Assembly: GCF_000384815.1 (NCBI RefSeq)
Contig: NZ_ARQF01000021.1
Location: 434,001 to 498,000 of the forward strand
DNA from: Halodesulfovibrio aestuarii DSM 17919 = ATCC 29578
GTDB lineage: Bacteria > Desulfobacterota > Desulfovibrionia > Desulfovibrionales > Desulfovibrionaceae
Direction: 5' to 3'
Length of the DNA stretch: 64,000 bases
The notes beneath the pieces were generated by a model. The model was given only the letters and a program-made list of their open reading frames with translations. It was not told the origin of the DNA and searched no databases. Below, piece by piece: positions 1 to 64,000 of this stretch. A program made the position numbers and the translations under genes. Positions within the stretch are counted from its first letter, which is position 1, and each line of letters begins with the position of its first letter.

Positions 1-297
1 GAGATGCTTTTCAGGACAATGTGCTGTTTTTTATTGCCAATATTGCAGAGGTATGGGGTTGACTCGAACAATCTTGAACCTATTGTAGTGTTGTATCTAT
101 TTGTTCAACATATAGAAAATGGCTGTTGTTTTCAGGACGCTGGGTAACGGTAGCTTTATATATGTACCTGTTGCGCCGTGGGGAAAATATAAGAGTCCCC
201 GTACCGGGTTTGAGTAATACTAAACCGGTGTGCACGGCGCCCATATCGAATTTGATATCCATAAAAAATACGTATTTTTATATAGATAGGGGTGATC
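1..297. other. Gene-free upstream region of the chaperone operon
   Basis: No convincing coding region is visible on either strand. The stretch presumably carries the promoter of the heat-shock operon that begins at 298. An imperfect inverted repeat lies at about 203-229, with arms ACCGG(G)TTT and AAACCGGT around AGTAATACT. It is a plausible operator for the MerR-like CbpM-type protein encoded downstream, but this is inference. I could not find a clear sigma-32 consensus. Confidence 0.5.
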
Positions 298-1239
298 ATG
301 TCTGTTGAGTATAAAGATTATTATAAAATTTTAGGTGTTTCAAAGACCGCAGGGAAAGATGAGATTTCTCGTGCGTTTAAAAAGCTTGCGCGCAAGTACC
401 ACCCTGACCTGAACCCTAATGATAGTGAAGCTGAGAAGAAATTTAAAGAAGTCAACGAAGCGAATGAGGTGCTGAAAGATCCTGAAAAACGTCGCATGTA
501 TGATCAACTTGGCCCTAATTGGCAGCAGGGACAGCAGTTTGGCGGTGGAGGCTACCAGAATATGAATTTTGGTGGTTTCCAGGGCGGCGGTGACTTTAGT
601 GACTTCTTTGAAACTATCTTTGGCGGAGGCGGGGGCTTTCAAGGAGCAGGAGGTTTTCAGGGCTTCGGCGGGCATGGTGGCGGATATGCCAACCGTCCGC
701 AGCGTGGGCGTGATGTAGAGGCCTCTTTATCCTTAACATTAGAAGAAGCATATCATGGCGGTCGTAAATCTATTACACTTTCAGATGCTGGCGGCGGCAC
801 AAAATCACTGGAAGTGAATATTCCGGCCGGTGTAAAAGATGGCGCACGGATTCGTCTATCCGGTCAGGGTGACCATGGATATGCTGGCGGTGGCGCAGGA
901 GACTTGTATCTTAAAGTTACTATTGCTCCGCATCATCGGTTCACTCTTGATGGTCTGAATATTCTTCTCGATTTGCCTCTTTCTCCTTGGGAAGCAGCTC
1001 TGGGCGCAGAGGTTACCGTGCCTACGTTAGATGGCAATGTGAGCTTGCGTATTGCGCCGGGTACCGGCAGCGGTCGTAAGTTGCGCCTGCGTGGAAAGGG
1101 GCTGGGTAACACCTCAAACAAAGGTGACCAGTTTGTACGGATTAAGATTGTTGTTCCGGAATCTACTACAGATAAACAGAAAGAAATGTGGGAAGAGCTT
1201 GCAAAAGAGTTTGAAAGCTTCAGCCCGCGTGATTTTTAG
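298..1239 (+). CDS. cbpA: Curved DNA-binding protein CbpA-like DnaJ-class co-chaperone
   Basis: A 313-residue J-domain protein that would stimulate DnaK ATPase activity and deliver misfolded clients. The N-terminal J domain (about residues 4-70) carries the HPD motif in YHPDLNP. It is followed by a Gly/Phe-rich linker (about 75-140) and the C-terminal beta-sandwich substrate-binding domains. The cysteine zinc finger of classical DnaJ is absent, which places it in the CbpA/type II class. ATG 298 was chosen over an in-frame GTG at 292 because AGGGG at 288-292 sits 5 bases before it. It leads a three-gene cluster with a CbpM-like modulator and clpB, a disaggregation operon arrangement familiar in Desulfovibrionaceae. 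Confidence 0.93.
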   Translation: MSVEYKDYYKILGVSKTAGKDEISRAFKKLARKYHPDLNPNDSEAEKKFKEVNEANEVLKDPEKRRMYDQLGPNWQQGQQFGGGGYQNMNFGGFQGGGDFSDFFETIFGGGGGFQGAGGFQGFGGHGGGYANRPQRGRDVEASLSLTLEEAYHGGRKSITLSDAGGGTKSLEVNIPAGVKDGARIRLSGQGDHGYAGGGAGDLYLKVTIAPHHRFTLDGLNILLDLPLSPWEAALGAEVTVPTLDGNVSLRIAPGTGSGRKLRLRGKGLGNTSNKGDQFVRIKIVVPESTTDKQKEMWEELAKEFESFSPRDF

Positions 1240-1276
1240 TATGACATAATATCTTCGCAAATACGGGAGGCTTGCA

Positions 1277-1606
1277 ATGTCACGTACTATTCTAGAGTTA
1301 CAAGCGATATCTGAAGAATTGCCCGTTCAGTCGGATCGTATTGCGTGGGCTCAATTTTTAGAGCTTACCGGAATTCATCCATCTAAATTGGGTGAGTTGC
1401 TTGAGATGGAATGGATTATTCCTGTGAAGGCTGCGAATGAATATTACTTATTTACTCGCAAAGATGTGTTCCGTGTCCGCAAGCTTCTTCGTATTTGTAA
1501 AGATTTCAGCTTAACCGCAACTGGCGGCTCAATAATTATTGATTTACTTGAACGAGTTGAAGAGTTGGAACGCAAGGTTCATGAGCTTGAGTCTGGCGTG
1601 GAATAA
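1277..1606 (+). CDS. cbpM: CbpM-like chaperone modulator / MerR-type HTH protein
   Basis: A 109-residue protein with an N-terminal winged-helix MerR-like segment and a C-terminal heptad-rich helix ending in ELERKVHELE. It matches the CbpM/HspR group that sits beside J-domain proteins. CbpM in E. coli binds the J domain of CbpA and inhibits it, whereas HspR-type relatives repress heat-shock genes through an inverted repeat. The gene starts 37 bases after cbpA behind GGGAGG and is followed by clpB, so it could regulate the operon, the co-chaperone, or both. The sequence alone does not decide between these roles. Confidence 0.78.
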   Translation: MSRTILELQAISEELPVQSDRIAWAQFLELTGIHPSKLGELLEMEWIIPVKAANEYYLFTRKDVFRVRKLLRICKDFSLTATGGSIIIDLLERVEELERKVHELESGVE

Positions 1607-1660
1607 TACCGCAACTACGATTAGATATTTCACAATGTTCAATGATTCGGAGAGTGCAAT

Positions 1661-4273
1661 ATGGATTTAAATCAGTTTACTGAAAAATCTCAGGCAGCCA
1701 TTAGCGAGGCACAAAACATTGCAATTCGTTTCGGACACCAGCAGGTAGATGTTGATCACCTCGTGCTTGCATTGGTGGATCAGGAACAGGGGCTTGTTAG
1801 GCGTATTTTAGAGCGCGTGAATGTAGACCCTTCCCGTTTTGGGTCTGCGTTGGAAAAAGAAGTTCGTAAAAGACCTTCCGTAAGCGGGCCCGGTGCCAGT
1901 CATGACACTATTCTGGTGACACAGCAGTTAAACCAGTTGCTGGTGCGTGCGCAGGATTTTGCAAAGCGTATGAAAGATGAATTTGTCAGCGTTGAGCATT
2001 TATTTTGTGTCGCGTTAGAACCGCCTATGGCTCCTGCGGTTGCGGCGGTTGTTAAGGCTATGAACGTTTCTTACGAAGAGGTTTTGAAGTCTCTTAACGA
2101 AGTTCGTGGTGCACAGCGTGTTACATCACAGAATCCGGAAGATACCTATGAAGCCTTGATCAAGTATGGTCGTGACCTCGTGGATGAAGCACGCAGAGGA
2201 AAACTTGATCCCGTGATCGGACGCGATTCTGAAATCCGTCGTACCATCCGTATTCTTTCCCGTCGTACAAAAAATAACCCGGTACTCATTGGTGAGGCTG
2301 GTGTTGGTAAGACAGCTATTGTTGAAGGGTTGGCTCATCGCATCCTTAATGGTGATGTGCCTGAAAGTCTGAAGGACAAAAGTCTGTTTGCTCTTGATAT
2401 GGGTGCGCTGATTGCCGGTGCCAAGTATCGTGGTGAATTTGAAGAACGTCTTAAAGCGGTTTTAGCAGAAGTTGAAAAATCTCAAGGCCGTATTTTAATG
2501 TTCATCGATGAACTGCATACCATTGTAGGCGCCGGCAAAACAGAAGGCGCGATGGATGCGGGCAACCTGCTCAAACCTATGCTTGCCCGTGGTGAACTGC
2601 ACTGCATTGGTGCCACCACTCTTGATGAATATCGCAAGTATATTGAAAAAGATCCTGCGCTTGAGCGCCGGTTCCAGCCTCTTGTTGTAGACCAACCGTC
2701 ATTAGAAGATACTATTTCTATTCTGCGTGGTTTGAAGGAACGTTTTGAGGTGCACCACGGTGTGCGTATTAGTGACTCCGCCATTGTGGAAGCTGTAACG
2801 TTGTCCGACAGATATATTGCAGACCGCCAGCTGCCGGATAAGGCTATTGACCTTATTGATGAAGCAGCGGCAATGATCCGGACAGAAATAGACTCAATGC
2901 CTGCGGAACTGGATGAAGCTAACCGTAAGATTATGCAGCTTGAAATTGAGCGTGAGGCACTTCGAAAAGAAACAGACGAAGCCTCACGGGAGCGTTTGGA
3001 AAAGCTTGAAAATGAACTTTCCGAGTTGCGCGGCAGCCATGCAGATCTCATGTCAAAATGGGAAAAAGAGAAGGGCGCAATCGATTCGCAACGGGAATTG
3101 AAAGAGAAAATTGAAGAGACAAAACGCAAAATTGAAGAAGCTGAACGTAATTATGATTTAAATACGGCAGCACAGCTTAAATATTCTGTGTTGAATGATC
3201 TTGAAAACCGTCTGAAACCAGAACAGGACGAAGAGAGCGTTGAAGAGCGGCTGCTTAAAGAAGAAGTTCGTCCGGAAGATGTTGCCGGTATCGTGGCACG
3301 CTGGACAGGTATTCCCGTAACGCGCCTTGTTGAAGCCGAACGTGACAAACTCTTGCGTCTGCCTGTTGAACTGCATGAGCGCGTTGTTGGGCAGGATGAA
3401 GCTGTAGAAGCTGTTTCTGAAGCCGTTCTTCGTTCGCGCGCAGGGCTTTCAGATCCCAACCGTCCAATTGGTTCTTTTATTTTCTTAGGGCCGACCGGCG
3501 TTGGTAAAACAGAGTTGTGTAAGACTCTGGCAGAAGCATTGTTCGATTCTGAAGATAACATTGTACGGCTCGATATGAGCGAGTACATGGAAAAACATAC
3601 GGTTGCACGCCTTATCGGTGCGCCTCCGGGCTATGTTGGTTATGATCAAGGTGGACAGCTTACTGAGGCTGTGCGTCGTAAGCCGTATAGTGTTGTGCTT
3701 TTTGATGAAGTTGAGAAGGCACATCCAGATGTATTCAATACGTTGTTACAGATTCTGGATGATGGCCGCTTGACGGACAGTCAGGGGCGTACTGTTAACT
3801 TTAAGAACACTATTATTATTATGACCTCCAACATTGGTGCGCCACTGTTGCTTGAGGGTATTTCTCCTGACGGATATCTTGCAGAAGGTGTGCGTGATAT
3901 GGTTATGCAGGAATTGCGTAAGCACTTCAGGCCGGAGTTCTTGAACCGTGTAGATGAAACTGTACTCTTTAAGCCGCTGTTGCGTGAGCAGATTAAAGAA
4001 ATTATTGAACTTCTTCTTGGAAGGTTGCGTGGACGGCTGGAAGGTCGTAAGATCACGCTGGAACTTACCGAGGCTGCACGCAATTTTATTGCAGACAATG
4101 CGTACGACCCTGTGTACGGTGCTCGTCCTCTGCGGCGGTATTTGCAGCAGAGGATAGAGACTACGCTTGCGCGCAAGCTTATTGGTGGTGAGTTACGAGA
4201 AGGGCAGCATGTCGTCATCGATGTTGTAACGACTGACGGCGATTTTGATGATCTGCAATTTTCGATTTCGTAA
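1661..4273 (+). CDS. clpB: ATP-dependent disaggregase ClpB
   Basis: An 870-residue Hsp100 protein, close to the usual ClpB length of about 860. The N-terminal repeat domain is followed by a first AAA+ module with Walker A GEAGVGKT and Walker B FIDELHT. A long charged coiled-coil middle domain (about 400-530) distinguishes ClpB from ClpA. The second AAA+ module has Walker A GPTGVGKT and the arginine-rich sensor region GARPLRR. It works with DnaK and the CbpA-type co-chaperone encoded upstream to resolubilise protein aggregates in the cytoplasm. The start at 1661 follows GGAGAG with good spacing. Confidence 0.97.
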
Positions 4274-4347
4274 TAGGAATATTGCGGATAAAAGCTGCTT
4301 TTGATAATGCACCAGCAATTAATGTAAAGAATATGGAGAGAGTGCAC

Positions 4348-4929
4348 ATGCGACTTTTACATTTACTTGGCGCAGTAGCGCTTCTTTTAGCAACATTCAC
4401 CTCCAGCGTTGCGCTGGCTAAAGGGGAACCTGTTTTGATTAAATTTGAAACCACAATGGGCAACTTTGTTGTTGAACTAGATACAGAAAAAGCTCCTGAA
4501 AGCTCTAAAAACTTCGAGCAGTACGTTCGCGACGGTTTTTACGATGGTACTATTTTCCACCGTGTAATCGATAACTTCATGGTACAGGGCGGCGGTTTTG
4601 ACGCTGACATGAACCAGAAGCCAACCCGTGAGCCAATCAAAAACGAAGCAGACAATGGCCTTGCTAATGATAAATACACCCTTGCAATGGCACGTACTCA
4701 GGATCCTGATTCTGCTACTGCACAGTTCTTTATCAACGTTAAAGATAACGCATTCCTTAACCACTCCGGTAAAACTGTGAGCGGATGGGGCTACGCAGTA
4801 TTCGGTAAAGTTGTAGAAGGTACTGAAGTTATCGACGCAATGAAAGGCGTAAAAACTGGCAGCTTCGGTTTCCATCAGGACGTTCCTGTTGAACAGATTG
4901 CAGTCATTAAAGCATACGTTGTAGAATAG
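4348..4929 (+). CDS. Secreted cyclophilin-type peptidyl-prolyl cis-trans isomerase
   Basis: A 193-residue cyclophilin that accelerates X-Pro bond isomerisation. A signal peptide is evident: a short basic start (MRLL), a hydrophobic stretch and a small-residue cleavage region near VALAKG, so the enzyme should act in the periplasm like PpiA. The cyclophilin core shows FHRVI, FMVQGG and AQFFINV, including the catalytic Arg of FHR. ATG 4348 is preferred over the in-frame ATG at 4333 because GGAGAG at 4335-4340 precedes it and it gives a normal signal peptide. A strong terminator follows at 4976, so it is probably the last gene of its transcript. Confidence 0.92.
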   Translation: MRLLHLLGAVALLLATFTSSVALAKGEPVLIKFETTMGNFVVELDTEKAPESSKNFEQYVRDGFYDGTIFHRVIDNFMVQGGGFDADMNQKPTREPIKNEADNGLANDKYTLAMARTQDPDSATAQFFINVKDNAFLNHSGKTVSGWGYAVFGKVVEGTEVIDAMKGVKTGSFGFHQDVPVEQIAVIKAYVVE

Positions 4930-4975
4930 TACACTTCGTTGCACGAGTTGCGGCGGGGAGATACTTCCTAAAATG

Positions 4976-5012
4976 AAAAGGAGCTTCAGAGAAATCTGAA
5001 GCTCCTTTTTTT
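4976..5012 (+). terminator. Rho-independent terminator after the cyclophilin gene
   Basis: A perfect stem AGGAGCTTCAGA/TCTGAAGCTCCT with a short GAAA loop is followed by a run of seven T residues. It closes the transcript of the upstream isomerase gene. Confidence 0.9.
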
Positions 5013-5106
5013 ATGCTCACCATTTATGGCGGAAATATAAGAATGTATTATGGTCCGTTGGTGCTGCTGTCATCGGAAGGCTGTGTGATGGTTGTGGAAG
5101 AGCACA

Positions 5107-5138
5107 CAAAAAAAGCTCACAGTATTTACTGTGAGCTT
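5107..5138 (-). terminator. Terminator of tRNA-Pro copy 1
   Basis: Reading the minus strand, the stem AAGCTCACAGTA/TACTGTGAGCTT is followed by seven T residues, nine bases downstream of the tRNA 3' end. A sibling of this hairpin follows each of the other five tRNA-Pro copies. Confidence 0.88.
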
Positions 5139-5146
5139 AAAATTCG

Positions 5147-5223
<77 letters not shown>

Positions 5224-5525
5224 TCGCGAAAGTTGTGATAGGGAAATCTGGAGTTAGATGCAAGTAAAAAATGCAAAAAATATCTTTTTTTCATGATATT
5301 GTGCATGATGTAGCGGCCAGCATTCATAGGTTGTAGCATTACTGTATTTGCTGGAGGTAACTATGCTTGCGGTTTGTTGTGTGAAAAATAGGTGGGTATG
5401 GCGAGTTGACTTTGTTCATTTAATCAATACATAACCGCTCGTGTGTGCAGAGGCATCGTCAGGAGTAGTCTCGCCTTTTGCCAAAGGCTGTTCTCCATCG
5501 TTGCTTCTTTACTCTACATTTACAC

Positions 5526-5554
5526 GGGTTGCGTCTGCTCAGGTGTAGCAACCC
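5526..5554 (+). promoter_or_regulatory. Hairpin immediately before the pnuC ribosome-binding site
   Basis: A perfect 7-bp stem GGGTTGC/GCAACCC with a 15-base loop ends 2 bases before the AAAGGGA Shine-Dalgarno sequence of pnuC. No T-run follows, so it is not a terminator. It could modulate translation of the nicotinamide-riboside transporter. I did not recognise a known NAD or preQ1 riboswitch consensus. The rest of 5224-5525 shows no gene. Confidence 0.35.
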
Positions 5555-5567
5555 TAAAGGGAATATG

Positions 5568-6200
5568 ATGGAATTACTTAATTTTGTTTTTGGCTTTGTG
5601 GATGCAATGAGCTGGCCTGAACGTATTTCAATTGCAACAGGGCTTATTTATATTGTGTTGAGTGTGCGACAGAAGCCCTTGTGCTGGCCGATTGGTATTG
5701 TCAGTGTAGGTATCTGGATGGTTGTCGTTTTTAACGGCAGACTTTACATGGATGCGTTTCTTCAGCTTGTGTATGTTGTACTCGGCTTTTATGGCTGGTG
5801 GCAGTGGTTGCGTGGTGGTGAAAATGACACTCCGCTACCGGTGCGCACTGTTGACCGTTCACTTGCGTTGAAGCTTACCTGTGTCGGTATCGTCGGGATC
5901 GGAATTTTCGGATATATATCACAGAATGTGCTGCATGCGGCATTTCCGTGGCTGGACACAGTCACAACTGTTATTAGCCTGATTGCTCAGTATCTGCTGG
6001 CGCGAAAATATTTGGAAAACTGGATACTGTGGATCGTTGCCGATGCAATGTATATCTACATCTACTTTGCAAAAGGCTGGACTGGATACAGCGGGCTTAT
6101 GGCTGTATACACCCTTATGGCTATTGCTGGTCTTTATAGCTGGTATAAGTCTATGCGGGCAGATAGCATCAGTGCTGAGGCAAAATGTCAGACTGCATAG
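5568..6200 (+). CDS. pnuC: Nicotinamide riboside transporter PnuC
   Basis: A 210-residue integral membrane protein with about seven hydrophobic helices. It has typical PnuC signatures: the early RISIATGLIYIVLSVRQ helix, WPIGIVS, the FYGWWQW motif, and a C-terminal ILWIVADAMYIYIYF segment. PnuC proteins move nicotinamide riboside across the inner membrane by facilitated diffusion, driven by its phosphorylation inside. The next gene, overlapping by 16 bases, encodes just such a kinase, so the two form a salvage unit. ATG 5568 (or the adjacent 5565) follows AAAGGGA at 5556-5562. A longer reading from 5478 is unlikely because it runs through the hairpin. Confidence 0.9.
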   Translation: MELLNFVFGFVDAMSWPERISIATGLIYIVLSVRQKPLCWPIGIVSVGIWMVVVFNGRLYMDAFLQLVYVVLGFYGWWQWLRGGENDTPLPVRTVDRSLALKLTCVGIVGIGIFGYISQNVLHAAFPWLDTVTTVISLIAQYLLARKYLENWILWIVADAMYIYIYFAKGWTGYSGLMAVYTLMAIAGLYSWYKSMRADSISAEAKCQTA

Positions 6201-6742
6201 ATACCAATATAACGGCTCCGATAATTCGGATTGTGCTTACCGGTTCGGAATGTACGGGTAAGTCGACATTGGTCAGCATGTTGGGAAAATATTATGGCGT
6301 GCCGCATGTTGAAGAGTATCTGCGTGAGTATTTTATCGCGAATAGGGGAGTGCTTACGCTTGAAGATGCTGTTCCTATTGCTAAAGGGCAGCTTGAGGCT
6401 GAATTGGCAGTAGAAGCCAAACGACCCCCTTTTTTGCTGTGCGATACGAATATGCTTTCGTCGGCTGTGTACAATAAGCATTATTATGGAACGAATCCGG
6501 AGTGGATTGAATCTGTCTTGGCTGATCGGATGTATTCGTTATATATTTTTTGCGGCATAGATATTCCGTGGGAAGATGACGGACAACGAGATAGGCCGGA
6601 AGAGCGCGGATACATGCAGAGCTTATTCCGTAAAGAGCTTAAAGCACGTTGTGCCTCTTTTGTTGAAGTGCAAGGAACGCGACAGGAACGTCTTGCGAGT
6701 GCTGTAAAAGCAATCGATGCGGTACTGTTCGGGAGTTGTTAA
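6185..6742 (+). CDS. nadR: NadR-like ribosylnicotinamide kinase
   Basis: A 185-residue P-loop kinase with Walker A near the start (GSECTGKST) and the NadR-kinase landmarks VEEYLREYF and LLCDTNMLSSAVY. It corresponds to the C-terminal kinase domain of NadR. The HTH repressor and NMN-adenylyltransferase domains of the enteric protein are missing, a form common outside Enterobacteria. It should convert imported nicotinamide riboside to NMN for NAD synthesis and so pull substrate through PnuC. The coding region overlaps pnuC, which suggests translational coupling. A strong terminator at 6754-6801 ends the operon. Confidence 0.88.
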   Translation: MSDCIDTNITAPIIRIVLTGSECTGKSTLVSMLGKYYGVPHVEEYLREYFIANRGVLTLEDAVPIAKGQLEAELAVEAKRPPFLLCDTNMLSSAVYNKHYYGTNPEWIESVLADRMYSLYIFCGIDIPWEDDGQRDRPEERGYMQSLFRKELKARCASFVEVQGTRQERLASAVKAIDAVLFGSC

Positions 6743-6753
6743 CTACTGAAATT

Positions 6754-6801
6754 AAAAAAACAAAGCGTCTCTGTGAAAACACAGGGACGCTTTGTTTTTT
6801 T
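6754..6801 (+). terminator. Rho-independent terminator after nadR
   Basis: The stem CAAAGCGTCTCTGTG/CACAGGGACGCTTTG has an AAAA loop, a T-run on the right and an A-run on the left. It can therefore stop transcription in both directions between nadR and tRNA-Pro copy 2. Confidence 0.9.
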
Positions 6802-6812
6802 GCAGAAGGTAT

Positions 6813-6843
6813 AAAAAAAGCTCACAGTGTTTACTGTGAGCTT
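6813..6843 (-). terminator. Terminator of tRNA-Pro copy 2
   Basis: On the minus strand AAGCTCACAGTAAACACTGTGAGCTT folds into a stem followed by seven T residues, just downstream of the tRNA. Confidence 0.87.
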
Positions 6844-6851
6844 AAAAATCG

Positions 6852-6928
<77 letters not shown>

Positions 6929-7010
6929 TCGCGAAGAATGTAACTAAGGAAAACTGGCGAGACTTGCAAGTAAAAAATGCAGTATTTTTAAAAAATCATC
7001 ACATCTTGGG

Positions 7011-7015
7011 ATGGG
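7011..7015. repeat. 5-bp target-site duplication, left copy (ATGGG)
   Basis: ATGGG directly precedes the TG that opens the prophage. The same 5 bases follow its terminal CA at 41309-41313. A 5-bp duplication is what Mu-family transposition produces. Confidence 0.88.
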
Positions 7016-7190
7016 TGTAGGGGGACACCCGACTTGAGAAATACCGGATAGGCTAGATTTAATAGTACGGATATAGGCTGAATGTAGGACTGATGCGGGC
7101 TTTCGCTGATACGTTGGGCTTGTTTTTGGGCTGAAATCCTAAATGAGAAAAATGCGCTTTTTCGTGTGATTTTGACTTTCGAAATGAGAA
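7016..7190. other. Left prophage end with three transposase-binding-like repeats
   Basis: Repeats related to AAATGAGAA occur at 7034-7042 (diverged, TTGAGAAAT), 7141-7149 and 7182-7190. The opposite orientation (TTCTCATTT) occurs twice at the right end. Two or three sites on the left and two spaced 22 bp apart on the right resemble the L and R binding sites of MuA. Binding is inferred from symmetry with the other end. Confidence 0.7.
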
Positions 7191-7217
7191 AGTTTTTGCA
7201 CGAAAAAGCGCATTTTG
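7148..7217. repeat. Large nested inverted repeat in the left end
   Basis: Arms AAATGCGCTTTTTCGTG (about 7150-7166) and CACGAAAAAGCGCATTT (7199-7215) are perfect complements. Inside them a second inverted pair, ACTTTC/GAAAGT, encloses the 7182 transposase-site-like repeat. No T-run follows. It may be a DNA-level element (enhancer, transpososome accessory site or cruciform) rather than a terminator. Confidence 0.6.
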
Positions 7218-7336
7218 TCGTCCAAAATCAAATGATAATCGACGAGACTAAAGAGGGGTGTCAGTGTTATAAATCATCATACCGCCATTATTGACAAAAA
7301 TAACATGAGGCGGCATTTAGTAAGTAGCTACAAACT

Positions 7337-7373
7337 AAAAAGCGAGGGAAGTGGTACCACATTCCCTCGCTTT
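7337..7373 (-). terminator. Terminator of the leftward repressor gene
   Basis: AAAGCGAGGGAA and TTCCCTCGCTTT form a long stem around GTGGTACCAC. On the minus strand it ends in a run of five T residues, right after the repressor stop codon. Confidence 0.82.
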
Positions 7374-7377
7374 CTCT

Positions 7378-7851
7378 TTAAGCAGTCTTGCGCGCGCTGG
7401 CGGTGCTTTCTGTGCTATCTGTAGTAGCCTTATCTGTAGGCGCGGCGCGGGCTTTCAGCTCACCTTTCAGTAAGCCTATCTCTTCTTTTAGCTTTCCATT
7501 CTCTTTCAAAATTGTCCTGTTTTCAGCATTTAATTCACGCAGCTCTTTTGAGAGTTCGCGCACTTCTTCTCGTTCTTTATCTAAACGCGCTTCCAGCTCA
7601 GTGCACCGGGGGCAGTTTTCTTGATGTGTAGGTTGAGAGCTTTCTTGTCGTCTCTCGCTTTCTATGCCGAGGAGTAACCAGCTCGGAGATGCGTCAAAAT
7701 TTAAGCATATGTTCTCGAGCACTTCAGAAGGCGGAAGGCTCCTACCTTTCTCGTAAGCCCTTAGCGTATTCATGTTTATTCCGATCCGGTCAGCAAATTC
7801 TCTTTGAGAGAGGTTGCCGCGAATTTTACGAATCCTGTCTGCTATTTTCAT
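7378..7851 (-). CDS. Phage repressor, XRE-type HTH with coiled-coil tail
   Basis: A 157-residue protein. The N-terminal 65 residues form an XRE/Cro-C1 helix-turn-helix with LSQREFADRIGINMNTLRAYEKG as the core. The rest is a Glu/Lys/Leu-rich coiled coil (about 90-140) and a low-complexity Ala/Thr tail. The only leftward gene of the early region, it faces repeated AACTTTTGCG sequences, which fits the Mu c repressor role of maintaining lysogeny. No LexA-like S24 peptidase domain is present, so induction would not be by RecA-stimulated self-cleavage. ATG 7851 was chosen over an upstream in-frame TTG at 7866. Confidence 0.82.
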   Translation of the reverse strand: MKIADRIRKIRGNLSQREFADRIGINMNTLRAYEKGRSLPPSEVLENICLNFDASPSWLLLGIESERRQESSQPTHQENCPRCTELEARLDKEREEVRELSKELRELNAENRTILKENGKLKEEIGLLKGELKARAAPTDKATTDSTESTASARKTA

Positions 7852-7852
7852 A

Positions 7853-7964
7853 CGCAAAAGTTCCAAGTGCTAACTTTTGCATAAACTTTTGCGCACACTG
7901 TTAAGTATAATCTTTATGGATATCAATAGGTTAGGTTGAAATCGCATAAAAATAAACTTTTGCG
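7853..7964. promoter_or_regulatory. Operator array and early promoter between repressor and early genes
   Basis: The sequence AACTTTTGC(G) or its complement occurs four times: 7853-7862 (inverted), 7872-7880, 7884-7893 and 7955-7964. A rightward TATAAT at 7906-7911 has its -35 region overlapping the third copy, so a repressor bound there would block early transcription. The arrangement parallels the Mu operator region. The stretch 7965-8107 is AT-rich without a gene. Confidence 0.68.
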
Positions 7965-8119
7965 TCAAATATTGTTGACTTATCGTCAAAATTTAAGCAA
8001 AAAAGAAAGCACGGGCGGTTAAAAAATTAATTCAATTCTTAATTCAATTTTTAACCTGCTCATAACAAGAGGTCAACAAGTCAGTTTGGACGGAATACGT
8101 TGTTAGATTGGACGGTAAA

Positions 8120-8566
8120 ATGATGAGACAGGCAAAATTATTTCAGTACTCGACGCGGGATGAACAAGTGGCGCAGCTTGCGGGAATTCTTCCGCAGATG
8201 CGCGCTGTTATGAACCGCGTCATGAAAGAACAGCCCAACTTGTCCCGTGATCAGCTTGCTGATGAACTGACAGAAATTTCCCACGCTGCTGGTATCCAGT
8301 TGAGCACCAGGAACGCCAAGAGCGTATCGAGAGCCGCACTGGATAAATGGTTGCAACCAGCGGCGAAGGAACACCCCCCACCTATTCTCGCAGTCGTAGC
8401 GTTCTGCATGGCTACGGGAGATGTCTCGCCCCTACAGCCAATTCTACAGGCCGTAGGGTGCGAGATTATGAGTGAGGATGATAAGAAGCTGCGCGACTAT
8501 GCAAGGGCGATTTTGTCAGAGAAGGAAGCGAAGAAGCGTAAGAAACAGTTGGAGGCACAGCTATAA
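8120..8566 (+). CDS. Early phage protein of unknown function, probable regulator
   Basis: A 148-residue, mostly helical, basic protein with no motif I can name with certainty. Its position as the first rightward gene after the operators, and a central segment resembling phage CII-type proteins (two short helices, then AALDKWL), suggest a DNA-binding regulator. It ends in a Lys-rich tail (KEAKKRKKQ). ATG 8120 or 8123 follows GGACGG at 8110-8115. The stop overlaps the next start by one base, so the two are likely translated together. Confidence 0.6.
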   Translation: MMRQAKLFQYSTRDEQVAQLAGILPQMRAVMNRVMKEQPNLSRDQLADELTEISHAAGIQLSTRNAKSVSRAALDKWLQPAAKEHPPPILAVVAFCMATGDVSPLQPILQAVGCEIMSEDDKKLRDYARAILSEKEAKKRKKQLEAQL

Positions 8567-8802
8567 TGGCAACAATTGCAGGGAGAAACCGTAAGCCTTG
8601 GGCGATTCGAGAGTTTTTATATGAACAGGGGCATACAATGTCGTCGCTAGCGAAGGAGGTAGGGGTCTCCGCGGTGCAGGTTAGGAAAACAATTATTGGT
8701 GATGATGATAGTCAGCGAGTTTTAACAGCCCTAGTCGAAATGGGGTGTCCTTTAAAGCCGCTGAGTTTGCCGGATACTATGAAACTGAGAGAGGTGGTGT
8801 GA
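8566..8802 (+). CDS. Small Ner-like HTH DNA-binding protein
   Basis: A 78-residue basic protein with a compact helix-turn-helix (MSSLAKEVGVSAVQVRKTI) preceded by RKPWAIREFL. Size, place and fold match Mu Ner, the early negative regulator that turns down both early and repressor promoters. The match to Ner is by position and motif only. It is coupled by one-base overlaps to the genes on both sides. Confidence 0.65.
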   Translation: MATIAGRNRKPWAIREFLYEQGHTMSSLAKEVGVSAVQVRKTIIGDDDSQRVLTALVEMGCPLKPLSLPDTMKLREVV

Positions 8803-8999
8803 TGTGTAAAGAGCATGACGAAAAAATCTATCTGTTGGCAGAAAAACTGCGTCAGGCGATTGAGGAAGCGAAGGCGGATAAAGGTACGGCTGCCAAAGCA
8901 GCAGCCGTAGCTTTAAACGGGTTATCAAGAGATACGCATGTGCTTGTGACTATTCAGCTGTCTCCAGCAGTTTTTTATGAAGGGTTGAAACAAAAGTAG
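8802..8999 (+). CDS. Small early phage protein, unknown
   Basis: A 65-residue protein, largely predicted helix, with an Ala-rich centre (AKAAAVALNGL). ATG 8802 overlaps the stop of the Ner-like gene (TGATG) and follows GAGG at 8791-8794. No family is recognised. Its 3' end is overlapped by 50 bases by a possible gene on the opposite strand. Confidence 0.55.
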   Translation: MCKEHDEKIYLLAEKLRQAIEEAKADKGTAAKAAAVALNGLSRDTHVLVTIQLSPAVFYEGLKQK

Positions 9000-9141
9000 C
9001 GAATACTTTAGCTTGCCTTTCCGCCTCATTAACTTGGCCCTCGTGAGTTACGGTAACATTTTCGCTTGTTTCCCCATACGGGTTTTGGGCAAGCCAAAGC
9101 TCTTTAGCCACTGTAAGCAATACATCATCAGTTACTTTCAT
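8950..9141 (-). CDS. Possible small reverse-strand protein (63 aa)
   Basis: A minus-strand reading frame starting at ATG 9141 behind a good ribosome-binding site (AAGGA, 8-base spacing). The product is acidic and helical with no recognised motif. It runs against all neighbouring early genes and converges on the previous gene. An inverted repeat (9143-9157 and 9196-9210) lies just upstream, overlapping its ribosome-binding site. It is supported by the start signal and by the absence of any other gene in this 300-base gap. Confidence 0.4.
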   Translation of the reverse strand: MKVTDDVLLTVAKELWLAQNPYGETSENVTVTHEGQVNEAERQAKVFATFVSTLHKKLLETAE

Positions 9142-9142
9142 T

Positions 9143-9210
9143 TTCCGGTTCCTTTTGAGTTTAATGATTAAAGATACACGTTGGTTAAGGCATACCAAAA
9201 GGAGCCGGAA
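9143..9210. repeat. Inverted repeat upstream of the reverse-strand small gene
   Basis: TTCCGGTTCCTTTTG at 9143-9157 and CAAAAGGAGCCGGAA at 9196-9210 are complementary except for one wobble position. The 38-base spacer contains the palindrome TTAATGATTAA. It may be an operator or may fold over the ribosome-binding site of the minus-strand gene. Confidence 0.5.
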
Positions 9211-9306
9211 CTCACAAATTTCTGATTAGGCGACGGGGACACACATAACGGCGCGGGATAGCCTCCTGCGCCACTTAAAGAACTTTTGAACACAGGTAGT
9301 TATTTC

Positions 9307-11433
9307 ATGTTGAAAGAAGCATACACAACCAAAGAGCTTATGGTCGCGCTTACGATTAAGGCTGAATCGTCGATTACTCGCCGTGCCAAGCGTGAGTCAT
9401 GGCAAGCCCGCCCGCGTGTAGGGCGTGGCGGCGGTAGCGAATGGCTTGTGGCTTCTATGCCGGATGTGACCCGTACAGCGCTTGTGTCTGCGGAAGCCCG
9501 CCTTGCGGAGCAACGGACAGTGAAGCCGACTGTACCGACCCTTGCTACTGCTGGCGTAAGTGATGTGAAGCGTAAGAAAGCCTTAGCTCGTGCGGATATG
9601 GTTGCACTATATACAGATTGGCTTGCAAAGGCCGGACACGGAACAAAGGCAACGGCGCGTGATTCTTTTATACAAGCGTATAAGGGCGGTGCGTGGCCTC
9701 AGCTCCTTGAAGCATTGGGTTCTAAAGTTTCGTGGAAATCAATTGAGCGCTGGAAGGTCGGGCTTCGTAAAAATAAGACAGTTGTGGCTCTCGTAGACAG
9801 ACGTGGAGCAGGAAATGAGCAGCGTGCAAAAATGACTGAGGCACATGCAAAACTCCTTCTTAACGCGGTGCTTCAGCCAAACCATCCAACTGTTAGCTCT
9901 GCTATTCGGATGGCTACTTCAGCTATGAATGCTCAGCAGCTTGAAATACCCGCAGAGCGTACTATGCGTCGCTTCATTGCAATGTGGAAGGAAACCAACT
10001 TTGGCACTTGGGTTTATACCCGTGAAGGTAAAAAGGCGTGGAACGACAAAGCGGCTTTTTATATTGAACGCGATTACAGCTTGATTGAGGTAGGTGACAT
10101 AGTGGTCGCTGACGGGCATGTCCTCAACTTTGAGACACTTAACCCGTGGACAGGTAAAGCGCAGCGCATGGAACTCATTATGTGGTATGACATGAAATCA
10201 AACTGCCCGCTCGGGTGGGAAATCATGCCTACAGAAAACACCCAGTCTATTGCGGCAGCGTTCAGACGTGCGGTTATGACACTGGGTAAATATCCTCTTA
10301 TTGCCTATCTTGATAACGGTAAGGCGTTTCGCTCTAAATATTTCAACGGCGTAGACTTTCGCCAGACCGGAATAGCTGGGTTATTCCAAGATCTTGGTAT
10401 TCACACAATTTTCGCATGGCCTTACCACGGGCAATCCAAAACAGTTGAACGTTTTTTCGGCACATTGCATGAGCTGGAACAATGGGTGCCTTCTTATGTC
10501 GGTAACTCAATTGATGCAAAGCCCGCCCGCCTTAACAGGGGGGAACCTTTGCACCGTAAGGCATATGAGGCAGCCGGAGGACGCCCGCTTACCTTGGAAG
10601 AAACGCACTACATAGTTGCCAAATGGATAGACGATTACATTTCGCGTCCACAGCGCGGTCATCTTAATGGCAAGACTCCCGCAGAAGTTTTTATGCAAGG
10701 CAAAGGGGCAGGAGTTGATGAAACTAAGCTTCGTCATTTGATGATGGCAAAGGCGGTTCGGCAAGTTAGGCGTGAAGGAATCCGCTTCCTTAACGAGCGC
10801 TATTACGACGGGATGCTGCATGGCAGAACCCATCCGGTACAAATTAAGTATGATTTGCAAGACCCCTCATACATTCTTGTCTACAGCGAGGATGGCGGTG
10901 AGTTTCTTTGTAAAGCGCAGCGTCAGAATGCGTTGCACCCTGCCGCAAGCCTGCTCGGTACGGATCAGCACCGAGAGGAGCTGAAACAGGCAATCGACTT
11001 GAAGAAGCAACAAGAAAAAGACGCTTCTAGTATTGCCCGTCAAGTTCTTGCGGACTCGCTTGCGGATCAACGTAACCGTATGATTGTCGCTCAAAATGAG
11101 AAAATTGAGCCGAAGGCGCAAGAGGCTGCTCCTCTTTCACAGGCCAAGGTTCTCAGCATTGAGTCCGCCAAAAAGAAAGCGCAAGCCAAGCGCGAACAAG
11201 CACCAAGTTATGTCCCGCCTGCTGAGAAGCCTGAGATTGTTACCGAACTGGATAAGTACGATTACCTGTTCATGCTGTCAGTGAAAGAAGGGATTGTCCT
11301 GCGTGAAGCTGATCGGGAGTGGATGGAATATTACGAGAGCACCGAAGAGTACAAGCAGGTTGCTGCACCGCGTTACGAGCGGCTCCGTAAGCTTTATGAG
11401 AAGAACCGCCCGTGCGTGGCGCAAGCAAACTAA
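9307..11433 (+). CDS. Mu-type DDE transposase (MuA homologue)
   Basis: A 708-residue transposase that would cut and join the prophage ends for replicative transposition. An N-terminal winged-helix Mu DNA-binding domain (YTTKELMVALTIK...) is followed by helical domains and an RNase H-like core. The catalytic triad is visible as D269 (VADGH), D336 (YLDNG) and E381 (TVERFF). The first two fall at the same numbers as in Mu A, and the third is 11 residues earlier than Mu E392. A Mu-type beta-barrel and a charged C-terminal region, likely contacting the MuB-like partner, complete it. ATG 9307 is preferred to TTG 9286. Confidence 0.95.
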   Translation: MLKEAYTTKELMVALTIKAESSITRRAKRESWQARPRVGRGGGSEWLVASMPDVTRTALVSAEARLAEQRTVKPTVPTLATAGVSDVKRKKALARADMVALYTDWLAKAGHGTKATARDSFIQAYKGGAWPQLLEALGSKVSWKSIERWKVGLRKNKTVVALVDRRGAGNEQRAKMTEAHAKLLLNAVLQPNHPTVSSAIRMATSAMNAQQLEIPAERTMRRFIAMWKETNFGTWVYTREGKKAWNDKAAFYIERDYSLIEVGDIVVADGHVLNFETLNPWTGKAQRMELIMWYDMKSNCPLGWEIMPTENTQSIAAAFRRAVMTLGKYPLIAYLDNGKAFRSKYFNGVDFRQTGIAGLFQDLGIHTIFAWPYHGQSKTVERFFGTLHELEQWVPSYVGNSIDAKPARLNRGEPLHRKAYEAAGGRPLTLEETHYIVAKWIDDYISRPQRGHLNGKTPAEVFMQGKGAGVDETKLRHLMMAKAVRQVRREGIRFLNERYYDGMLHGRTHPVQIKYDLQDPSYILVYSEDGGEFLCKAQRQNALHPAASLLGTDQHREELKQAIDLKKQQEKDASSIARQVLADSLADQRNRMIVAQNEKIEPKAQEAAPLSQAKVLSIESAKKKAQAKREQAPSYVPPAEKPEIVTELDKYDYLFMLSVKEGIVLREADREWMEYYESTEEYKQVAAPRYERLRKLYEKNRPCVAQAN

Positions 11434-11443
11434 AGGATGAGTT

Positions 11444-12148
11444 ATGAGACGTGATGTTTTTATTGAAACCCGCAATGTGCTTGAATTCCGCCAGAAGGTG
11501 GGCTTCTTGGAAGACAACCTTAACGGTGAGCCGGGCTTTGCGCTTGTTTTCGGTCAGGCCGGACGAGGTAAAACAGAAACAACCCGCAACTATCACGCAA
11601 TGTCAGGAGGGGTGTTTCTGCGGGTGATGCAGGGATGGACTCAGAATTCGTTCCTGCAGGAGCTTTGTTATCAGGTTTGCGGCTTGCGCCCTCGTAACTC
11701 AGCAGCATGTAAGACGAGAATTATTGAGGCGTTGGACGCGTCCCCACAGACAATATTTGTGGATGAGGCTGACCGTCTGCACGTGGATCGTATTGAAGAC
11801 TTGCGCGATATCTTTGACACAACCGGAGTGCCAGTTGTGCTTATTGGTGAGGAAGAGTTACGGGGCTTGCTTGGAACTCGTCGCCGTATTTGGAGCCGCG
11901 TAAAGCAGGTTGTTGAGTTCGGTGCTGTTGCTGAAGAGGACGTAGCTTTCTTAGCGGATGAGGCAGCAGGGTTGAACATTTCACCTGAGGCGTGTGCTCA
12001 AATAGTGCGGTATGCCGACGGGGATTTCCGCCTCGTTTGGAGCTTTGTAGGGCACTTGGAAAAAGCGGCAAGAGCGCATGAAGTACATGACGTGAACGTT
12101 GCCCTTGTAGCTAAAGTTGCAAAACAAGTGGCTAGCTGGAGGCGGTAA
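11444..12148 (+). CDS. MuB-like AAA+ target-selection ATPase
   Basis: A 234-residue AAA+ ATPase with Walker A GQAGRGKTET and Walker B TIFVDEADRL. It follows the transposase gene by 10 bases with ribosome site AAAGGATGAG. MuB homologues form ATP-dependent filaments on target DNA, attract the transposase and give target immunity. Mu B itself has 312 residues. This version lacks the N-terminal HTH domain and belongs to the shorter AAA_22 type found in many Mu-like phages. Confidence 0.9.
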   Translation: MRRDVFIETRNVLEFRQKVGFLEDNLNGEPGFALVFGQAGRGKTETTRNYHAMSGGVFLRVMQGWTQNSFLQELCYQVCGLRPRNSAACKTRIIEALDASPQTIFVDEADRLHVDRIEDLRDIFDTTGVPVVLIGEEELRGLLGTRRRIWSRVKQVVEFGAVAEEDVAFLADEAAGLNISPEACAQIVRYADGDFRLVWSFVGHLEKAARAHEVHDVNVALVAKVAKQVASWRR

Positions 12149-12759
12149 TGAGTAACCGTAAAATGCCATTGCTGCGCGAGGCGGCAAGAAACCTAGGGAA
12201 AACTGAAGAAGTTTTTTCAAACAAGATGCTCTACGCGGCTCTTGGCGCGGATAGCGAAGCGGATAAAGACCGCATTCGTACACAGGCTTCTGCCCTTGTT
12301 CGTTCCGGTGAGTTGGTGCGGGTAACACGTGGGCAGTATCGCTACAATGCACAGGCTGCACCTTCAAGAGAAGCGGAAAAGATCACTCGCATGTGGCGAA
12401 CTCTTAAAACCTCTAAGCCCGGATTTTCAATTCAAGAACTGGCGAGGGTATCGGGCGCCGGCTATCATCACGCTGCTGGTTATATGCGCGCGCTTGAAAA
12501 GACGGAATATGTGCGGCGTGCCGGAAAGCAGGGAAACACCATTTTGTACCGGGCAACTGCAAAAGTGCGCCAGCAGCAACACGCCTTTCAGCCCCCAAAA
12601 GGTTTGTCAGACCCATTTGAAGTTGAAAAAGCCTGTTTGCATGAGTTGCTCGGTCTATTCATGCAGCGTGATCTGCATCAGCCAAAAGTAAAACAGCGTG
12701 TGGCAGAATTGAGCAAAACTATCCTGAATCGGTTTGAAGAGCAGGAAGAACATGTTTGA
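12148..12759 (+). CDS. Early phage protein with winged-helix features
   Basis: A 203-residue basic protein starting in the stop codon of the MuB-like gene. Residues about 15-65 and 75-125 each look like a winged helix (for example IRTQASALVRSGELVRVTRGQYRY and ELARVSGAGYHHAAGYMRALEKTEYVRR), so it probably contacts DNA. No Mu counterpart is recognised. Roles in replication or early regulation are guesses from position. Confidence 0.6.
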   Translation: MSNRKMPLLREAARNLGKTEEVFSNKMLYAALGADSEADKDRIRTQASALVRSGELVRVTRGQYRYNAQAAPSREAEKITRMWRTLKTSKPGFSIQELARVSGAGYHHAAGYMRALEKTEYVRRAGKQGNTILYRATAKVRQQQHAFQPPKGLSDPFEVEKACLHELLGLFMQRDLHQPKVKQRVAELSKTILNRFEEQEEHV

Positions 12760-12976
12760 TGGCCTTGAACTGTGTGCTCTAAAACGTCCTGATTTGCCCA
12801 CAATTAAAGTAAATAAAAAGTATATGCTGTGGGTGAAAATCGGCGGGGAATATCAACTTAAGGACGTACAGGTTAAGGCTATGCGGCAGACAAGCCGCAA
12901 CGCGTATGAAGTGGATGTGTTTGGATACGGCTTTCGTAAGACAGTAAGCACAAAAAAGCTACGGGAGAGAGTATGA
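12752..12976 (+). CDS. Small early phage protein, unknown
   Basis: A 74-residue basic protein, apparently mostly beta strand (KKYMLWVKIG, NAYEVDVFGYGFRKTV). ATG 12752 follows AGGAAG and overlaps the previous stop. No family is recognised. Confidence 0.6.
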   Translation: MFDGLELCALKRPDLPTIKVNKKYMLWVKIGGEYQLKDVQVKAMRQTSRNAYEVDVFGYGFRKTVSTKKLRERV

Positions 12977-13206
12977 GCGAAACAGCAAGACGTACAGGAA
13001 ATGTTGGTTGTTGTATTTCAGTTCCTAAAGGTCCCATTTCTGGAGCACTGCATACAAATTTGATTGAGATGGCAGTTCATATGCAGAGCCTCCCGCCGAA
13101 GTCTTTTGAAGTAGCAAACATCGCGTACAAGAACGCGCTGGCAGAAGTAGAGCGGGTTGCCGAACTGGAACAACAATTTAACGGCGAATTGCCGCAAACA
13201 GCATAG
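12973..13206 (+). CDS. Small early phage protein, unknown
   Basis: A 77-residue protein overlapping the previous gene by 4 bases. The N-terminus is polar with a CC pair, and the C-terminal half is a Glu/Leu-rich helix. It lies just before the DUF3164 gene in the early operon. Function unknown. Confidence 0.55.
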   Translation: MSETARRTGNVGCCISVPKGPISGALHTNLIEMAVHMQSLPPKSFEVANIAYKNALAEVERVAELEQQFNGELPQTA

Positions 13207-13214
13207 GGGAAATT

Positions 13215-13817
13215 ATGACACCAGAAGGATACATGGAAAACGCGCAAGGGCATCTTGTGCCAGTTGAGCAGGTGAAGCAGATAGACTTAGCTCGTCATGA
13301 GCTTGTGATGGAAAAGGTCGCTAAGGTTAAGGCTATGCAGGAGCAACTTGCCGCTCTTAAAGGCGAGATCATGAACGATGTGGAAGCGTTTGTGTCGCTC
13401 TCAGCAGAGCAATATGGCGTAAAACTTGGCGGTCAGAAGGGGAACGTATCCCTTATTTCATATGACGGACGCTACCAGATCAAGCGGCAGATCAGTGAGC
13501 ACTTGGATTTTGATGAGCGTCTTCAGGCCGCGAAGTCCCTCATTGATGAATGCCTGAAGGACTGGACTGAGGGCAGCCCCGGCGAACTGCGTGCGGTGGT
13601 GAATGATGCGTTTCAGGTGGACAAAGAAGGCAAGATAAATGTCGGTCGTATCCTCGGCCTGCGCCGTCTTCAGATTTCAGATGAGCGTTGGAAAAAGGCA
13701 ATGGAAGCTATTTCTGATTCTATCCGTGTGACCGGAACAAAAGCCTACTTTCGTGTGGGTGAGCGTAATGCAAGCGGTAAGATGGTGACAATTCCGCTGG
13801 ATATTGCAGCGTTGTAG
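13215..13817 (+). CDS. DUF3164 family phage protein
   Basis: A 200-residue protein with an N-terminal coiled segment (MEKVAKVKAMQEQLAALKGEI) and a C-terminal domain containing YDGRYQIKRQ and the INVGRILGLRRL stretch typical of DUF3164. This family is found almost only in Mu-like phages, between the transposition genes and gemA. Its biochemical role is not known. It starts behind AGGGGAAATT and is followed 8 bases later by another small gene. Confidence 0.8.
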   Translation: MTPEGYMENAQGHLVPVEQVKQIDLARHELVMEKVAKVKAMQEQLAALKGEIMNDVEAFVSLSAEQYGVKLGGQKGNVSLISYDGRYQIKRQISEHLDFDERLQAAKSLIDECLKDWTEGSPGELRAVVNDAFQVDKEGKINVGRILGLRRLQISDERWKKAMEAISDSIRVTGTKAYFRVGERNASGKMVTIPLDIAAL

Positions 13818-13825
13818 GAGGGGCC

Positions 13826-14089
13826 ATGTCGCAATCTTTTTATATGTCAGACGCTCTTGCAGCTATTGCGGTCTCCTTAGCTCAACTACCTCAAAAAGGA
13901 ACAACACTTGTCTTTTCTGCCGTGGTTGTTGACGAAGATGGAAAGGCTCATTCAAAAATTAACATTAAAAAACAATCAGACGCTCAGATGTTAGAAGCAA
14001 TGGAGTTTATGCAGGCGTCATTGGATAAAGCGAAGCAGGATTTAGAGTTGGCAAATAGCAACTCCGCCCCTGCAATATCCTACCAGTAA
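13826..14089 (+). CDS. Small early phage protein, unknown
   Basis: An 87-residue acidic protein with a strong ribosome site (AGGAGGGGCC). A short beta segment (TTLVFSAVVVDEDGKAH) is followed by a helix. No family is recognised. Confidence 0.55.
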   Translation: MSQSFYMSDALAAIAVSLAQLPQKGTTLVFSAVVVDEDGKAHSKINIKKQSDAQMLEAMEFMQASLDKAKQDLELANSNSAPAISYQ

Positions 14090-14189
14090 AATATGCGAAA
14101 CTGTCCGCCCAGTGCTAAATGGGGTGCAACCACGGGCAGTCACCGGAATGTGGCGGTTCCGGTCTGATGAGCAGCCAGAGGAAAGATTT

Positions 14190-14387
14190 ATGATTTGGTC
14201 AGGGTTAAAAAAGTGTTGTGAAATTGCATATTGGTCATGGGTCGCTTTTTCGGCAATTATGATGCTGAGAAGTTACGAGTCCCCCCTTTCTTTATTCGAG
14301 CTTGCTGTTGGAACTCTATATACTTCGCTTTTGCTGTTTGCGACATTCTGTCTGTTCGAAGAATTTCGGGCTATGTGGGAACGCTAG
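14190..14387 (+). CDS. Small phage membrane protein
   Basis: A 65-residue protein with two hydrophobic segments (about residues 12-28 and 38-55) and an aromatic-rich sequence. ATG 14190 is chosen because AGAGGAAAG precedes it. Its place inside the early region, away from the lysis genes, argues against a primary holin. A superinfection or envelope role is possible but unproven. Confidence 0.5.
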   Translation: MIWSGLKKCCEIAYWSWVAFSAIMMLRSYESPLSLFELAVGTLYTSLLLFATFCLFEEFRAMWER

Positions 14388-14388
14388 T

Positions 14389-14814
14389 ATGAGTATGTCA
14401 GAACAGGATTGGAAACGCGCTGAAGAAGCCCTCAGTATGTTTTCCCCAATTTATTTGAAGTGCGACGGGTATACGTTAGCGGTTCAAGAAGTACGTTTGG
14501 GAAATCGAGTTGTTATAACTTGGTTTGTAGAAGGCTTTTTCAAAGGGGCATGGCTGCTTAATGATTGTGAGGAGCGCAGGCGCTTCGCCCGATGTTTGAA
14601 ACGTTATGCTTACCCAACAAAAATTCGGACTGCATTTAAAAAATTAAGCAAGAAGATGCAAAAGGAGATGGATATTGATCCAGATAAAAGGATCAATGTT
14701 TATGAGCCAAACTGGACTTCTTTTGCAGCCTTTAAACGTCATTTGAAAGCTAATAACAAAGAAATTTCTATCATCAGCCTGACTGGCTACCTTCCGGATC
14801 AGGAGGCCGTATGA
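14389..14814 (+). CDS. Early phage protein, unknown
   Basis: A 141-residue protein starting two bases after the previous stop. Aromatic-rich beta segments (VVITWFVEGFFKGAWLL) are followed by a basic helical half (RTAFKKLSKKMQKEM). It overlaps the gemA-like gene by four bases. No known family is recognised. Confidence 0.5.
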   Translation: MSMSEQDWKRAEEALSMFSPIYLKCDGYTLAVQEVRLGNRVVITWFVEGFFKGAWLLNDCEERRRFARCLKRYAYPTKIRTAFKKLSKKMQKEMDIDPDKRINVYEPNWTSFAAFKRHLKANNKEISIISLTGYLPDQEAV

Positions 14815-15245
14815 GCCGAAAAGCAGAATTAGCAAAAATTCATATGGGCAAAAAACAGCTTGGGCTTGATGATGAAACGTACCGTAATATGCTGAGTGAC
14901 ATGTTTGGTGTGACCAGCGCGGGAAAGTTGGATTTCAGGCAGCGTTATCGTTTGCTACGCCATATGGAAGAACGTGGTGTTGAGTTTACCAGCAAGAATA
15001 AATCGTCTGCAAAGCCGAAAGAAGACTTTTATGTCATCCCGGACAATGTTCCGCACGTGCAGCAGAAACGCTACATTCTCGCGCTATGGAAAAAGCTCGG
15101 TTGGAAGATGAGCGGTATTGATACCCGAATGAAAAAGCAGTTCGGCGTGGATAGCCTCATATGGCTCAACGATCAAGCCGCGTTACAGACAATTGCAAAG
15201 GATCTTGTGAATCGCTGTAACGCGCGCGGAATTGATGTTGAGTAG
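14811..15245 (+). CDS. gemA: GemA-like protein (Mu gp16, DUF1018)
   Basis: A 144-residue protein with the DUF1018 pattern: KAELAKIHMGKKQLGLDDETYRNML near the N-terminus and KRYILALWKKLGWK in the second half. In Mu, GemA modulates host gene expression and supercoiling at the early-to-middle transition. Its position at the end of the early block is the same here. The start overlaps the preceding stop by four bases. Confidence 0.85.
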   Translation: MSRKAELAKIHMGKKQLGLDDETYRNMLSDMFGVTSAGKLDFRQRYRLLRHMEERGVEFTSKNKSSAKPKEDFYVIPDNVPHVQQKRYILALWKKLGWKMSGIDTRMKKQFGVDSLIWLNDQAALQTIAKDLVNRCNARGIDVE

Positions 15246-15566
15246 ATGCAGATTAGTCCTCAATTTGAAGAGCTGGCAGGGCAGATTAGAGAGCAGTTCG
15301 GCACCATTCACAACTTTTGTAAGCAACACGATACTACGCTGAACCGCTCAACTGTTTATATGGTGTTGCGTGGCGTGTATGCTGGAAATGTGGAGCGTCA
15401 GCAGGAGCGAATAGAAGCCGCCTTACATAGCCGCCAGCGTGATGAACAAATTTTTGCGGCAATAAAGCAGGTTGCTTGTAGCCGCTGCTCAGTAATCAGA
15501 ACACAATGCAACAAATGCGATAAGCTCTTTATGGCACAGGCTCAAGCCGTGCTGGAGGTGGTATGA
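15246..15566 (+). CDS. HTH-like phage protein with C-terminal cysteine cluster
   Basis: A 106-residue protein beginning immediately after the gemA stop. The N-terminal half resembles a small HTH (FCKQHDTTLNRSTVYMVLRGVY). The C-terminal half contains four cysteines in CSRC-X7-CNKC spacing, which suggests a zinc-binding knuckle. Together they suggest a nucleic-acid-binding regulator. This position in Mu-like phages is often held by Mor-type activators, but no Mor similarity is visible. Confidence 0.5.
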   Translation: MQISPQFEELAGQIREQFGTIHNFCKQHDTTLNRSTVYMVLRGVYAGNVERQQERIEAALHSRQRDEQIFAAIKQVACSRCSVIRTQCNKCDKLFMAQAQAVLEVV

Positions 15567-15997
15567 ATAGCACATTATGCCGAGTCATGGCAAAGATGAT
15601 GATTGATGGATTTCGCCCGTATGGTGGAGAAATTGATGCCGGGGTGTACGCGAAGCTAGGCTGCAAGGATAGCTCCCGCGCATATTGGCTTCACCGTTGG
15701 CCTATCCTGCATTGTCTTGGTTGTAAGAAGCGCTGCACCCCTAAGAGTACAAACGGCTTTCAGGTGCCCATGAAGTTTCCGGCGGTGCAGGAGCGAGGTA
15801 AATTTTCGTTGTTGCCTGAAGAGATGCTCAGGACAAAGAAGCTCCTGCGCGTTGATGAGGCCGCGTATTGCTTGAGCCTTTCTGAAGCCACTGTACGTAG
15901 GCTTGTAGATGAGGGGGTGCTTGTGCGGCATGTGCGGCTGCCAATTCGCATTACAGCTGAGAGCGTCCAAGAGGAAATGGAAAGGGTAGATTGGTAA
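15563..15997 (+). CDS. Excisionase-like HTH phage protein, possible middle/late regulator
   Basis: A 144-residue protein overlapping the preceding gene by four bases. The C-terminal 60 residues (LRVDEAAYCLSLSEATVRRLVDEG...) form a helix-turn-helix of the excisionase/MerR (HTH_17) kind. The N-terminal part holds a CLGCKKRC cysteine group. It is the last gene before a 120-base gap that precedes the lysis and morphogenesis block, so it may activate the next transcription unit. Direct evidence for that role is lacking. Confidence 0.55.
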   Translation: MNSTLCRVMAKMMIDGFRPYGGEIDAGVYAKLGCKDSSRAYWLHRWPILHCLGCKKRCTPKSTNGFQVPMKFPAVQERGKFSLLPEEMLRTKKLLRVDEAAYCLSLSEATVRRLVDEGVLVRHVRLPIRITAESVQEEMERVDW

Positions 15998-16082
15998 CTA
16001 TCTCGTATTTTAATATCATCTCCCTACAAAATTTCATTTTCCTGATTAGCCTAGTTTCCCGACATACCATACAAAACACATT

Positions 16083-16134
16083 ACGCTGCATACCATCACT
16101 TTAATAAAGGAAGGACGGTATGCAGCGTTTTTTA
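16083..16134 (+). promoter_or_regulatory. Terminator-like hairpin over the endolysin start codon
   Basis: ACGCTGCATACC (16083-16094) and GGTATGCAGCGT (16117-16128) are perfect 12-bp complements, followed by TTTTTT. The loop holds the AAGGAAGG ribosome-binding site, and the 3' arm includes the ATG start at 16120. Folded, the RNA would either terminate transcription or bury the start codon, so it can act as an attenuator for lysis and downstream genes. The region 15998-16082 has no gene. Confidence 0.65.
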
Positions 16135-16593
16135 TTGTCCCCTAATTTCTATTTGGACGAGTTTTGTCGCAGTCAGACGGCAGAACGAATGGGGCGCCCT
16201 ATCATTGTAGAGCCGGGGGCTGAGATTCAGGAGAATCTTCAGCACCTGTGCGTCACACTTGTGCAGCCCTTGCGCGATGAGCTTGGTGTACCCATCATTG
16301 TCACCAGCGGTTATCGCCCTGAGTGGCTGAATGAGTATATCGGGGGTAGCCCAACCAGCGACCATATTAAAGGGCTTGCTGGTGATCTTATTGTGCCGGG
16401 TCTCCCTCCATTGCAGGTGGCGCAGACTATTGTGCGTCTCAACCTACCTTTTAAGCAGGTAATCCATGAGTACGGTTCATGGGTACACGCCTCTGTTCCG
16501 TGCATTGGTGATGCCCCATTACGGCAACAGCTGACTATAACTCGTGGGTGCAACCGGCAACTCGTCCGCGCTGGCCTCCTTCCCGTTACTTAA
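16120..16593 (+). CDS. Phage endolysin, peptidase M15 family
   Basis: A 157-residue protein with the M15A metallopeptidase pattern: TSGYRPEWLN, the zinc/active-site segment SDHIKGLAGDL (His and Asp ligands) and a second histidine in WVHASV. M15 enzymes cut peptide cross-links of peptidoglycan. In phages of this type they act as endolysins. The next two genes encode membrane proteins suitable as holins. The ATG lies inside the 3' arm of a perfect hairpin, which suggests control of expression. Confidence 0.85.
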   Translation: MQRFLLSPNFYLDEFCRSQTAERMGRPIIVEPGAEIQENLQHLCVTLVQPLRDELGVPIIVTSGYRPEWLNEYIGGSPTSDHIKGLAGDLIVPGLPPLQVAQTIVRLNLPFKQVIHEYGSWVHASVPCIGDAPLRQQLTITRGCNRQLVRAGLLPVT

Positions 16594-16605
16594 GAGAGGA
16601 ATCTT

Positions 16606-17007
16606 ATGTCTCGTTTTCTTGATTTTTTCCGAGCAAACCATTTTGAATTACTGATTGTTGTTGTGGCATTCGCGCTGTGCGTTGTTCTTAGCTGGATTGC
16701 TAAAGTGGAGTTTGCGTGGTCGTGGTGGTGCTATCCGTTTGTCGCTGTTTATGCCGTTACGTTGGCAGCGTTAGTGTTTCTTTGTGCTCTGGGGAAGAAA
16801 GAAGTCTTGAAGAACCTGAAATCCATGTGGTGCTATTTCCCGTGGCGCACGGTAATAGTTGCCTGCCTTATTGCGGCGGGATGCTATTGGTGCATGGTGG
16901 TATGGTTTGGGCTTGGGGCTGCTGAGGCGGCAACCTTAATCACTGCTGGCGTGGTTTGGTTCTTCACCTTTTGGCAGGCTCTCTGTCTCATTATACGGGT
17001 GCAGTAG
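16606..17007 (+). CDS. Phage membrane protein, possible holin
   Basis: A 133-residue, very hydrophobic protein with about four transmembrane helices (about residues 13-32, 40-62, 80-98 and 103-128). It lies 12 bases after the endolysin gene behind GAGAGGAATC. Size and context suggest a holin or pinholin, but no holin family motif is recognised. Confidence 0.6.
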   Translation: MSRFLDFFRANHFELLIVVVAFALCVVLSWIAKVEFAWSWWCYPFVAVYAVTLAALVFLCALGKKEVLKNLKSMWCYFPWRTVIVACLIAAGCYWCMVVWFGLGAAEAATLITAGVVWFFTFWQALCLIIRVQ

Positions 17008-17009
17008 GC

Positions 17010-17498
17010 ATGGTTGTGCTTTCTATCATTTCCGGTCTCTGTGCTATCGCCCCGACCATTGCCAAATGGATCGGCGGTGACCACGCAGAGAAAGTCACAA
17101 AAGATGTTATGGGGATGGCGAAGTCCGTTACCGGGACTGATTCTGAGGAGGCCGCTTTGGCGGCCTTACAACAGAATCCAGAAATGGCGCTGGCTTTTGA
17201 AAAAGCATGGCAGAGTTATGAGCTCGGTTTGGAAAAAGAGTTAACCAAACGTCATCAGGCGGATATGCAGTCTGATTCGTGGCTCTCAAAGAACGTTAGG
17301 CCATTGGTATTGCTGAGCGTAACCGTGGCGGTTTTTGTCGCGACGTTTGTGTCAGAAGCTTATCTTCCCGCTGATAAGTATAAATTCTTAACAGAGCTGT
17401 GCAGGTGGACATTTGGCTACTACTTCATCAGCCGTTCCGCACTGGATAAGAAGGGCGTGCAACTGCCTAACCCGCTTAGCCTTTTAGGGAGGAAGTAG
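17010..17498 (+). CDS. 3TM-type phage holin-like protein
   Basis: A 162-residue protein with one N-terminal hydrophobic helix, a charged helical middle (QQNPEMALAFEKAWQSYELGLEKEL), and two C-terminal membrane helices after SWLSKNVRPLVLLSV. This layout, including the conserved W-x-x-x-RP segment, matches the 3TM phage holin family. It probably forms the lesion through which the endolysin leaves the cytoplasm. ATG 17010 starts two bases after the previous stop. Confidence 0.75.
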   Translation: MVVLSIISGLCAIAPTIAKWIGGDHAEKVTKDVMGMAKSVTGTDSEEAALAALQQNPEMALAFEKAWQSYELGLEKELTKRHQADMQSDSWLSKNVRPLVLLSVTVAVFVATFVSEAYLPADKYKFLTELCRWTFGYYFISRSALDKKGVQLPNPLSLLGRK

Positions 17499-17842
17499 TG
17501 GAGCACTGGGACACTATCTTGCGTTTGATCCCGTTGGCGCTATGTATCGTGCAGGGCTTGTTTGGATGGGGGCTTTGGTCGCTCTCAAAGCGATTTGTGA
17601 GCACTGACGATTGCGAAAAGTGCCGCAAGAAGCTGGGGGAAGATGTGGCCGCCATGAAGAGCCGCCAGACAGCCATAGAATCATCTATCAGAGAGCTGCC
17701 AAGTAAAACAGAATTGCATGAACTCGCCCTGACAATGAAAGACTTGCAGGGTGAGCTTAAAGCAATGCAGGCATCTGTTGAGACTCTGAAAACAATGACT
17801 GATCGTCAGGAAGAATATTTGCTTAACGGAGCCGCCAAATGA
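17498..17842 (+). CDS. DUF2730 family phage protein, possible spanin-like membrane coiled coil
   Basis: A 114-residue protein with one N-terminal transmembrane helix (LIPLALCIVQGLFGWGLWSL) followed by a long coiled coil. This is typical of DUF2730 proteins found between lysis and packaging genes in Mu-like phages. GTG 17498 overlaps the upstream stop and is preceded by GGGAGGAAG. The topology would suit an inner-membrane spanin component, but that is inference. Confidence 0.7.
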   Translation: MEHWDTILRLIPLALCIVQGLFGWGLWSLSKRFVSTDDCEKCRKKLGEDVAAMKSRQTAIESSIRELPSKTELHELALTMKDLQGELKAMQASVETLKTMTDRQEEYLLNGAAK

Positions 17843-18129
17843 GCTACGCCGATTTTGTAACTGAACATTTGAGAATTACAATCCTCCGTTTACTTGATGA
17901 GTCCCCAAGCATGAAATCAAATGAAAGCGTGTTGGCAGATGCCGTGAACGAATTTGGCTTTGCACCTAGTCGGGATAAGGTTCGAACTGAGTTGTACTGG
18001 CTAAAAGAGCAGGGCTTGGTGGAACTTTCCGGCGAAAGCTGCCTTGTGGCTGGCCTAACTGCCCGTGGTGAAGATGTCGCCAAGTGCCGCGTAACTGTTC
18101 CGGGCGTAAAGCGTCCAACTTTACGATAG
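17839..18129 (+). CDS. Small winged-helix phage protein (Mu gp26-like position)
   Basis: A 96-residue protein overlapping the previous gene by ATGA. It has the form of a winged helix (ITILRLLDESPSMKSNESVLADAV ... VRTELYWLKEQGLVEL). In Mu-like phages a protein of this sort stands just before the small-terminase-like gene. Its role is not established. Confidence 0.65.
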   Translation: MSYADFVTEHLRITILRLLDESPSMKSNESVLADAVNEFGFAPSRDKVRTELYWLKEQGLVELSGESCLVAGLTARGEDVAKCRVTVPGVKRPTLR

Positions 18130-18137
18130 GTGAAATT

Positions 18138-18728
18138 ATGAAACGCAAGGGCAGAGAACACGCACCGGAAACCGTTTGGAAAGCGCAGGAACTTTACTGT
18201 GTAGCGCGGCTTACGTTCCGTGACGTTGCTAATCAGGCGGGCGTTGCAGAATCTACGGTGAAGCGTTGGGCGGATAAACACGGATGGCGTGAAAAGCGTG
18301 AGCGCATCGCGCGGGCTGAATGTGACATTCGCGCTGATCTGGTGCTTGCACGGTCGGAGATGATCAAATCCTTGATGAAAAAAAAGGACCCGCAGACTGG
18401 TTTTGCAGTGGCCTCCCTTGAGAATTTGGCAATTAAGCAGGCTGAGTTTCAGCGTGAAGGGCTTGCCGCAGAAATTGCCACCCATAATGAGAAGCGAACC
18501 ATTTCATCAGCAAAAGATGCCGTGTTGGTACTCCGTGAAGCAATTGAAAACAAACTGAGTGTGTTGTTAGCCAGTCCCGAGGACGTAAACTTTAAGTCTG
18601 TGGCAGACATCCAGAAGGCGTTGAAGCTCCTTACAGAGATGGAGGCCGCACACAATGTCGATCAGCAGGAGGCACCAAATAAGGGCATGTCTGCTGACCT
18701 TGCCGCCAAGATTAGAGAGGTCCTCTAA
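18138..18728 (+). CDS. Phage DNA-packaging small subunit-like protein (DUF1804/gp27 type)
   Basis: A 196-residue protein with an N-terminal helix-turn-helix (AQELYCVARLTFRDVANQAGVAESTVKRWADKHGW) and a long helical C-terminal part. Its layout resembles small terminase subunits, which recognise phage DNA and dock the large subunit encoded next. ATG 18138 follows AGGTG. The stop overlaps the terminase start by one base, which indicates coupled translation. Confidence 0.75.
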   Translation: MKRKGREHAPETVWKAQELYCVARLTFRDVANQAGVAESTVKRWADKHGWREKRERIARAECDIRADLVLARSEMIKSLMKKKDPQTGFAVASLENLAIKQAEFQREGLAAEIATHNEKRTISSAKDAVLVLREAIENKLSVLLASPEDVNFKSVADIQKALKLLTEMEAAHNVDQQEAPNKGMSADLAAKIREVL

Positions 18729-20188
18729 TGGCTTTGCTCATGTATCAAAAGAAGTGGATTGACGATCGCTCCCCGGTAAAGTTTTGGGAAAAGTCTCGTC
18801 GTATCGGTGCCTCGTGGGCAGACGCAGCGGACAGCGCGCTTGTTGCCGCAATGAGCAAGGAAGATGGCGGCATGTCCACATACTATCTGTCCTACAACAA
18901 AGATATGACGAAACAGTATGTTGCGGATACAGCGGACTGGGCAAAGAAATACGACCTTGTCGCGGGCGAGATGGAGGAGATTGTTCTCAAAGACGCGGAC
19001 AAGGATGTAACAATCTACCAGGTACGTTTTGCCTCCGGTTTTGTGGTGCAGGGGCTTTCCTCTAACCCTTCCAACCTTCGCTCTAAGCAGGGGCGTGTTC
19101 GCATAGACGAGGCCGCTTTTGTAGAGGATTTGGGCGAACTTTTGAAAGCCGCTCTGGCCCTCACCATGTGGGGCGGTGATGTAGCTGTTATCTCTACACA
19201 TAATGGTGAGGAGTCTGAATTTAACCAGTACATACAAGATATTCGCGCGGGTAAGCTTGATTATACCTTGCACCGTACTGATTTTGATGAAGCTCTACAA
19301 GCAGGGCTATTCAAAGCAATTTGTGGAGTGAAAGGCGACACTTGGACGCAGGCGAATGAAGATGCGTGGCGAGAGAAAACGATTACTCGTTATGGTGACG
19401 GTGCAAATGAAGAACTCTTTTGTGTGCCGTCTAAGTCAGGAGGTTCATGGCTTACACGTAATTTGATTGAGTCGTGTATGTCGCCAGAATTTCTCGTCAT
19501 CACATGGGAGCCGCCAGCGGATGACTTTGTAGATTGGCCTTTGGATATTGCCCATGCGGAAGTTGAGGACTGGTGCGAGGAAATTCTTTTACCGCTTCTG
19601 CAGGAGCTACCGCAGGATTGTAAGCATTACTTTGGTGAGGACTTCGGTCGCTCTGGTGACTTAACCGTGCTCGCTCCTATGACGGAGTATGACGATTTAT
19701 CACTATATATTCCGTTCCTTGTGGAACTACGTAACGCGCCATTCAGAACACAAGAGCAGATACTTTTTTATATGGTGGATAGACTCCCGCAGTTTTCAGG
19801 CGGAGCGCTGGATGCGCGTGGTAACGGGCAGTCATTGGCGGAGTTCGCACGGCAGGAATACGGAGCGGACTTTATCGCTGAGGTGATGCTTTCCCAAACT
19901 TGGTACCGGGAACAAATGCCGCCGCTAAAAGCTCAGTTTGAAGACAGGACGCTGCTGATCCCGAAGAGCGCTGTGGTGTTGGATGACTTACGCGGCATTA
20001 AATTACAGAAGGGAATTCCCAAGCCACCGGAGAGCAGCACGCAAGGCAAGGAAGGACAACGACACTGTGACAGTGCTGTTTCTATCGCACTTGCCTTGTT
20101 CGCCCGCAACACCATTGAGGTGGATACAGAGTGGCAGTGTGCAAGCGCGGGCGGTGGGATGAGTCAACGAATTATTAGTGGGTACTAG
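18728..20188 (+). CDS. Terminase large subunit (Mu gp28-like)
   Basis: A 486-residue packaging motor. The ATPase half shows a Walker A variant KSRRIGASW and Walker B VRIDEAAF. The nuclease half has FGEDFGRSGDLTVLAP with acidic residues expected for an RNase H-like cutter, and a later D near RHCDSAVS. Length and gene order agree with Mu gp28. It would cut host-flanked phage DNA and drive it into the prohead through the portal encoded next. Confidence 0.9.
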   Translation: MALLMYQKKWIDDRSPVKFWEKSRRIGASWADAADSALVAAMSKEDGGMSTYYLSYNKDMTKQYVADTADWAKKYDLVAGEMEEIVLKDADKDVTIYQVRFASGFVVQGLSSNPSNLRSKQGRVRIDEAAFVEDLGELLKAALALTMWGGDVAVISTHNGEESEFNQYIQDIRAGKLDYTLHRTDFDEALQAGLFKAICGVKGDTWTQANEDAWREKTITRYGDGANEELFCVPSKSGGSWLTRNLIESCMSPEFLVITWEPPADDFVDWPLDIAHAEVEDWCEEILLPLLQELPQDCKHYFGEDFGRSGDLTVLAPMTEYDDLSLYIPFLVELRNAPFRTQEQILFYMVDRLPQFSGGALDARGNGQSLAEFARQEYGADFIAEVMLSQTWYREQMPPLKAQFEDRTLLIPKSAVVLDDLRGIKLQKGIPKPPESSTQGKEGQRHCDSAVSIALALFARNTIEVDTEWQCASAGGGMSQRIISGY

Positions 20189-20193
20189 CAGTT

Positions 20194-21765
20194 ATGAACG
20201 GACTATATACATCTACGGGCGAGTTTATAGAGTTTTCGCAAAGTGAAGAACGCGAGTTGCTCACAACAGAATTAGCCTCACGCCAATCAGCAGGTGGTTT
20301 TTCTCCTGCAATGGCGCTTGGCCAGCTTCCTGATCCTGACCCAGTTCTACGAAAGCGCGGTGACGGTGTAGCGGTTTTGGATGACTTATTAGCAGACGAT
20401 GAAGTTACTCAGGCCGTGCAAGGCCGTAAGCTTATGACTTTGAATAAACGGCATTATCAGTTTGTTCCCGGTGCTCCTGCCGGTGATGAGCCGGAACCGG
20501 AAGCAAAGGGGCTATGCGACGCACTTATTCGTGACCTTGAAGATATCGACATGGACGTGCTTATAAGTGGAATTCTAGACGCTCCATATTACGGAATGAC
20601 TCCCATTGAGCTTACCTTTGCGCCAGACGGCGGGCGTTTGAAATTAGTACAGGCCGAGCCGAAGCCAGTTGAATGGTTTGTCTTCAATGACGAAAACAAG
20701 CTCATGTTCCGTGGTGAATATTTTTCTAACCCACAGCCTGTGCACCCATATAAGTTTGTGCTGGTTCGGCATTTCCCAACGTATAAGAACCCATATGGGT
20801 TGCGCTTGCTTTCTAGGTGCCTTTGGCCAGTTGCATTTAAGCGTGGGGGCATAGAGTTCTGGACTCGATTCTGTGAAAAGTTTGGGCAGCCTTGGATGCT
20901 TGGAACCGCAAAAGCTAATGCAACCCGTGCCGAGATGAACGCCATGGCGGCGGACTTAGCCTCGATGGTGCAGGACGCCGTGGCAGTAGTTCCGGGTGGC
21001 GCAAAAGTGGAGGCGTTACAGTTCTCCGGCAAAGGGGAAGCCCATAGCAGTTATGTTCAGTACTGGGATAAGGCCATTAATAAGGTAATCAAAGGCCAGA
21101 CACTCACCAGCGATATGGGCAGCGGGCATTCCAACGCGGCGGCGCAGACCCATTATAACGTGCTGGAAGGGTACGGCGCGGCGGATATGCAGCTTGTTGT
21201 TACGGCAATGAACAATATTGCTTGGACATATACCAAGGTGAACATGCCTCAAACCGAAGGCCGAAGAAGCCGCTCAACCTTTAGCCCTGTGTTTGGCTAC
21301 GTAGAGCCGAAAGATTACAAGGCACAGATTGAACTTGATAAGGGGTTAAAAGGCGTCGGGGTAAAATTTAAGAAGCCTCATTTCGTTCAGACATATTCTC
21401 TTGCCGAGGATGAGTTTGAGCTGGAGGGCGAGGAGTCGAAGGACGAACCAAAGAAACATTCGGGTAGTGAGAGTTTCGCCGCAAAGCCTGACGCGGATCA
21501 GCCAGCAGAACCAGACGCCTATCAACAACAGATTGACGCATTTTTAGAGGAAGTTTTGCCCGAAGCCGTCAGCCAAAATGAGAAATTTATGGCGGCTGTA
21601 CAGCAGGCCGTTGAAAAGGCTGAGTCTTGGGAAGATATGCAGCTCTTGTTGGAGGAGTACGCTCCGCAGGGCATGACAGAAGATGAACAAACCGAGTTTA
21701 TGACAAATGTCTTAAGCGGCGTAGCAATGTTCGGTCAGTACGCAGCAGGTGAAACAAATGATTAA
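20194..21765 (+). CDS. Portal protein (DUF935, Mu gp29-like)
   Basis: A 523-residue DUF935 portal protein. Typical stretches are RKRGDGVAVLDDLLADDEV near the N-terminus, PYYGMTPIELTF, and FWTRFCEKFGQPWMLG in the core. The last 100 residues are acidic and low-complexity. Twelve copies should form the DNA entry channel at one vertex of the head. It overlaps the next gene by eight bases. Confidence 0.92.
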   Translation: MNGLYTSTGEFIEFSQSEERELLTTELASRQSAGGFSPAMALGQLPDPDPVLRKRGDGVAVLDDLLADDEVTQAVQGRKLMTLNKRHYQFVPGAPAGDEPEPEAKGLCDALIRDLEDIDMDVLISGILDAPYYGMTPIELTFAPDGGRLKLVQAEPKPVEWFVFNDENKLMFRGEYFSNPQPVHPYKFVLVRHFPTYKNPYGLRLLSRCLWPVAFKRGGIEFWTRFCEKFGQPWMLGTAKANATRAEMNAMAADLASMVQDAVAVVPGGAKVEALQFSGKGEAHSSYVQYWDKAINKVIKGQTLTSDMGSGHSNAAAQTHYNVLEGYGAADMQLVVTAMNNIAWTYTKVNMPQTEGRRSRSTFSPVFGYVEPKDYKAQIELDKGLKGVGVKFKKPHFVQTYSLAEDEFELEGEESKDEPKKHSGSESFAAKPDADQPAEPDAYQQQIDAFLEEVLPEAVSQNEKFMAAVQQAVEKAESWEDMQLLLEEYAPQGMTEDEQTEFMTNVLSGVAMFGQYAAGETND

Positions 21766-23035
21766 GCCTGTAGCGCTGCCGCCGGAAGTAGCTATTGCGT
21801 ACTGGAAAGATAAGGTTCCGGTTTCTGCCAGCGAATATAAGGCGTTGAATGAGTCAGCTCGGTCTCGCGCTTTTGCTGTCAGCAGTCTTGCCCGAGTGGA
21901 TCAGGTTGCCGCAATGCAGGACGCAATAGGTAGAGCCATAAAGGACGGCGAAACTTTCGAAGATTTCAAAAAGCGTATTGTTGAGATAGCTAAAAATGCC
22001 GAGCTTCGCCCGTGGCAATTAGCGAATATTTATCGCACCAATATTCAGAGTGCCTACATGGCAGGCCGTTATACACAGATGAAGCGGACAACGAAAAGCC
22101 GCCCGTACTGGCGATATGTTGCGGTGGGTGACCAGCAGACCCGTCTTGATCATCTGGCATTACACGGAAAGGTGTATCCGCACGATCATGAATTTTGGGA
22201 TTCTTTTTTCCCGCCTAACGGGTTTGGCTGCCGCTGCTCTGTGCAAAGCCTTTCTGATTTTCAGATGCGCAAGCGCGGGTTGAAGGCAGAAAAGGATATG
22301 CCGGGTATTGTTCATGCAAAACACCCTGCAACAGGAGAGCCGTTGCCGCCAGTACGCCCAAAACCGGATGCAGGTTTTGCGGCGAATGTTGGCAAAAATT
22401 GGCATTCGGGGCTTACGCCGTCTGAGTTGCCCGATGAGACGCAGCTTGTCTCTAAAACACATGGTGCAGTTTGCCGGGCTTCCATAGCGTTTGCCGGGCA
22501 TCAAAAGGGCGCAGGCTGTACGCCTCCGCTGGCGGAGCTTGAGGAGCGGCATATCCTACCCGTAACTGCCGCTGATCTGCTTCCCGAGGGGCTTTCATCT
22601 GAACAGTATGTAAAGGCTTTTCTTAGTGAATTTGGACTGCCCAGTGTAAAAGCTTCTACCTTGCACACATTACCTTCAGGGCACCCGGTAGTTATCAGCA
22701 AGAGCTTGTTTATCGATAAGAAAACTGGGCTTTGGAAGGTTAAAAAATCAGGTCGAGAACAACACCTTAGGCTTTTGGCCAGAACCATCAAGAATCCATT
22801 TGAAGTTTGGCAGGTGCCGTCTGAGTTGACAGGGAAGCCCGTACATGTACTGCGGACGCTTCGGGTGTTCACTGGCGAAAATGGCAGGATAGGCGGCTTT
22901 GGTGTGTTTAACTTGGTCAATGGTCGCAAGTGGGTGGGAGCTACTACCTTTACGCCTAAGCTTGGTAACGAAAAAGGCATGCTCAAGTATTTGGAAAAAC
23001 AGCGCCAAGGTGTTTTGTTGTACCGTGAACCTTAA
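21758..23035 (+). CDS. Mu gpF-like head morphogenesis protein fused to a PBECR2-like nuclease domain
   Basis: A 425-residue two-part protein. Residues about 1-190 are the gpF minor-head domain (AFAVSSLARVDQV ... ARTxx-like IYRTNIQSAYMAGRY, HLALHGKVYPHDHEFW, and the cysteine motif PPNGFGCRCSV). From about 290 to the end comes a separate domain with LHTLPSGHPVVISKSLF, NGRIGGFGVFNLV and a closing YLEKQRQGVLLYRE. That is how I remember phage barnase-EndoU-colicin-RelE-like nucleases (PBECR2). Such domains attached to virion proteins may be injected with the DNA. The nuclease assignment rests on memory of the family. Confidence 0.82.
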   Translation: MIKPVALPPEVAIAYWKDKVPVSASEYKALNESARSRAFAVSSLARVDQVAAMQDAIGRAIKDGETFEDFKKRIVEIAKNAELRPWQLANIYRTNIQSAYMAGRYTQMKRTTKSRPYWRYVAVGDQQTRLDHLALHGKVYPHDHEFWDSFFPPNGFGCRCSVQSLSDFQMRKRGLKAEKDMPGIVHAKHPATGEPLPPVRPKPDAGFAANVGKNWHSGLTPSELPDETQLVSKTHGAVCRASIAFAGHQKGAGCTPPLAELEERHILPVTAADLLPEGLSSEQYVKAFLSEFGLPSVKASTLHTLPSGHPVVISKSLFIDKKTGLWKVKKSGREQHLRLLARTIKNPFEVWQVPSELTGKPVHVLRTLRVFTGENGRIGGFGVFNLVNGRKWVGATTFTPKLGNEKGMLKYLEKQRQGVLLYREP

Positions 23036-23040
23036 TCCAT

Positions 23041-23076
23041 AAAAAAAGCGCGTTTGCAGCTAGTGCTAACGCGCTT
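23041..23076 (-). terminator. GC-rich hairpin after the gpF-like gene
   Basis: Stem AAGCGCGTT (23046-23054) / AACGCGCTT (23068-23076). On the minus strand seven T residues follow, while on the plus strand only a weak TTGTCTT tail follows. It can terminate antisense transcripts and may attenuate the sense transcript between packaging and capsid genes. Confidence 0.55.
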
Positions 23077-23085
23077 GTCTTCATG

Positions 23086-23170
23086 CCCTGATAGCCCGGA
23101 CCTCAGAGCCAGACAGCACCCTTCTTGTTACCCCCGTCCGAGCGAGGTTCAGGGTACACCGTCTTTTTTT
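23086..23170 (+). ncRNA. Candidate structured RNA element between gpF-like and protease genes
   Basis: Nested complementary blocks span the gap: CCCTGA (23086-23091) with TCAGGG (23149-23154), and inside them CGGAC (23097-23101) with GTCCG (23136-23140). An alternative pairing ACCTC/GAGGT is also possible. A GTC followed by seven T residues comes next at about 23161-23170. No reading frame explains the conservation of shape. It could be an attenuator or 5' leader of the head-gene mRNA. No known RNA family is recognised. Confidence 0.4.
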
Positions 23171-23234
23171 ATCTACATTAAAGATACCCCCTCCATACAC
23201 ACAAGTCAACGCTCCATTTTACAAGGAGAATACC

Positions 23235-24107
23235 ATGAAAACATGGGACAAAATTGCACGTACAGGCACGTTTACCGCTATGTCAGGCAAGCAGGTAACT
23301 ATCACCGAATCAAAGCTTGATGAGCTGGTGAATTCTTTTGCCCCGGACAAGTACACACCGCCGATCGTTAAGGGGCATCCCAAAGTGGAAGACCCCGCTT
23401 TTGGGCACGTCGTAGCACTCAAAAGGGACGGTGAAATTTTATTTGCACAATACGCACAGATTCCGGACGACCTGCGAAAAGAAGTAGATAGTGGTCGTTA
23501 CTTGAGTAAGAGCATTTCTGTTTTTCCTCCTAAAGAGGGAGAGCCTTGGAAGCTTAAGCACGTCGGCCTGCTTGGGGCAGCGCCCCCGGCAATAGATGGC
23601 CTTGGTGGCATTCAGCTTTCAGAAGGTGAAGACGGGGCGCTCATGTTTGCAAATTTTCAAACTGAGGAACAGGCAACTATGGACGTAAAAGATAAAGAAA
23701 TTGCTGACCTGAAAGCAAAGCTCAAAACGGAACAGGACGCAAAAACGGCGGCTGAATCCGCACGGGAAAAGGAAAGTAAAGCTCGTGAGGAGGCAGAAGG
23801 GAAGCTTGCAAAGACTGCTGAAGAACAGGCTACTGCATCCCGTACCGCCAAAGTTGAAAAGTTGATCACCGAAGGCAAAGTGCTGCCCGCAGAAAAAGAG
23901 CAGGTAGCTGAGTTCGCCAAGGCTTTGGAAGGCGGTGAGGAAATCAGTTTTAGCGCAGGCGAAGGTAAAAAGCCGTTGGCTGATCATTTCTGGTCATGGA
24001 TTGAAGGCCGCAAAGAGCACGGCTTGTTTGAGTTCTCTGCAGCAGACACAAACCCACAACAGGGTGGCGAAACCGTAGACCTAAGTGGTCTTGCCGGAAA
24101 GTTTTAG
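23235..24107 (+). CDS. Phage head maturation protease with scaffold tail (Mu gpI-like)
   Basis: A 290-residue protein. Residues 1-135 form the Mu I type protease domain (PPIVKGHPKVEDPAFGHV, YLSKSISVF and HVGLLGAAPPAIDGL, which contain the conserved His and Ser regions). Residues 148-225 are a charged coiled coil, and the C-terminus is acidic. The protease and scaffold are thus encoded in one frame, as in Mu I/Z. An internal ATG at 23679 would give the scaffold alone. The start follows AAGGAG. Confidence 0.88.
   Translation: MKTWDKIARTGTFTAMSGKQVTITESKLDELVNSFAPDKYTPPIVKGHPKVEDPAFGHVVALKRDGEILFAQYAQIPDDLRKEVDSGRYLSKSISVFPPKEGEPWKLKHVGLLGAAPPAIDGLGGIQLSEGEDGALMFANFQTEEQATMDVKDKEIADLKAKLKTEQDAKTAAESAREKESKAREEAEGKLAKTAEEQATASRTAKVEKLITEGKVLPAEKEQVAEFAKALEGGEEISFSAGEGKKPLADHFWSWIEGRKEHGLFEFSAADTNPQQGGETVDLSGLAGKF
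23679..24107 (+). CDS. Putative scaffold protein from an internal in-frame start (Mu gpZ-like)
   Basis: ATG 23679 is in frame with the protease gene and is preceded by CAGG and GAGGAA. It would yield a 142-residue protein beginning MDVKDKE that consists of the coiled coil and the acidic tail only. Mu makes its scaffold Z from an internal start within gene I in the same way. Expression here is inferred from the ribosome-site match and the domain boundary. Confidence 0.55.
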   Translation: MDVKDKEIADLKAKLKTEQDAKTAAESAREKESKAREEAEGKLAKTAEEQATASRTAKVEKLITEGKVLPAEKEQVAEFAKALEGGEEISFSAGEGKKPLADHFWSWIEGRKEHGLFEFSAADTNPQQGGETVDLSGLAGKF

Positions 24108-24116
24108 GAGGCTGTT

Positions 24117-24461
24117 ATGGGAGACCATAATGCATCAGTACAGCATTCGTACACTGTAGAAACTGTAATTACTGGTAGTGGTCCGCATATTGTGCGCACG
24201 TATCCGAAAAAAGCAGGGGTTGAAATTCCCCATGGCTGTGTTGCCGCAATGGATACGGGCGAAGCCGTAGGTTTTGACCCTGCGGGCACTTTGACCGTGG
24301 TGAAGGGGGTGTCAACTAAGGACGCCGCCGCGGAAGATCCCAGCGTGACACTATGCGTTTTCGGTGGTGTTCGCCGAGATTTGGTAACTGTCACAGGCGG
24401 CGCAAAACCTGATGATGCGGTCTTTGAAAAACTCGAAGAGCGTCACATCTACGCAATGTAA
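24117..24461 (+). CDS. Head decoration protein-like (lambda gpD position)
   Basis: A 114-residue beta-rich protein between the protease/scaffold gene and the major capsid gene, the usual position of a head-stabilising decoration protein. The N-terminal arm and the segment HGCVAAMDTGEAVGFDP agree with decoration proteins of other Mu-like phages. It starts behind GGAGG. Confidence 0.7.
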   Translation: MGDHNASVQHSYTVETVITGSGPHIVRTYPKKAGVEIPHGCVAAMDTGEAVGFDPAGTLTVVKGVSTKDAAAEDPSVTLCVFGGVRRDLVTVTGGAKPDDAVFEKLEERHIYAM

Positions 24462-24472
24462 AGCGAGGCATC

Positions 24473-25462
24473 ATGTTTGATTTGAAACCATATTTCACAG
24501 CGGCGAAGATCGCCAAGCGATTCCAGAACGCGCCTGTCATCAAAGACGTGGTCATGGATACGCTTTTTCCTCCGGCAGTTCGTCAAACTGTCGAATCTCC
24601 GGTTATCCCGGTGTCAGATATTAAGCAGATAGTAGGTGCGGTTCCTGTTGTGCATCGCGGCGCGGCCTCTATTCCGTTGCGTGCTGACAATACGATGAAC
24701 ACCTACGTTGAGCCGCTCCCGGTACGTATTCATGACGATATTGACGCGGTTACTCTAAACAACCTGAAAATGGCTACTTCTACCACATTGGAACAGTGGG
24801 CAAACCGTAAGCAGCTTGCATTACGACAGACCGCAAGGCTTACAGCCGCTGTCCTTTGCTCCCAAGCTGTATTTAACGGCAAAATCAGCTACCCGCTTCT
24901 TGAATCCAACAATAGCTACGCGACGTATACAGTGACATACGGGGATGTGCTGGAGCATTCGGTTGCCACTGTTGATAAGTGGGATGATGCCAACGCAAGC
25001 TTAATGGGCGTTTATAAAACGCTCGAAGCCATAAGCACTAAGCTTGATGACGCTGGCCACGGTGGTGAAAAGGTTACCTTCGCTGGCTCAATTGCCTATG
25101 CAACATTACTCGTTCTCATTGACGCCACTGACAAGCCGAAGATTCCGGTCAGGATTATGGATGACGGGACTATTAATATCGGTGGGCACAAAATCAAGAA
25201 GATGGCGGAAACTTATCCAGACCCAGAGAACAAGACCGTAAAGCCTAAGCTTCCACCAAAAGAAATCCGTATGGTGGCAACAGGTAATACCGCGTTGTTC
25301 TATGGTCCGATTGATGATTTGGACGCCAACCTTCAAGCCATGCCGATGTTCATTAAGCCACACAAGGTGGCAGACCCAAGCAAATACACTCTTATCGGCG
25401 AATCTAAACCCCTTCCTGCCGTCGCTCCTGAAGCTACCTGTAAAGCAACAGTTCTGAAGTAA
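24473..25462 (+). CDS. Major capsid protein
   Basis: A 329-residue protein of HK97-fold, lambda gpE-like type: RAASIPLRADNT-like early region, NRKQLALRQTARLTAAVL spine helix and ADPSKYTLIGESKPLP near the end. Position after protease and decoration genes and before DUF1320 is standard. A strong hairpin directly after the stop at 25472 may set capsid mRNA levels above those of downstream tail genes. Confidence 0.88.
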   Translation: MFDLKPYFTAAKIAKRFQNAPVIKDVVMDTLFPPAVRQTVESPVIPVSDIKQIVGAVPVVHRGAASIPLRADNTMNTYVEPLPVRIHDDIDAVTLNNLKMATSTTLEQWANRKQLALRQTARLTAAVLCSQAVFNGKISYPLLESNNSYATYTVTYGDVLEHSVATVDKWDDANASLMGVYKTLEAISTKLDDAGHGGEKVTFAGSIAYATLLVLIDATDKPKIPVRIMDDGTINIGGHKIKKMAETYPDPENKTVKPKLPPKEIRMVATGNTALFYGPIDDLDANLQAMPMFIKPHKVADPSKYTLIGESKPLPAVAPEATCKATVLK

Positions 25463-25471
25463 AGCCCATAT

Positions 25472-25507
25472 CGCTTTTCGGCAGGCAAAACTACGCCTGC
25501 CGAAGCG
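25472..25507 (+). promoter_or_regulatory. Strong hairpin after the capsid gene
   Basis: CGCTT-TCGGCAGGC (25472-25486) pairs with GCCTGCCGA-AGCG (25495-25507). No T-run follows, so full termination is unlikely. It may be a partial terminator or an mRNA 3'-end stabiliser that boosts capsid yield. A small ACTAGTTTAAAACTAGT palindrome follows at about 25532-25548. Confidence 0.6.
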
Positions 25508-25566
25508 TTGGGCGCGGCAGTGTATAAACACTAGTTTAAAACTAGTTCAAAACGCGAGTAACCGTG

Positions 25567-25989
25567 ATGTCATACTGCGAATTAGTGGACTTATACGACG
25601 TTATCCCGAAGGGCTACCTTGATGCGGCAGACAAAGTTACGCCGGGAATCGTTGGACGAAAGATTGAAAGCGTGAGCCGTGTAATTGATGACGGGCTACG
25701 TCAGCACCATGAGCTACCGCTCCAAGAAGTGCCAGAAACTATTAAGCAGATGGCGGTTGTCATGGCGGCGTATGAGGCTGTTGGCGGTATCACCGCAGTC
25801 AAAAAAGAGGGCGGAAACGACAACAAGCTTCTTGTGTTGCAAGACCTCTACAAGCAGGCACGGATAGACTTGGCAGCAATTCGATCAGGAAAATTGAAGT
25901 TGTCACAGCCTAGTGAGGCCGTGGTGGAAAGTTCCACTGGAATGGCGGTTGTAAGCCGTAAAAGCCGTTTTGATTTTACGGGTTGGTAA
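25567..25989 (+). CDS. DUF1320 family protein (Mu gp36-like head-tail connector)
   Basis: A 140-residue protein starting with the characteristic YCELVDLYDVIPKGYL of DUF1320 proteins. In Mu-like phages it sits directly after the capsid gene and probably takes part in head completion. ATG 25567 is used; a GTG lies one codon upstream. Confidence 0.82.
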   Translation: MSYCELVDLYDVIPKGYLDAADKVTPGIVGRKIESVSRVIDDGLRQHHELPLQEVPETIKQMAVVMAAYEAVGGITAVKKEGGNDNKLLVLQDLYKQARIDLAAIRSGKLKLSQPSEAVVESSTGMAVVSRKSRFDFTGW

Positions 25990-25991
25990 GT

Positions 25992-26486
25992 ATGGCTGGT
26001 GCCTCTTTCAAAATGGACATGGGCAAGGTGCTGGACTGGGCCGACAGAGGAATAACTGGAGAGCAGCAGCAAAGGCAGCTTGCAATGGATATAGGCGAAA
26101 TGCTGGTCAGCAATACGCAGCAGCGTTTTGAAGATCAGCAGGCACCGGACGGTTCGAGTTGGGAGCCTTCCATGCGCGCCAAAGAGATGGGCGGTGTAAC
26201 ACTCACTAAAACGAGTGAGCTGAAGAACTCCATAGGCTACGTGGCAAGTTCAAAGGGCATCAGTGTCGGCTCAAATAAAGTGTATGCCGCAATTCACCAG
26301 TTAGGCGGGGAAATCAAAGGCAAAAAGGGAAAGCTTAAGCTCAAGCTACCTAACGGCCAGTTTGTACAGGTGGACAAGGTGACAATGCCAAAGCGCGAGT
26401 TTTTAGGGATCAGCGACGAGGACAAAGAAGAGGCAGCGCACTTGATTAAAGAATACATGCTGACCGCTGTGGGACAATCAAAATGA
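25992..26486 (+). CDS. Virion morphogenesis protein (Mu gpG-like, tail completion)
   Basis: A 164-residue protein with the gpG/P2 gpS family markers: NTQQRFEDQQAPDGSSWEP, SSKGISVGSNKVYAAIHQLGG and MPKREFLGISDED. The family completes the tail-to-head joint. It overlaps the following gene by ATGA. Confidence 0.88.
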   Translation: MAGASFKMDMGKVLDWADRGITGEQQQRQLAMDIGEMLVSNTQQRFEDQQAPDGSSWEPSMRAKEMGGVTLTKTSELKNSIGYVASSKGISVGSNKVYAAIHQLGGEIKGKKGKLKLKLPNGQFVQVDKVTMPKREFLGISDEDKEEAAHLIKEYMLTAVGQSK

Positions 26487-26995
26487 GAAATTTCTACCAG
26501 TCACAGATAGAGCAAGCCGCCTCTGTAGCGGGACTTTCAACGGTTCTTATTAACCCGGAAGACCCTTCCGACTTGGCGCTCCCTTTACCTCGTATCGATG
26601 TTACCTGGTTAAAAGAAAAGCATACCCGCATAGGCAAGAAGATAGCTGTAAGCGGTGATGAGAAAAATCGAAAGGTTAAGGCCGCTATCTATCGTGCGGA
26701 GCAGGCCGCAACGGTTTCTATCATGACCGATGATAAGGATTCACTGGATGAAATGGGTAAGCAATTTCTATTAGCCCTTCCTAAAGCCTGCCCTGATCAG
26801 CAAGGCAACGTCGTCACCTGCAAGGTGGATCAGGCTGAATGGGGCGGGTTTAGTTCCGAAATGGTGGAAGTTTTGAAAACTTGGTCAAAGGCATACCACA
26901 TAACTTTTACAAGCCTCCTTACCAAAGAGGTAGCACACCCTTGGATGAAGGATGTGGCACCAAATGTAAGCAGACAGGAGAACAATCGTGGTTAA
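26483..26995 (+). CDS. Mu gp37-like tail terminator (DUF1834 type)
   Basis: A 170-residue protein between gpG-like and sheath genes, as gp37 in Mu. Landmarks are LPLPRIDVTWL and a conserved beta-rich core. It likely caps the tail during assembly. The assignment is mainly from position and overall pattern. It overlaps the next small gene by eight bases. Confidence 0.7.
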   Translation: MRNFYQSQIEQAASVAGLSTVLINPEDPSDLALPLPRIDVTWLKEKHTRIGKKIAVSGDEKNRKVKAAIYRAEQAATVSIMTDDKDSLDEMGKQFLLALPKACPDQQGNVVTCKVDQAEWGGFSSEMVEVLKTWSKAYHITFTSLLTKEVAHPWMKDVAPNVSRQENNRG

Positions 26996-27185
26996 GAAAA
27001 AAACAGAGAACGCGCCACAGGTTGCAGTACACGAGCTTGCCGCAACCCAAAAACTGGAAGCATGGGAGCTTGCGGGCTTGGTACGTTCTGAAGGCTGGAC
27101 AGAAGACAAGGCCGTTACAGAGGCCGAGTTTAGCGCAGCCTACGCACGCTTTCAGAACAGAGCGCTCGGCCTTGGAGGTCAATAA
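26988..27185 (+). CDS. Small phage protein upstream of the sheath gene (gp38-like position)
   Basis: A 65-residue protein from GTG 26988 behind AGGAG. It consists of two helices with EAEFSAAYARFQNRALGLG near the end. Similar short genes precede the sheath gene in many Mu-like phages. The function is unknown. Its stop overlaps the sheath start by one base. Confidence 0.65.
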   Translation: MVKKKTENAPQVAVHELAATQKLEAWELAGLVRSEGWTEDKAVTEAEFSAAYARFQNRALGLGGQ

Positions 27186-28885
27186 TGGGACGTAAAGACG
27201 TATTTGAACACATTATTGACGGTGTCAGTGGCATTGCCCCGGGTGATGTTTCAGGCAAAGCACTTGTTGTTGGTGTGTGTAGCAAGGGAGAAGTGGGAAA
27301 AACTTATTACCTTGGGAAGCGCAGCGACCTTGCAAAATTGCTTGGTACAGGTCCCCTTGTTGACCGCTTGCAAGATATTTTTGCTGCGGCAGGGCAGGAC
27401 GCTACGGTGCTTGCCGTGCCTGTTGCGGGTAATCCTTCCGGTACGATCACTCAGGTAAAGCATATTGGTACAGGCGTTAGTGCTTCTGTTTCCGGCATTC
27501 CAGCCGCCAATGCTGACGTTGTGGTCGAGATCGTTAACGGTGGTGCGCTGGGAACAGCTACAGCAAAGATTAGTACAGATAACGGAGCTATCTTTAGTTC
27601 TGCATCTGCGGTCGCAGCTAACGGGCAAGTGACGATCGGAGGTTCAGGCACAACACTGGTGTTTGAAGGGGGTGATCTCGTTGCGGGCGATACGTATACC
27701 TACACTGTTCGTGGTGCCATTGGAACGGTTGAGCAAGTTGGCAGCGGCGCAAAAGTTACGGTTGAGGGTACCGTTGTCGTAGGAGCGCAGCTCGTGCTGC
27801 AAGTCGTTAAATCCGGCGGTCGTAATGTTGGCCAGTATCAACTTAGCGTTGACGGTGGCGATAACTTTAGCGGCTATCGCACTATCCCTGTTGATGGTCG
27901 CATCGTTGCGGCAGATACAGGTGTGACCATTGTTTGCCCAAGCTCAGGGGACGAAGAATTTAAAGCAGGCACTACTTATTCCTGCAACTTGCTTGCACCA
28001 GTTCCGACCGTGCCAGCCGTTATCGCAGCTCTTAAGAAGCCGCTTGAGGTTGTAGACCCTGAGTTTGTGTATGTCGTTGGTGGCTCTGACTCTGTGGCGT
28101 GGGCATCCCTTGGCGCTCTGGCCGATGACCTGTGGAATAAGCACCGTCCGACGTATTTTGTTTGTGAGTCCCGCCTGCCCGCAGCAGGGGAAGACTTAAA
28201 CGACTGGGTAACGGCACTCAAAGAAGAGCGAGCAACCTTTGCTCATCGTTTTGTGAGCGTGTGTTGTGCTTATGGGGAAATTGCCGATCGAACAGGCCAA
28301 CGTAAAGTACGTAACGCAGGCGGCCTTCTTACAGGCCGTATTTTGAGTATTCCAGTACAGCGCGATATCGGGCGTGTGCGTGATCAGGCCATTACAGGAA
28401 TTACTGTTCCAGATGAATATACAGATTCCATGCAGCTTGTCTTGGAAGACGCCGGGTATATTACCCTGACCCGCTATGCTGGCCTTCGTGGAACCTACTG
28501 GGGTACTGCCCGCACTATGGCGGATACTACAAGCGACTATCAGCGACTGGAAGTTATCCGCACCACATTCAAGGCAATTCGCCTGATGCGCCTGCAGGCA
28601 CTTAAAGCTCTGAAGGACGAGCTTGGTGACCCAGTGCAGGGTGCCGATGCAAGCGGCCTTGCGTATCTGCGATCAAATCTTGAAAACGCGCTGGATACAA
28701 TGGTTAAGGCCAAACCGAAAGAGCTTGCTGGCTACGCCATAGAAATTCCGCCTGGTCAGGATTTCGTAAACAACGGTGTCGCTGTTGAAACCAAGCTCAT
28801 TGGCATCCCAATTATCGACACTATCAACTTGTACTCCTCATATATTTATGCGGGTAGCAAGTTTGACCCACGCTTACAAGGGTAG
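27185..28885 (+). CDS. Tail sheath protein (DUF2586, Mu gpL-like)
   Basis: A 566-residue contractile sheath subunit. The N-terminal domain (GKALVVGVCSKGEVGKTYYLG) and C-terminal core (DAGYITLTRYAGLRGTYWGTARTM, then EIPPGQDFVNNGVAVETKLIGIPI) fit DUF2586. Between about residues 95 and 280 lie two successive beta-rich modules of Ig-like character with related ends (AGDTYTYTV and AGTTYSCNL). They should project from the sheath surface. Gene order sheath, tube, chaperones, tape measure supports the assignment. Confidence 0.87.
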   Translation: MGRKDVFEHIIDGVSGIAPGDVSGKALVVGVCSKGEVGKTYYLGKRSDLAKLLGTGPLVDRLQDIFAAAGQDATVLAVPVAGNPSGTITQVKHIGTGVSASVSGIPAANADVVVEIVNGGALGTATAKISTDNGAIFSSASAVAANGQVTIGGSGTTLVFEGGDLVAGDTYTYTVRGAIGTVEQVGSGAKVTVEGTVVVGAQLVLQVVKSGGRNVGQYQLSVDGGDNFSGYRTIPVDGRIVAADTGVTIVCPSSGDEEFKAGTTYSCNLLAPVPTVPAVIAALKKPLEVVDPEFVYVVGGSDSVAWASLGALADDLWNKHRPTYFVCESRLPAAGEDLNDWVTALKEERATFAHRFVSVCCAYGEIADRTGQRKVRNAGGLLTGRILSIPVQRDIGRVRDQAITGITVPDEYTDSMQLVLEDAGYITLTRYAGLRGTYWGTARTMADTTSDYQRLEVIRTTFKAIRLMRLQALKALKDELGDPVQGADASGLAYLRSNLENALDTMVKAKPKELAGYAIEIPPGQDFVNNGVAVETKLIGIPIIDTINLYSSYIYAGSKFDPRLQG

Positions 28886-28892
28886 GTGATAT

Positions 28893-29336
28893 ATGGAAGA
28901 ATCGGCTGTTACAATTAATGGGAAAACACACGACTGGGAAAGCGTCACCGTTACAGGTCCTCACGGTGTGTTCATCGGGATCACGGATATCAACTGGAAG
29001 TCCAGCCAAAAGAAAAAGCGGGTGTACGGTAAAGGAGTAACCAGCATCGGCGCTACTCGTGGCAACTATGAGGCAACCACAAGCATGACTTTGCTTGTGA
29101 GTGAATATCAGGATTTGGCAAAATCTCTGACAAAAGGAATCTACAGCACCCCGTTTGATGTTGCTTTAACCTTTGAGCCGGAAGGCGCGACAAAGCACGA
29201 AGTGGTAATCAAGCAGATCATGGTTGATGAGCTGGATGAATCCGCAAAGCAGGGTGATGAAGAAGCAACCGTAAAACTCTCCGGCACGGCACTTATGATC
29301 GAACGTGATGGCAAGCCGGATTACGAAACTAAGTAA
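28893..29336 (+). CDS. Tail tube protein
   Basis: A 147-residue beta-rich protein directly after the sheath gene, starting behind TAGGTGAT. The middle reads KKKRVYGKGVTSIGATRGNYEATTSM, like tail tube proteins of Mu-like phages. It should form the inner tube crossed by DNA. Confidence 0.8.
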   Translation: MEESAVTINGKTHDWESVTVTGPHGVFIGITDINWKSSQKKKRVYGKGVTSIGATRGNYEATTSMTLLVSEYQDLAKSLTKGIYSTPFDVALTFEPEGATKHEVVIKQIMVDELDESAKQGDEEATVKLSGTALMIERDGKPDYETK

Positions 29337-29347
29337 GGAATCGACTC

Positions 29348-29662
29348 ATGCCAGAAGCTACAGAAGTAAAAAAAGACGTAAAATATTCTCCCTTCACTGC
29401 TGATTATGAAGATTTTGATGGAAACGAACGTAAATACACCTTGCGGTTTCGTCGTCCGGGCAGAAAAGAACTGACGACCATTGCCAAGACCTCCAAGGCA
29501 AAACAGTTTGATGTAATGTGTAAGGTAATTACGCAAATTGCGCACCCGGATGATGTTGAGCAGATGAAAGACATCATTAAAAACGAACCAGTGCTTGCGC
29601 TGAGCTTCGTGGATACTGTCTTCAAAAAATGCGGTTCAGGAGTGGTTGAGCCGGGAAACTAG
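29348..29662 (+). CDS. Tail assembly chaperone, short form (gpG-type)
   Basis: A 104-residue protein between tube and tape measure genes, where long-tailed phages encode a chaperone made in two lengths. The last sense codons are CCG GGA AAC before TAG. GGGAAAC at 29653-29659 is a canonical X-XXY-YYZ slippery heptamer in the right phase. A -1 slip would pass the stop and continue into the next frame to 29862. Confidence 0.85.
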   Translation: MPEATEVKKDVKYSPFTADYEDFDGNERKYTLRFRRPGRKELTTIAKTSKAKQFDVMCKVITQIAHPDDVEQMKDIIKNEPVLALSFVDTVFKKCGSGVVEPGN

Positions 29663-29862
29663 AAAAAACCAGAACGGCGGTGAAAAACAACGCTGTTCTG
29701 GTTTATGCCGATTTAGTCCGCTACTGGCTCCGCATTGAGCCTTCCGAAGATATGGACGACTTCGGAGAGGAAGTCGCCAGAGCGATGGTGATGGAAGAAC
29801 GTTTCATGCAGCAGCAAGCGGCGGTTTTCTCCAAAGTTCTTAAAGCGTCAGCTGAAACCTAA
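29653..29862 (+). CDS. Tail assembly chaperone extension, reached by -1 frameshift (gpGT-type)
   Basis: This frame is open from 29650, just after a TGA, to the TAA at 29860-29862. It has only a weak independent start (GTG 29680). Entered by the -1 slip at GGGAAAC, it adds 67 residues (with ...YADLVRYWLRIEPSEDMDDFGEEVARAM...) to give a protein of about 171 residues. Lambda G/GT and Mu gp41/gp42 work in the same way. The frameshift itself is a prediction. Confidence 0.75.
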   Translation, partial: GKLEKTRTAVKNNAVLVYADLVRYWLRIEPSEDMDDFGEEVARAMVMEERFMQQQAAVFSKVLKASAET

Positions 29863-29900
29863 CATACAACATTAATCCTTTTTTGGAGGCAAGTACCTCT

Positions 29901-32063
29901 ATGGAAGTCTTCGAAGTTTTTGCAACATTTAGTTTGCTCGACAACCTTTCGGGTCCTCTGAACAGGATTCGCCAGTCATTTCGCTCTACAGACGCTGAAG
30001 GAGGCCGCCTATCAAACATGATGGGCGGCCTTACTAAAAAGTTACTCCCGCTAGCGATGGCAGCGGGGATTGTACTTGGAGCCTTTGCGCCCGCTGTAGG
30101 CGTTGCAATGGAATTTGAGGCCGCGTTGTCCGGTCTTGGTGCAATCAGTAACGCAAGCGCTGCTGATATGAATGTGATGAAGCAATCCGCCTTAGACCTT
30201 GGCGCAAGCACCGCCTTTAGTGCCGCACAGGTAGCCGGGGCGCAGACGGAACTTGCAAAGAAAGGTTTTACAGCAAATCAGGTTGTAGGCTCTATGCCGG
30301 GTTTGCTTGATCTGGCGGCGGCAGCGCAGACCAGTCTTGCTAACGCAGCTGGCGTTACGTCTGGTGCGCTTAACTCTTTTCATATGAAAGCCTCACAAGC
30401 AGCAGAAGTTGCAGATATTATTGCGGCTGCTTCAACCACCAGTGCGACTGACGTAGATGGGTTGGGCATGGCCTTGCAGAATGCGGGTGCTGTTGTAGCA
30501 GGCGTAGGCGGCGATTTTGCGTTGCTTGCAGCCATTACGGGCAAGCTTGCCGACGCCAACATTAACGCCGCTGTTGCAGGTACCGCCACTAAAATTATGT
30601 TTAACCGCCTTTCAGCTCCTACTGGTGGCGCAGCAAAACAATTAGAAAGTCTAGGCATTGCTACCCGTGATGCTCAGGGAAATATGCTCCCATTTTTAGA
30701 CATTATGGGCAGCCTTGAAGGCGCAATGCAGGGCAAAGGGACAGCAGAGCAAGCCGAGATTCTTAAAACAATTTTTGGTGAAGAGGCCGTTGGCTCTGTA
30801 ACCGCGCTGTTGGGGCAGGGGGTAGACTCATTACGGGAGTACCATGACACCTTGAATAACAGCACAGGCACAGCCTCAGCTATGGCGGCAAAGCAGCTTG
30901 ATAACCTGAAGGGCTCCCTTACTATTTTGGACTCCGGCGTGGAGGGGCTTTCTATTTCAGTTGGTAGTGTATTCACGCCAGCGCTTAAGATTTTAGTTGA
31001 TGCCGTGACAGTGGTTGTCGGATGGCTGAATGCAATGGCCTCACACCCTATAGGTAAGGCAATTCTTGCGCTTATTGGTGGGGTTGCAGCTGTTACGCTT
31101 GCGGTTACGTTGTTTTCTGCTGTTTCTTGGGCAGCCACTGCGGCAGTGAGCGCTATGAACTTAGCGATTCTTGCTAACCCGATAGCGCTTGCTGCGGCCG
31201 CCGTGATCGCTGGCGCAATAGTCATTATGTCCTATTGGGGAGAAATTAAAGATTTCTTTGCTTCGTTATGGGAACCAGTGGCGGCTTTTGCTGACGAGGT
31301 GGAATACGCATGGAACCGTATTGCCGGGGCATTCCATATGGATGGTATAGCGGGCGTTGTTGAAGCTGTCTTAGGACTATTCAATATTGACCTTTCAGAT
31401 TCTGGTCGGAAGCTGCTTACAAGCTTTATTGATGGCCTGAAGCTTATGTTTACGCCCCTCCGAGTGCTCGTTTCTTCAGTAGGGCACATCTTTGATTTCC
31501 TGCGGGGTGACATTTCATTGTTTGAGGCTGGCAAAAGGATTTTTGGCAGTTTAGTGGACGGGATCAAGTCCATGGCGACAGCGCCTTTCGAGGCCGTAAA
31601 AGCTGGACTGGCACGTGTCCGTAACCTGCTGCCGTTTTCAGACGCTAAAGAAGGTCCGCTTTCAGCTCTTACCCTTAACGGGCAGAAAGTTATGGATACT
31701 ATTGGCGAAGGGGTAGGTAAGGCCGCCCCCGGCCTTCACGCAACGGCAGCAAAAGCATTGTCGGGCATTGCCATTCCCGAGCCACAGCCGAACATTGTTC
31801 CAGAATTTCCAAGTCCACCAAAACAAGTTGAGCTAGGGGAGAAAGTTGAGCTTTTAGCACCACCTCTAGAGCCACAAGGGGAGCCCCGCGCCAACATAAG
31901 GGCTGAGAATAGTGAGCGTAAGTCCGAGCGGGCGTCAGGGAACGTTGTTATTCAAAATCTTACTGTGACTTTGCCTGACGTGAGCAACGCGCAGGACTTT
32001 GTATCTGCTCTTCAGCAGCTCGTGGCGGAGTTTGACGGTCAGACGCCACAGGGAGCTTGTTAA
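29901..32063 (+). CDS. Tail tape measure protein
   Basis: A 720-residue protein with the TP901/phage tail tape measure domain in the first third (AAEFEAALSGLGAISNASAADM-like start, ALDLGASTAFSAAQVAGAQTELAKKGFT). Central hydrophobic helices span about residues 380-450, and the C-terminus is polar. Its length sets tail length. This one is average for a Mu-like tail. ATG 29901 follows GGAGG with an 11-base spacing. Confidence 0.92.
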   Translation: MEVFEVFATFSLLDNLSGPLNRIRQSFRSTDAEGGRLSNMMGGLTKKLLPLAMAAGIVLGAFAPAVGVAMEFEAALSGLGAISNASAADMNVMKQSALDLGASTAFSAAQVAGAQTELAKKGFTANQVVGSMPGLLDLAAAAQTSLANAAGVTSGALNSFHMKASQAAEVADIIAAASTTSATDVDGLGMALQNAGAVVAGVGGDFALLAAITGKLADANINAAVAGTATKIMFNRLSAPTGGAAKQLESLGIATRDAQGNMLPFLDIMGSLEGAMQGKGTAEQAEILKTIFGEEAVGSVTALLGQGVDSLREYHDTLNNSTGTASAMAAKQLDNLKGSLTILDSGVEGLSISVGSVFTPALKILVDAVTVVVGWLNAMASHPIGKAILALIGGVAAVTLAVTLFSAVSWAATAAVSAMNLAILANPIALAAAAVIAGAIVIMSYWGEIKDFFASLWEPVAAFADEVEYAWNRIAGAFHMDGIAGVVEAVLGLFNIDLSDSGRKLLTSFIDGLKLMFTPLRVLVSSVGHIFDFLRGDISLFEAGKRIFGSLVDGIKSMATAPFEAVKAGLARVRNLLPFSDAKEGPLSALTLNGQKVMDTIGEGVGKAAPGLHATAAKALSGIAIPEPQPNIVPEFPSPPKQVELGEKVELLAPPLEPQGEPRANIRAENSERKSERASGNVVIQNLTVTLPDVSNAQDFVSALQQLVAEFDGQTPQGAC

Positions 32064-32572
32064 TGGACGGTTACATTTCATTTGAGCACGGGGAGCTACG
32101 GTTAGGAAATACACTTGTTCCGGGCGTTCTCTCTCGTCTTTCCGTAGATGGGAAAGTTAGGTTTGATGAGGCAGAGCAAGACGGGCGCTCCGGTAAAGCT
32201 AAGGTGCCGATGGGTTGGGAAGACGCGGCTGTGTCCGTTACGCTGGAACTTCTGACAGACGAAAAGTCTAGCTGTTACGATAAACTAGCCTCTCTCACTC
32301 GCCTTTATCAGGGGCATGATTCCGGCGGTAATCCTATGGTGTATCGCACAGTAAATGCGCATCTTGCGGCAAGGAACATTGACGAGGTTGTCTTTGATGG
32401 CCTTAACAGCTCTGAAAATGATCAGTCAGATTCTATTACTGTGAGCCTGCGGTTCGTAGAACACAACCCGCCTATTCAACTTGCTGAAAAGCGTTCTGCG
32501 TCTGGCACCGCACCGGAGGCAACATCAAGCGCTGATCCGGGGTTGTCTGATCACATCTTAGGTGGCCGCTGA
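32063..32572 (+). CDS. Baseplate/tail protein in the Mu gpN position
   Basis: A 169-residue beta-rich protein overlapping the tape measure stop by one base. It takes the place of the DNA circularisation/tail protein N of Mu but is much shorter (Mu N has about 490 residues). It contains VRFDEAEQDGRSGKAKVPMGWEDA. It is likely a hub-associated tail protein. Homology to N is uncertain. Confidence 0.6.
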   Translation: MDGYISFEHGELRLGNTLVPGVLSRLSVDGKVRFDEAEQDGRSGKAKVPMGWEDAAVSVTLELLTDEKSSCYDKLASLTRLYQGHDSGGNPMVYRTVNAHLAARNIDEVVFDGLNSSENDQSDSITVSLRFVEHNPPIQLAEKRSASGTAPEATSSADPGLSDHILGGR

Positions 32573-33390
32573 TGTCTAGGATTTACGGCATAGAGCTATC
32601 AATCCAGATTGGAAGCTACCTTTTCAATCGTGCGCCGCGTTGCATCATTACCTATGACCGCCATACCGTATTGAGCCGTGCGGAAATTCATGTGCCCAAC
32701 CATGTTTTTGGTGCAGCGGAAAATACTTTGTCTAGTTTGTCTCAGTTTCAGGAAGTTTCTATTGAGGTGGGTTATCGTAATCAAAAGCCGCATAAATGGG
32801 CGGGCGCTGTTGACGGTTGGAAGCAAGGCCAAGGCAACAAGCGCGATCAGCTCATAATCTATGCAGCAGGCGTTGAGCTGCCGTTAGTGCAAAAGACTAT
32901 TCGCGAAATGTGGGTGGACGAGCCCGCATCAGCCATTGCCAAACGTATTTTGGAAGCAAGCGGTCTGACAGTGGGCGTTGTGGATGTGCCTCAGGAGATT
33001 ATTCCGCGTATGACGTTGGCAACTGTTCCGCTCTGGCAGGCCATGCAGCAGCTTTCAAATACCTTGCAGCAGGGGCATGGCCGGAAAATGGCAGATCACG
33101 CCTTATGGGTGGATGAAGCAAAACTTGTCAATTTTGCCCCATGCGACCATTGGCAGGATACGACGCCAGTTATCGCAACAGGCGCGGGGCTTATTCGGCA
33201 TACCCCGTCACAGACGGTAAGCGGGCGTAGCGAGGTTGAGACCTTCCTGCTGCCGACTATGCGGGCGGGAATGCGATTTACACTAAAAGATTCCTGCAAA
33301 GGGATTGCAGGAACCTTCAGAGCGTTACGGGTAACGCACAGCGTTAAGCCGAACAAGGCTAGGACGGTTTTGAGCTACAACGAAACTTAA
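32572..33390 (+). CDS. Baseplate hub protein (Mu gpP / gp44-like)
   Basis: A 272-residue protein placed before the spike gene, as gp44 in Mu. It contains EVSIEVGYRNQKPHKWAGAVDGW and the following WVDEPASAIAKRILEASGL, similar to phage late-control D/hub proteins. It should form the centre of the baseplate that carries the spike. Its 3' end is overlapped by 32 bases by a reverse-strand gene. Confidence 0.75.
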   Translation: MSRIYGIELSIQIGSYLFNRAPRCIITYDRHTVLSRAEIHVPNHVFGAAENTLSSLSQFQEVSIEVGYRNQKPHKWAGAVDGWKQGQGNKRDQLIIYAAGVELPLVQKTIREMWVDEPASAIAKRILEASGLTVGVVDVPQEIIPRMTLATVPLWQAMQQLSNTLQQGHGRKMADHALWVDEAKLVNFAPCDHWQDTTPVIATGAGLIRHTPSQTVSGRSEVETFLLPTMRAGMRFTLKDSCKGIAGTFRALRVTHSVKPNKARTVLSYNET

Positions 33391-33607
33391 TACTAAGATC
33401 TTCGCTATTTTTTGTCTGAATAGTCGCTTGCAGAATAGAGCCGTGATGATCGAAGTCATAACAATCATTAATTGTTAACTGTTCATAACTAGATTTATCT
33501 ATCGCGGTGGCTTCAAAAATAAGTTCGCAGTTGCCTTGAGCCACGCCTGTGGTGGTACCAAATTTCATTGGCGTATTAATGTTTATCAGTTTTTTATTAA
33601 GAAGCAT
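33359..33607 (-). CDS. Reverse-strand small gene in the baseplate block (putative moron)
   Basis: An 82-residue protein on the minus strand, starting at ATG 33607 behind a near-perfect AGGAG with 6-base spacing. It is hydrophilic, rich in Asp, Ser, Ile and Lys, and AT-rich compared with adjacent structural genes. No motif is recognised. Placement between hub and spike genes, against the direction of late transcription, fits a moron expressed from the prophage. Candidate roles are lysogenic conversion or immunity to other phages. Confidence 0.65.
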   Translation of the reverse strand: MLLNKKLININTPMKFGTTTGVAQGNCELIFEATAIDKSSYEQLTINDCYDFDHHGSILQATIQTKNSEDLSIKFRCSSKPS

Positions 33608-33641
33608 GTATTCTCCTAAGGTGTAAAACAGAAATGTAATT

Positions 33642-34343
33642 ATGAAAAACAACCAACTACTACAGCTTATTAAACGCGTTGTCGAATTAACAATGCCTAA
33701 TCTAAGAGCCTACTACCGCATGACACGCAAAGCGAAAGTCGTACAAACTTACGCTAGCGACGGGCGTTATTGGGCTGACGTGCAGCCGCTAAAGAATGAT
33801 GAGTCAGAAGACACAACTGAGCCGATCGTTGCAAAGGTTGAAATTCCTATTTTGTGGGGTGGAAAAGATAGAGGCGTTGTTTGCCCGCCAATGGTGGGAA
33901 CACTGTGTGACCTGAGTTACTACGACGGAGACCCTAACTACCCTCGCATCAGCAATTTCCGCTGGCAAGGTAACGGCGCTCCCAACTGTGGCGTAGGCGA
34001 GTTTGTCATTCAGGCAGACCCAACAACATATATTAAAATAGATGCTGAAAATAATTTGATTGAGGTAACACCCGCCAGCTCCAGAACAGAGATTGGCGGC
34101 GATAAGGATGAAACCATAGGCGGCACATGGACAATCAAAGCACCGAAGATTGTCCAAGAGGGTAACGTGCAGGCAACAGGCGCAGGCGGCGGGGTAGGCA
34201 CTACTACCGTCAAAGCTCACACTGAACAAGAAGGCAGCCTAACAGTTTTAGGGCACGTGCAGTGTTCTTCCCTCAGCGTAGCAGGCGACACAGATATTAG
34301 TGGCAACTGCCACGCTGGGAGTCGGAGTGGTGGATCTATATAG
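33642..34343 (+). CDS. Baseplate spike protein (Mu gp45 / gpV-like)
   Basis: A 233-residue protein with the gpV OB-fold region (KAKVVQTYASDGRYWADVQPL, PILWGGKDRGVVCPP, VGTLCDLSYYDGD) followed by a repetitive beta-helical end (TPASSRTEIGGDKDETIGG ... GHVQCSSLSVAGDTDISG). It should form the trimeric membrane-piercing spike. Two reverse-strand genes flank it closely on both sides. Confidence 0.87.
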   Translation: MKNNQLLQLIKRVVELTMPNLRAYYRMTRKAKVVQTYASDGRYWADVQPLKNDESEDTTEPIVAKVEIPILWGGKDRGVVCPPMVGTLCDLSYYDGDPNYPRISNFRWQGNGAPNCGVGEFVIQADPTTYIKIDAENNLIEVTPASSRTEIGGDKDETIGGTWTIKAPKIVQEGNVQATGAGGGVGTTTVKAHTEQEGSLTVLGHVQCSSLSVAGDTDISGNCHAGSRSGGSI

Positions 34344-34346
34344 CGA

Positions 34347-34796
34347 TTATTTAGGGGCTAGTTTGAAATAGTTAATAAGGTATTGCCCTAACAAGGTACC
34401 CAAAGCCCCTATGATGACGCCCCACAGGACGTCTGCAAACCTTCTCGGTGGAAAAAATAGATTTTTAATTTTGTTAATAGGCTGTTCAGCTTGAAGGTGG
34501 TCGAGACCTTTAGAGGTGATTTGAATTTTAGGTAATGGGCAAGAATAACCGAGTGTAGCGATCTGATTCTTATCAAAATCTATAAATTCGATCAGACCAC
34601 GTTGCTCAAGGTCATTAAGGTTAAAAAAAAGTTTATCTTCGCAGAGTTCAGTTACCACCTGATCGATAGTTTGTTTTTGGGAAGCGAAGTGTTCATCGTA
34701 TATAGGACGATACACGTGCTCTGCCACAGCAATCCTTGAAAAGTTGCAGCAGGTTGCCAAGATGTCTTTTTGGAATGCCCTGTTTATTTTGCTCAT
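34347..34796 (-). CDS. Reverse-strand membrane-anchored protein in the baseplate block (putative moron)
   Basis: A 149-residue protein from ATG 34796 on the minus strand. The middle section (LCEDKLFFNLNDLEQRGLIEFIDFDKN ... PLPKIQITSKGLDHLQ) looks like a winged-helix fold, as in bacterial YjcQ-like or effector-sensing proteins. The C-terminus (ADVLWGVIIGALGTLLGQYLINYF) is one transmembrane helix. It ends four bases after the spike gene on the other strand. The start region is uncertain because no strong ribosome site is visible. The layout suggests a lysogen-expressed exclusion or sensor protein. Confidence 0.62.
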   Translation of the reverse strand: MSKINRAFQKDILATCCNFSRIAVAEHVYRPIYDEHFASQKQTIDQVVTELCEDKLFFNLNDLEQRGLIEFIDFDKNQIATLGYSCPLPKIQITSKGLDHLQAEQPINKIKNLFFPPRRFADVLWGVIIGALGTLLGQYLINYFKLAPK

Positions 34797-34818
34797 AATG
34801 ATTTTTATGGAGTTTTTT

Positions 34819-35277
34819 GTGTCGAGTATTTTCGCCCAAGACATAGCTTTAGACGATACCTTGCAGGCCAAGGTGGCAGCAGATGGAACGCTGGTTCTGA
34901 CCAATGGCGTTGAAACTGGCATTCAGGATATCTGGCTTGCGTTACGCACATACCTTGGCACCCTGTTTTATCACAAAGAGTTCGGCTCTCTTGTGCCGGA
35001 CTGGATAAAAGAAGAGTCAAGTTCTTCTAGCAGGTTAGCGTTTGCATTGGAAGTGCAGCGCACCATTCGTACAGACCCGCGTGTGGTGGTCGGTTCCGAG
35101 CGGTGCAGCGTGGTGGCTTGGGACGAAGCAGGCATTACTGCTGAGGCCGTATGGTGTTTTATCGATCAAGACCATGAATACAACCTTACGTTTACTGTCA
35201 ACGAAACCGGAAAAATGAAGCAGGTACTTGCCGATGCAAAACCAAATGCCAATACCACGTCTTTCAAAATCGCTTGA
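34819..35277 (+). CDS. Baseplate wedge protein (Mu gp46, T4 gp25-like)
   Basis: A 152-residue protein with YLGTLFYHKEFGSLVPDWI and the LALEVQRTIRTDPRVVV-like segment of gp46/GpW-type wedge proteins. GTG 34819 was chosen because GGAG at 34809-34812 precedes it by six bases. Longer in-frame starts would overlap the divergent reverse-strand gene. It overlaps the next gene by 44 bases. Confidence 0.82.
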   Translation: MSSIFAQDIALDDTLQAKVAADGTLVLTNGVETGIQDIWLALRTYLGTLFYHKEFGSLVPDWIKEESSSSSRLAFALEVQRTIRTDPRVVVGSERCSVVAWDEAGITAEAVWCFIDQDHEYNLTFTVNETGKMKQVLADAKPNANTTSFKIA

Positions 35278-36403
35278 TGACTGCCGCCAGATGCTCTTTG
35301 CCCGCATTGAGGAAGTGCAGGACGAGTATCAGGCCAAGGGGTGGCTGCCACGAAGACTTAACCTGAATAAAGGCGTGGTGCGTGGCCTTATTGAATTGTT
35401 CGCATGGGGCATCTATCAGCTTTACCAGTTATTGGAAGCAACATTTCGGCAAGGTTTTGCAAAGCATGCTGATGCGGAGTGGCTAGACCTTCATGCGGAT
35501 CAGGTGGAGCAACCACGTAAACAGGCCACTAAAGCTAGAGGTAATATTGAGTTTGGCCGGGAAGGTGATCAGGGCAATACCGTTATTCCAAAAGGCCGTA
35601 TATTGCGGACAAAGCCGGACGGCAAAGGGCAAGTGTACCGCTATGTGACCACAAAAGACATGGTTCTTCCGGACGGTGTAAGCAACGTGATGGTTCCGGT
35701 CGAAGCCGAAGAGTACGGCAGCGCAAGCAACCTGACAGCAGGACAGTACCTTGAGCTTGTGACGCCTGTTTCCGGCATCACGAAAATCACAGTTAAGGCG
35801 GATTGGCTTACGCAGGAAGGCGCGGACACCGAAGCCGATCATAAGCTTACACCGCGTATTCCTCTTGCATGGCTTGGTAACAACGGCGTTACAAAGCACG
35901 CCTATGAAAGTTGGGTAATGCCTGTAACGGGGGTAGTTGCCTGCCGCGTGCTTGATCAACACCCACGTGGGCAAGGTACCGTGGACGTTATCATAAAAGG
36001 TACAGCCGGAATTCCCACAAATGAGCTGCTTGAAGCTGTACGCCAAGCCATTAATGAAAACTATCCTGTAAATGATGACTGGGAAGTGCGCGCACCACAA
36101 TCCGTAGCCGTGGCACTTAGCGCTACGCTTCAGTGCTACCCTGATACCCAATTAGAAGAAATTAAGCTCAAGGCAGAAGAACGTGTCCGGGCATTGTTTA
36201 CTGACCCGACCGCTGTCGTTGGAATTACGCCGTTACAAATCGGGGAAGACCTGACGAAAGATAGATTAGTTGCTGCCATTATGGCGGTGCCGGGCATTAA
36301 ACAAATTACTTGGAGTGGGGCGGCAGACTTTCCCGTTATGCAAGACGGACTTGCTGTATTATCCAGCATAACCCTAACGGCAACAGCCGCGTCGGAAAGC
36401 TAG
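35234..36403 (+). CDS. Baseplate J-like protein (Mu gp47)
   Basis: A 389-residue baseplate J family protein: AEWLDLHADQVEQPRKQATKARGNIEFGR in the N-terminal half and VPVEAEEYGSASNLTAGQ in the core. It links the wedge to tail protein I and triggers sheath contraction. The start at ATG 35234 lies within the 3' end of the wedge gene. Confidence 0.9.
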   Translation: MQNQMPIPRLSKSLDDCRQMLFARIEEVQDEYQAKGWLPRRLNLNKGVVRGLIELFAWGIYQLYQLLEATFRQGFAKHADAEWLDLHADQVEQPRKQATKARGNIEFGREGDQGNTVIPKGRILRTKPDGKGQVYRYVTTKDMVLPDGVSNVMVPVEAEEYGSASNLTAGQYLELVTPVSGITKITVKADWLTQEGADTEADHKLTPRIPLAWLGNNGVTKHAYESWVMPVTGVVACRVLDQHPRGQGTVDVIIKGTAGIPTNELLEAVRQAINENYPVNDDWEVRAPQSVAVALSATLQCYPDTQLEEIKLKAEERVRALFTDPTAVVGITPLQIGEDLTKDRLVAAIMAVPGIKQITWSGAADFPVMQDGLAVLSSITLTATAASES

Positions 36404-36407
36404 CAGC

Positions 36408-37058
36408 TTGAAAAGTATCTTCTGGAAATACTTTAAGGATGTGCTTGGGTGGGCGCTTATCCATTCACCGGGTCCTATTTCAGTCATCGCGAAAGGTGTT
36501 GCACTGGTTTTTGACGATATCCGTGAAGATATTTTCTGGCTTCGGGATCAGCTCAACCCGCTGACTTGTGAGGAACAGAATCTTCCAACACACGGCGCTA
36601 CTCGTGGGATATCCCGGCATCCGTTGGAATCAACTGACCAGTATAGAAAGCGGGTAGTGAAAGCGTATGCTTGGCATCGGCAAGGCGGTAAGGCCGAAGG
36701 CATGCCGCAGATATTGAAGCACTACGGGTATAATGGATGCACCTTCTATAACTGCCGGAAGGACGACGCCGCTAAGTGGGCAGAGTTTAAAACGCAAATT
36801 CCAGTACCAGAGCGTGGACTAGAAGCTAACGATTACGCGCTGGTTACTTGGGCAGTTCAGGAGACAAAGCCTGCTCGTTCAAAGCTTTCGGCATTGCAAA
36901 CGCATACAGTGACACAAGGCACGGTGAACGCTTCAGGTACATTGCTTCTTGGCTCGGTTGTTACCTTGGAGCCAGAAAAGCCGAAAGACGCTGTCTTGGA
37001 TATAACTATTTCTTCAGGCTGTGGCCTGCATACAATCACAACAACAAGTCTTGGATAA
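36408..37058 (+). CDS. Tail protein I-like (Mu gp48)
   Basis: A 216-residue protein directly after the baseplate J gene, as in Mu. The N-terminal half holds AKGVALVFDDIREDIFWLRDQL and EEQNLPTHGATRGISRHPLESTDQYRKRV, a phage tail I pattern. It probably connects the baseplate with fibres. A TTG start (36408) is used because no other start fits the reading frame near the previous stop. Confidence 0.8.
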   Translation: MKSIFWKYFKDVLGWALIHSPGPISVIAKGVALVFDDIREDIFWLRDQLNPLTCEEQNLPTHGATRGISRHPLESTDQYRKRVVKAYAWHRQGGKAEGMPQILKHYGYNGCTFYNCRKDDAAKWAEFKTQIPVPERGLEANDYALVTWAVQETKPARSKLSALQTHTVTQGTVNASGTLLLGSVVTLEPEKPKDAVLDITISSGCGLHTITTTSLG

Positions 37059-37064
37059 AACATT

Positions 37065-38579
37065 ATGTCATTATTTCTTACAAAAGCCGGGCTTGCCGCA
37101 TTGGTTGAAGCTGAAGAAAGCGGCACTAAATTACAGGCAACTCATATGGCCTTGGGTGATGGTCATGGTTCAGTACCTGAGCACACAACAAGCTCGCCTT
37201 CGCTCATTAATGAGGTATGGCGGGGCGCATTGCAGTCCATCACCATTAATGAACAAGGCGATACTGATGCGGGTAAACAAGTTGTATTTGAAGCACATGT
37301 GCCTATTAACGCAGGTGGCTGGTATATCCGAGAGGTTGCCTTGTACGCGGGTGATGTGCTGCTAGCGATTGGTACACATCCGGTCATGTGGAAGCCAGCG
37401 CCGGAAGAACCAACAAAGATGGAGCATGTAATTAAGGCTCCTGTGACGTTTAGTAATGCTGATTCGGTATCACTTATTGTCGATCCGGCTGTTGTATTGG
37501 CCAGTCAGGCGTTCGTGAAGGATGAGCTAGCAAAGCATGATGGTGACCCTAACGCGCACTCTGAAATGAAAACGCATATGGAAGATAAAGGCGATCCTCA
37601 CGGTACTATTCCTGACGGTGGCGAAACAGGACAAGTGCTTCTTAAACAGGAAGACGGGAGCCTCGCATGGGGAACAGTTGCAGGTGTTCCTGTCGGTCAA
37701 TTGTGTTTCTCAACAAACGGCGCGGCTCTCCCCGGTACAGTTCCGGTCAACGTAAAGCAAAAAGTACGTTGTGACCTGTATCCGCAGTTGTTCGAATGGA
37801 TGAAGGGCAGCACGTACTTGACCGATGAATCTGCATGGGACGCGGAAGCAACGGCGCAGGACGGCACATGCGGCAAGTACTGTTGGGATGGTGGGGACTA
37901 CTTCATTTTGCCATGCTACACCCGCTATTTTGCGGCGGCACATGCTGGTAAAGAGGCTGGCTCTTGGGATGGAGATGCAATTCGGAACATCACAGGGCGC
38001 TGGGAACAGGCAGCAAGTGGACAGTCAACGAAAGGAACGTCGGCGGGCGCAATTACAGCTCTTGGCTTGCAACGAGGTCAAGAAGCAGAAGGCTCATCTG
38101 GTCCGTTCAACGGTTTTGATTTTGATGCTTCTCGCGAAGTTCCAATAGCCGAAGAAAATCGCCCAAAAACCTCCTACGTTTTGCCCTGCATTAAAGCGTT
38201 TGATGTGCCTATCAATGCCGCTAATGTAGACATTCAGGCATTAGCACAACAGGTGGCGGCTATTAATGGGAATAAAGTTGACCGTTCCGAGTGGGGGGAA
38301 GTTAATAATAAGGTGGATAAAAGCGAGTGGGTGGAGTTGGTGCCAGATAGAGCATGGCGGTTTCCAAACGGGCTTATTATCCAAACTGCACCTACAGGGG
38401 ATATTGCAAATAACTCCGTTATTGCTTTTCCCGTTGCTTTTAACGCACCCCCATTCTCCGTTGTTCTTGGTGACGGGGCAGGTGCAAACCCTAATGCTGT
38501 TCTTTCCTATGACAAGTATTCGTTCAAAGTAAACACGAGTGGGTCTGCTCAAGCATATTACTTCGCTATTGGACGTTAG
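37065..38579 (+). CDS. Tail fibre protein with tail-collar N-terminus
   Basis: A 504-residue receptor-binding fibre. The N-terminal 150 residues (SLFLTKAGLAALVEAEESGTKLQATHMALGDG, then GGWYIREVALYAGDVLLAIG) are the DUF3751 tail-collar domain. A collar-like repeat with VPVGQLCFSTNGAALPG follows, and the end is a beta-rich tip. The neighbouring fibre-assembly gene supports the role. No invertible segment or alternative fibre set of Mu G type is visible. Confidence 0.9.
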   Translation: MSLFLTKAGLAALVEAEESGTKLQATHMALGDGHGSVPEHTTSSPSLINEVWRGALQSITINEQGDTDAGKQVVFEAHVPINAGGWYIREVALYAGDVLLAIGTHPVMWKPAPEEPTKMEHVIKAPVTFSNADSVSLIVDPAVVLASQAFVKDELAKHDGDPNAHSEMKTHMEDKGDPHGTIPDGGETGQVLLKQEDGSLAWGTVAGVPVGQLCFSTNGAALPGTVPVNVKQKVRCDLYPQLFEWMKGSTYLTDESAWDAEATAQDGTCGKYCWDGGDYFILPCYTRYFAAAHAGKEAGSWDGDAIRNITGRWEQAASGQSTKGTSAGAITALGLQRGQEAEGSSGPFNGFDFDASREVPIAEENRPKTSYVLPCIKAFDVPINAANVDIQALAQQVAAINGNKVDRSEWGEVNNKVDKSEWVELVPDRAWRFPNGLIIQTAPTGDIANNSVIAFPVAFNAPPFSVVLGDGAGANPNAVLSYDKYSFKVNTSGSAQAYYFAIGR

Positions 38580-38588
38580 GAGACAAAC

Positions 38589-38960
38589 ATGAAACGCTAT
38601 TTTTCTCCAGAAACAAAGAGTTTTTATATTGAAGGTGTTGGTTCTATCCCTGCAGATGCAGTGCCTGTTACGCTTGAGCAGCATATAGAGATGCAATCAG
38701 CTAAAGAGAACGGAAAAATCATTCAATCTGACGAAAACGGCAAACCCGTTGCCGTGGAGCCACCTCCCGAGCCAGAGCCCGAACCGCCAACTTATGAGGA
38801 ATTACGCCAAACAGCTATTCTTGAAAAATGGCCTATGGCGGCACAGCTGGAAGCATTGACGGAGGCGGCTGAAGATCCAGCAAGACCTGAAAAGATGAAC
38901 CAGCTGCTTGCTGACGTTCAAGAGGTTAAAGCCAAATATCCGAAACCAGAGGGCGAGTAG
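38589..38960 (+). CDS. Tail fibre assembly protein
   Basis: A 123-residue protein with the tail fibre assembly (caudo_TAP) signature: the MKRYFSPETKSFY start, a Pro/Glu repeat region (PPPEPEPEPPTYEELRQ) and a helical tail. It is a chaperone for folding the fibre encoded just upstream. Confidence 0.85.
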   Translation: MKRYFSPETKSFYIEGVGSIPADAVPVTLEQHIEMQSAKENGKIIQSDENGKPVAVEPPPEPEPEPPTYEELRQTAILEKWPMAAQLEALTEAAEDPARPEKMNQLLADVQEVKAKYPKPEGE

Positions 38961-39011
38961 TATTTTGTTCTTTGAAAATTGAAAGGGAAGAAAAAGAAAA
39001 GGAACAGGCGA

Positions 39012-39055
39012 GGGCGTAAGTACCGCCCCCACTGATGCGGTGTACCAGCACCGCA
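39012..39055 (+). promoter_or_regulatory. Two stem-loops in the leader of the com-like gene
   Basis: GGGCG (39012-39016) pairs with CGCCC (39024-39028). A second stem, TGCGGTG (39036-39042) / CACCGCA (39049-39055), closes a six-base loop. They fall in the gap before the Com-like zinc-finger gene. In Mu, Com binds an RNA stem-loop in the mom message, so these may be recognition or control structures. No GATC (Dam) cluster, as used by Mu mom, was seen here. Confidence 0.5.
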
Positions 39056-39085
39056 CCACGGCCTCATGAATGGATGGAGCCACCC

Positions 39086-39313
39086 ATGAAGATATACCGC
39101 TGCTCCAATTGTCTGATCAGACTAAGGAGCCTTGTATCTAAAGGGCTTACAATTTGGCAACTCAAAATGAGAAAAGAAATCCGATGCGGTAACTGTAACC
39201 GCCTATTAGCGAAAGGCACAGCAACAGACCTTGAAATAAAATGTCCACGTTGCGGGGCAATTAACCATGTGAGTGACACGAGCACCGAACAGGAACGGCG
39301 TGACCGTCCGTAA
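39086..39313 (+). CDS. com: Com-like zinc-finger RNA-binding regulator
   Basis: A 75-residue basic protein with two Cys pairs in the Com pattern, IRCGNCNRLL and IKCPRCGAIN, plus an extra CSNC pair in an N-terminal extension. Mu Com is a zinc-finger protein that binds the mom mRNA leader and permits its translation. This gene occupies the same place, directly before a Mom-like gene block at the right end. ATG 39086 has GGAG at 39076-39079. A shorter start at 39167 would match the 62-residue Mu protein. Confidence 0.85.
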   Translation: MKIYRCSNCLIRLRSLVSKGLTIWQLKMRKEIRCGNCNRLLAKGTATDLEIKCPRCGAINHVSDTSTEQERRDRP

Positions 39314-39322
39314 GGACAGTGC

Positions 39323-39499
39323 ATGGAGAATAAGACAGAGCTTCCGGAGCTAGCCCCGGAGGCTCCGGGAAGGCCAAAAGACACCCGGTATAAAGAGCAG
39401 TTTGGGGTCATTGTGATCTGCAAAACAGAAGCAGAGCATAAAAAAATGTATGAACGCCTGCACGCGCAAGGCTATAAATGTAGGGCGGTACGGACATGA
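39323..39499 (+). CDS. 58-residue protein between com and the Mom-like gene
   Basis: A short gene starting behind AAGGA and ending TGA, which overlaps the ATG of the next gene (ATGA). The product starts MENKTELPELAPEAPGRPK, has a beta strand FGVIVICK and a helix EAEHKKMYERLHAQGY, then a basic end CRAVRT. A compact beta-alpha fold with a proline-rich arm is likely. It is probably translationally coupled to the ABC/GNAT gene. No family is recognised. Confidence 0.75.
   Translation: MENKTELPELAPEAPGRPKDTRYKEQFGVIVICKTEAEHKKMYERLHAQGYKCRAVRT
39341..39372 (+). promoter_or_regulatory. Stem-loop in the 5' end of the 58-residue gene
   Basis: CTTCCGGAGC (39341-39350) pairs with GCTCCGGGAAG (39362-39372) with one bulged base around an 11-base loop. 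It lies 18 bases inside the coding region, like a translational control stem. It is a candidate Com target, by analogy with Mu. Confidence 0.45.
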
Positions 39500-40629
39500 A
39501 AATAGAAATTACTCATTCATGCCCAAATTATTCATCATACCGCGCTGCCTGTGTGAAGTCCTTATTTAATGTTGATGCGGGGAATAGCTTCTCATTAATA
39601 GCTGACCTGCCAATTGAAGAAGATGGCTGGCAAGTTGGTCTTGTCATCGGTCCTTCAGGTTCCGGCAAGTCGTCAATCGGAAGCGCGCTTTCCGCGGACG
39701 GATTCACAATGCATCAAGAGCGGGCTTGGCCAGACGATGCACCTATTATTGATGTTATCGCACCGGAGGGTGATTGGCAGGCCGTGACAGGGGCATTGTC
39801 CGCTGTAGGGCTAGGAGATGTCCCCGCATGGCTTCGCCCATACCGCGTGCTTTCAACAGGCGAAAAGTTCAGAGCGGAGCTTGCACGAATTGTAAGCGAA
39901 AAGCCGGAGCGGATCGTTATTGATGAATTTTCCTCGGTTGTAGACCGCCAAATCGCCAAAGTCGGAGCACACGCCTTTGCCAAGGCATGGCGCAGAACAT
40001 CAGGCAAGGCCGTATTGCTCTCTTGTCATTATGACATTCTAGAATGGGTGCAACCCGACTGGGTGTTTGATACGGCAACAGGTAAGTTTTGCCGGAGGTG
40101 TCTTCAACGACCACCAATTGAATTGGAAATCAGACAGACAGGCTGGGAATGGTGGGAGCATTTTGCGCCGCATCATTATTTAAAGCTTCCGCACATGATT
40201 GCTGCTACCTGTTACGTTGGCTTTGTGAACGGGGAGCCCGTAGCGCATTTGGCTGTAAGCACCCGCTCAAGAAATGAAGCCAGAGCATGCCGCTTAGTAG
40301 TAATGCCGGAATGGCAGGGCGCGGGTGTAGGGCTACGGTTCCTAAATGCTGTTTGCGATATGTGGCGAAGGGGTGAGAATAGGTACGAAAGGCCGATGCC
40401 TGTTTTGTTTCATACCTCGCATCCCGGACTTGCCGCAGCACTTAGAAGGCAACCTAAATGGTGTCAGGTGAGCGCAAAGCTATATGGAGCCAATAAAGCC
40501 CGGTGTGCTCGTAGCTTAGCAAAAAGCGCTGATCGAAGAGGGAAGAAGAAAACGGCCATGTCAGGTTACGGCGGGCACTTCAGGGCTGTCCAAGGCTTCC
40601 GCTACATGGGGGATATCCCATGCGAGTAA
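39496..40629 (+). CDS. ABC-ATPase fused to a GNAT/Mom-like acyltransferase domain
   Basis: A 377-residue fusion. Residues 1-195 form an ABC-type ATPase with Walker A GPSGSGKS (52-59), a shortened signature LSTGE (119-123), Walker B RIVIDE (139-144) and H-loop His178. A CRRC pair (199-202) follows. Residues about 210-377 hold a GNAT fold with motif A RLVVMPEWQGAGVGL (266-280). The GNAT fold is also that of Mu Mom, which modifies adenine in phage DNA against restriction. Gene order Com, then GNAT at the right end supports the same role here. How ATP hydrolysis contributes is unknown. Confidence 0.82.
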   Translation: MKIEITHSCPNYSSYRAACVKSLFNVDAGNSFSLIADLPIEEDGWQVGLVIGPSGSGKSSIGSALSADGFTMHQERAWPDDAPIIDVIAPEGDWQAVTGALSAVGLGDVPAWLRPYRVLSTGEKFRAELARIVSEKPERIVIDEFSSVVDRQIAKVGAHAFAKAWRRTSGKAVLLSCHYDILEWVQPDWVFDTATGKFCRRCLQRPPIELEIRQTGWEWWEHFAPHHYLKLPHMIAATCYVGFVNGEPVAHLAVSTRSRNEARACRLVVMPEWQGAGVGLRFLNAVCDMWRRGENRYERPMPVLFHTSHPGLAAALRRQPKWCQVSAKLYGANKARCARSLAKSADRRGKKKTAMSGYGGHFRAVQGFRYMGDIPCE

Positions 40630-41207
40630 TCATTATAGGGCAAGGCTGGCTAGCCGCTGAAGTTCTGAAAGGGATCAGCGCGGTCGAAGGAGTAAAAGTT
40701 ATTGCGGTCACATCCGAAAGATGCGGTGACCGTTTTGCGAAAGCCGCTAATGATTTTAATGTGCCATTAATTGCAACGTTGGGAGACTTACCAGACTGCG
40801 ACGTTATTCTAGCAGCTCATTGTCACCGTTTTGTATCAAGGGTTGTTAGGGATAAGGCAAAGCATGGTGTATTAGCATACCATCCGTCATTACTCCCTCG
40901 GCACCGGGGAAAAGATGCTATTCACTGGACGCTAGCAATGAAAGACTCCATTGCGGGCGGGACCGTATATAAGGTGGATGATGGAGCAGATACAGGTGAG
41001 ATCATAGCTCAAGATTGGTGTCACGTTGCGGCGGATGATACCCCTCAATCCCTATGGCGTAGAGCACTCGCCCCAATGGGCGTAAGGCTGTTAATTGAAG
41101 CCATAACCCAGTTGAAAAATACCGGGCAGTTATCAACTCAAAAACAAGATGAAAGTTACGCAACATGGGAGCCGTCATTAAGCCGTTTCCAACTCAAATA
41201 TACATAA
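40620..41207 (+). CDS. Formyltransferase-like protein in the DNA-modification cassette
   Basis: A 195-residue Rossmann-type formyl-THF transferase relative (GART/methionyl-tRNA formyltransferase superfamily). It starts with MRVIIIGQGWLAAEVL and contains YHPSLLPRHRGKDA and VDDGADTGEIIAQ. Catalytic His (H88) and Asp (D124) are kept, but the usual Asn two residues before the His is Ala (A86). It overlaps the ABC/GNAT gene by 10 bases, so the two are probably co-translated and act together, perhaps adding a formyl or related one-carbon group during base modification. It is shorter than Fmt (about 310) and lacks the tRNA-binding domain. Confidence 0.85.
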   Translation: MRVIIIGQGWLAAEVLKGISAVEGVKVIAVTSERCGDRFAKAANDFNVPLIATLGDLPDCDVILAAHCHRFVSRVVRDKAKHGVLAYHPSLLPRHRGKDAIHWTLAMKDSIAGGTVYKVDDGADTGEIIAQDWCHVAADDTPQSLWRRALAPMGVRLLIEAITQLKNTGQLSTQKQDESYATWEPSLSRFQLKYT

Positions 41208-41209
41208 CT

Positions 41210-41248
41210 AAAAAAGGAGCTTCAGATTTTCACCTGAGGCTCCTTTTT
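41210..41248 (+). terminator. Terminator of the prophage rightward transcript
   Basis: The stem AGGAGCTTCAG/CTGAGGCTCCT has an eight-base loop and five T residues behind it, three bases after the formyltransferase gene stop. It lies about 60 bases inside the right prophage end and resembles the host terminator at 4976. Confidence 0.88.
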
Positions 41249-41261
41249 ACGAACAAATTTT

Positions 41262-41308
41262 TTCTCATTTCGAGAGTACAAAATTCTCATTTTGAGTGTC
41301 AGCTTACA
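41262..41308. other. Right prophage end with two transposase-binding-like repeats
   Basis: TTCTCATTTCGAGAG (from 41262) and TTCTCATTTTGAGTG (from 41284) are direct repeats exactly 22 bp apart. That equals two helical turns and the R1/R2 spacing of Mu. The outer end GTGTCAGCTTACA is the inverted counterpart of the left end. The terminal CA is at 41307-41308. Confidence 0.75.
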
Positions 41309-41313
41309 ATGGG
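41309..41313. repeat. 5-bp target-site duplication, right copy (ATGGG)
   Basis: It is identical to 7011-7015. Joining the two flanks restores a continuous host sequence upstream of tRNA-Pro copy 2. Confidence 0.88.
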
Positions 41314-41388
41314 TATGATTTGACTATTGCGTGATGTACCGCATGGTGACTTGTTTTCCCCTGCTACTTGAGAAGCGGAGTCGTGATA

Positions 41389-41420
41389 TAAAAAAAGCTC
41401 ACAGCATTTACTGTGAGCTT
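41389..41420 (-). terminator. Terminator of tRNA-Pro copy 3
   Basis: On the minus strand AAGCTCACAGTAAATGCTGTGAGCTT forms a stem followed by seven T residues. Confidence 0.87.
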
Positions 41421-41428
41421 TAAAATCA

Positions 41429-41505
<77 letters not shown>

Positions 41506-41667
41506 TCGCGAAAAAGGTACTAAGGAAAACCTGAGAGACTTGCAAGCAAAAAAAGCTGAAAAAACAAAATTTATGTAAAAAAAGCTGAACGTTTTGAATT
41601 TCAATGTAAAAAGGGAGCGTTCAGTTTGGCGTATCGTATTAATGAGTAATGCTACCTGCTGCCTCTG

Positions 41668-42354
41668 CTATCCTAGGAAATGAGCAAAAATTGGCGCAAA
41701 GAGGAGAGCGGGAAGCATATTGGTCAGTGAAATTGTGCGGAGCTCAAGCAGGCTGATGCCTATCCCGATAATTAGGGCACCACCGGTTGCTGTGAGCTCG
41801 GTCATCATACTTTCGGTCATGATTGGTTGCAAGTAGGTGGCGAACTCTGTGAGACTCCCCTGATAAAGAAAAACAGGAATGGCTGAAAATAAGACGCCAA
41901 TGCCGTAGGTGGCGGCAAAAGCCATAGCCGCGAATCCATCAAGGATAGCTTTTGCAAATAATATGGTGTGCTCGCCGCGGAGCCCCTCTTCAAATGAACC
42001 AAGAATTGCCATGGAGCCAATGCAGAAAAGTACGGACGTCGAAACAAAGCCTTCAGTAAATTTTGAGTTATTCGATTTAACGAGGGTTTTAAGTTTGTCC
42101 GCGGCACGCGTCAGCATGTTTTCCAAGTTGAGCAATTCACCTGTGATGGAACCTAAAAGTACGCTAAAAACGAGAACTAGCAGGTTCTTACTTTGCATCC
42201 CCATCTGAACCCCGATGATAAGAACGCACAGACCAAGACCGGAAAATACGATATGCCGTACCCGCTCAGGCAAACGGCCACCAAGCGCAAGGCCGCATGT
42301 ACCCCCGATGACGATACAGGCGACGTTGAATAATGATCCAAGAGGAAGAATCAC
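41668..42354 (-). CDS. DUF554 family membrane protein
   Basis: A 228-residue integral membrane protein with about seven helices and conserved glycines (LGSLFNVACIVIGGTCGLALGGRLP at the start, SMAILGSFEEGLRGEHTILFAKAILDG in the middle), as in DUF554/YdfK proteins. The transport or other activity of this family is not established. GTG 42354 is preceded by GGAG. It stands alone on the minus strand between tRNA-Pro copies 3 and 4. Confidence 0.85.
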   Translation of the reverse strand: MILPLGSLFNVACIVIGGTCGLALGGRLPERVRHIVFSGLGLCVLIIGVQMGMQSKNLLVLVFSVLLGSITGELLNLENMLTRAADKLKTLVKSNNSKFTEGFVSTSVLFCIGSMAILGSFEEGLRGEHTILFAKAILDGFAAMAFAATYGIGVLFSAIPVFLYQGSLTEFATYLQPIMTESMMTELTATGGALIIGIGISLLELRTISLTNMLPALLFAPIFAHFLG

Positions 42355-42471
42355 AGTATTAACTCCAACTTGACAAGTTTGTTAATAAAAGGGGTTGATA
42401 CGATGTATCTTTGCTAAAAGAAAGTGTTATTTGTTGGAAAAATCTATTTTGCGATTATGGTTTGAGCACAC

Positions 42472-42503
42472 AAAAAAAGCTCACAGTAAATACTGTGAGC
42501 TTT
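42472..42503 (-). terminator. Terminator of tRNA-Pro copy 4
   Basis: The stem AAGCTCACAGTA/TACTGTGAGCTT with a T-run on the minus strand is nearly identical to that of copy 1. Confidence 0.87.
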
Positions 42504-42510
42504 AAAATCA

Positions 42511-42587
<77 letters not shown>

Positions 42588-42784
42588 TCGCGGAAGAGTA
42601 CTAAGGAAAACTAACACAACTTGCAAGTAAAAAATAAAGAAAAAATCAAATTACTGTATTCAGAAAGTAGTTTTGATTGCCTCGCAGGAGGAAGGACAGC
42701 GTCTGTCTTGTGAGTAGGGCGTGGACTATAGAGAATTGAGGTGAAGAATTGCGCAGTCGTAAATTTTGTTGTGACTAAAAAAAT

Positions 42785-42813
42785 AAAAAAGCTCACGGCT
42801 TTCACCGTGAGCT
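42785..42813 (-). terminator. Terminator of tRNA-Pro copy 5
   Basis: The stem AAGCTCACGG/CCGTGAGCTT on the minus strand is followed by TTTTTTATTT. The stem sequence differs from copies 1-4 but matches copy 6. Confidence 0.85.
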
Positions 42814-42822
42814 TAAAATTCG

Positions 42823-42899
<77 letters not shown>

Positions 42900-43096
42900 T
42901 CGCGAAAGAGTACTAAGGAAAACTAACACAACTTGCAAGTAAAAAATGGAGAAAAAATCAAATTATTGTATTTGGGAAGCGTTTTTGATTGAACTGCAGG
43001 GGAAATGAAGGGGGGCTGTCTAGGGAACAGTAGACGGGCTATAGAGAATTGAGGTGAAGAATTACGCAGACGTAAATTTTGTTGTGACTAAAAAAT

Positions 43097-43125
43097 AAAA
43101 AAGCTCACGGCTTTCACCGTGAGCT
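43097..43125 (-). terminator. Terminator of tRNA-Pro copy 6
   Basis: The stem AGCTCACGG/CCGTGAGCT on the minus strand is followed by TTTTTTATTTTT, as for copy 5. Confidence 0.85.
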
Positions 43126-43133
43126 AAAATTCG

Positions 43134-43210
<77 letters not shown>

Positions 43211-43271
43211 TTGCGAAAAAGTGTTTAAGGGAAAGTTTTCTTGCTGGCAAGAGGAAATTTATAAATTAATG

Positions 43272-43775
43272 TTAAAATTCTATTCCCTTCTGTGCCGGAA
43301 TGCCTGCTTTGTAATGGTGCTTTATTTCTGTCATCTCGGTAACAAGATCTGCCTCATCAATAAGCCATTTGGGAGCATTTCGGCCTGAAAGCACTAAGTG
43401 GGTGTCGTTGTTTCTTGCCAGTGCTATTATTTCTTCCAGTTCCTCACGGGTAATAAGCTTGGCAGAAAGGGCATAGAGCACCTCGTCAAGAATAAGCATA
43501 TCAACGTCAAGGATGCGCTCTTTTGCCCACCAGATAAGCTTTTCAGAGGTTGCCCGATGCTTAGCAAATTGTTCAGGTTTGGTGAGGAAACCGTCACCTG
43601 GTGCAAAAAAGAGATTTCCCAGCAGCTTGTGTAACATATACTGCTCACCGGCCTGACTATCCCGCTTCATAAATTGTCCAAACGCAACGGTATGCTCCTG
43701 CCCCAGTGCTCGAATAGCCTGACCGACCGATGCTGTTGTTTTGCCCTTACCGTTTCCGGTGTTAACGAGAATCAT
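43272..43775 (-). CDS. cobO: Cob(I)alamin adenosyltransferase, CobO/BtuR type
   Basis: A 167-residue P-loop enzyme with the CobA/CobO start (MILVNTGNGKGKTTASVGQAIRALG) and DVDMLILDEVLYAL. It transfers the adenosyl group of ATP to corrinoids to make coenzyme B12 forms. ATG 43775 is preferred because GGAG stands five bases before it; a longer start at 43796 is unlikely. It overlaps the end of the amrS-like gene by 14 bases, so both are probably cotranscribed. Confidence 0.92.
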   Translation of the reverse strand: MILVNTGNGKGKTTASVGQAIRALGQEHTVAFGQFMKRDSQAGEQYMLHKLLGNLFFAPGDGFLTKPEQFAKHRATSEKLIWWAKERILDVDMLILDEVLYALSAKLITREELEEIIALARNNDTHLVLSGRNAPKWLIDEADLVTEMTEIKHHYKAGIPAQKGIEF

Positions 43776-44802
43776 GAGTACTCCATATGCCTGCAATTTT
43801 TGCCTTGCAGGTTGGACAGGTTGAATAATCGCCTTTAGCTGCGGTGTAGCCCTTACGTGGTATTACAGTGTGACCACATTCAGGACAATGGGTATCGCGT
43901 CCGTTGTGTCCTTGCACATTTCCTATGTATACATAATGCAATCCAGCTTTTTTGCCAATATCAGCGGCTTGTTCTAGCGTTTCCAGTGGAGTTGGAAAGT
44001 GGTTCTGCATTTTATATGTTGGATAGAATCGGGAAATGTGCCACGGAGTGTCACTGCCGAGCTCATCGTTAATAAAACGGGCAATGGTTGTGAGTTCTTT
44101 TTTGTTGTCGTTTTCTTCCGGGATGACCAGTGTGGTTACTTCCAGCCACCATCCCATATTGCGGATGGTTTTTAAGTTCTGAAGTACGGGGCGGATATGT
44201 GCTCCACAAATAGTGTGGTAGAATGACTCTGATGCGGCCTTCAGGTCTATATTGCAGGCATGGATTAGGTCTTTTAGTTCTGCAAGGCATTCAGGAGACT
44301 GGAATCCGTTGGAGACCATAATATTTTTTAAACCATGCTTTATGGCAAGTGCTGCTGTTTCTGCCATGAGTTCAAAAAAAATGGTTGGTTCAGAGTATGT
44401 ATAGGCGATAGACTCTGCACCAGATTCAAGTGCCAGCTCGATAATATGTTCAGGCTTGGTCAGTTGCCCTGTAATGCATCCGGTTAGCCGGGGTGTTGTT
44501 GAGAGCGAATAGTTCTGGCAAAATGAACATGACAGGTTGCAGCCCACTGTGCCGAACGAGAACGTGTTTGTTCCGGGAAGAAAGTGGTACAGCGGTTTTT
44601 TCTCAACAGGATCTAAGTTGGCGGCCGCTACTTTATCGAACACAAGAGTAAACAGTTTACCATTTATGTTTTTACGTACACCACAGATTCCGGTATGATC
44701 CGGTGCAATATTGCAAAAGTGGCTGCAAAGTCTGCACTGAACGTTGGTAGGTGCAGAATCTTCCGACTTACCTAGAGGTCTCCATAGTCTCGCAAGGTGC
44801 AT
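43762..44802 (-). CDS. amrS: AmmeMemoRadiSam system radical SAM enzyme (AmrS)
   Basis: A 346-residue radical SAM protein. An N-terminal cysteine segment (CRLCSHFCNI...GICGVRKN) precedes the CxxxCxxC cluster loop CNLSCSFCQN. The middle has YTYSEPTIFFELM and the C-terminus has a zinc-ribbon-like CPECGH...CPTCKAK. This domain set matches AmrS (formerly PflA-related MJ0804-type). The chemistry of AmrS proteins is not settled. No AmrA/AmrB genes lie adjacent here. Confidence 0.88.
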   Translation of the reverse strand: MHLARLWRPLGKSEDSAPTNVQCRLCSHFCNIAPDHTGICGVRKNINGKLFTLVFDKVAAANLDPVEKKPLYHFLPGTNTFSFGTVGCNLSCSFCQNYSLSTTPRLTGCITGQLTKPEHIIELALESGAESIAYTYSEPTIFFELMAETAALAIKHGLKNIMVSNGFQSPECLAELKDLIHACNIDLKAASESFYHTICGAHIRPVLQNLKTIRNMGWWLEVTTLVIPEENDNKKELTTIARFINDELGSDTPWHISRFYPTYKMQNHFPTPLETLEQAADIGKKAGLHYVYIGNVQGHNGRDTHCPECGHTVIPRKGYTAAKGDYSTCPTCKAKIAGIWSTHDSR

Positions 44803-44808
44803 AGTAAC

Positions 44809-45129
44809 CTACTTTTTGTATTTTGAGATGTCTGGTTTTAATTCAATAATGATCGGGTACTGACCACTAGTGTATTTATTACAATCATTCTCTTTTTGTT
44901 TTTGCGGTTTCACTTGCATGATTCTATCACCACTTGGAGAGTCTTCTTTGATAATGATGTCTGGAGAATCTGTTCCAATGACTCTGTCTTGTCTGTGTTC
45001 TTTAGAAATATTTTTGGCAAAAGTGGGGGAAGGGGCAAGTATTATTGCACATATTGCAACTGTAAAGAGCGTGTAAAACGCGTTTTTTGGTATGAATGAG
45101 GAAATCGTTGTAATTGAGATGTGGTGCAT
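44809..45129 (-). CDS. Small secreted protein, unknown
   Basis: A 106-residue protein with an N-terminal signal sequence (hydrophobic TLFTVAICAIILAPSPTFA with probable cleavage after TFA) and a polar, Lys/Asp-rich mature part. It has a good ribosome site (AAGGGAGAA). It ends six bases before amrS and may be its operon leader. No family is recognised. Confidence 0.6.
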   Translation of the reverse strand: MHHISITTISSFIPKNAFYTLFTVAICAIILAPSPTFAKNISKEHRQDRVIGTDSPDIIIKEDSPSGDRIMQVKPQKQKENDCNKYTSGQYPIIIELKPDISKYKK

Positions 45130-45218
45130 GTGTTTCTCCCTTGCTCTTTATTTCGTAAAAGCCTATGTACGGGCTTCCCGAAGGATCTTGTTATCATACT
45201 AGTATCAAGGAGCAGATA

Positions 45219-46274
45219 ATGTCTGAAGATCGTTCAAGAGCGTATACCGAAGCAGGTGTTGATATTAATGCAGGAAACGCCCTTGTTGATAGAATTAAGC
45301 ACGTTGTAGCCGATACCCATACGAAAGGTGTACTTTCTGATATTGGTGGCTTCGGTGGCTTATTCAAACCGGATCTGTCGGGTATGGAAGAGCCTGTGCT
45401 CGTGTCCGGAACCGATGGTGTTGGAACTAAGCTCAAGCTGGCCTTCATGTTCGACAAACATGATACAGTAGGTATCGACCTCGTTGCCATGAGCGTTAAT
45501 GATATTCTGGTTCAGGGTGCAAAGCCACTCTTTTTCCTTGATTATTTCGCCACAGGTAAGCTTGATGTAGATAAAGCCGAGCAGGTGGTTGCCGGAGTGG
45601 CTGCGGGGTGCCGTATGTCCAAGATGGCTCTGCTGGGCGGAGAAACAGCTGAAATGGCTGATATGTATGAAGAAGGTGAGTACGACCTTGCCGGATTCTG
45701 TGTTGGCATGGTGGATAATGCCAATATCGTAGATGGGTCTGATATTCGTGTAGGTGATGCGATTATCGGTCTTGGTTCTACTGGTATCCATTCAAATGGA
45801 TACACTCTCGTACGTAAACTTTTTGAAGAAAGCGGGCTCTCCGGTGATGATATCATGCCGGGTACAGACAAAAAAATGTCTGATGTGTTGCTTGAACCTA
45901 CCGCCATTTATACAGAAATAGTAGGCGTGCTTATGCGAGATTTTAATCTCAAAGGCATGGTGCATGTGACCGGCGGTGGCTTCTACGACAATATCCCTCG
46001 CGTGCTTCATTCTTCCGTGCGCGCTTCTATCTCCTTTGGCTCATGGGATGTGCTTCCAGTATTTAACTGGTTGAAAGAGCAGGGTGATTTGAGCTGGCCG
46101 GAAATGCTGCAGATTTTTAACTGTGGTATCGGATATGCGATTATTGTGAACGCTGACGATAAGGACGATGTTATGTCCCGTCTCGAAGCAATGAATCAGG
46201 ATGCATGGGTTATCGGCAGCATTGAAAAGCGCGATGACCAGGAAGTTGAACAGGTTGATGTGGTTTTTTCATAA
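45219..46274 (+). CDS. purM: Phosphoribosylformylglycinamidine cyclo-ligase (AIR synthetase)
   Basis: A 351-residue purine-biosynthesis enzyme that closes the imidazole ring using ATP. Typical PurM segments are YTEAGVDINAGNALVDRIK, GTDGVGTKLKLAF, LLGGETAEMADMY, GIHSNGYTLVRK and MVHVTGGGFYDNIPR. ATG 45219 follows AAGGAG; an upstream ATG at 45165 lacks a ribosome site. A terminator follows at 46303. It seems to be a single-gene unit. Confidence 0.97.
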   Translation: MSEDRSRAYTEAGVDINAGNALVDRIKHVVADTHTKGVLSDIGGFGGLFKPDLSGMEEPVLVSGTDGVGTKLKLAFMFDKHDTVGIDLVAMSVNDILVQGAKPLFFLDYFATGKLDVDKAEQVVAGVAAGCRMSKMALLGGETAEMADMYEEGEYDLAGFCVGMVDNANIVDGSDIRVGDAIIGLGSTGIHSNGYTLVRKLFEESGLSGDDIMPGTDKKMSDVLLEPTAIYTEIVGVLMRDFNLKGMVHVTGGGFYDNIPRVLHSSVRASISFGSWDVLPVFNWLKEQGDLSWPEMLQIFNCGIGYAIIVNADDKDDVMSRLEAMNQDAWVIGSIEKRDDQEVEQVDVVFS

Positions 46275-46302
46275 CCCGTTTGAAATTTCCAGTTTTTGCA
46301 AT

Positions 46303-46338
46303 AAAGGCCGGACTCCGTTTGGGTGTCCGGCCTTTTTC
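46303..46338 (+). terminator. Terminator after purM
   Basis: AAGGCCGGAC and GTGTCCGGCCTT form the stem, followed by five T residues. Confidence 0.9.
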
Positions 46339-46420
46339 GTATATATAAAACTCTGGTGTTTTGCAGCATGATACAGTACCTTTGGACAACTGAAATTGTA
46401 AGGCATACAGTAGATTTAAT

Positions 46421-47350
46421 ATGATGAAACAAAAATTAGTACTCGTTGGTATAGCGTTGGCAACTGTGCTTATGTTCAGTTCGCTTGTTCAGGCTCGCGT
46501 TGCTCAATCTGTCTGGTATGAATCAGTACCTGAAGGTGCTGAGGCAGGCGCGTACGCAGTTCGTTCCCGTTCTGCTGCGTTACAGGCTGCATTTATAAAT
46601 GCTGTGTTTGATGAATCGCTGGAAGTTATTGGCTATCCTATTACGGATGTACGTAAAGAAGAACTGCGTCAGTTCCTGTCTCCAAAAGCAAAAACATATG
46701 TTTTGAGCTATCGGGAGTTAGGTTCTACTCATATGGCGGATGGATATGGACAGGAAATGTCTGTTGAAGTTTCTGTAAACCGTTCTTCATTAACATCTCT
46801 CATAAAGCGTCTTGGATTTTTTAAAACCAGAACCGCTCCTGTTGTGTACAATCCCCAATACTCAGGTGTGCAGAGTGAGACATGGGAAAAGTTAGGCCGC
46901 CTTCACCAGCTGTACGGCTTGCGTCCTGATTATAATTCCTCACTCATTCTTGTAATGAATACGGTTGGAGATCATTGGGAATTGTCGTTGCAGGGTGCGG
47001 GTGCTCCTATTACTGCTCAATCTAAGAGTTTAGATGCGGCTTGGCATACTGTGTGGGGAAAATATTTTTCACAAAGTGCAAGCCCGCAGCCCATAGGAAA
47101 TTCTCGACAAGGCGTGTTGCAGGTTCGAGGCTGGTTATTCCCAGACGGGGTAGAAGCTTTCGATCGGGTATTACGAGGTTGGGTAGGCTCTGCGTCAGGC
47201 GCACGACTGGAAGCGGTAGTGATTCAGTCTGACTCTGTGGCGGCTCGTTGGGTTGTAACGTCAAAAAATATCGATCTGGTTCTTTCCAAATTATCTGAAT
47301 ATGTTAACGGACGCGGGCTGACATACGATTTTCAGCCAGCAGCCGAGTAG
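46421..47350 (+). CDS. Secreted DUF2066-like protein
   Basis: A 309-residue protein with a signal peptide (VLVGIALATVLMFSSLVQA). The mature start RVAQSVWYESVP leads into a region resembling DUF2066 proteins of Proteobacteria (SRSAALQAAFINAVFDESLEVIG). No catalytic motif is visible. It is likely a periplasmic or envelope-associated protein of unknown function. No clear ribosome-binding site precedes the tandem ATGs at 46421. Confidence 0.6.
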   Translation: MMKQKLVLVGIALATVLMFSSLVQARVAQSVWYESVPEGAEAGAYAVRSRSAALQAAFINAVFDESLEVIGYPITDVRKEELRQFLSPKAKTYVLSYRELGSTHMADGYGQEMSVEVSVNRSSLTSLIKRLGFFKTRTAPVVYNPQYSGVQSETWEKLGRLHQLYGLRPDYNSSLILVMNTVGDHWELSLQGAGAPITAQSKSLDAAWHTVWGKYFSQSASPQPIGNSRQGVLQVRGWLFPDGVEAFDRVLRGWVGSASGARLEAVVIQSDSVAARWVVTSKNIDLVLSKLSEYVNGRGLTYDFQPAAE

Positions 47351-47362
47351 GCTCTTATGAAA

Positions 47363-47401
47363 TACAAAAATCCCGAAGTACTGAGTACCTCGGGATTTTT
47401 T
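47363..47401. terminator. Bidirectional terminator between the DUF2066-like gene and tatA
   Basis: AAAATCCCGA and TCGGGATTTT pair around AGTACTGAGTACC, with A-rich and T-rich flanks on the two sides. It can serve the converging transcripts of both neighbours. Confidence 0.85.
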
Positions 47402-47419
47402 GTAAGCTGAATAAGCTTG

Positions 47420-47608
47420 CTATTCTTCGTCTTTTTTCTTTTCGGAAGTTGGAGTGACATCAATTTCATCAGGCTCTGTAGTAGCCTTTTTGAAATTTTT
47501 AATGGCACGGCCAAGTCCTCCGCCGATTTCTGGAAGCTTGTTGGCTCCGAAAACGAGCAGAACAAGGACGAGAATAACTAATAATTCTGGAATACCGATA
47601 CCGAACAT
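47420..47608 (-). CDS. tatA: Twin-arginine translocase subunit TatA
   Basis: A 62-residue protein: one transmembrane helix ([29 protein letters not shown]), the FG hinge, then an amphipathic helix and an acidic/basic tail. It oligomerises to form the protein-conducting part of the Tat export system. ATG 47608 follows GGAGGG. tatB/tatC are not adjacent, so it is an orphan tatA as in many Desulfovibrio genomes. Confidence 0.93.
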
Positions 47609-47698
47609 AGTTCCCTCCATAGGATATGTTGCCGCTATACACACGGGGGGCAAACAGGTCAAGGGGTTGTTCTTGTGTCGGCTCCCGTAATATGTCGA

Positions 47699-47735
47699 TT
47701 AACAAACGGAAAAAAGGCAGTATTCTGTTTGTTAA
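47699..47735. repeat. Inverted repeat upstream of the flavin oxidoreductase gene
   Basis: TTAACAAAC (47699-47707) and GTTTGTTAA (47727-47735) are perfect 9-bp complements, 19 bases apart, 27 bases before the ATG at 47763. No T-run follows, so an operator is more likely than a terminator. It is not a standard Rex site, whose arms face the other way. Confidence 0.5.
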
Positions 47736-47762
47736 GTTTATAAGAAAAGAGGAAGTTTTAAA

Positions 47763-49388
47763 ATGGAACGTATTGTCATTATCAGTTCAGGTCTTGCAGG
47801 TGCAAAGACCGCAGCGCGGATTAAAAGGCAGGCTCCGTCTGCTGAAGTAAATCTACTTGTTCCTATTGAAGTTGAAGAAGGTTCCAAAGAGGGGATATTC
47901 GGAAAATGCAACCCAATGGCACATGTTTCTTCTGTTTTGCTTGATGCTAAACAGATCAGTGTGCTTCCAATGGCCTCAATGGAGTTGGATTTCGAAAATA
48001 AAACTGTTCACGCTTCTTCTCCGCAAGGCTGTATTCCTATTCGCTATACAAAGTTGATTATGGAAATTGATGCGGCACCAAGATTGCCTCGCGCTATTCG
48101 TGGCGCACAGAATGTAATTCCTTGGCCGCTTGAGCAAGCGGGCCTTGTTGATGAATGGCTGGAAAGTTACGATCCGAAGACAGCCGTTGTATATGGCGGT
48201 GCTCATGCTATGTCCCTTATTGATCCGCTTCTCAAAGCCGGAGTGTCTGTAACGTGGGCACGTTCAGAGTGTTCAGAGTTTGATCCGGAATTCTGGCATA
48301 TCGTGAGCAACAAAGTTGAATCGGGTGCAGAAGGTAAGGTGCGTGTTGTTCCTATGACAGAAACAGCTGTGATGCCCGAATTAAATGCAGAGGGCGATGT
48401 CCGAGCATTAGCTTGTGGTTCTGAAGTTGTTGAAGGGGACGTATTCTTCTGGGCAGATACCCCTCGTGCTGTCCATCCTATCGTTGCAGAGCAGGGTGTT
48501 GACCTTGATCCTTCCGGTTTTATCGCAGTCAACGAAGATTTTTCTTGCGGACTTGAAGATGTTTATCTCTTCGGTTCAGCCGTTGCTGCAAAACGTGCAG
48601 AAGTAACGGGCAAATCCAATGCTCCTTTTGAAGCAAGCTCTGTGGGGTCTCTTATTACTCACGGACGGGTGTTAAGCTCTGTTGCTTTGGAACAGCCGGT
48701 AACATGGAACGGTAGTTGTGCCTCTTCCCGTTATCAGGCAGCAGATTGTGCTGCTTTCCGTACAGGACTTACCCAAAAAGAAGCTGTAGAAGCCGGATAC
48801 GAACCTGAATTTGTAATCTTTAATGCTACTCCTGTTTTGGCTGGTATTAACGCTAAAGCTGTTGTTAAACTTGTATGTGACAAGGCAAGCGGCATTGTGC
48901 TCGGTGCACAGGCATGCGGTGCGCTTGATGCCGGATGGATTGATGGGGTAGCTGCTGGTACAGCGGTTGCTCTTGCCAGCAATATGACCGTACAGACATT
49001 GTCCTGTGTTGACATGGTCGCAGGTGGTATGATGTTGAATAAAGCTGCTTCAATGCTTTCAAACAAGCTTGAAGAGCGAATTTTCGGTATTACCCCTGAT
49101 GAACTGATTGCTTCGCGTGAAGCGGGGGCAAAGTTCTTTGTCTTGGATCTGCGAGACCAGATTGCATGGCGCGCCGGGCATATTGAAGACGCATACAATA
49201 TTCCGTTCACTCAGCTTAAAAAGCGTTTGCAGGATGAAGTGCCGCGCTTTACTCCGTTGGTAATTGTAAGCCATGACTCAGATATTCCATACTCTATTGC
49301 CTGCTATCTTTATGGGCTCGGTGCAACAAGCCTTTACGTGCTTGATGGCGGAATGGAGTTGTGGCCGTACGACCTTGTTGTAGGTTAG
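47763..49388 (+). CDS. FAD-dependent CoA-disulfide-reductase-like oxidoreductase with degenerate rhodanese domain
   Basis: A 541-residue protein with the architecture of CoA-disulfide reductase/NADH oxidase fused to rhodanese. The N-terminus is a weak dinucleotide fold (ISSGLAGAKTAARIKRQAP), with a cysteine in FGKCNPMAH where the catalytic Cys43 of these enzymes lies. The dimerisation domain includes VKLVCDKASGIVLGAQACG, and the rhodanese domain starts near FFVLDLRDQIAWRAGHIEDAYNIP. The rhodanese active loop reads SHDSDIPYS, with no cysteine, so sulfurtransferase activity is unlikely. A role in polysulfide or thiol redox is inferred. Confidence 0.8.
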   Translation: MERIVIISSGLAGAKTAARIKRQAPSAEVNLLVPIEVEEGSKEGIFGKCNPMAHVSSVLLDAKQISVLPMASMELDFENKTVHASSPQGCIPIRYTKLIMEIDAAPRLPRAIRGAQNVIPWPLEQAGLVDEWLESYDPKTAVVYGGAHAMSLIDPLLKAGVSVTWARSECSEFDPEFWHIVSNKVESGAEGKVRVVPMTETAVMPELNAEGDVRALACGSEVVEGDVFFWADTPRAVHPIVAEQGVDLDPSGFIAVNEDFSCGLEDVYLFGSAVAAKRAEVTGKSNAPFEASSVGSLITHGRVLSSVALEQPVTWNGSCASSRYQAADCAAFRTGLTQKEAVEAGYEPEFVIFNATPVLAGINAKAVVKLVCDKASGIVLGAQACGALDAGWIDGVAAGTAVALASNMTVQTLSCVDMVAGGMMLNKAASMLSNKLEERIFGITPDELIASREAGAKFFVLDLRDQIAWRAGHIEDAYNIPFTQLKKRLQDEVPRFTPLVIVSHDSDIPYSIACYLYGLGATSLYVLDGGMELWPYDLVVG

Positions 49389-49390
49389 TT

Positions 49391-49807
49391 ATGGTTGCTC
49401 AGGTTCAAAAACTACCAGGAGTTCATTGCGCTTTCTACCAGCAAGGACATTGTTTGTATGAAGAGCATGTAAACCCTGGGGATCACATTGAGTGGACTTG
49501 TTCAGAGATTACTCGTTTTATGCAGGAATACGACGAGTTCGTTGACCGTGCTGATCGTTTTTCTTTGGATGATGATCGGGCTGCAAGGTTGTGGGAGTCG
49601 CATGAGGCAGAGTTGCCTCCGGCGGGTGCGCTGTGTTCAGCCTATTGTTCTGATATGTGTAAGCAGTGCGCAGGTGGTGATAACCTTACTGACTGCTGTT
49701 ACGAGTTGAACCTGATCTGTATATTGAAATTGCCTGTTTGTGCCGGCGTTTGTCGCCGGTACAAACATTCTCAAATCTCTGGAACAGCCTCTGGGTGTTC
49801 GCGATAA
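49391..49807 (+). CDS. Cysteine-rich protein, unknown
   Basis: A 138-residue protein that starts two bases after the oxidoreductase stop. It has 15 or so cysteines in scattered groups (CSAYCSDMCKQCAGG, CCYELNLIC, CAGVCRRYK). A metal or iron-sulfur binding role is possible. No named family is recognised. The tight spacing suggests an operon with the oxidoreductase and the next gene. Confidence 0.6.
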   Translation: MVAQVQKLPGVHCAFYQQGHCLYEEHVNPGDHIEWTCSEITRFMQEYDEFVDRADRFSLDDDRAARLWESHEAELPPAGALCSAYCSDMCKQCAGGDNLTDCCYELNLICILKLPVCAGVCRRYKHSQISGTASGCSR

Positions 49808-49819
49808 TTAGGTGACTTA

Positions 49820-50680
49820 ATGAGCGCATCAGAATCGAAAAAAGTTACTCTCGTTATGCCGGCAGTGCAGCCGCAGCATGTGACTACAGCATTACCGGAA
49901 GGAATTCAGTTCTGTTCTCCGGGGTTGCGAGAAGCCACAGGTACATTGTTTTTTGTATCGCCGGAGCTTCCGATGAACCCGGCAGAAGCTCGCGGGCAGT
50001 TGCATGACTTGCTTCAATATGGGCTTTCTTTTCATAGTGCCCGTGATATGTCCGGTGTGGTGCTTGCAGAACGGTTTGCAAAAAAGGAGACTCCTAAACC
50101 TCTTGCAGATGAATTTGCAGAGCTGGACTCCTTTGTAGCTACAGGTAAATTTGTACCAGTAGAAAAAGATGAGCCTGTGGTTGATACAGGATTGCAGGTG
50201 CGTATCGCTGCGCAAAAGACCTTGTTGCTTGCATGGGACATGGAAAGCCGTGTTGCCGAACTTGCGGCTTTAAAAGATAAATTTACGACATCCAGCGCCA
50301 ATATGGATGCCATTCTTGGTATCACAGATGAGGATGATCTGGAAGAACTCCCGGGGATTGAGCCAAAGCTGACCTTGCAGGGAGATGTGGAAGAGGATCT
50401 GGGAGTGCCTTGGCGCGCAGTTGCAGGTGCTATTATTGAATTTGCACCGGCCTGTGCTCGTTTTGTTGCGGTAAAGAAAGAACTTGTTGATGTGGTTGCC
50501 GATATTGGCAAGGACATTACACCAGACTCTGTAACCGTTGAAGAATATGGCTTCGTGCTCCCTCAGGAGCATGGCTGGAAGTTATATTCTGTCAAGGCAT
50601 ATGCGTTATTGGGACACACTCGTGCGCCGGAAGGTAGAGACAGCCTTAACCGTACGTTAGAAATTTTTACAGTAGCGTAA
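49820..50680 (+). CDS. Protein of unknown function in the oxidoreductase operon
   Basis: A 286-residue acidic cytoplasmic protein without signal peptide or membrane segments. The first 60 residues are beta-rich (KKVTLVMPAVQPQHVT), the rest is helical with Leu/Glu-rich stretches. No motif is recognised. It sits 12 bases after the cysteine-rich gene and likely belongs to the same transcript. Confidence 0.6.
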   Translation: MSASESKKVTLVMPAVQPQHVTTALPEGIQFCSPGLREATGTLFFVSPELPMNPAEARGQLHDLLQYGLSFHSARDMSGVVLAERFAKKETPKPLADEFAELDSFVATGKFVPVEKDEPVVDTGLQVRIAAQKTLLLAWDMESRVAELAALKDKFTTSSANMDAILGITDEDDLEELPGIEPKLTLQGDVEEDLGVPWRAVAGAIIEFAPACARFVAVKKELVDVVADIGKDITPDSVTVEEYGFVLPQEHGWKLYSVKAYALLGHTRAPEGRDSLNRTLEIFTVA

Positions 50681-50901
50681 TAAGCTGATGACAGAACTAC
50701 CCCCTGTTGCGCTCTTTTTAGGAGCATTATTGTGTAAGGCGCAGGACATTGCGTATGATTGGCTGGCCTTTTTTGTAAAGCCAAATTAAAGTATGTAGCT
50801 AGCTTTGTTACGACTCTGATTTATAAATAGGTCGACTTCAACTTGCATTCAAAGGGTGTTGTCATCTGCTTGGAAATTACGAAAAAGCGGACATAGCGAG
50901 A

Positions 50902-51570
50902 ATGAATTTTACGCCAGAATTATTAGACGACATGTTTCCTAACGGGCTTGGTGGTCTTATATTCGATTGTGATGGAGTGATGTTTGACACACGCGCCTGT
51001 AATATTGGATACTATAATCAGGTACTTGATGTATTAGGCATGCCTCCGTTGACCAAAGAACAGGAAGATGTGGCGCATTATTCCTCTGTGATGGGGTTTT
51101 ACGAAGCAATTGTGCCGAAAGAGAAACATCCTCTTATTCCAGCGGCACAGAAGCAAGTTAGTTATATCAAGACTGTATTGCCGCTTATGACACCGGAAAC
51201 AGGGCTGTATGAGTTGTTGGAAACAGCTGTAGAGTTAGGTATCAAACTTGCGGTGTTTACAAACCGTTCTGACACGATGGAAATGGTGTTGGAACAGCAT
51301 AATATGGATAGTTTTTTCTATCCTGTGATGACTGCAGCCAAGGTAGAATGCAAACCGCATCCTGAGGGGGCACTTGAAATTATGAAAGTGTGGAACGAAT
51401 CTTCAGATAGAGTTGTGTTTATTGGCGACAGTATTGTTGACGAAGAAGCGGCTAAACGGGCTGGGATTTCCTTTTGGGCCTATAAAAACGCAACGTTACG
51501 AGGCATTCATATCGACGATTTTGCTACGGTTAAGCAGACTCTTGTTGATTGGTGTAACGGCTCCAGATAA
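50902..51570 (+). CDS. HAD-superfamily phosphatase, phosphoglycolate-phosphatase type
   Basis: A 222-residue HAD hydrolase with motif I FDCDGVMFDT (nucleophile Asp), motif II FTNRSD, the Lys region CKPHPEGAL and motif IV VVFIGDSIVDEEAAKRAG. The cap is of the helical C1 type. It removes phosphate from a small metabolite; phosphoglycolate is a common substrate but not proven. About 220 bases upstream hold no gene. Confidence 0.87.
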   Translation: MNFTPELLDDMFPNGLGGLIFDCDGVMFDTRACNIGYYNQVLDVLGMPPLTKEQEDVAHYSSVMGFYEAIVPKEKHPLIPAAQKQVSYIKTVLPLMTPETGLYELLETAVELGIKLAVFTNRSDTMEMVLEQHNMDSFFYPVMTAAKVECKPHPEGALEIMKVWNESSDRVVFIGDSIVDEEAAKRAGISFWAYKNATLRGIHIDDFATVKQTLVDWCNGSR

Positions 51571-51707
51571 TAGAGTATTTACAAAAAAATAAAAAAAATT
51601 ACCAATTTCGTAACTTTTTACTTGATAAGTAATCCGTCATAATGGTTAAGTAGAACTTAGTGGAACTCCCCGAGATGATTTATCTCGGAAGTGTAACCGG
51701 AGGCTTA

Positions 51708-52013
51708 ATGGAGATTTTTGCCATGAATTTTGTAGTAGGGATTGCTGAAGTTCTAAACGCAATCTTAAGCATATATTTTTGGGTCGTTATTATTTCTGCA
51801 CTTCTTTCATGGGTCAATCCTGATCCGTATAACCCGATTGTGCGCATACTAAGAAATCTTACAGAACCGGCATTTTACCGCATTCGTAAGTGGTTGCCGT
51901 TTACGTATTTCAACGGGCTAGATCTATCTCCCGTTGTATTGCTGCTTGCAATTCAGTTTGCACAGATTTTTGTTATCCGTTCCATGTACCAACTTGCCGG
52001 AGCTATTCACTAG
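51708..52013 (+). CDS. yggT: YggT family membrane protein
   Basis: A 101-residue protein with two long hydrophobic stretches and the YggT pattern (SALLSWVNPDPYNPIVRILRNLTEPAFYRIRKWLP). The family is linked to cell division and osmotic response but has no fixed function. ATG 51708 follows GGAGG; shorter alternatives start at 51723. Between the HAD gene and yggT lies a TTGATA / TAATGG promoter-like pair (about 51621-51645) and a small hairpin CCGAGAT/ATCTCGG. Confidence 0.82.
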   Translation: MEIFAMNFVVGIAEVLNAILSIYFWVVIISALLSWVNPDPYNPIVRILRNLTEPAFYRIRKWLPFTYFNGLDLSPVVLLLAIQFAQIFVIRSMYQLAGAIH

Positions 52014-52346
52014 CCTGGCAGTCCCTGTCAGAGCTAACCATGCGCCTGACAGCGACATGGTTGGAGACGAAAAGAGACTGCTTTAGCACCATTAAGGCGG
52101 CAGGACATAAAAACCTGATGAATATTCGCAGCAGGAGAGTTGGAAACAGTAGAAGAATTAACCTACAAAACCGATTAAGCACAAAAAAAGCTCAATAGTA
52201 ACGCTTGGGAATGCTGTTACGAGTGTCCTGGACACTCTGACAATATACATGAATCCCGTTACTCGTGGATGTGACGGTCTTCAATCCCTATGGGTAGTTT
52301 TTAACCGATAAGACTGCCTATAACCTCCAAAAAAGGAGAAGCAATC
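52014..52346 (+). promoter_or_regulatory. Structured leader upstream of the DUF465-ilvBN genes
   Basis: A 333-base gap without a convincing gene. Near its start two perfect 7-bp pairs interleave: CTGTCAG (52025-52031) / CTGACAG (52046-52052) and AACCATG (52036-52042) / CATGGTT (52056-52062). Later, GTAAC/GTTAC (52198-52202, 52216-52220), GAGTGTC/GACACTC (52221-52237) and ACGAGT/ACTCGT (52219-52224, 52261-52266) overlap, so they are mutually exclusive. This looks like an attenuator-type leader for branched-chain amino acid synthesis. A 52-codon frame at 52040-52198 is not rich in Ile, Leu or Val. Confidence 0.45.
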
Positions 52347-52577
52347 ATGGAAGTACGTGACGTAGAATTACTCGAGAAACACTTGCCCCATGATGAGAAC
52401 CTCAAGGCGCTTTGGGATGAGCACATCTTATTTGAAAAGCGGTTAGACAAGCTAAAGAGCAAGCAAATCTTAACACCTCAGGAAAAAGTTTCCTTAAAAG
52501 AGCTTAAGAAGCAAAAATTAGACGGTAAGACTAAAATACAAATAATGCTTGATCGGTACAGGGAATTGGAGATGTAA
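52347..52577 (+). CDS. DUF465 (YdcH-like) protein
   Basis: A 76-residue helical protein with the DUF465 pattern (LEKHLPHDENLKALWDEHILFEKRLDKLKSK...TPQEKVSLKELKKQKLDGKTKIQIML). The family function is unknown. It starts behind AAGGAG and ends directly before ilvB with no gap, suggesting translation coupling. Confidence 0.85.
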   Translation: MEVRDVELLEKHLPHDENLKALWDEHILFEKRLDKLKSKQILTPQEKVSLKELKKQKLDGKTKIQIMLDRYRELEM

Positions 52578-54269
52578 ATGGAGTATTCTGGGGCCAGAAT
52601 CCTGTTAGAGAGTTTGAAAAAAGAGAATGTTGATGTTCTCTTTGGGTATCCGGGCGGTGCAGTTCTTGATATTTATCATGAACTATCTAACCACCACGAT
52701 TTGAAGCATGTGCTGGTTCGCCATGAACAGGGGGCAGTACACGCAGCTGATGGGTATGCAAGAGCTACCGGCAAAGTCGGTGTATGCCTTGTAACCTCAG
52801 GGCCGGGGGCAACTAATACTGTTACCGGTATTGCAACTGCGTATGCAGACTCTATTCCGCTTGTGGTTCTAACAGGTCAGGTTCCAACTCCTCTTATTGG
52901 AAACGATGCTTTCCAAGAAGTTGATATTGTAGGAATAACACGTCCTTGCACCAAGCATAATTACTTGGTGCAAGACGTGTCTCAACTTGCAGCGACTATC
53001 AAGGAAGCATTTCATGTGGCTCGTTCCGGAAGACAGGGACCAGTACTCATTGATATTCCAAAGGATGTTCAGAACCAGATGCACGCGTTCCATTATCCGG
53101 AACGTATTAAGATGCGTAGTTACAACCCAACGTATAAACCGAACAATAATCAGGTACGAAGGGCTGTTGAACTTTTTAGCGAAGCAAAGCGCCCGCTGAT
53201 TTTTGTTGGCGGTGGTGTTATTTCTTCAAATTCTGCTGAAGAGTTGGGAATGTTTGTCCGTTCTATGCAGGTGCCGGTAACAGGTTCCTTGATGGGATTA
53301 GGGGCGTTTCCTGGCGATGACCCATTATGGCTTGGAATGCTCGGCATGCACGGTACGTATGCGGCAAACAAGGCTGTAAGTAATGCCGATGTTATCTTGG
53401 CCGTGGGAGCACGCTTTGATGACAGGGTGACAGGTAAACTGTCCTCTTTTGCGGCTGCGGCGAAGATTATCCATATCGACATTGATCCAACTTCAATCCG
53501 TAAAAATGTTGAAGTGGAAGTACCGATAGTAGGAGACTGCAAGCTTGCATTGCAGGGGCTTATTAAAGTGCAGGAAACAGAGTTTGCCGATGTTGACTGG
53601 GCCGCTCAGTACGGTGAATGGAACAAACAGATCAGAGAATGGGCTGTTACGCACCCTGTGAGATATCTCACAGAAGATTCTCTGAAACCGCAGCATGTTG
53701 TTGAAACAATTTTTGAGTTGACCAAAGGTGACGCCATCATCAGTACTGAAGTTGGGCAGAACCAGATGTGGACAGCGCAGTTTTATAAATTCCGTCAGCC
53801 GCGAACATTGCTGACATCAGGTGGTCTTGGCACCATGGGCTATGGTTTTCCAGCAGCTATTGGTGCACAAATGGCCTTCCCGGATAAACTAGTAATTGAT
53901 ATTGCTGGCGATGGTTCTATTCAGATGAATAGTCAGGAACTTATGACGGCCGTTAGTCATAAATTGCCAGTTAAGATCGTTGTGTTGAACAATTGTTTCC
54001 TCGGAATGGTTCGCCAGTGGCAGGAACTTTTCTATGATAGAAATTACTGTTCAACCTGTATGGATGCACAGCCAGATTTTGTTAAGCTTGCAGAAGCGTA
54101 CGGTGCGGAAGGGTACAGAGTAACTGATCCTGCTAAACTGAAAGAGACGTTGAAGACTGCTTTTGAATCACCGCTGCCATGTATAGTGGACGTGCGCGTT
54201 GAGGCAGAAGAAAATGTGTATCCAATGGTTCCTGCGGGTGCCTCTCTTGAAGAAATGTTGCTAGTGTAG
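52578..54269 (+). CDS. ilvB: Acetolactate synthase large (catalytic) subunit
   Basis: A 563-residue thiamine-diphosphate enzyme that condenses pyruvate with pyruvate or 2-oxobutyrate, the first common step of Val/Leu/Ile synthesis. The catalytic Glu lies in [19 protein letters not shown], the FAD region follows in the middle, and the TPP motif [13 protein letters not shown]...VVLNN is near the C-terminus. Length is standard. It is followed 11 bases later by the regulatory subunit gene. Confidence 0.97.
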
Positions 54270-54280
54270 GGGATTGAGTT

Positions 54281-54769
54281 ATGAGACATGTACTATCCGT
54301 TCTTGTAGAAAACGAACCGGGCGTTTTGTCCCGCATTTCCGGTTTGTTCAGCGGGCGTGGCTTTAACCTCGATTCTCTGAATGTTGCGCCCGTGCTTGAA
54401 GAGGGTGTGTCGTTGATGACCATTGTTACAAGCGGTGATCAGCAGATTATTGAGCAGATTGTAAAGCAACTGCGCAAGCTTGTTACAGTCATTAAAGTGA
54501 CTGATATGCAGGACAGCACAACTGTAGAGCGTGAAATGGCATTGATTAAAGTCAATGCTACAGAATCTAATCGCGCAGAAATTTTACGTATTGCAGATAT
54601 TTTTAGATGCAAGGTCGTTGATGTCAGTCTAGATGAACTAACACTGGAAGTCATTGGTGATCATGGTAAAGTAGAGGCTGTCATTGCCCTGCTAGAACGC
54701 TTTGGCATTAAAGAAATTGCACGTACTGGTACTGTCGCATTGCGACGTTCCATGCAACCTGAGAAATAA
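54281..54769 (+). CDS. ilvN: Acetolactate synthase small (regulatory) subunit
   Basis: A 162-residue protein with an N-terminal ACT domain (HVLSVLVENEPGVLSRISGLFSGRGFNLDSL) for valine feedback and the C-terminal IlvH-type domain ending in GIKEIARTGTVALRR. It activates and regulates the IlvB subunit encoded just upstream. A terminator follows. Confidence 0.96.
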   Translation: MRHVLSVLVENEPGVLSRISGLFSGRGFNLDSLNVAPVLEEGVSLMTIVTSGDQQIIEQIVKQLRKLVTVIKVTDMQDSTTVEREMALIKVNATESNRAEILRIADIFRCKVVDVSLDELTLEVIGDHGKVEAVIALLERFGIKEIARTGTVALRRSMQPEK

Positions 54770-54788
54770 GAATCATTTGCTTGGCATG

Positions 54789-54824
54789 CCCCCGCTTGTG
54801 ATTACCCTCAGGCGGGGGTTTTTA
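54789..54824 (+). terminator. Terminator after ilvN
   Basis: CCCCCGC and GCGGGGG pair around a 16-base loop, followed by TTTTTAT. ilvC 55 bases further is therefore at least partly separately transcribed. Confidence 0.88.
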
Positions 54825-54842
54825 TATACAACTGCAACCTAA

Positions 54843-55868
<1,026 letters not shown>

Positions 55869-55881
55869 GCAGTCCAATAAT

Positions 55882-55915
55882 AAAAAAAAGCCGCACAGTG
55901 TGCGGCTTTTTTTTG
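55882..55915 (+). terminator. Terminator after ilvC
   Basis: AAAGCCGCAC and GTGCGGCTTT form a stem with the three-base loop AGT and eight T residues behind it. The 200 bases after it hold no gene. Confidence 0.9.
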
Positions 55916-56114
55916 TTCTAATAATCAGACAGTTGCACACCCTTTTTAACTTTCTATAAGTATATGAGTAGGGGGCACTATGTGCATACGTCAAGAGGAC
56001 AATGCCTTGACCGAATTGGGACTAAAAATTATTATTTTCGGGAAGTTATCCAGAAAGTGTTTCAGGATATAACTCTCCTGTTAGAATCAATGCATATGTA
56101 AGGATGTTGTCATC

Positions 56115-56783
56115 ATGTTCAGTCATTTCTCAAAATACACTCTTCCAGAGCCAACGCAGAGCGCTCTTATTACCATTGATTTACAAAATGATTTTGTTCT
56201 ATCTGGAGCTCCTGCTGAAGGAAAAGGAGCAGCACGGGCTGCTGCTATGGCTGGTGAAATGGTGCGCTATTACCGTAACCATGGGTTACCTATTGTTCAT
56301 GTCATCCGTGTGTATTCTACAAAAGATAACGCATCTAATGTGGACGTGTGTCGACGTGAGGCTGTAGAGAATGGGGTGCAATTGGTACTTTCCGGTACTG
56401 AAGGGATGCAGCCTGTAGCTGATATAATTCCGGAAGGGGTTGTTGCAGATGGTGATTTACTTCTGACAGGTGAACCGCAGCGGATCTCAGCAAATGAACA
56501 GATATTGTGGAAGCCGCGTTGGGGCTGTTTCTATAATACGAAGCTAAATGCAATTCTGCGGGAGCAGAACGTAAACACAGTTGCTATTGCCGGAACATGG
56601 TTCGCTAACTGTGTCCGTACAACTATTTATGAAGCAACAGCCCATGATTATCGTGTGGTAGCACTGCGTGATGCCATCGCGGGTATACATCCTGAAGGTG
56701 AAGCTGATCTTGCAAAAATACAATGCGGCGTTTGTGATTGTTCCGAATGGACAGCCCTTCTTGAGGCGACGAGCCGGCCATAG
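56115..56783 (+). CDS. Isochorismatase-like cysteine hydrolase
   Basis: A 222-residue member of the isochorismatase/nicotinamidase superfamily. The catalytic triad is visible as Asp in ITIDLQNDF, Lys in LWKPRWGCFY and Cys in AGTWFANCVRTT. The family hydrolyses amides or enol ethers such as nicotinamide and isochorismate. The substrate here is unknown. AAGGATG lies upstream of the ATG. Confidence 0.88.
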   Translation: MFSHFSKYTLPEPTQSALITIDLQNDFVLSGAPAEGKGAARAAAMAGEMVRYYRNHGLPIVHVIRVYSTKDNASNVDVCRREAVENGVQLVLSGTEGMQPVADIIPEGVVADGDLLLTGEPQRISANEQILWKPRWGCFYNTKLNAILREQNVNTVAIAGTWFANCVRTTIYEATAHDYRVVALRDAIAGIHPEGEADLAKIQCGVCDCSEWTALLEATSRP

Positions 56784-56821
56784 ATAATTTGTTGCGGTGC
56801 AGGTTGTTTAAAAGAGGCTTT

Positions 56822-57037
56822 CTATGCGCCTTCTTTAATGAGCTGTGCGTAGAGATATTCATCATCAGGGTATTTAATACCCTTGCCGGTGACGATAATG
56901 CTCGGGTACATCTGGTCGGAACGAGGATCAGCCAGTTCACGAACTTCCCATCGTCCATCTTCTTTGCCTACCACAAATTCTTTTTTTTCTTTATGTGCAA
57001 CCTTGATTGCGTACAATACAGATTCTTTGAATGTCAT
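56822..57037 (-). CDS. Small conserved-looking protein, unknown
   Basis: A 71-residue soluble protein from ATG 57037 with AGGAG seven bases upstream. Mixed alpha-beta composition: TFKESVLYAIKVAHKEKKEFVVG and ISVTGKGIKYPDDEYLYAQLI-like end. No motif is recognised. It follows a HesB-like gene on the same strand but a terminator separates them. Confidence 0.6.
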   Translation of the reverse strand: MTFKESVLYAIKVAHKEKKEFVVGKEDGRWEVRELADPRSDQMYPSIIVTGKGIKYPDDEYLYAQLIKEGA

Positions 57038-57057
57038 GGTAGTTCTCCTGTACATAT

Positions 57058-57087
57058 AAAAAAAGCGACTTCATTTGAAGCCGCTCA
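57058..57087 (-). terminator. Terminator after the HesB-like cysteine gene
   Basis: On the minus strand GAGCGGCTTCA/TGAAGTCGCT pairs with one mismatch, followed by seven T residues. Confidence 0.82.
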
Positions 57088-57102
57088 GAATGGTTTGATT
57101 GC

Positions 57103-57414
57103 CTAGCCGCAACTGCCGCCACAACTGCTGCAACCGCCGCCGCCACCAAGTGGATTCTCGGACTCAATGACAAAGCCCTGATAGCGGATGTCTACAGTAA
57201 GAGCGCCTGTTTTGTCGAGCAGATCCTTGTTAATACAAAAAGTGTATGGATCAGCGGAAAAAACAGTGTCGTCGTCGTTTGGTTCATCCATTGCCAGTGC
57301 GAGATTAGGGCCACTGCAGCCGCCTGGAGCAAGATAAATGCGAATGGATGCAAGTTCTCTATCTTCAAAATGCGCATCGAGTGATTTTCGAGCATCGTCA
57401 GTCATTGTGAACAT
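57103..57414 (-). CDS. HesB/IscA-like protein, cysteine paralogue
   Basis: A 103-residue IscA/HesB-type protein with Cys33 in LAPGGCSGP, Cys in FCINK, and a glycine-cysteine tail GGGGGCSSCGGSCG. A-type proteins of this family carry or scaffold Fe-S clusters, but the pattern differs from classical IscA (CGCG end), so metal or selenium/sulfur handling is also possible. Starts at ATG 57414 behind GGAGG. The following gene upstream on the same strand is a selenocysteine paralogue with UGA at the position of Cys33. Confidence 0.82.
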   Translation of the reverse strand: MFTMTDDARKSLDAHFEDRELASIRIYLAPGGCSGPNLALAMDEPNDDDTVFSADPYTFCINKDLLDKTGALTVDIRYQGFVIESENPLGGGGGCSSCGGSCG

Positions 57415-57549
57415 AATGTGTTCCTCCGAATTTTATATGCTGAAACACTACTCATCGGCGAGAAATAAAGTCAAATAGATGTGTGATGGATAGATAGAGC
57501 TTCTGTGCTATACCTTCTTTCTATCAGTTTTATTTATAGGTCAGACGAC

Positions 57550-57583
57550 AAAAAAAGGCGGCTTCAAGATGAAGCCGCCTTTT
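57550..57583 (-). terminator. Terminator after the HesB-like selenoprotein gene
   Basis: AAAGGCGGCTTCA and TGAAGCCGCCTTT form the stem (loop TCT), followed by seven T residues on the minus strand. Confidence 0.88.
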
Positions 57584-57598
57584 ATAAGCTAAGATCGT

Positions 57599-57913
57599 CT
57601 AGCCGCAAGAACCGGAGGAACAACTGCCACAAGAGCTGCCGCCGCCAAGAGGGTTCTCAGACTCAACAACAAAGCCCATGTAAGAAAGGTCGATGGTAAT
57701 TTTACCAGACTTTTCAATGAGGTCTTTATTAATGCAGAAAGTGAAATCTTTCTCTTCAAATACGGAATCTTCTTCGTTTGGCTCATCCAGAGCCAATGCC
57801 AATCTTGGGCCGCTTCAGCCGCCCGGAGCCAGATAGATGCGGATAGGAGATTTTTCCTTATCAGCAAAGTACGCCGCAAGTTCTTTGTGGGCGTTTTCAG
57901 TCAATGTAAACAT
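57599..57913 (-). CDS. HesB-like selenoprotein with in-frame UGA (selenocysteine 33)
   Basis: A 104-residue protein if UGA at 57815-57817 is read as selenocysteine. ATG 57913 follows GGAGG. The first 32 codons (MFTLTENAHKEL ... YLAPGG) align without gap to the adjacent cysteine paralogue, and UGA stands exactly where that paralogue has Cys33 (GGUSGP versus GGCSGP). After it the homologous frame continues to GGGSSCGSCSSGSCG. A SECIS-like stem lies 17 bases after the UGA. HesB-like selenoproteins are known from other anaerobes. The shorter reading from TTG 57802 is an artefact of treating UGA as stop. Confidence 0.9.
57778..57796 (-). promoter_or_regulatory. Bacterial SECIS-like stem-loop
   Basis: On the minus strand TTGGCTC-TGGAT-GAGCCAA is a perfect 7-bp stem with a 5-base loop carrying the adjacent GG often seen in bacterial SECIS apical loops. 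It begins 18 bases after the UGA codon. SelB binds such elements to deliver Sec-tRNA. Confidence 0.75.
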
Positions 57914-58362
57914 TGAATTTCCTCCACGTAGGTTGTTCTTATCAAGTAAAGGTAGTTATCGGCTTTGTCAATAGAAATGGATTTTGTGTATCGGAATTTC
58001 AGATGTGAAGTACTTGGTTCTCTACTTGTTTTACGTATGCTTCGTAGTTGTCTGTATGCTTCAACGAGAATAGAAAACTCGAGAATTGTTTTTCAGGATT
58101 TCATGGTAGCATAAACAGAGCTTTTAGTAATTGGGGGGCAGGTACGAGAGGGAGAAGATTGTTTTGATTGCCAATAGCTATACCATAAAAATAAGGTTCA
58201 TGTAGGTAATGTCAACCAGCTCCTATGGGTAACAAAAAAGGTGGCAATGTCCCCGTGGGGTGGGTTGCAGAAAGCACGTGGAGTATGTTTCTTTTATGCA
58301 AGAAAAAAGATAAGATGTAGTCTTAATCTTTCATGGAAGAAAGCAGAACAAAGGATACATAT
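57914..58362. other. Gene-free region upstream of pyrR
   Basis: No coding region is convincing. A GC-rich patch GTCCCCGTGGGG at about 58249-58260 can form a small hairpin. The PyrR gene is not preceded by an obvious anti-antiterminator sequence of the Bacillus type. It presumably holds the divergent promoters of pyrR and the selenoprotein gene. Confidence 0.45.
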
Positions 58363-58902
58363 ATGGGAAATGTGAAAACTGTTATGACTGAAGACGAAGT
58401 GCGGCGCACTATAGACCGCCTCGCGTTTCAGGTTATAGAAAATCATGGTGAATGCGAAAACCTTGTTCTGGTTGGTATCCAGAGAAGAGGTGTTGATATT
58501 GCAGCACGTGTGCGTACTGTGTTGGAAGAGCAGTTGGAAAAAACTGTGGAGTCCGGTTCGTTGGATATTAACTTGTATCGTGATGACTGGACAACTTTGG
58601 ATGTGCAACCCATGATTAACGAGACCGATATCCCCTCCAGTGTAGATGGCAAGGTACTCTTGTTGATAGATGATGTGTTGTTTACCGGTCGAACTGTCCG
58701 TGCAGCGTTGGAGGCTGTCCTTGATTATGGCAGACCTAGCCGTATAGAGTTGATGGTGCTTGTTGATCGCGGCCATCGTGAACTACCTATTCAGGCAAAT
58801 TATGTGGGTAAGCAGATTGCAACAGCACGTACAGAACAGGTTGATGTGTTAATTGAAGAGACTGATGGTCGAGATGAAGTTTTACTTCAGCACGCAGAAT
58901 AA
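58363..58902 (+). CDS. pyrR: PyrR bifunctional regulator / uracil phosphoribosyltransferase
   Basis: A 179-residue type I phosphoribosyltransferase with the PRPP loop VLLLIDDVLFTGRTVRAAL and PyrR features NLVLVGIQRRGVDIAARV and LYRDDW...NETDIP. PyrR salvages uracil and in Gram-positives binds pyr mRNA. In Deltaproteobacteria regulation is not established. ATG 58363 follows AAAGGA; an in-frame ATG at 58333 is less likely. Confidence 0.92.
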   Translation: MGNVKTVMTEDEVRRTIDRLAFQVIENHGECENLVLVGIQRRGVDIAARVRTVLEEQLEKTVESGSLDINLYRDDWTTLDVQPMINETDIPSSVDGKVLLLIDDVLFTGRTVRAALEAVLDYGRPSRIELMVLVDRGHRELPIQANYVGKQIATARTEQVDVLIEETDGRDEVLLQHAE

Positions 58903-58942
58903 GAGCGTTCTAGATACGTTGTTATCTCGATTTCTGAATAGA

Positions 58943-58983
58943 TAAAAAAGCCCCGCTTCATGATATGAAGCGGGGCTTTTTTA
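58943..58983. terminator. Bidirectional terminator between pyrR and glpT
   Basis: AAAAGCCCCGCTTCAT and ATGAAGCGGGGCTTTT form a long perfect stem flanked by A- and T-runs. It serves both converging genes. Confidence 0.92.
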
Positions 58984-59034
58984 TTTACTATGCCTTATCT
59001 GTCTGTGAAGAACAGAGAAGGGCTTTTGCCACAG

Positions 59035-60384
59035 TTATTTTGCTGCTTCGTTGGACTCAGCTTTGTGACCAAGGGTGAATGCACTGAAGACAATTGTGAG
59101 TACACAACATGCTACCATGGTAATGAATACACCACGCCATGCAAAATGGTCAGCAATCCAGCCTACACCGGAACCGGCAATAGCGGAACCGAACACGTAA
59201 CCGAAGAAGCCTGTAAAGCCAGCAGCGGTGCCAGCAGCTTTTTTAGGAACGAGGTCGAGTGCATGGAGACCAATGATCATGATTGGACCGTATACGAGGA
59301 AGCCAATAGCAACGAGAGCCACGTAATCGATCCATTTAGGACCGCTGAGGTTGAACCAGTATACGACAACGAACACCAGTGTCAGCGCCATGAAGAGCAT
59401 GGTTGCAGGAGCACGTTTGCCTTTGAATACTTTATCTGACAGCCAGCCACATACGATGGTACCAGGGATAGCAGCATATTCAAAGAGAGACCACGCAATA
59501 GAAGACTCTTTAAAGGAGTAGCCTTTAACTTCCTGAAGGTAAGTAGGAATCCAGTCAACTACACCGTAACGCACAAAGTAGCAGAATGCGTTAGCAATAG
59601 CGATTGCCCAGAGGTATTTGTTAGTAAGAATGTGTTCGAAGAAGATTTCTTTAAAAGTAAAGGTTTCTTCGTGTTTCTTAGCATCGTAGCCTTCAGGGTA
59701 GTCGTTACGGTATTCTTCAACACTTGGAAGTCCACAAGACTGTGGAGTATCGCGCAGAAGGAAGAATGTGATGAATGCGAGTCCAGCTGCGACTGCTGCG
59801 TTGAAGTAGAATTTTGCACCCCAGTCGTTGAACATCATAACACCGAGGAATGCGAGGTTAGCAACAAGAGCGCCACCGATGTTGTGTGCAACGTTCCAAA
59901 CAGCAACGGTCATGCCGCGCTCTTTAGTGGAGTACCAGTGAACCATAGTTTTGCCACAAGGAGGCCAACCCATGCCCTGAACCCAGCCGTTCAGAGTCAT
60001 AAGTACAACAAGAAGGGTTACGCTTTCAAACACCCATTTGTTCAGGCCGGTAAAGGCAAGAATGGCACAAGAAAGAAGCAGTCCACATGGGAGGAAGTAT
60101 TTAGGGTTACTTCTATCTGAAATTGAACCCATAACAAATTTAGATACACCGTACGCAATAGACAGACCTGTCATTGCAGTTCCGAGCATTGCTTTTGTGT
60201 ACTCTGGGTACTCTTTAAGAATGTCAGGGATTGCAAGTGCAAAGTTTTTACGTACAAGGTAAAATGCAGCGTAACCGATGAAAATACCAAGAAAAACTTT
60301 CATTTTGTTTTTTTTGTATTCTGCATCAATTCGCTCTTCTGGCACGCGCTCAATGTGCGGTGCCGGCTTGAAGATACCAATCAT
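59035..60384 (-). CDS. glpT: Glycerol-3-phosphate transporter (OPA family MFS)
   Basis: A 449-residue membrane protein with 12 predicted helices and GlpT landmarks: FIGYAAFYLVRKNFALAIP (with the substrate-binding Arg), LNGWVQGMGWPPCGKTMVHWYSTKERG, and LGWxx-like VAHNIGGALVANLAFLG. It exchanges glycerol-3-phosphate for phosphate across the inner membrane. ATG 60384 follows GGAGAGAGG. A longer start upstream would add an unusual hydrophobic leader. Confidence 0.92.
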   Translation of the reverse strand: MIGIFKPAPHIERVPEERIDAEYKKNKMKVFLGIFIGYAAFYLVRKNFALAIPDILKEYPEYTKAMLGTAMTGLSIAYGVSKFVMGSISDRSNPKYFLPCGLLLSCAILAFTGLNKWVFESVTLLVVLMTLNGWVQGMGWPPCGKTMVHWYSTKERGMTVAVWNVAHNIGGALVANLAFLGVMMFNDWGAKFYFNAAVAAGLAFITFFLLRDTPQSCGLPSVEEYRNDYPEGYDAKKHEETFTFKEIFFEHILTNKYLWAIAIANAFCYFVRYGVVDWIPTYLQEVKGYSFKESSIAWSLFEYAAIPGTIVCGWLSDKVFKGKRAPATMLFMALTLVFVVVYWFNLSGPKWIDYVALVAIGFLVYGPIMIIGLHALDLVPKKAAGTAAGFTGFFGYVFGSAIAGSGVGWIADHFAWRGVFITMVACCVLTIVFSAFTLGHKAESNEAAK

Positions 60385-61242
60385 CCTCTCTCTCCAATAG
60401 GTTAAAGGTATAGAGCAGCAATTAATTAATAAAAAGTTGGCAACTAAAGTGTGCATGTGACTTTAAAATCAATGCAACAGACGGGCTACTAAAAAAAAAC
60501 CGATGTTGCAACGCTTTTGTCGATAGTTTGCCACAATGCTGTAACATTTTTTTTTAATAAAAAAAGTGTAACCGGATACATTGAATCTTGTATTTGCAAA
60601 AGATAAAGAAAAAGCAGGGTAAAGTTGTATTGATAAGTGTTGTATTACTATAATACTGTAGTGAAAACGGTTTCTTTTGTATTGCTGTTGTGTTTAAAAG
60701 TTATTATTTTGCTTTAAATGAATTTAGTTTTTTTTATTTTGCTTTGTTTCTAATGTTGGAATGGGCTTTTTCTACCTTTATGGTAGGGGATAAAGCGCTG
60801 AGTATTGAGTTCAGGCATTTATAAGGAGTATGACTACAGTTTCTTACTGCTATTATGAGATTTATAATTGGTTCATTATAGCTTGAGGTGTCTCAAAGAG
60901 TCTCACACTGCGGTTGGAAATGTTTTTTTGTTGCTATTTGATTTTTAGGCATTCAATTTTTCCTTATTTGTTGAAGGTTGGACGTCATGGAATGTCGAAG
61001 CTTTTTTGTACGGATGGCGGCCCCAAAAAACTTGGCGTTCTTTTGGGCGGGTGTGAAGGCGTTTGCGGATTTTTTATGTTTGATATGTGGAGGCTTTTTT
61101 CAAAAATGAATGAAGCTTGGCTGAAGAGGGTGATTTTCTATTGGTTATATCTATTGATATCGTTTAACTTAATAGTTTTTATCAATTTGTTTATCCCATG
61201 TCGGGTGTGTACTTGTAATGATATCAATCTTAGGAGGTTGTT
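60385..61242. other. AT-rich gene-poor region between glpT and the double-cubane reductase gene
   Basis: A long gap of nearly 860 bases with strong AT bias, several T-runs and no convincing gene. A 110-codon frame at 60914-61246 has cysteine-rich and hydrophobic parts but no ribosome site and untypical composition, so it is not called. The region likely includes divergent promoters. TAGGAGG at 61231-61237 is the ribosome site of the next gene. Confidence 0.5.
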
Positions 61243-62520
61243 ATGAGTGATGCTGCACATACCGAAATGTGGGAAAAACTGAATTTAGATATTTCTGCAC
61301 ATGAAGGCTTGCTGGAGGTTTTAGGTAAATTTTATGGTGACATTTACCTTTCACAGGAAAACAGACTGAATGGGATGGAATATCTGGATTTTGTTCTTTC
61401 AGAAGTTCATGGGCTGCGAATTAAAGAGATTCAGGACGCTAAGGCTACTGGAAAAAAAGTTATTGGAACTTTTTGTGTCTTTGTTCCGGAAGAGCTCACT
61501 CTGGCAGCTAACGCCATTCATGTGGGGCTTTGTTCCGGTGCCGATGCTGGTACTGATGAAGCTGAAAAACTCGTACCGCGTAATACCTGTGCACTCATTA
61601 AATCTTTTATCGGGTTCAAGCTTGCCCGGATTTGCCCGTTCACAGAGTCATGTGACTTGGTTGTTGGTGAAACAACCTGTGATGGAAAGAAAAAAGCATA
61701 CGAAGCATTCGGAAAACTCGTACCGATGCATGTGATGGAAGTTCCACAGACAAAAACAACAGACGCTAAGCAGCTTTTTAAAGCTGAGGTGCTCCGCTAC
61801 AAAGAAGCATTGGAAGAACTTACAGGCGTAAAAATTACTGTTGAAAACTTGCGTAAGTCTATTTCTGTTGTGAACGAAAAACGAAAAGCCCTTCAGAGAC
61901 TTTCCCGTTTAAGAGCGGCAGACCCTGCACCAATTTCCGGCCGTGATGCGTTGCTGATTAATCAGGTTTCTTTTTACGACGAACCAGAGCGTTTCACGCA
62001 ATCTATCAATACCCTTTGTGATCAGATTGAAGAACGTATTGCGCAAGGTGGCGGTGTTGTACCTGCGGGCACGAAACGCCTGTTACTTTCTGGTTGTCCT
62101 ATGGCAGTTCCGAACTGGAAGTTGCCATACGTAATGGAAAGTTCCAATGCTGTTATAGTGGGAGAAGAGTCTTGTATTGGTTCCCGAAATGTTCGTGATC
62201 TTGTAGATGATTCAGCCGATACTATTGAAGGCATGCTTGATGCGCTTGTCGATCGCTATATGAAAATTGACTGTGCATGTTTTACTCCGAATGATGAACG
62301 CATGGTTAATGTGCAAAATATGGTTAAAGATCTGAATGCGGACGGTGTGGTTCATTATGCTTTATCTTTCTGCCAGCCATATGCACATGAGGCAATTAAA
62401 TTGCAGGATGTTCTATCTCAGAAGGGCATTCCTATGCTGAGTGTGGAAACTGGCTATAGTATGGAAGATGTTGAACAGCTGAAGACGCGTGTCGAAGCTT
62501 TTGTTGAGATGTTAGACTAA
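61243..62520 (+). CDS. Double-cubane-cluster anaerobic reductase (2-hydroxyacyl-CoA dehydratase-like)
   Basis: A 425-residue member of the HgdB/FldB family. Cysteines of the cluster-binding kind are found in GTFCVFVPEE, RNTCALIKSF, TTCDGKKKAYE, SGCPMAVPNWK and LSFCQPYAHE. CDGKKK with the following segment and the single-chain format match the YjiM-type double-cubane [Fe8S9] reductases. These carry out ATP-driven low-potential electron transfer, and their physiological substrate is mostly unknown. The next gene encodes the cognate ATP-dependent activase. Confidence 0.88.
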   Translation: MSDAAHTEMWEKLNLDISAHEGLLEVLGKFYGDIYLSQENRLNGMEYLDFVLSEVHGLRIKEIQDAKATGKKVIGTFCVFVPEELTLAANAIHVGLCSGADAGTDEAEKLVPRNTCALIKSFIGFKLARICPFTESCDLVVGETTCDGKKKAYEAFGKLVPMHVMEVPQTKTTDAKQLFKAEVLRYKEALEELTGVKITVENLRKSISVVNEKRKALQRLSRLRAADPAPISGRDALLINQVSFYDEPERFTQSINTLCDQIEERIAQGGGVVPAGTKRLLLSGCPMAVPNWKLPYVMESSNAVIVGEESCIGSRNVRDLVDDSADTIEGMLDALVDRYMKIDCACFTPNDERMVNVQNMVKDLNADGVVHYALSFCQPYAHEAIKLQDVLSQKGIPMLSVETGYSMEDVEQLKTRVEAFVEMLD

Positions 62521-62522
62521 GT

Positions 62523-63290
62523 ATGTTTGGCGGCATTGATATAGGCTCGCGGTCAACGGAGTTTGTGTTGCAGGAGGGCGGTTTCGTCGTGCATCGCGCT
62601 CAGTTACCCACTACGTTTTCTCCGTTAGAGCAATGTAAGAGACTGCTTGAAGGGCATTCTCCAGAGTATTTAGTCGCAACCGGGTATGGACGGGAGTTGG
62701 TTAAAACTCTCGATTTACCATATTCAGTTGGTGCTATTACGGAAATTAAAGCTCATGCTTTGGGTGCTCATGCGTTATTTCCTGAAGCTCAAACCGTTTT
62801 GGATATTGGCGGGCAGGACACAAAGGCCATTTTGTTGAACTCCAAGGGCGGTGTCGTCCGGTTTGAAATGAATGATCGATGTGCTGCTGGTACAGGAAAA
62901 TTTTTAGAACACACTGCGAATGTTTTTCAAGTGGATATTGAAAATTTTGGTCCATACGCTTTGCTGGGGAATCAGCCTCCGTTGATTAATAGTATGTGTA
63001 CTGTTTTTGCGGAAACGGAAGCTACTTCGTTAATGGCACAGGGGGTTCGGCCTGAGGATATTGCATTGGCATTGCACAAGTCTGTCGTCCGGCGAACTGG
63101 TTCAATGTTGAAGCGGGTTGGGCTTGCTTTTCCGTTAGTTTTTTCTGGTGGTGTTGCAAATAATGCCTGTATCCGTAAACTGTTACATGAAGAGTTTGGT
63201 GGGGCAGAGTCTATCTGCATTGCTGAAGAGCCTGATATGTGCGGTGCCTTTGGTGCTAGTCTGTGGGCGGAAGTGTGCTTTAATGCCTGA
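62523..63290 (+). CDS. Acyl-CoA dehydratase activase (YjiL/HgdC type)
   Basis: A 255-residue ASKHA-fold ATPase with GIDIGSRSTEFVL, VLDIGGQDTKAI and the cluster-ligand region MNDRCAAGTGKFLE plus a second cysteine at NSMCTVFAETE, which holds a [4Fe-4S] cluster between two subunits. It uses ATP hydrolysis to inject an electron into the double-cubane reductase encoded two bases upstream. A terminator follows at 63335. Confidence 0.93.
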   Translation: MFGGIDIGSRSTEFVLQEGGFVVHRAQLPTTFSPLEQCKRLLEGHSPEYLVATGYGRELVKTLDLPYSVGAITEIKAHALGAHALFPEAQTVLDIGGQDTKAILLNSKGGVVRFEMNDRCAAGTGKFLEHTANVFQVDIENFGPYALLGNQPPLINSMCTVFAETEATSLMAQGVRPEDIALALHKSVVRRTGSMLKRVGLAFPLVFSGGVANNACIRKLLHEEFGGAESICIAEEPDMCGAFGASLWAEVCFNA

Positions 63291-63334
63291 TGTCTTGATC
63301 TGTTAATCCACAGTGAGAATAGTATGAAATAAAG

Positions 63335-63372
63335 AAAACTCCGCAGTTCAGCATTGTACTGCGGAGTTTTTT
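63335..63372 (+). terminator. Terminator after the activase gene
   Basis: AAAACTCCGCAGT and ACTGCGGAGTTTT pair around a ten-base loop and run into TTTTTT. Confidence 0.9.
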
Positions 63373-63474
63373 CATTTCAATGGCTCTAGAGCAGGGATAA
63401 TGGAGATTACCTTGTGCAGTTTTTTGTGGTCAGAGTTAGCGATTTTTTTTGACGGGGAAAATTTTTTGTCTTAG

Positions 63475-63514
63475 CAAAGGTCCGTTTTACAAAATTGTAA
63501 AACGGACCTTTGCG
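63475..63514. repeat. Perfect 40-bp palindrome
   Basis: The arms (starting GCAAAGGTCCGTTTTAC and ending with its complement) are 19 bases each with AA at the centre. No T-run follows. It could be a hairpin terminator of unusual shape, an operator or a remnant of a small mobile repeat. Confidence 0.65.
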
Positions 63515-63899
63515 CTCGGTTGTGATTAAATTCTTGGTTTGTTCTTAATGTCTGAGATGTGCCCTGGCTATCCCGCAAGATAAAAATAAGTATAATTTAA
63601 GTAGCTAATATAAAACCAAAATAATTCTTGATATAAAAGTTGTTTTATATATCTGTGTGTATCTAATTATGCTTCTCGACATTAAGAAATAATGTTCGCT
63701 TATGTAATCTCATACAATTTTTAGTTTATGATGATACTGCTTATAGTAAAATATAAGCAGAAAACGTATAGAAAATTGAAAAAATGACAAATATGTCAAT
63801 CAAACTTTTTGTTTTTGGGAAGACTACATGCTAGGTGAAAGAGGTTTAACTTTAATTTGCTGATATATAAAGATAAAAAAATGATGGGACAGAAAATGC
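63515..63899. other. AT-rich region without genes
   Basis: Strongly AT-rich, with many TATA-like stretches and no convincing coding region on either strand. It may contain the promoter for a gene starting near the window end. Confidence 0.45.
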
Positions 63900-64000
63900 A
63901 TGAGTGTGTGCATGCGATCTCGAATACATATACTCAAATTTTCAGCATTACTTGCTATTTGCGAAACCATGGAACGAGCTTTAGATCTTGAAGCTGCTCT
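63900..64000 (+). CDS. Partial gene at the window end, possible GAF-domain regulator start
   Basis: A reading frame starts at ATG 63900 (or 63912) and is still open at the edge. The visible 33 residues include LKFSALLAICETMERALDLEAAL, which resembles the first helix of GAF domains in NifA-like or phosphodiesterase regulators. The ribosome site is weak. Only a continuation of the sequence can confirm the call. Confidence 0.35.
   Translation, partial: MSVCMRSRIHILKFSALLAICETMERALDLEAA

Follow-up and report, generated by a model that had tools for sequence, protein, structure and literature searches.

The locus described here raises the question of whether an in-frame UGA codon in a gene of the HesB/IscA family is read as selenocysteine (Sec) and, if so, what protein the cell makes of it and how the gene came to stand beside a similar one that carries cysteine (Cys) at the same site. 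The gene lies in a stretch of 64,000 nucleotides from Halodesulfovibrio aestuarii DSM 17919 (NZ_ARQF01000021.1, positions 434,001 to 498,000), hereafter the window, whose numbering is used unless stated otherwise. Read through its UGA, it encodes a protein with 65% identity to the product of its neighbour and similarity on both sides of residue 33, and the UGA falls at the exact position of the neighbour's Cys33, just as an initial annotation of this DNA had claimed. An in-frame UGA aligned to the Cys of homologues, with similar flanks on either side, is one of the marks of a selenoprotein gene. The features of the region, all on the reverse strand, are as follows:

57599..57913, reverse strand: HesB/IscA-like selenoprotein gene, 104 residues with UGA33 taken as Sec, 119.2 bits against NF038090
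57913 and 57601-57599, reverse strand: ATG start and TAG stop of this gene, as read from the frame
57919..57925, reverse strand: GGAGGAA, putative ribosome-binding-site-like motif 5 nt 5' of the ATG, read directly
57815..57817, reverse strand: UGA codon 33, Sec or Cys in 44 of 44 aligned family members
57778..57796, reverse strand: SECIS-type hairpin UUGGCUC-UGGAU-GAGCCAA with a 7-bp stem and a 5-nt loop, starting 18 nt after the UGA within the coding sequence
57780-57794, reverse strand: conserved hairpin core GGCUC/GAGCC, the inner 5 bp
57553..57583, reverse strand: terminator-like hairpin with T-rich tail, 3' of the Sec gene and between it and the Cys gene
57103..57414, reverse strand: Cys paralogue, 103 residues, 104.5 bits against NF038090
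57318-57316, reverse strand: Cys33 codon of the paralogue, aligned with UGA33
57063..57086, reverse strand: terminator-like hairpin 3' of the Cys gene

The initial annotation had called the Sec gene hidden and had predicted a truncated product of 67 residues from standard gene calling; indeed, with table 11 alone the open reading frame (ORF) called here has 67 residues and starts at an internal TTG. The word hidden is apt for such naive gene calling but not otherwise, as the family is modelled by NCBIfam NF038090 and papers from 2006 and 2007 list HesB-like selenoproteins of Desulfovibrio.

The window also harbours elements of other kinds. The ORF list reads as a Mu-like prophage at 9286-38579, in which a MuA-transposase-like ORF (9286-11433) and a MuB-ATPase-like ORF (11444-12148) are followed by terminase-, portal- and tail-like ORFs, and a type II hammerhead ribozyme (Rfam) lies inside it at 14093-14180 on the forward strand (58.5 bits, gathering score 37). 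Six identical 77-base tRNA-Pro (TGG) genes are found on the reverse strand, two before the prophage region (5147 and 6852) and four after it (41429, 42511, 42823 and 43134).

The genes for selenocysteine synthesis and insertion, whose absence the initial annotation had named as fatal to its reading, are all present in the organism's own genome. Profile searches returned selA at 629 bits (cut-off 267.9), selB at 386 bits (cut-off 242.25) and selD at 338.5 bits (cut-off 125), and tRNA-Sec (selC) scored 84.6 bits against a cut-off of 47, with the anticodon TCA according to ARAGORN. The genome thus encodes SelA, SelB, SelC and SelD, a second mark of a selenoprotein gene. The selD match (locus L050, contig C21 of the genome, 309978-310904) itself holds one in-frame TGA, and SelD is therefore probably a selenoprotein here too.

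A third mark is a SECIS hairpin 3' of the UGA. The initial annotation had placed a 7-bp SECIS-like stem 17 bases downstream; the stem is there and its core is conserved, but it starts at 18 nt. Folded alone, the hairpin of the window does not stand out from shuffled sequences (z -1.3 to -1.7 over three stretches, with 9 to 19 of 200 shuffles folding equally well), and we therefore relied on conservation among relatives. From 120 loci of the bacterial family we obtained 204 distinct copies of the gene (of 205), 99 with TGA, 93 with Cys and 12 with Ser, Glu, Ala or Asp at the site. The hairpin and codon comparison used 58 of the 99 UGA copies and 81 of 91 Cys copies after thinning at 90% identity, two of the 93 Cys copies having been dropped by score before thinning and the 12 copies with other residues excluded.

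Across the 58 UGA copies, which share less than 90% identity with one another, the sequence following the UGA can be aligned gap-free. Pairing of the core GGCUC-UGGAY-GAGCC, or of a variant, is possible in all 58 but in only 2 of the 81 Cys copies, and the Cys copy of the window is unable to form it. The core is part of the minimum-energy fold in 52 of the 58 against, again, 2 of the 81, while the 54-nt stretch takes another minimum-energy fold in the other six UGA copies. This conservation of the inner 5 bp in UGA copies is what raises the stem above chance. The outer two base pairs of the 7-bp stem are less constant (unpaired in 24 and 10 of the 58 copies), and overall 91.6% of the alignment cells of the stem pair. 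Two-sided changes occur at three of the seven stem pairs, a value that none of 500 shuffles reached, and the number of pair types was reached by 22 of 500, in a shuffle control that ignores relatedness. Loci L082 and L134 replace a G-C pair of the stem by A-U, and in the deviating UGA copy L140 the core can pair through GCC opposite GGG, a double change that turns Glu into Gly, with a different structure as its minimum-energy fold.

Codon usage over the hairpin points the same way. The UGA copies use GCT for Ala at +8 (57/58), CTG for Leu at +9 (58/58) and GAG for Glu at +11 (57/58), whereas the Cys copies encode the same amino acids with GCC (49), GCG (14), GCT (11) or GCA (7), with six Leu codons, and with GAG (32) or GAA (23). 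Fold energy over +12..+48 is only slightly lower in Sec copies (mean -11.74 vs -9.92, median -10.90 vs -10.40, p 0.0015); the Cys copies have the higher G+C (0.68 vs 0.57) despite their weaker fold energy. Position-specific pairing and codon use are a far clearer signal than fold energy, and synonymous codons frozen in place together with a hairpin restricted to UGA copies are as predicted for a selenocysteine insertion element. The hairpin is accepted here on this conservation rather than on the fold of the window alone.

The distribution of UGA copies among relatives agrees with that of the machinery. An NF038090 match at E <= 0.001 is present in 139 of 149 genomes of the bacterial family, and 119 genomes were scored as having one that contains a UGA. 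A genome was scored UGA-positive on a 'one TGA' flag in a match of at least 84 bits, which admits one genome (G068, 84.5 bits) just below the cut-off of 85 and leaves out weaker flagged matches (G001, G026, G027, G107 and others); the 52 matched genomes without a TGA row among the matches listed in the first search were searched again, and in the fetched loci the TGA was verified to be codon 33. For selA, a partial match (G095) was counted as absent, and five selA-negative genomes were assigned by elimination. Over all 149 genomes, 112 have both the UGA copy and selA, 11 selA only, 7 the UGA copy only and 19 neither (Fisher p 4e-11), and among the 121 that are at least 90% complete the corresponding numbers are 105, 5, 1 and 10 (p 2.5e-10), the UGA copy thus occurring in 105 of 110 genomes with selA versus 1 of 11 without. 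The tests assume an independence that the genomes do not have, so that the p-values are too favourable; the direction of the association is clear. Six of the seven genomes with a UGA copy and no selA match over the cut-off are less than 90% complete and the seventh consists of about 820 contigs, so that selA is likely missing from these assemblies through absent sequence. No UGA copy was counted in five of the 110 nearly complete selA genomes. It is extremely improbable that a near-cognate tRNA instead places Trp, Cys or some other residue at the UGA independently of selenium: the UGA copy follows selA across genomes, the hairpin is retained where the codon is UGA and almost never where it is Cys, and most of the other paralogues have Cys at this site.

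Could the UGA be a real stop, leaving a pseudogene, a truncated protein or only the 67-residue product from the internal start? The table-11 ORF would fit such a reading, which we nevertheless regard as very improbable. All 99 distinct TGA copies of the relatives keep it at the same codon, and the frame stays open beyond. All eight same-genus comparisons give a dN much smaller than dS for the part beyond the UGA (e.g. 0.031 vs 0.195), with dN/dS of about 0.13 to 0.27 and dS above 1 in three of the eight, and the invariant residues Cys95 and Cys103 lie in this part too. Selenocysteine decoding is, judged from these comparisons of sequence, the best fit by far, and UGA33 is almost certainly read as selenocysteine.

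The gene is a well-supported member of an already known protein family and no new kind. HesB is among the known selenoproteins in PMC1242214, and a HesB-like selenoprotein family is likewise listed in PMC13188914 and PMC9312934. HesB-like selenoproteins are given for D. vulgaris and D. desulfuricans in PMC1794560, where the Cys form of Desulfitobacterium hafniense shows a remnant element, and DVU_1382 appears as a HesB family member with a TGA in PMC1914089. The window gene shares with these Desulfovibrio proteins the HesB family and the in-frame TGA; it differs in genus (Halodesulfovibrio), and the two are likened at the family level. Both window proteins exceed the NF038090 (IscA_HesB_Se) cut-off of 85, the Sec protein with U given as C, and we saw no difference from that family. 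The second selenoprotein model, TIGR01911 (HesB_rel_seleno), shares the motif (USGP at the Sec site of the window protein, UxGP in the table of PMC13188914), but its cut-off of 66.35 is missed by the Sec protein (47.2 bits) as well as by the Cys paralogue (40.9 bits). Neither protein reaches TIGR00049 (37.1 and 30.7 bits, cut-off 58.8) or the cut-offs of the IscA and SufA families. Pfam PF01521 is matched by the read-through Sec protein (29.8 bits, cut-off 26.3) and not by the paralogue, which falls below the cut-off; at E <= 0.001, the same model found nothing in a six-frame search of the genome.

Iron-sulphur (Fe-S) carriers of the A-type have as their hallmark a Cys near residue 35 and a C-terminal pair of Cys. 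None of the 44 aligned sequences deviates at position 33 (Sec or Cys), Cys95 or Cys103, and Cys98 is conserved in at least 90%, so that residue 33 and the C-terminal cysteines give the pattern of such a carrier, with a C-terminal spacing in the window protein of CxxCxxxxC, not CxC. The predicted structure (mean pLDDT 83.7, pTM 0.70, tail 91-104 below 50) has the fold of an A-type carrier: a profile search against PDB chains matched IscA-like chains, and Foldseek returned ten chains at E <= 0.001, six of them IscA or SufA and one each 1nwb, 2apn, 9a4q and DsrR (2k4z), with TM of about 0.5-0.65 for 1x0g (IscA with [2Fe-2S]), 1r94, 1s98 (IscA), 2d2a (SufA) and 2k4z. The solved IscA structures and E. 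coli SufA among these chains share the fold (E 2.5e-6 to 9.9e-5, TM about 0.54-0.64) at 16-27% identity, but have Cys where the window protein has Sec. At E <= 1, TIGR00049 matches nothing in the genome except the Sec/Cys pair; the same search picked up matches in 9 of 14 control genomes. Because of the IscA/SufA-like fold, the kept residues and these sole matches, we think that the pair is probably the cell's A-type Fe-S carrier in two forms, one with selenium and one with sulphur, and that the Sec protein is a probable Fe-S carrier.

An alternative is that the protein is a thiol/selenol redox or metal-binding protein built on the same fold rather than a cluster carrier. The review PMC13188914 thinks most uncharacterised selenoproteins to be redox proteins, and DsrR of Allochromatium (2k4z) has the same fold. 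According to PMC11097638, mutagenesis and 75Se labelling led to the HesB-like selenoprotein of Methanococcus, whose function is called not clear; the same paper mentions as an unpublished observation that nitrogen fixation was unimpaired in the hesB-like mutant. We count this result against an Fe-S function, which is assigned here by homology. Against the alternative stand the retention of position 33 and the C-terminal cysteines on an IscA/SufA fold and the pair's place as sole TIGR00049 matches of the genome at E <= 1, and we consider it unlikely.

The explanation that we hold with high confidence as a whole is the following. SelB and tRNA-Sec would decode UGA33, as the presence of the machinery genes and of the hairpin suggests, and the hairpin inside the coding sequence would assist them. 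The product would be a HesB-like A-type Fe-S carrier, to which the fold and the residues point, in which iron or an Fe-S cluster may be bound by the Sec33 selenolate and by Cys95, Cys98 and Cys103. The Cys paralogue would be its selenium-independent counterpart, perhaps with a transcript of its own, and may stand in when selenium is short.

Compatible with this explanation is a further one, in which the UGA would double as a selenium switch, with translation ending at residue 32 when selenium is scarce and the Cys paralogue, perhaps under selenium-dependent control, then taking over. Selenium-dependent switching between Sec and Cys isoforms has been described in Methanococcus maripaludis (PMC11097638), and a terminator-like site follows each of the two genes, the number of such sites in the region being in itself no evidence (2, against a mean of 1.4 in shuffles). 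The pairing of neighbours is common as well: a paralogue lies within 1 kb of 75 of the 99 Sec copies, with a median gap of 161 bases, as a Cys copy downstream (56) or upstream (14) or a Ser copy upstream (5). The side-by-side pair that the initial annotation had offered as a natural comparison is thus present here without being special to this genome. On the other hand, the promoter scan of the region gave nothing above chance (3 sites vs 2.9 in shuffles), and for 24 of the 99 Sec copies the DNA examined shows no paralogue closer than 1 kb. We regard the switch as possible but less likely than not.

The 12 of the 204 copies in which Ser, Glu, Ala or Asp takes the place of Sec or Cys are paralogues near a Sec gene (loci L098-L102, L036, L038, L039, L041, L044, L048 and L108), and these may therefore have lost their metal site.

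How the pairs arose is a separate matter. Of 142 loci, among them overlapping ones and ones with a Cys copy only, 97 contain a homologue of pyrR, the neighbour gene in the window, and the chromosomal place of the HesB-like genes is therefore probably old. Among the nine genomes of the window's genus, that of the window included, six place the Cys copy downstream of the Sec copy and three upstream, and the two arrangements fall in different parts of the tree with moderate support. The Sec rows do not form one clade: well-supported branches force at least 12 label changes (101 of 190 rows), or at least 15 in a larger tree (161 of 202 rows), in an alignment of 92 columns with some long branches. 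An AU test on the 101 of 190 rows rejects a single Sec clade (p 0.00046), with groups set by residue and not by tree and after the first tree had been seen. Gene conversion between paired copies left no clear sign in 72 same-locus pairs: codon identity was 0.53 in the N-terminal part, against 0.46 between loci, and 0.50 vs 0.51 over +13..+21, and the own Cys copy was among the closest 20% for 29 of the 72. Repeated duplication, old conversion or the poor resolution of 92 columns could therefore each account for the mixture in the tree. The scatter of the Sec rows suggests several separate origins or reshufflings of the pairing, and we lean towards this view rather than towards one ancient duplication behind the Sec/Cys neighbours.

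No description of tandem Sec/Cys HesB pairs came up among the open-licence PMC papers that our searches listed, and PMC2682760 does not treat the subject. If recurrent pairing is true, it would imply repeated selection for both a selenium and a sulphur form of one Fe-S carrier. The paired and apparently recurrent arrangement offers many natural comparisons between Sec and Cys, a number of them in genera that include laboratory strains, and if a selenolate sits in the metal site of an Fe-S carrier beside a thiolate twin, it would become possible to ask what selenium gains for the handling of the cluster.
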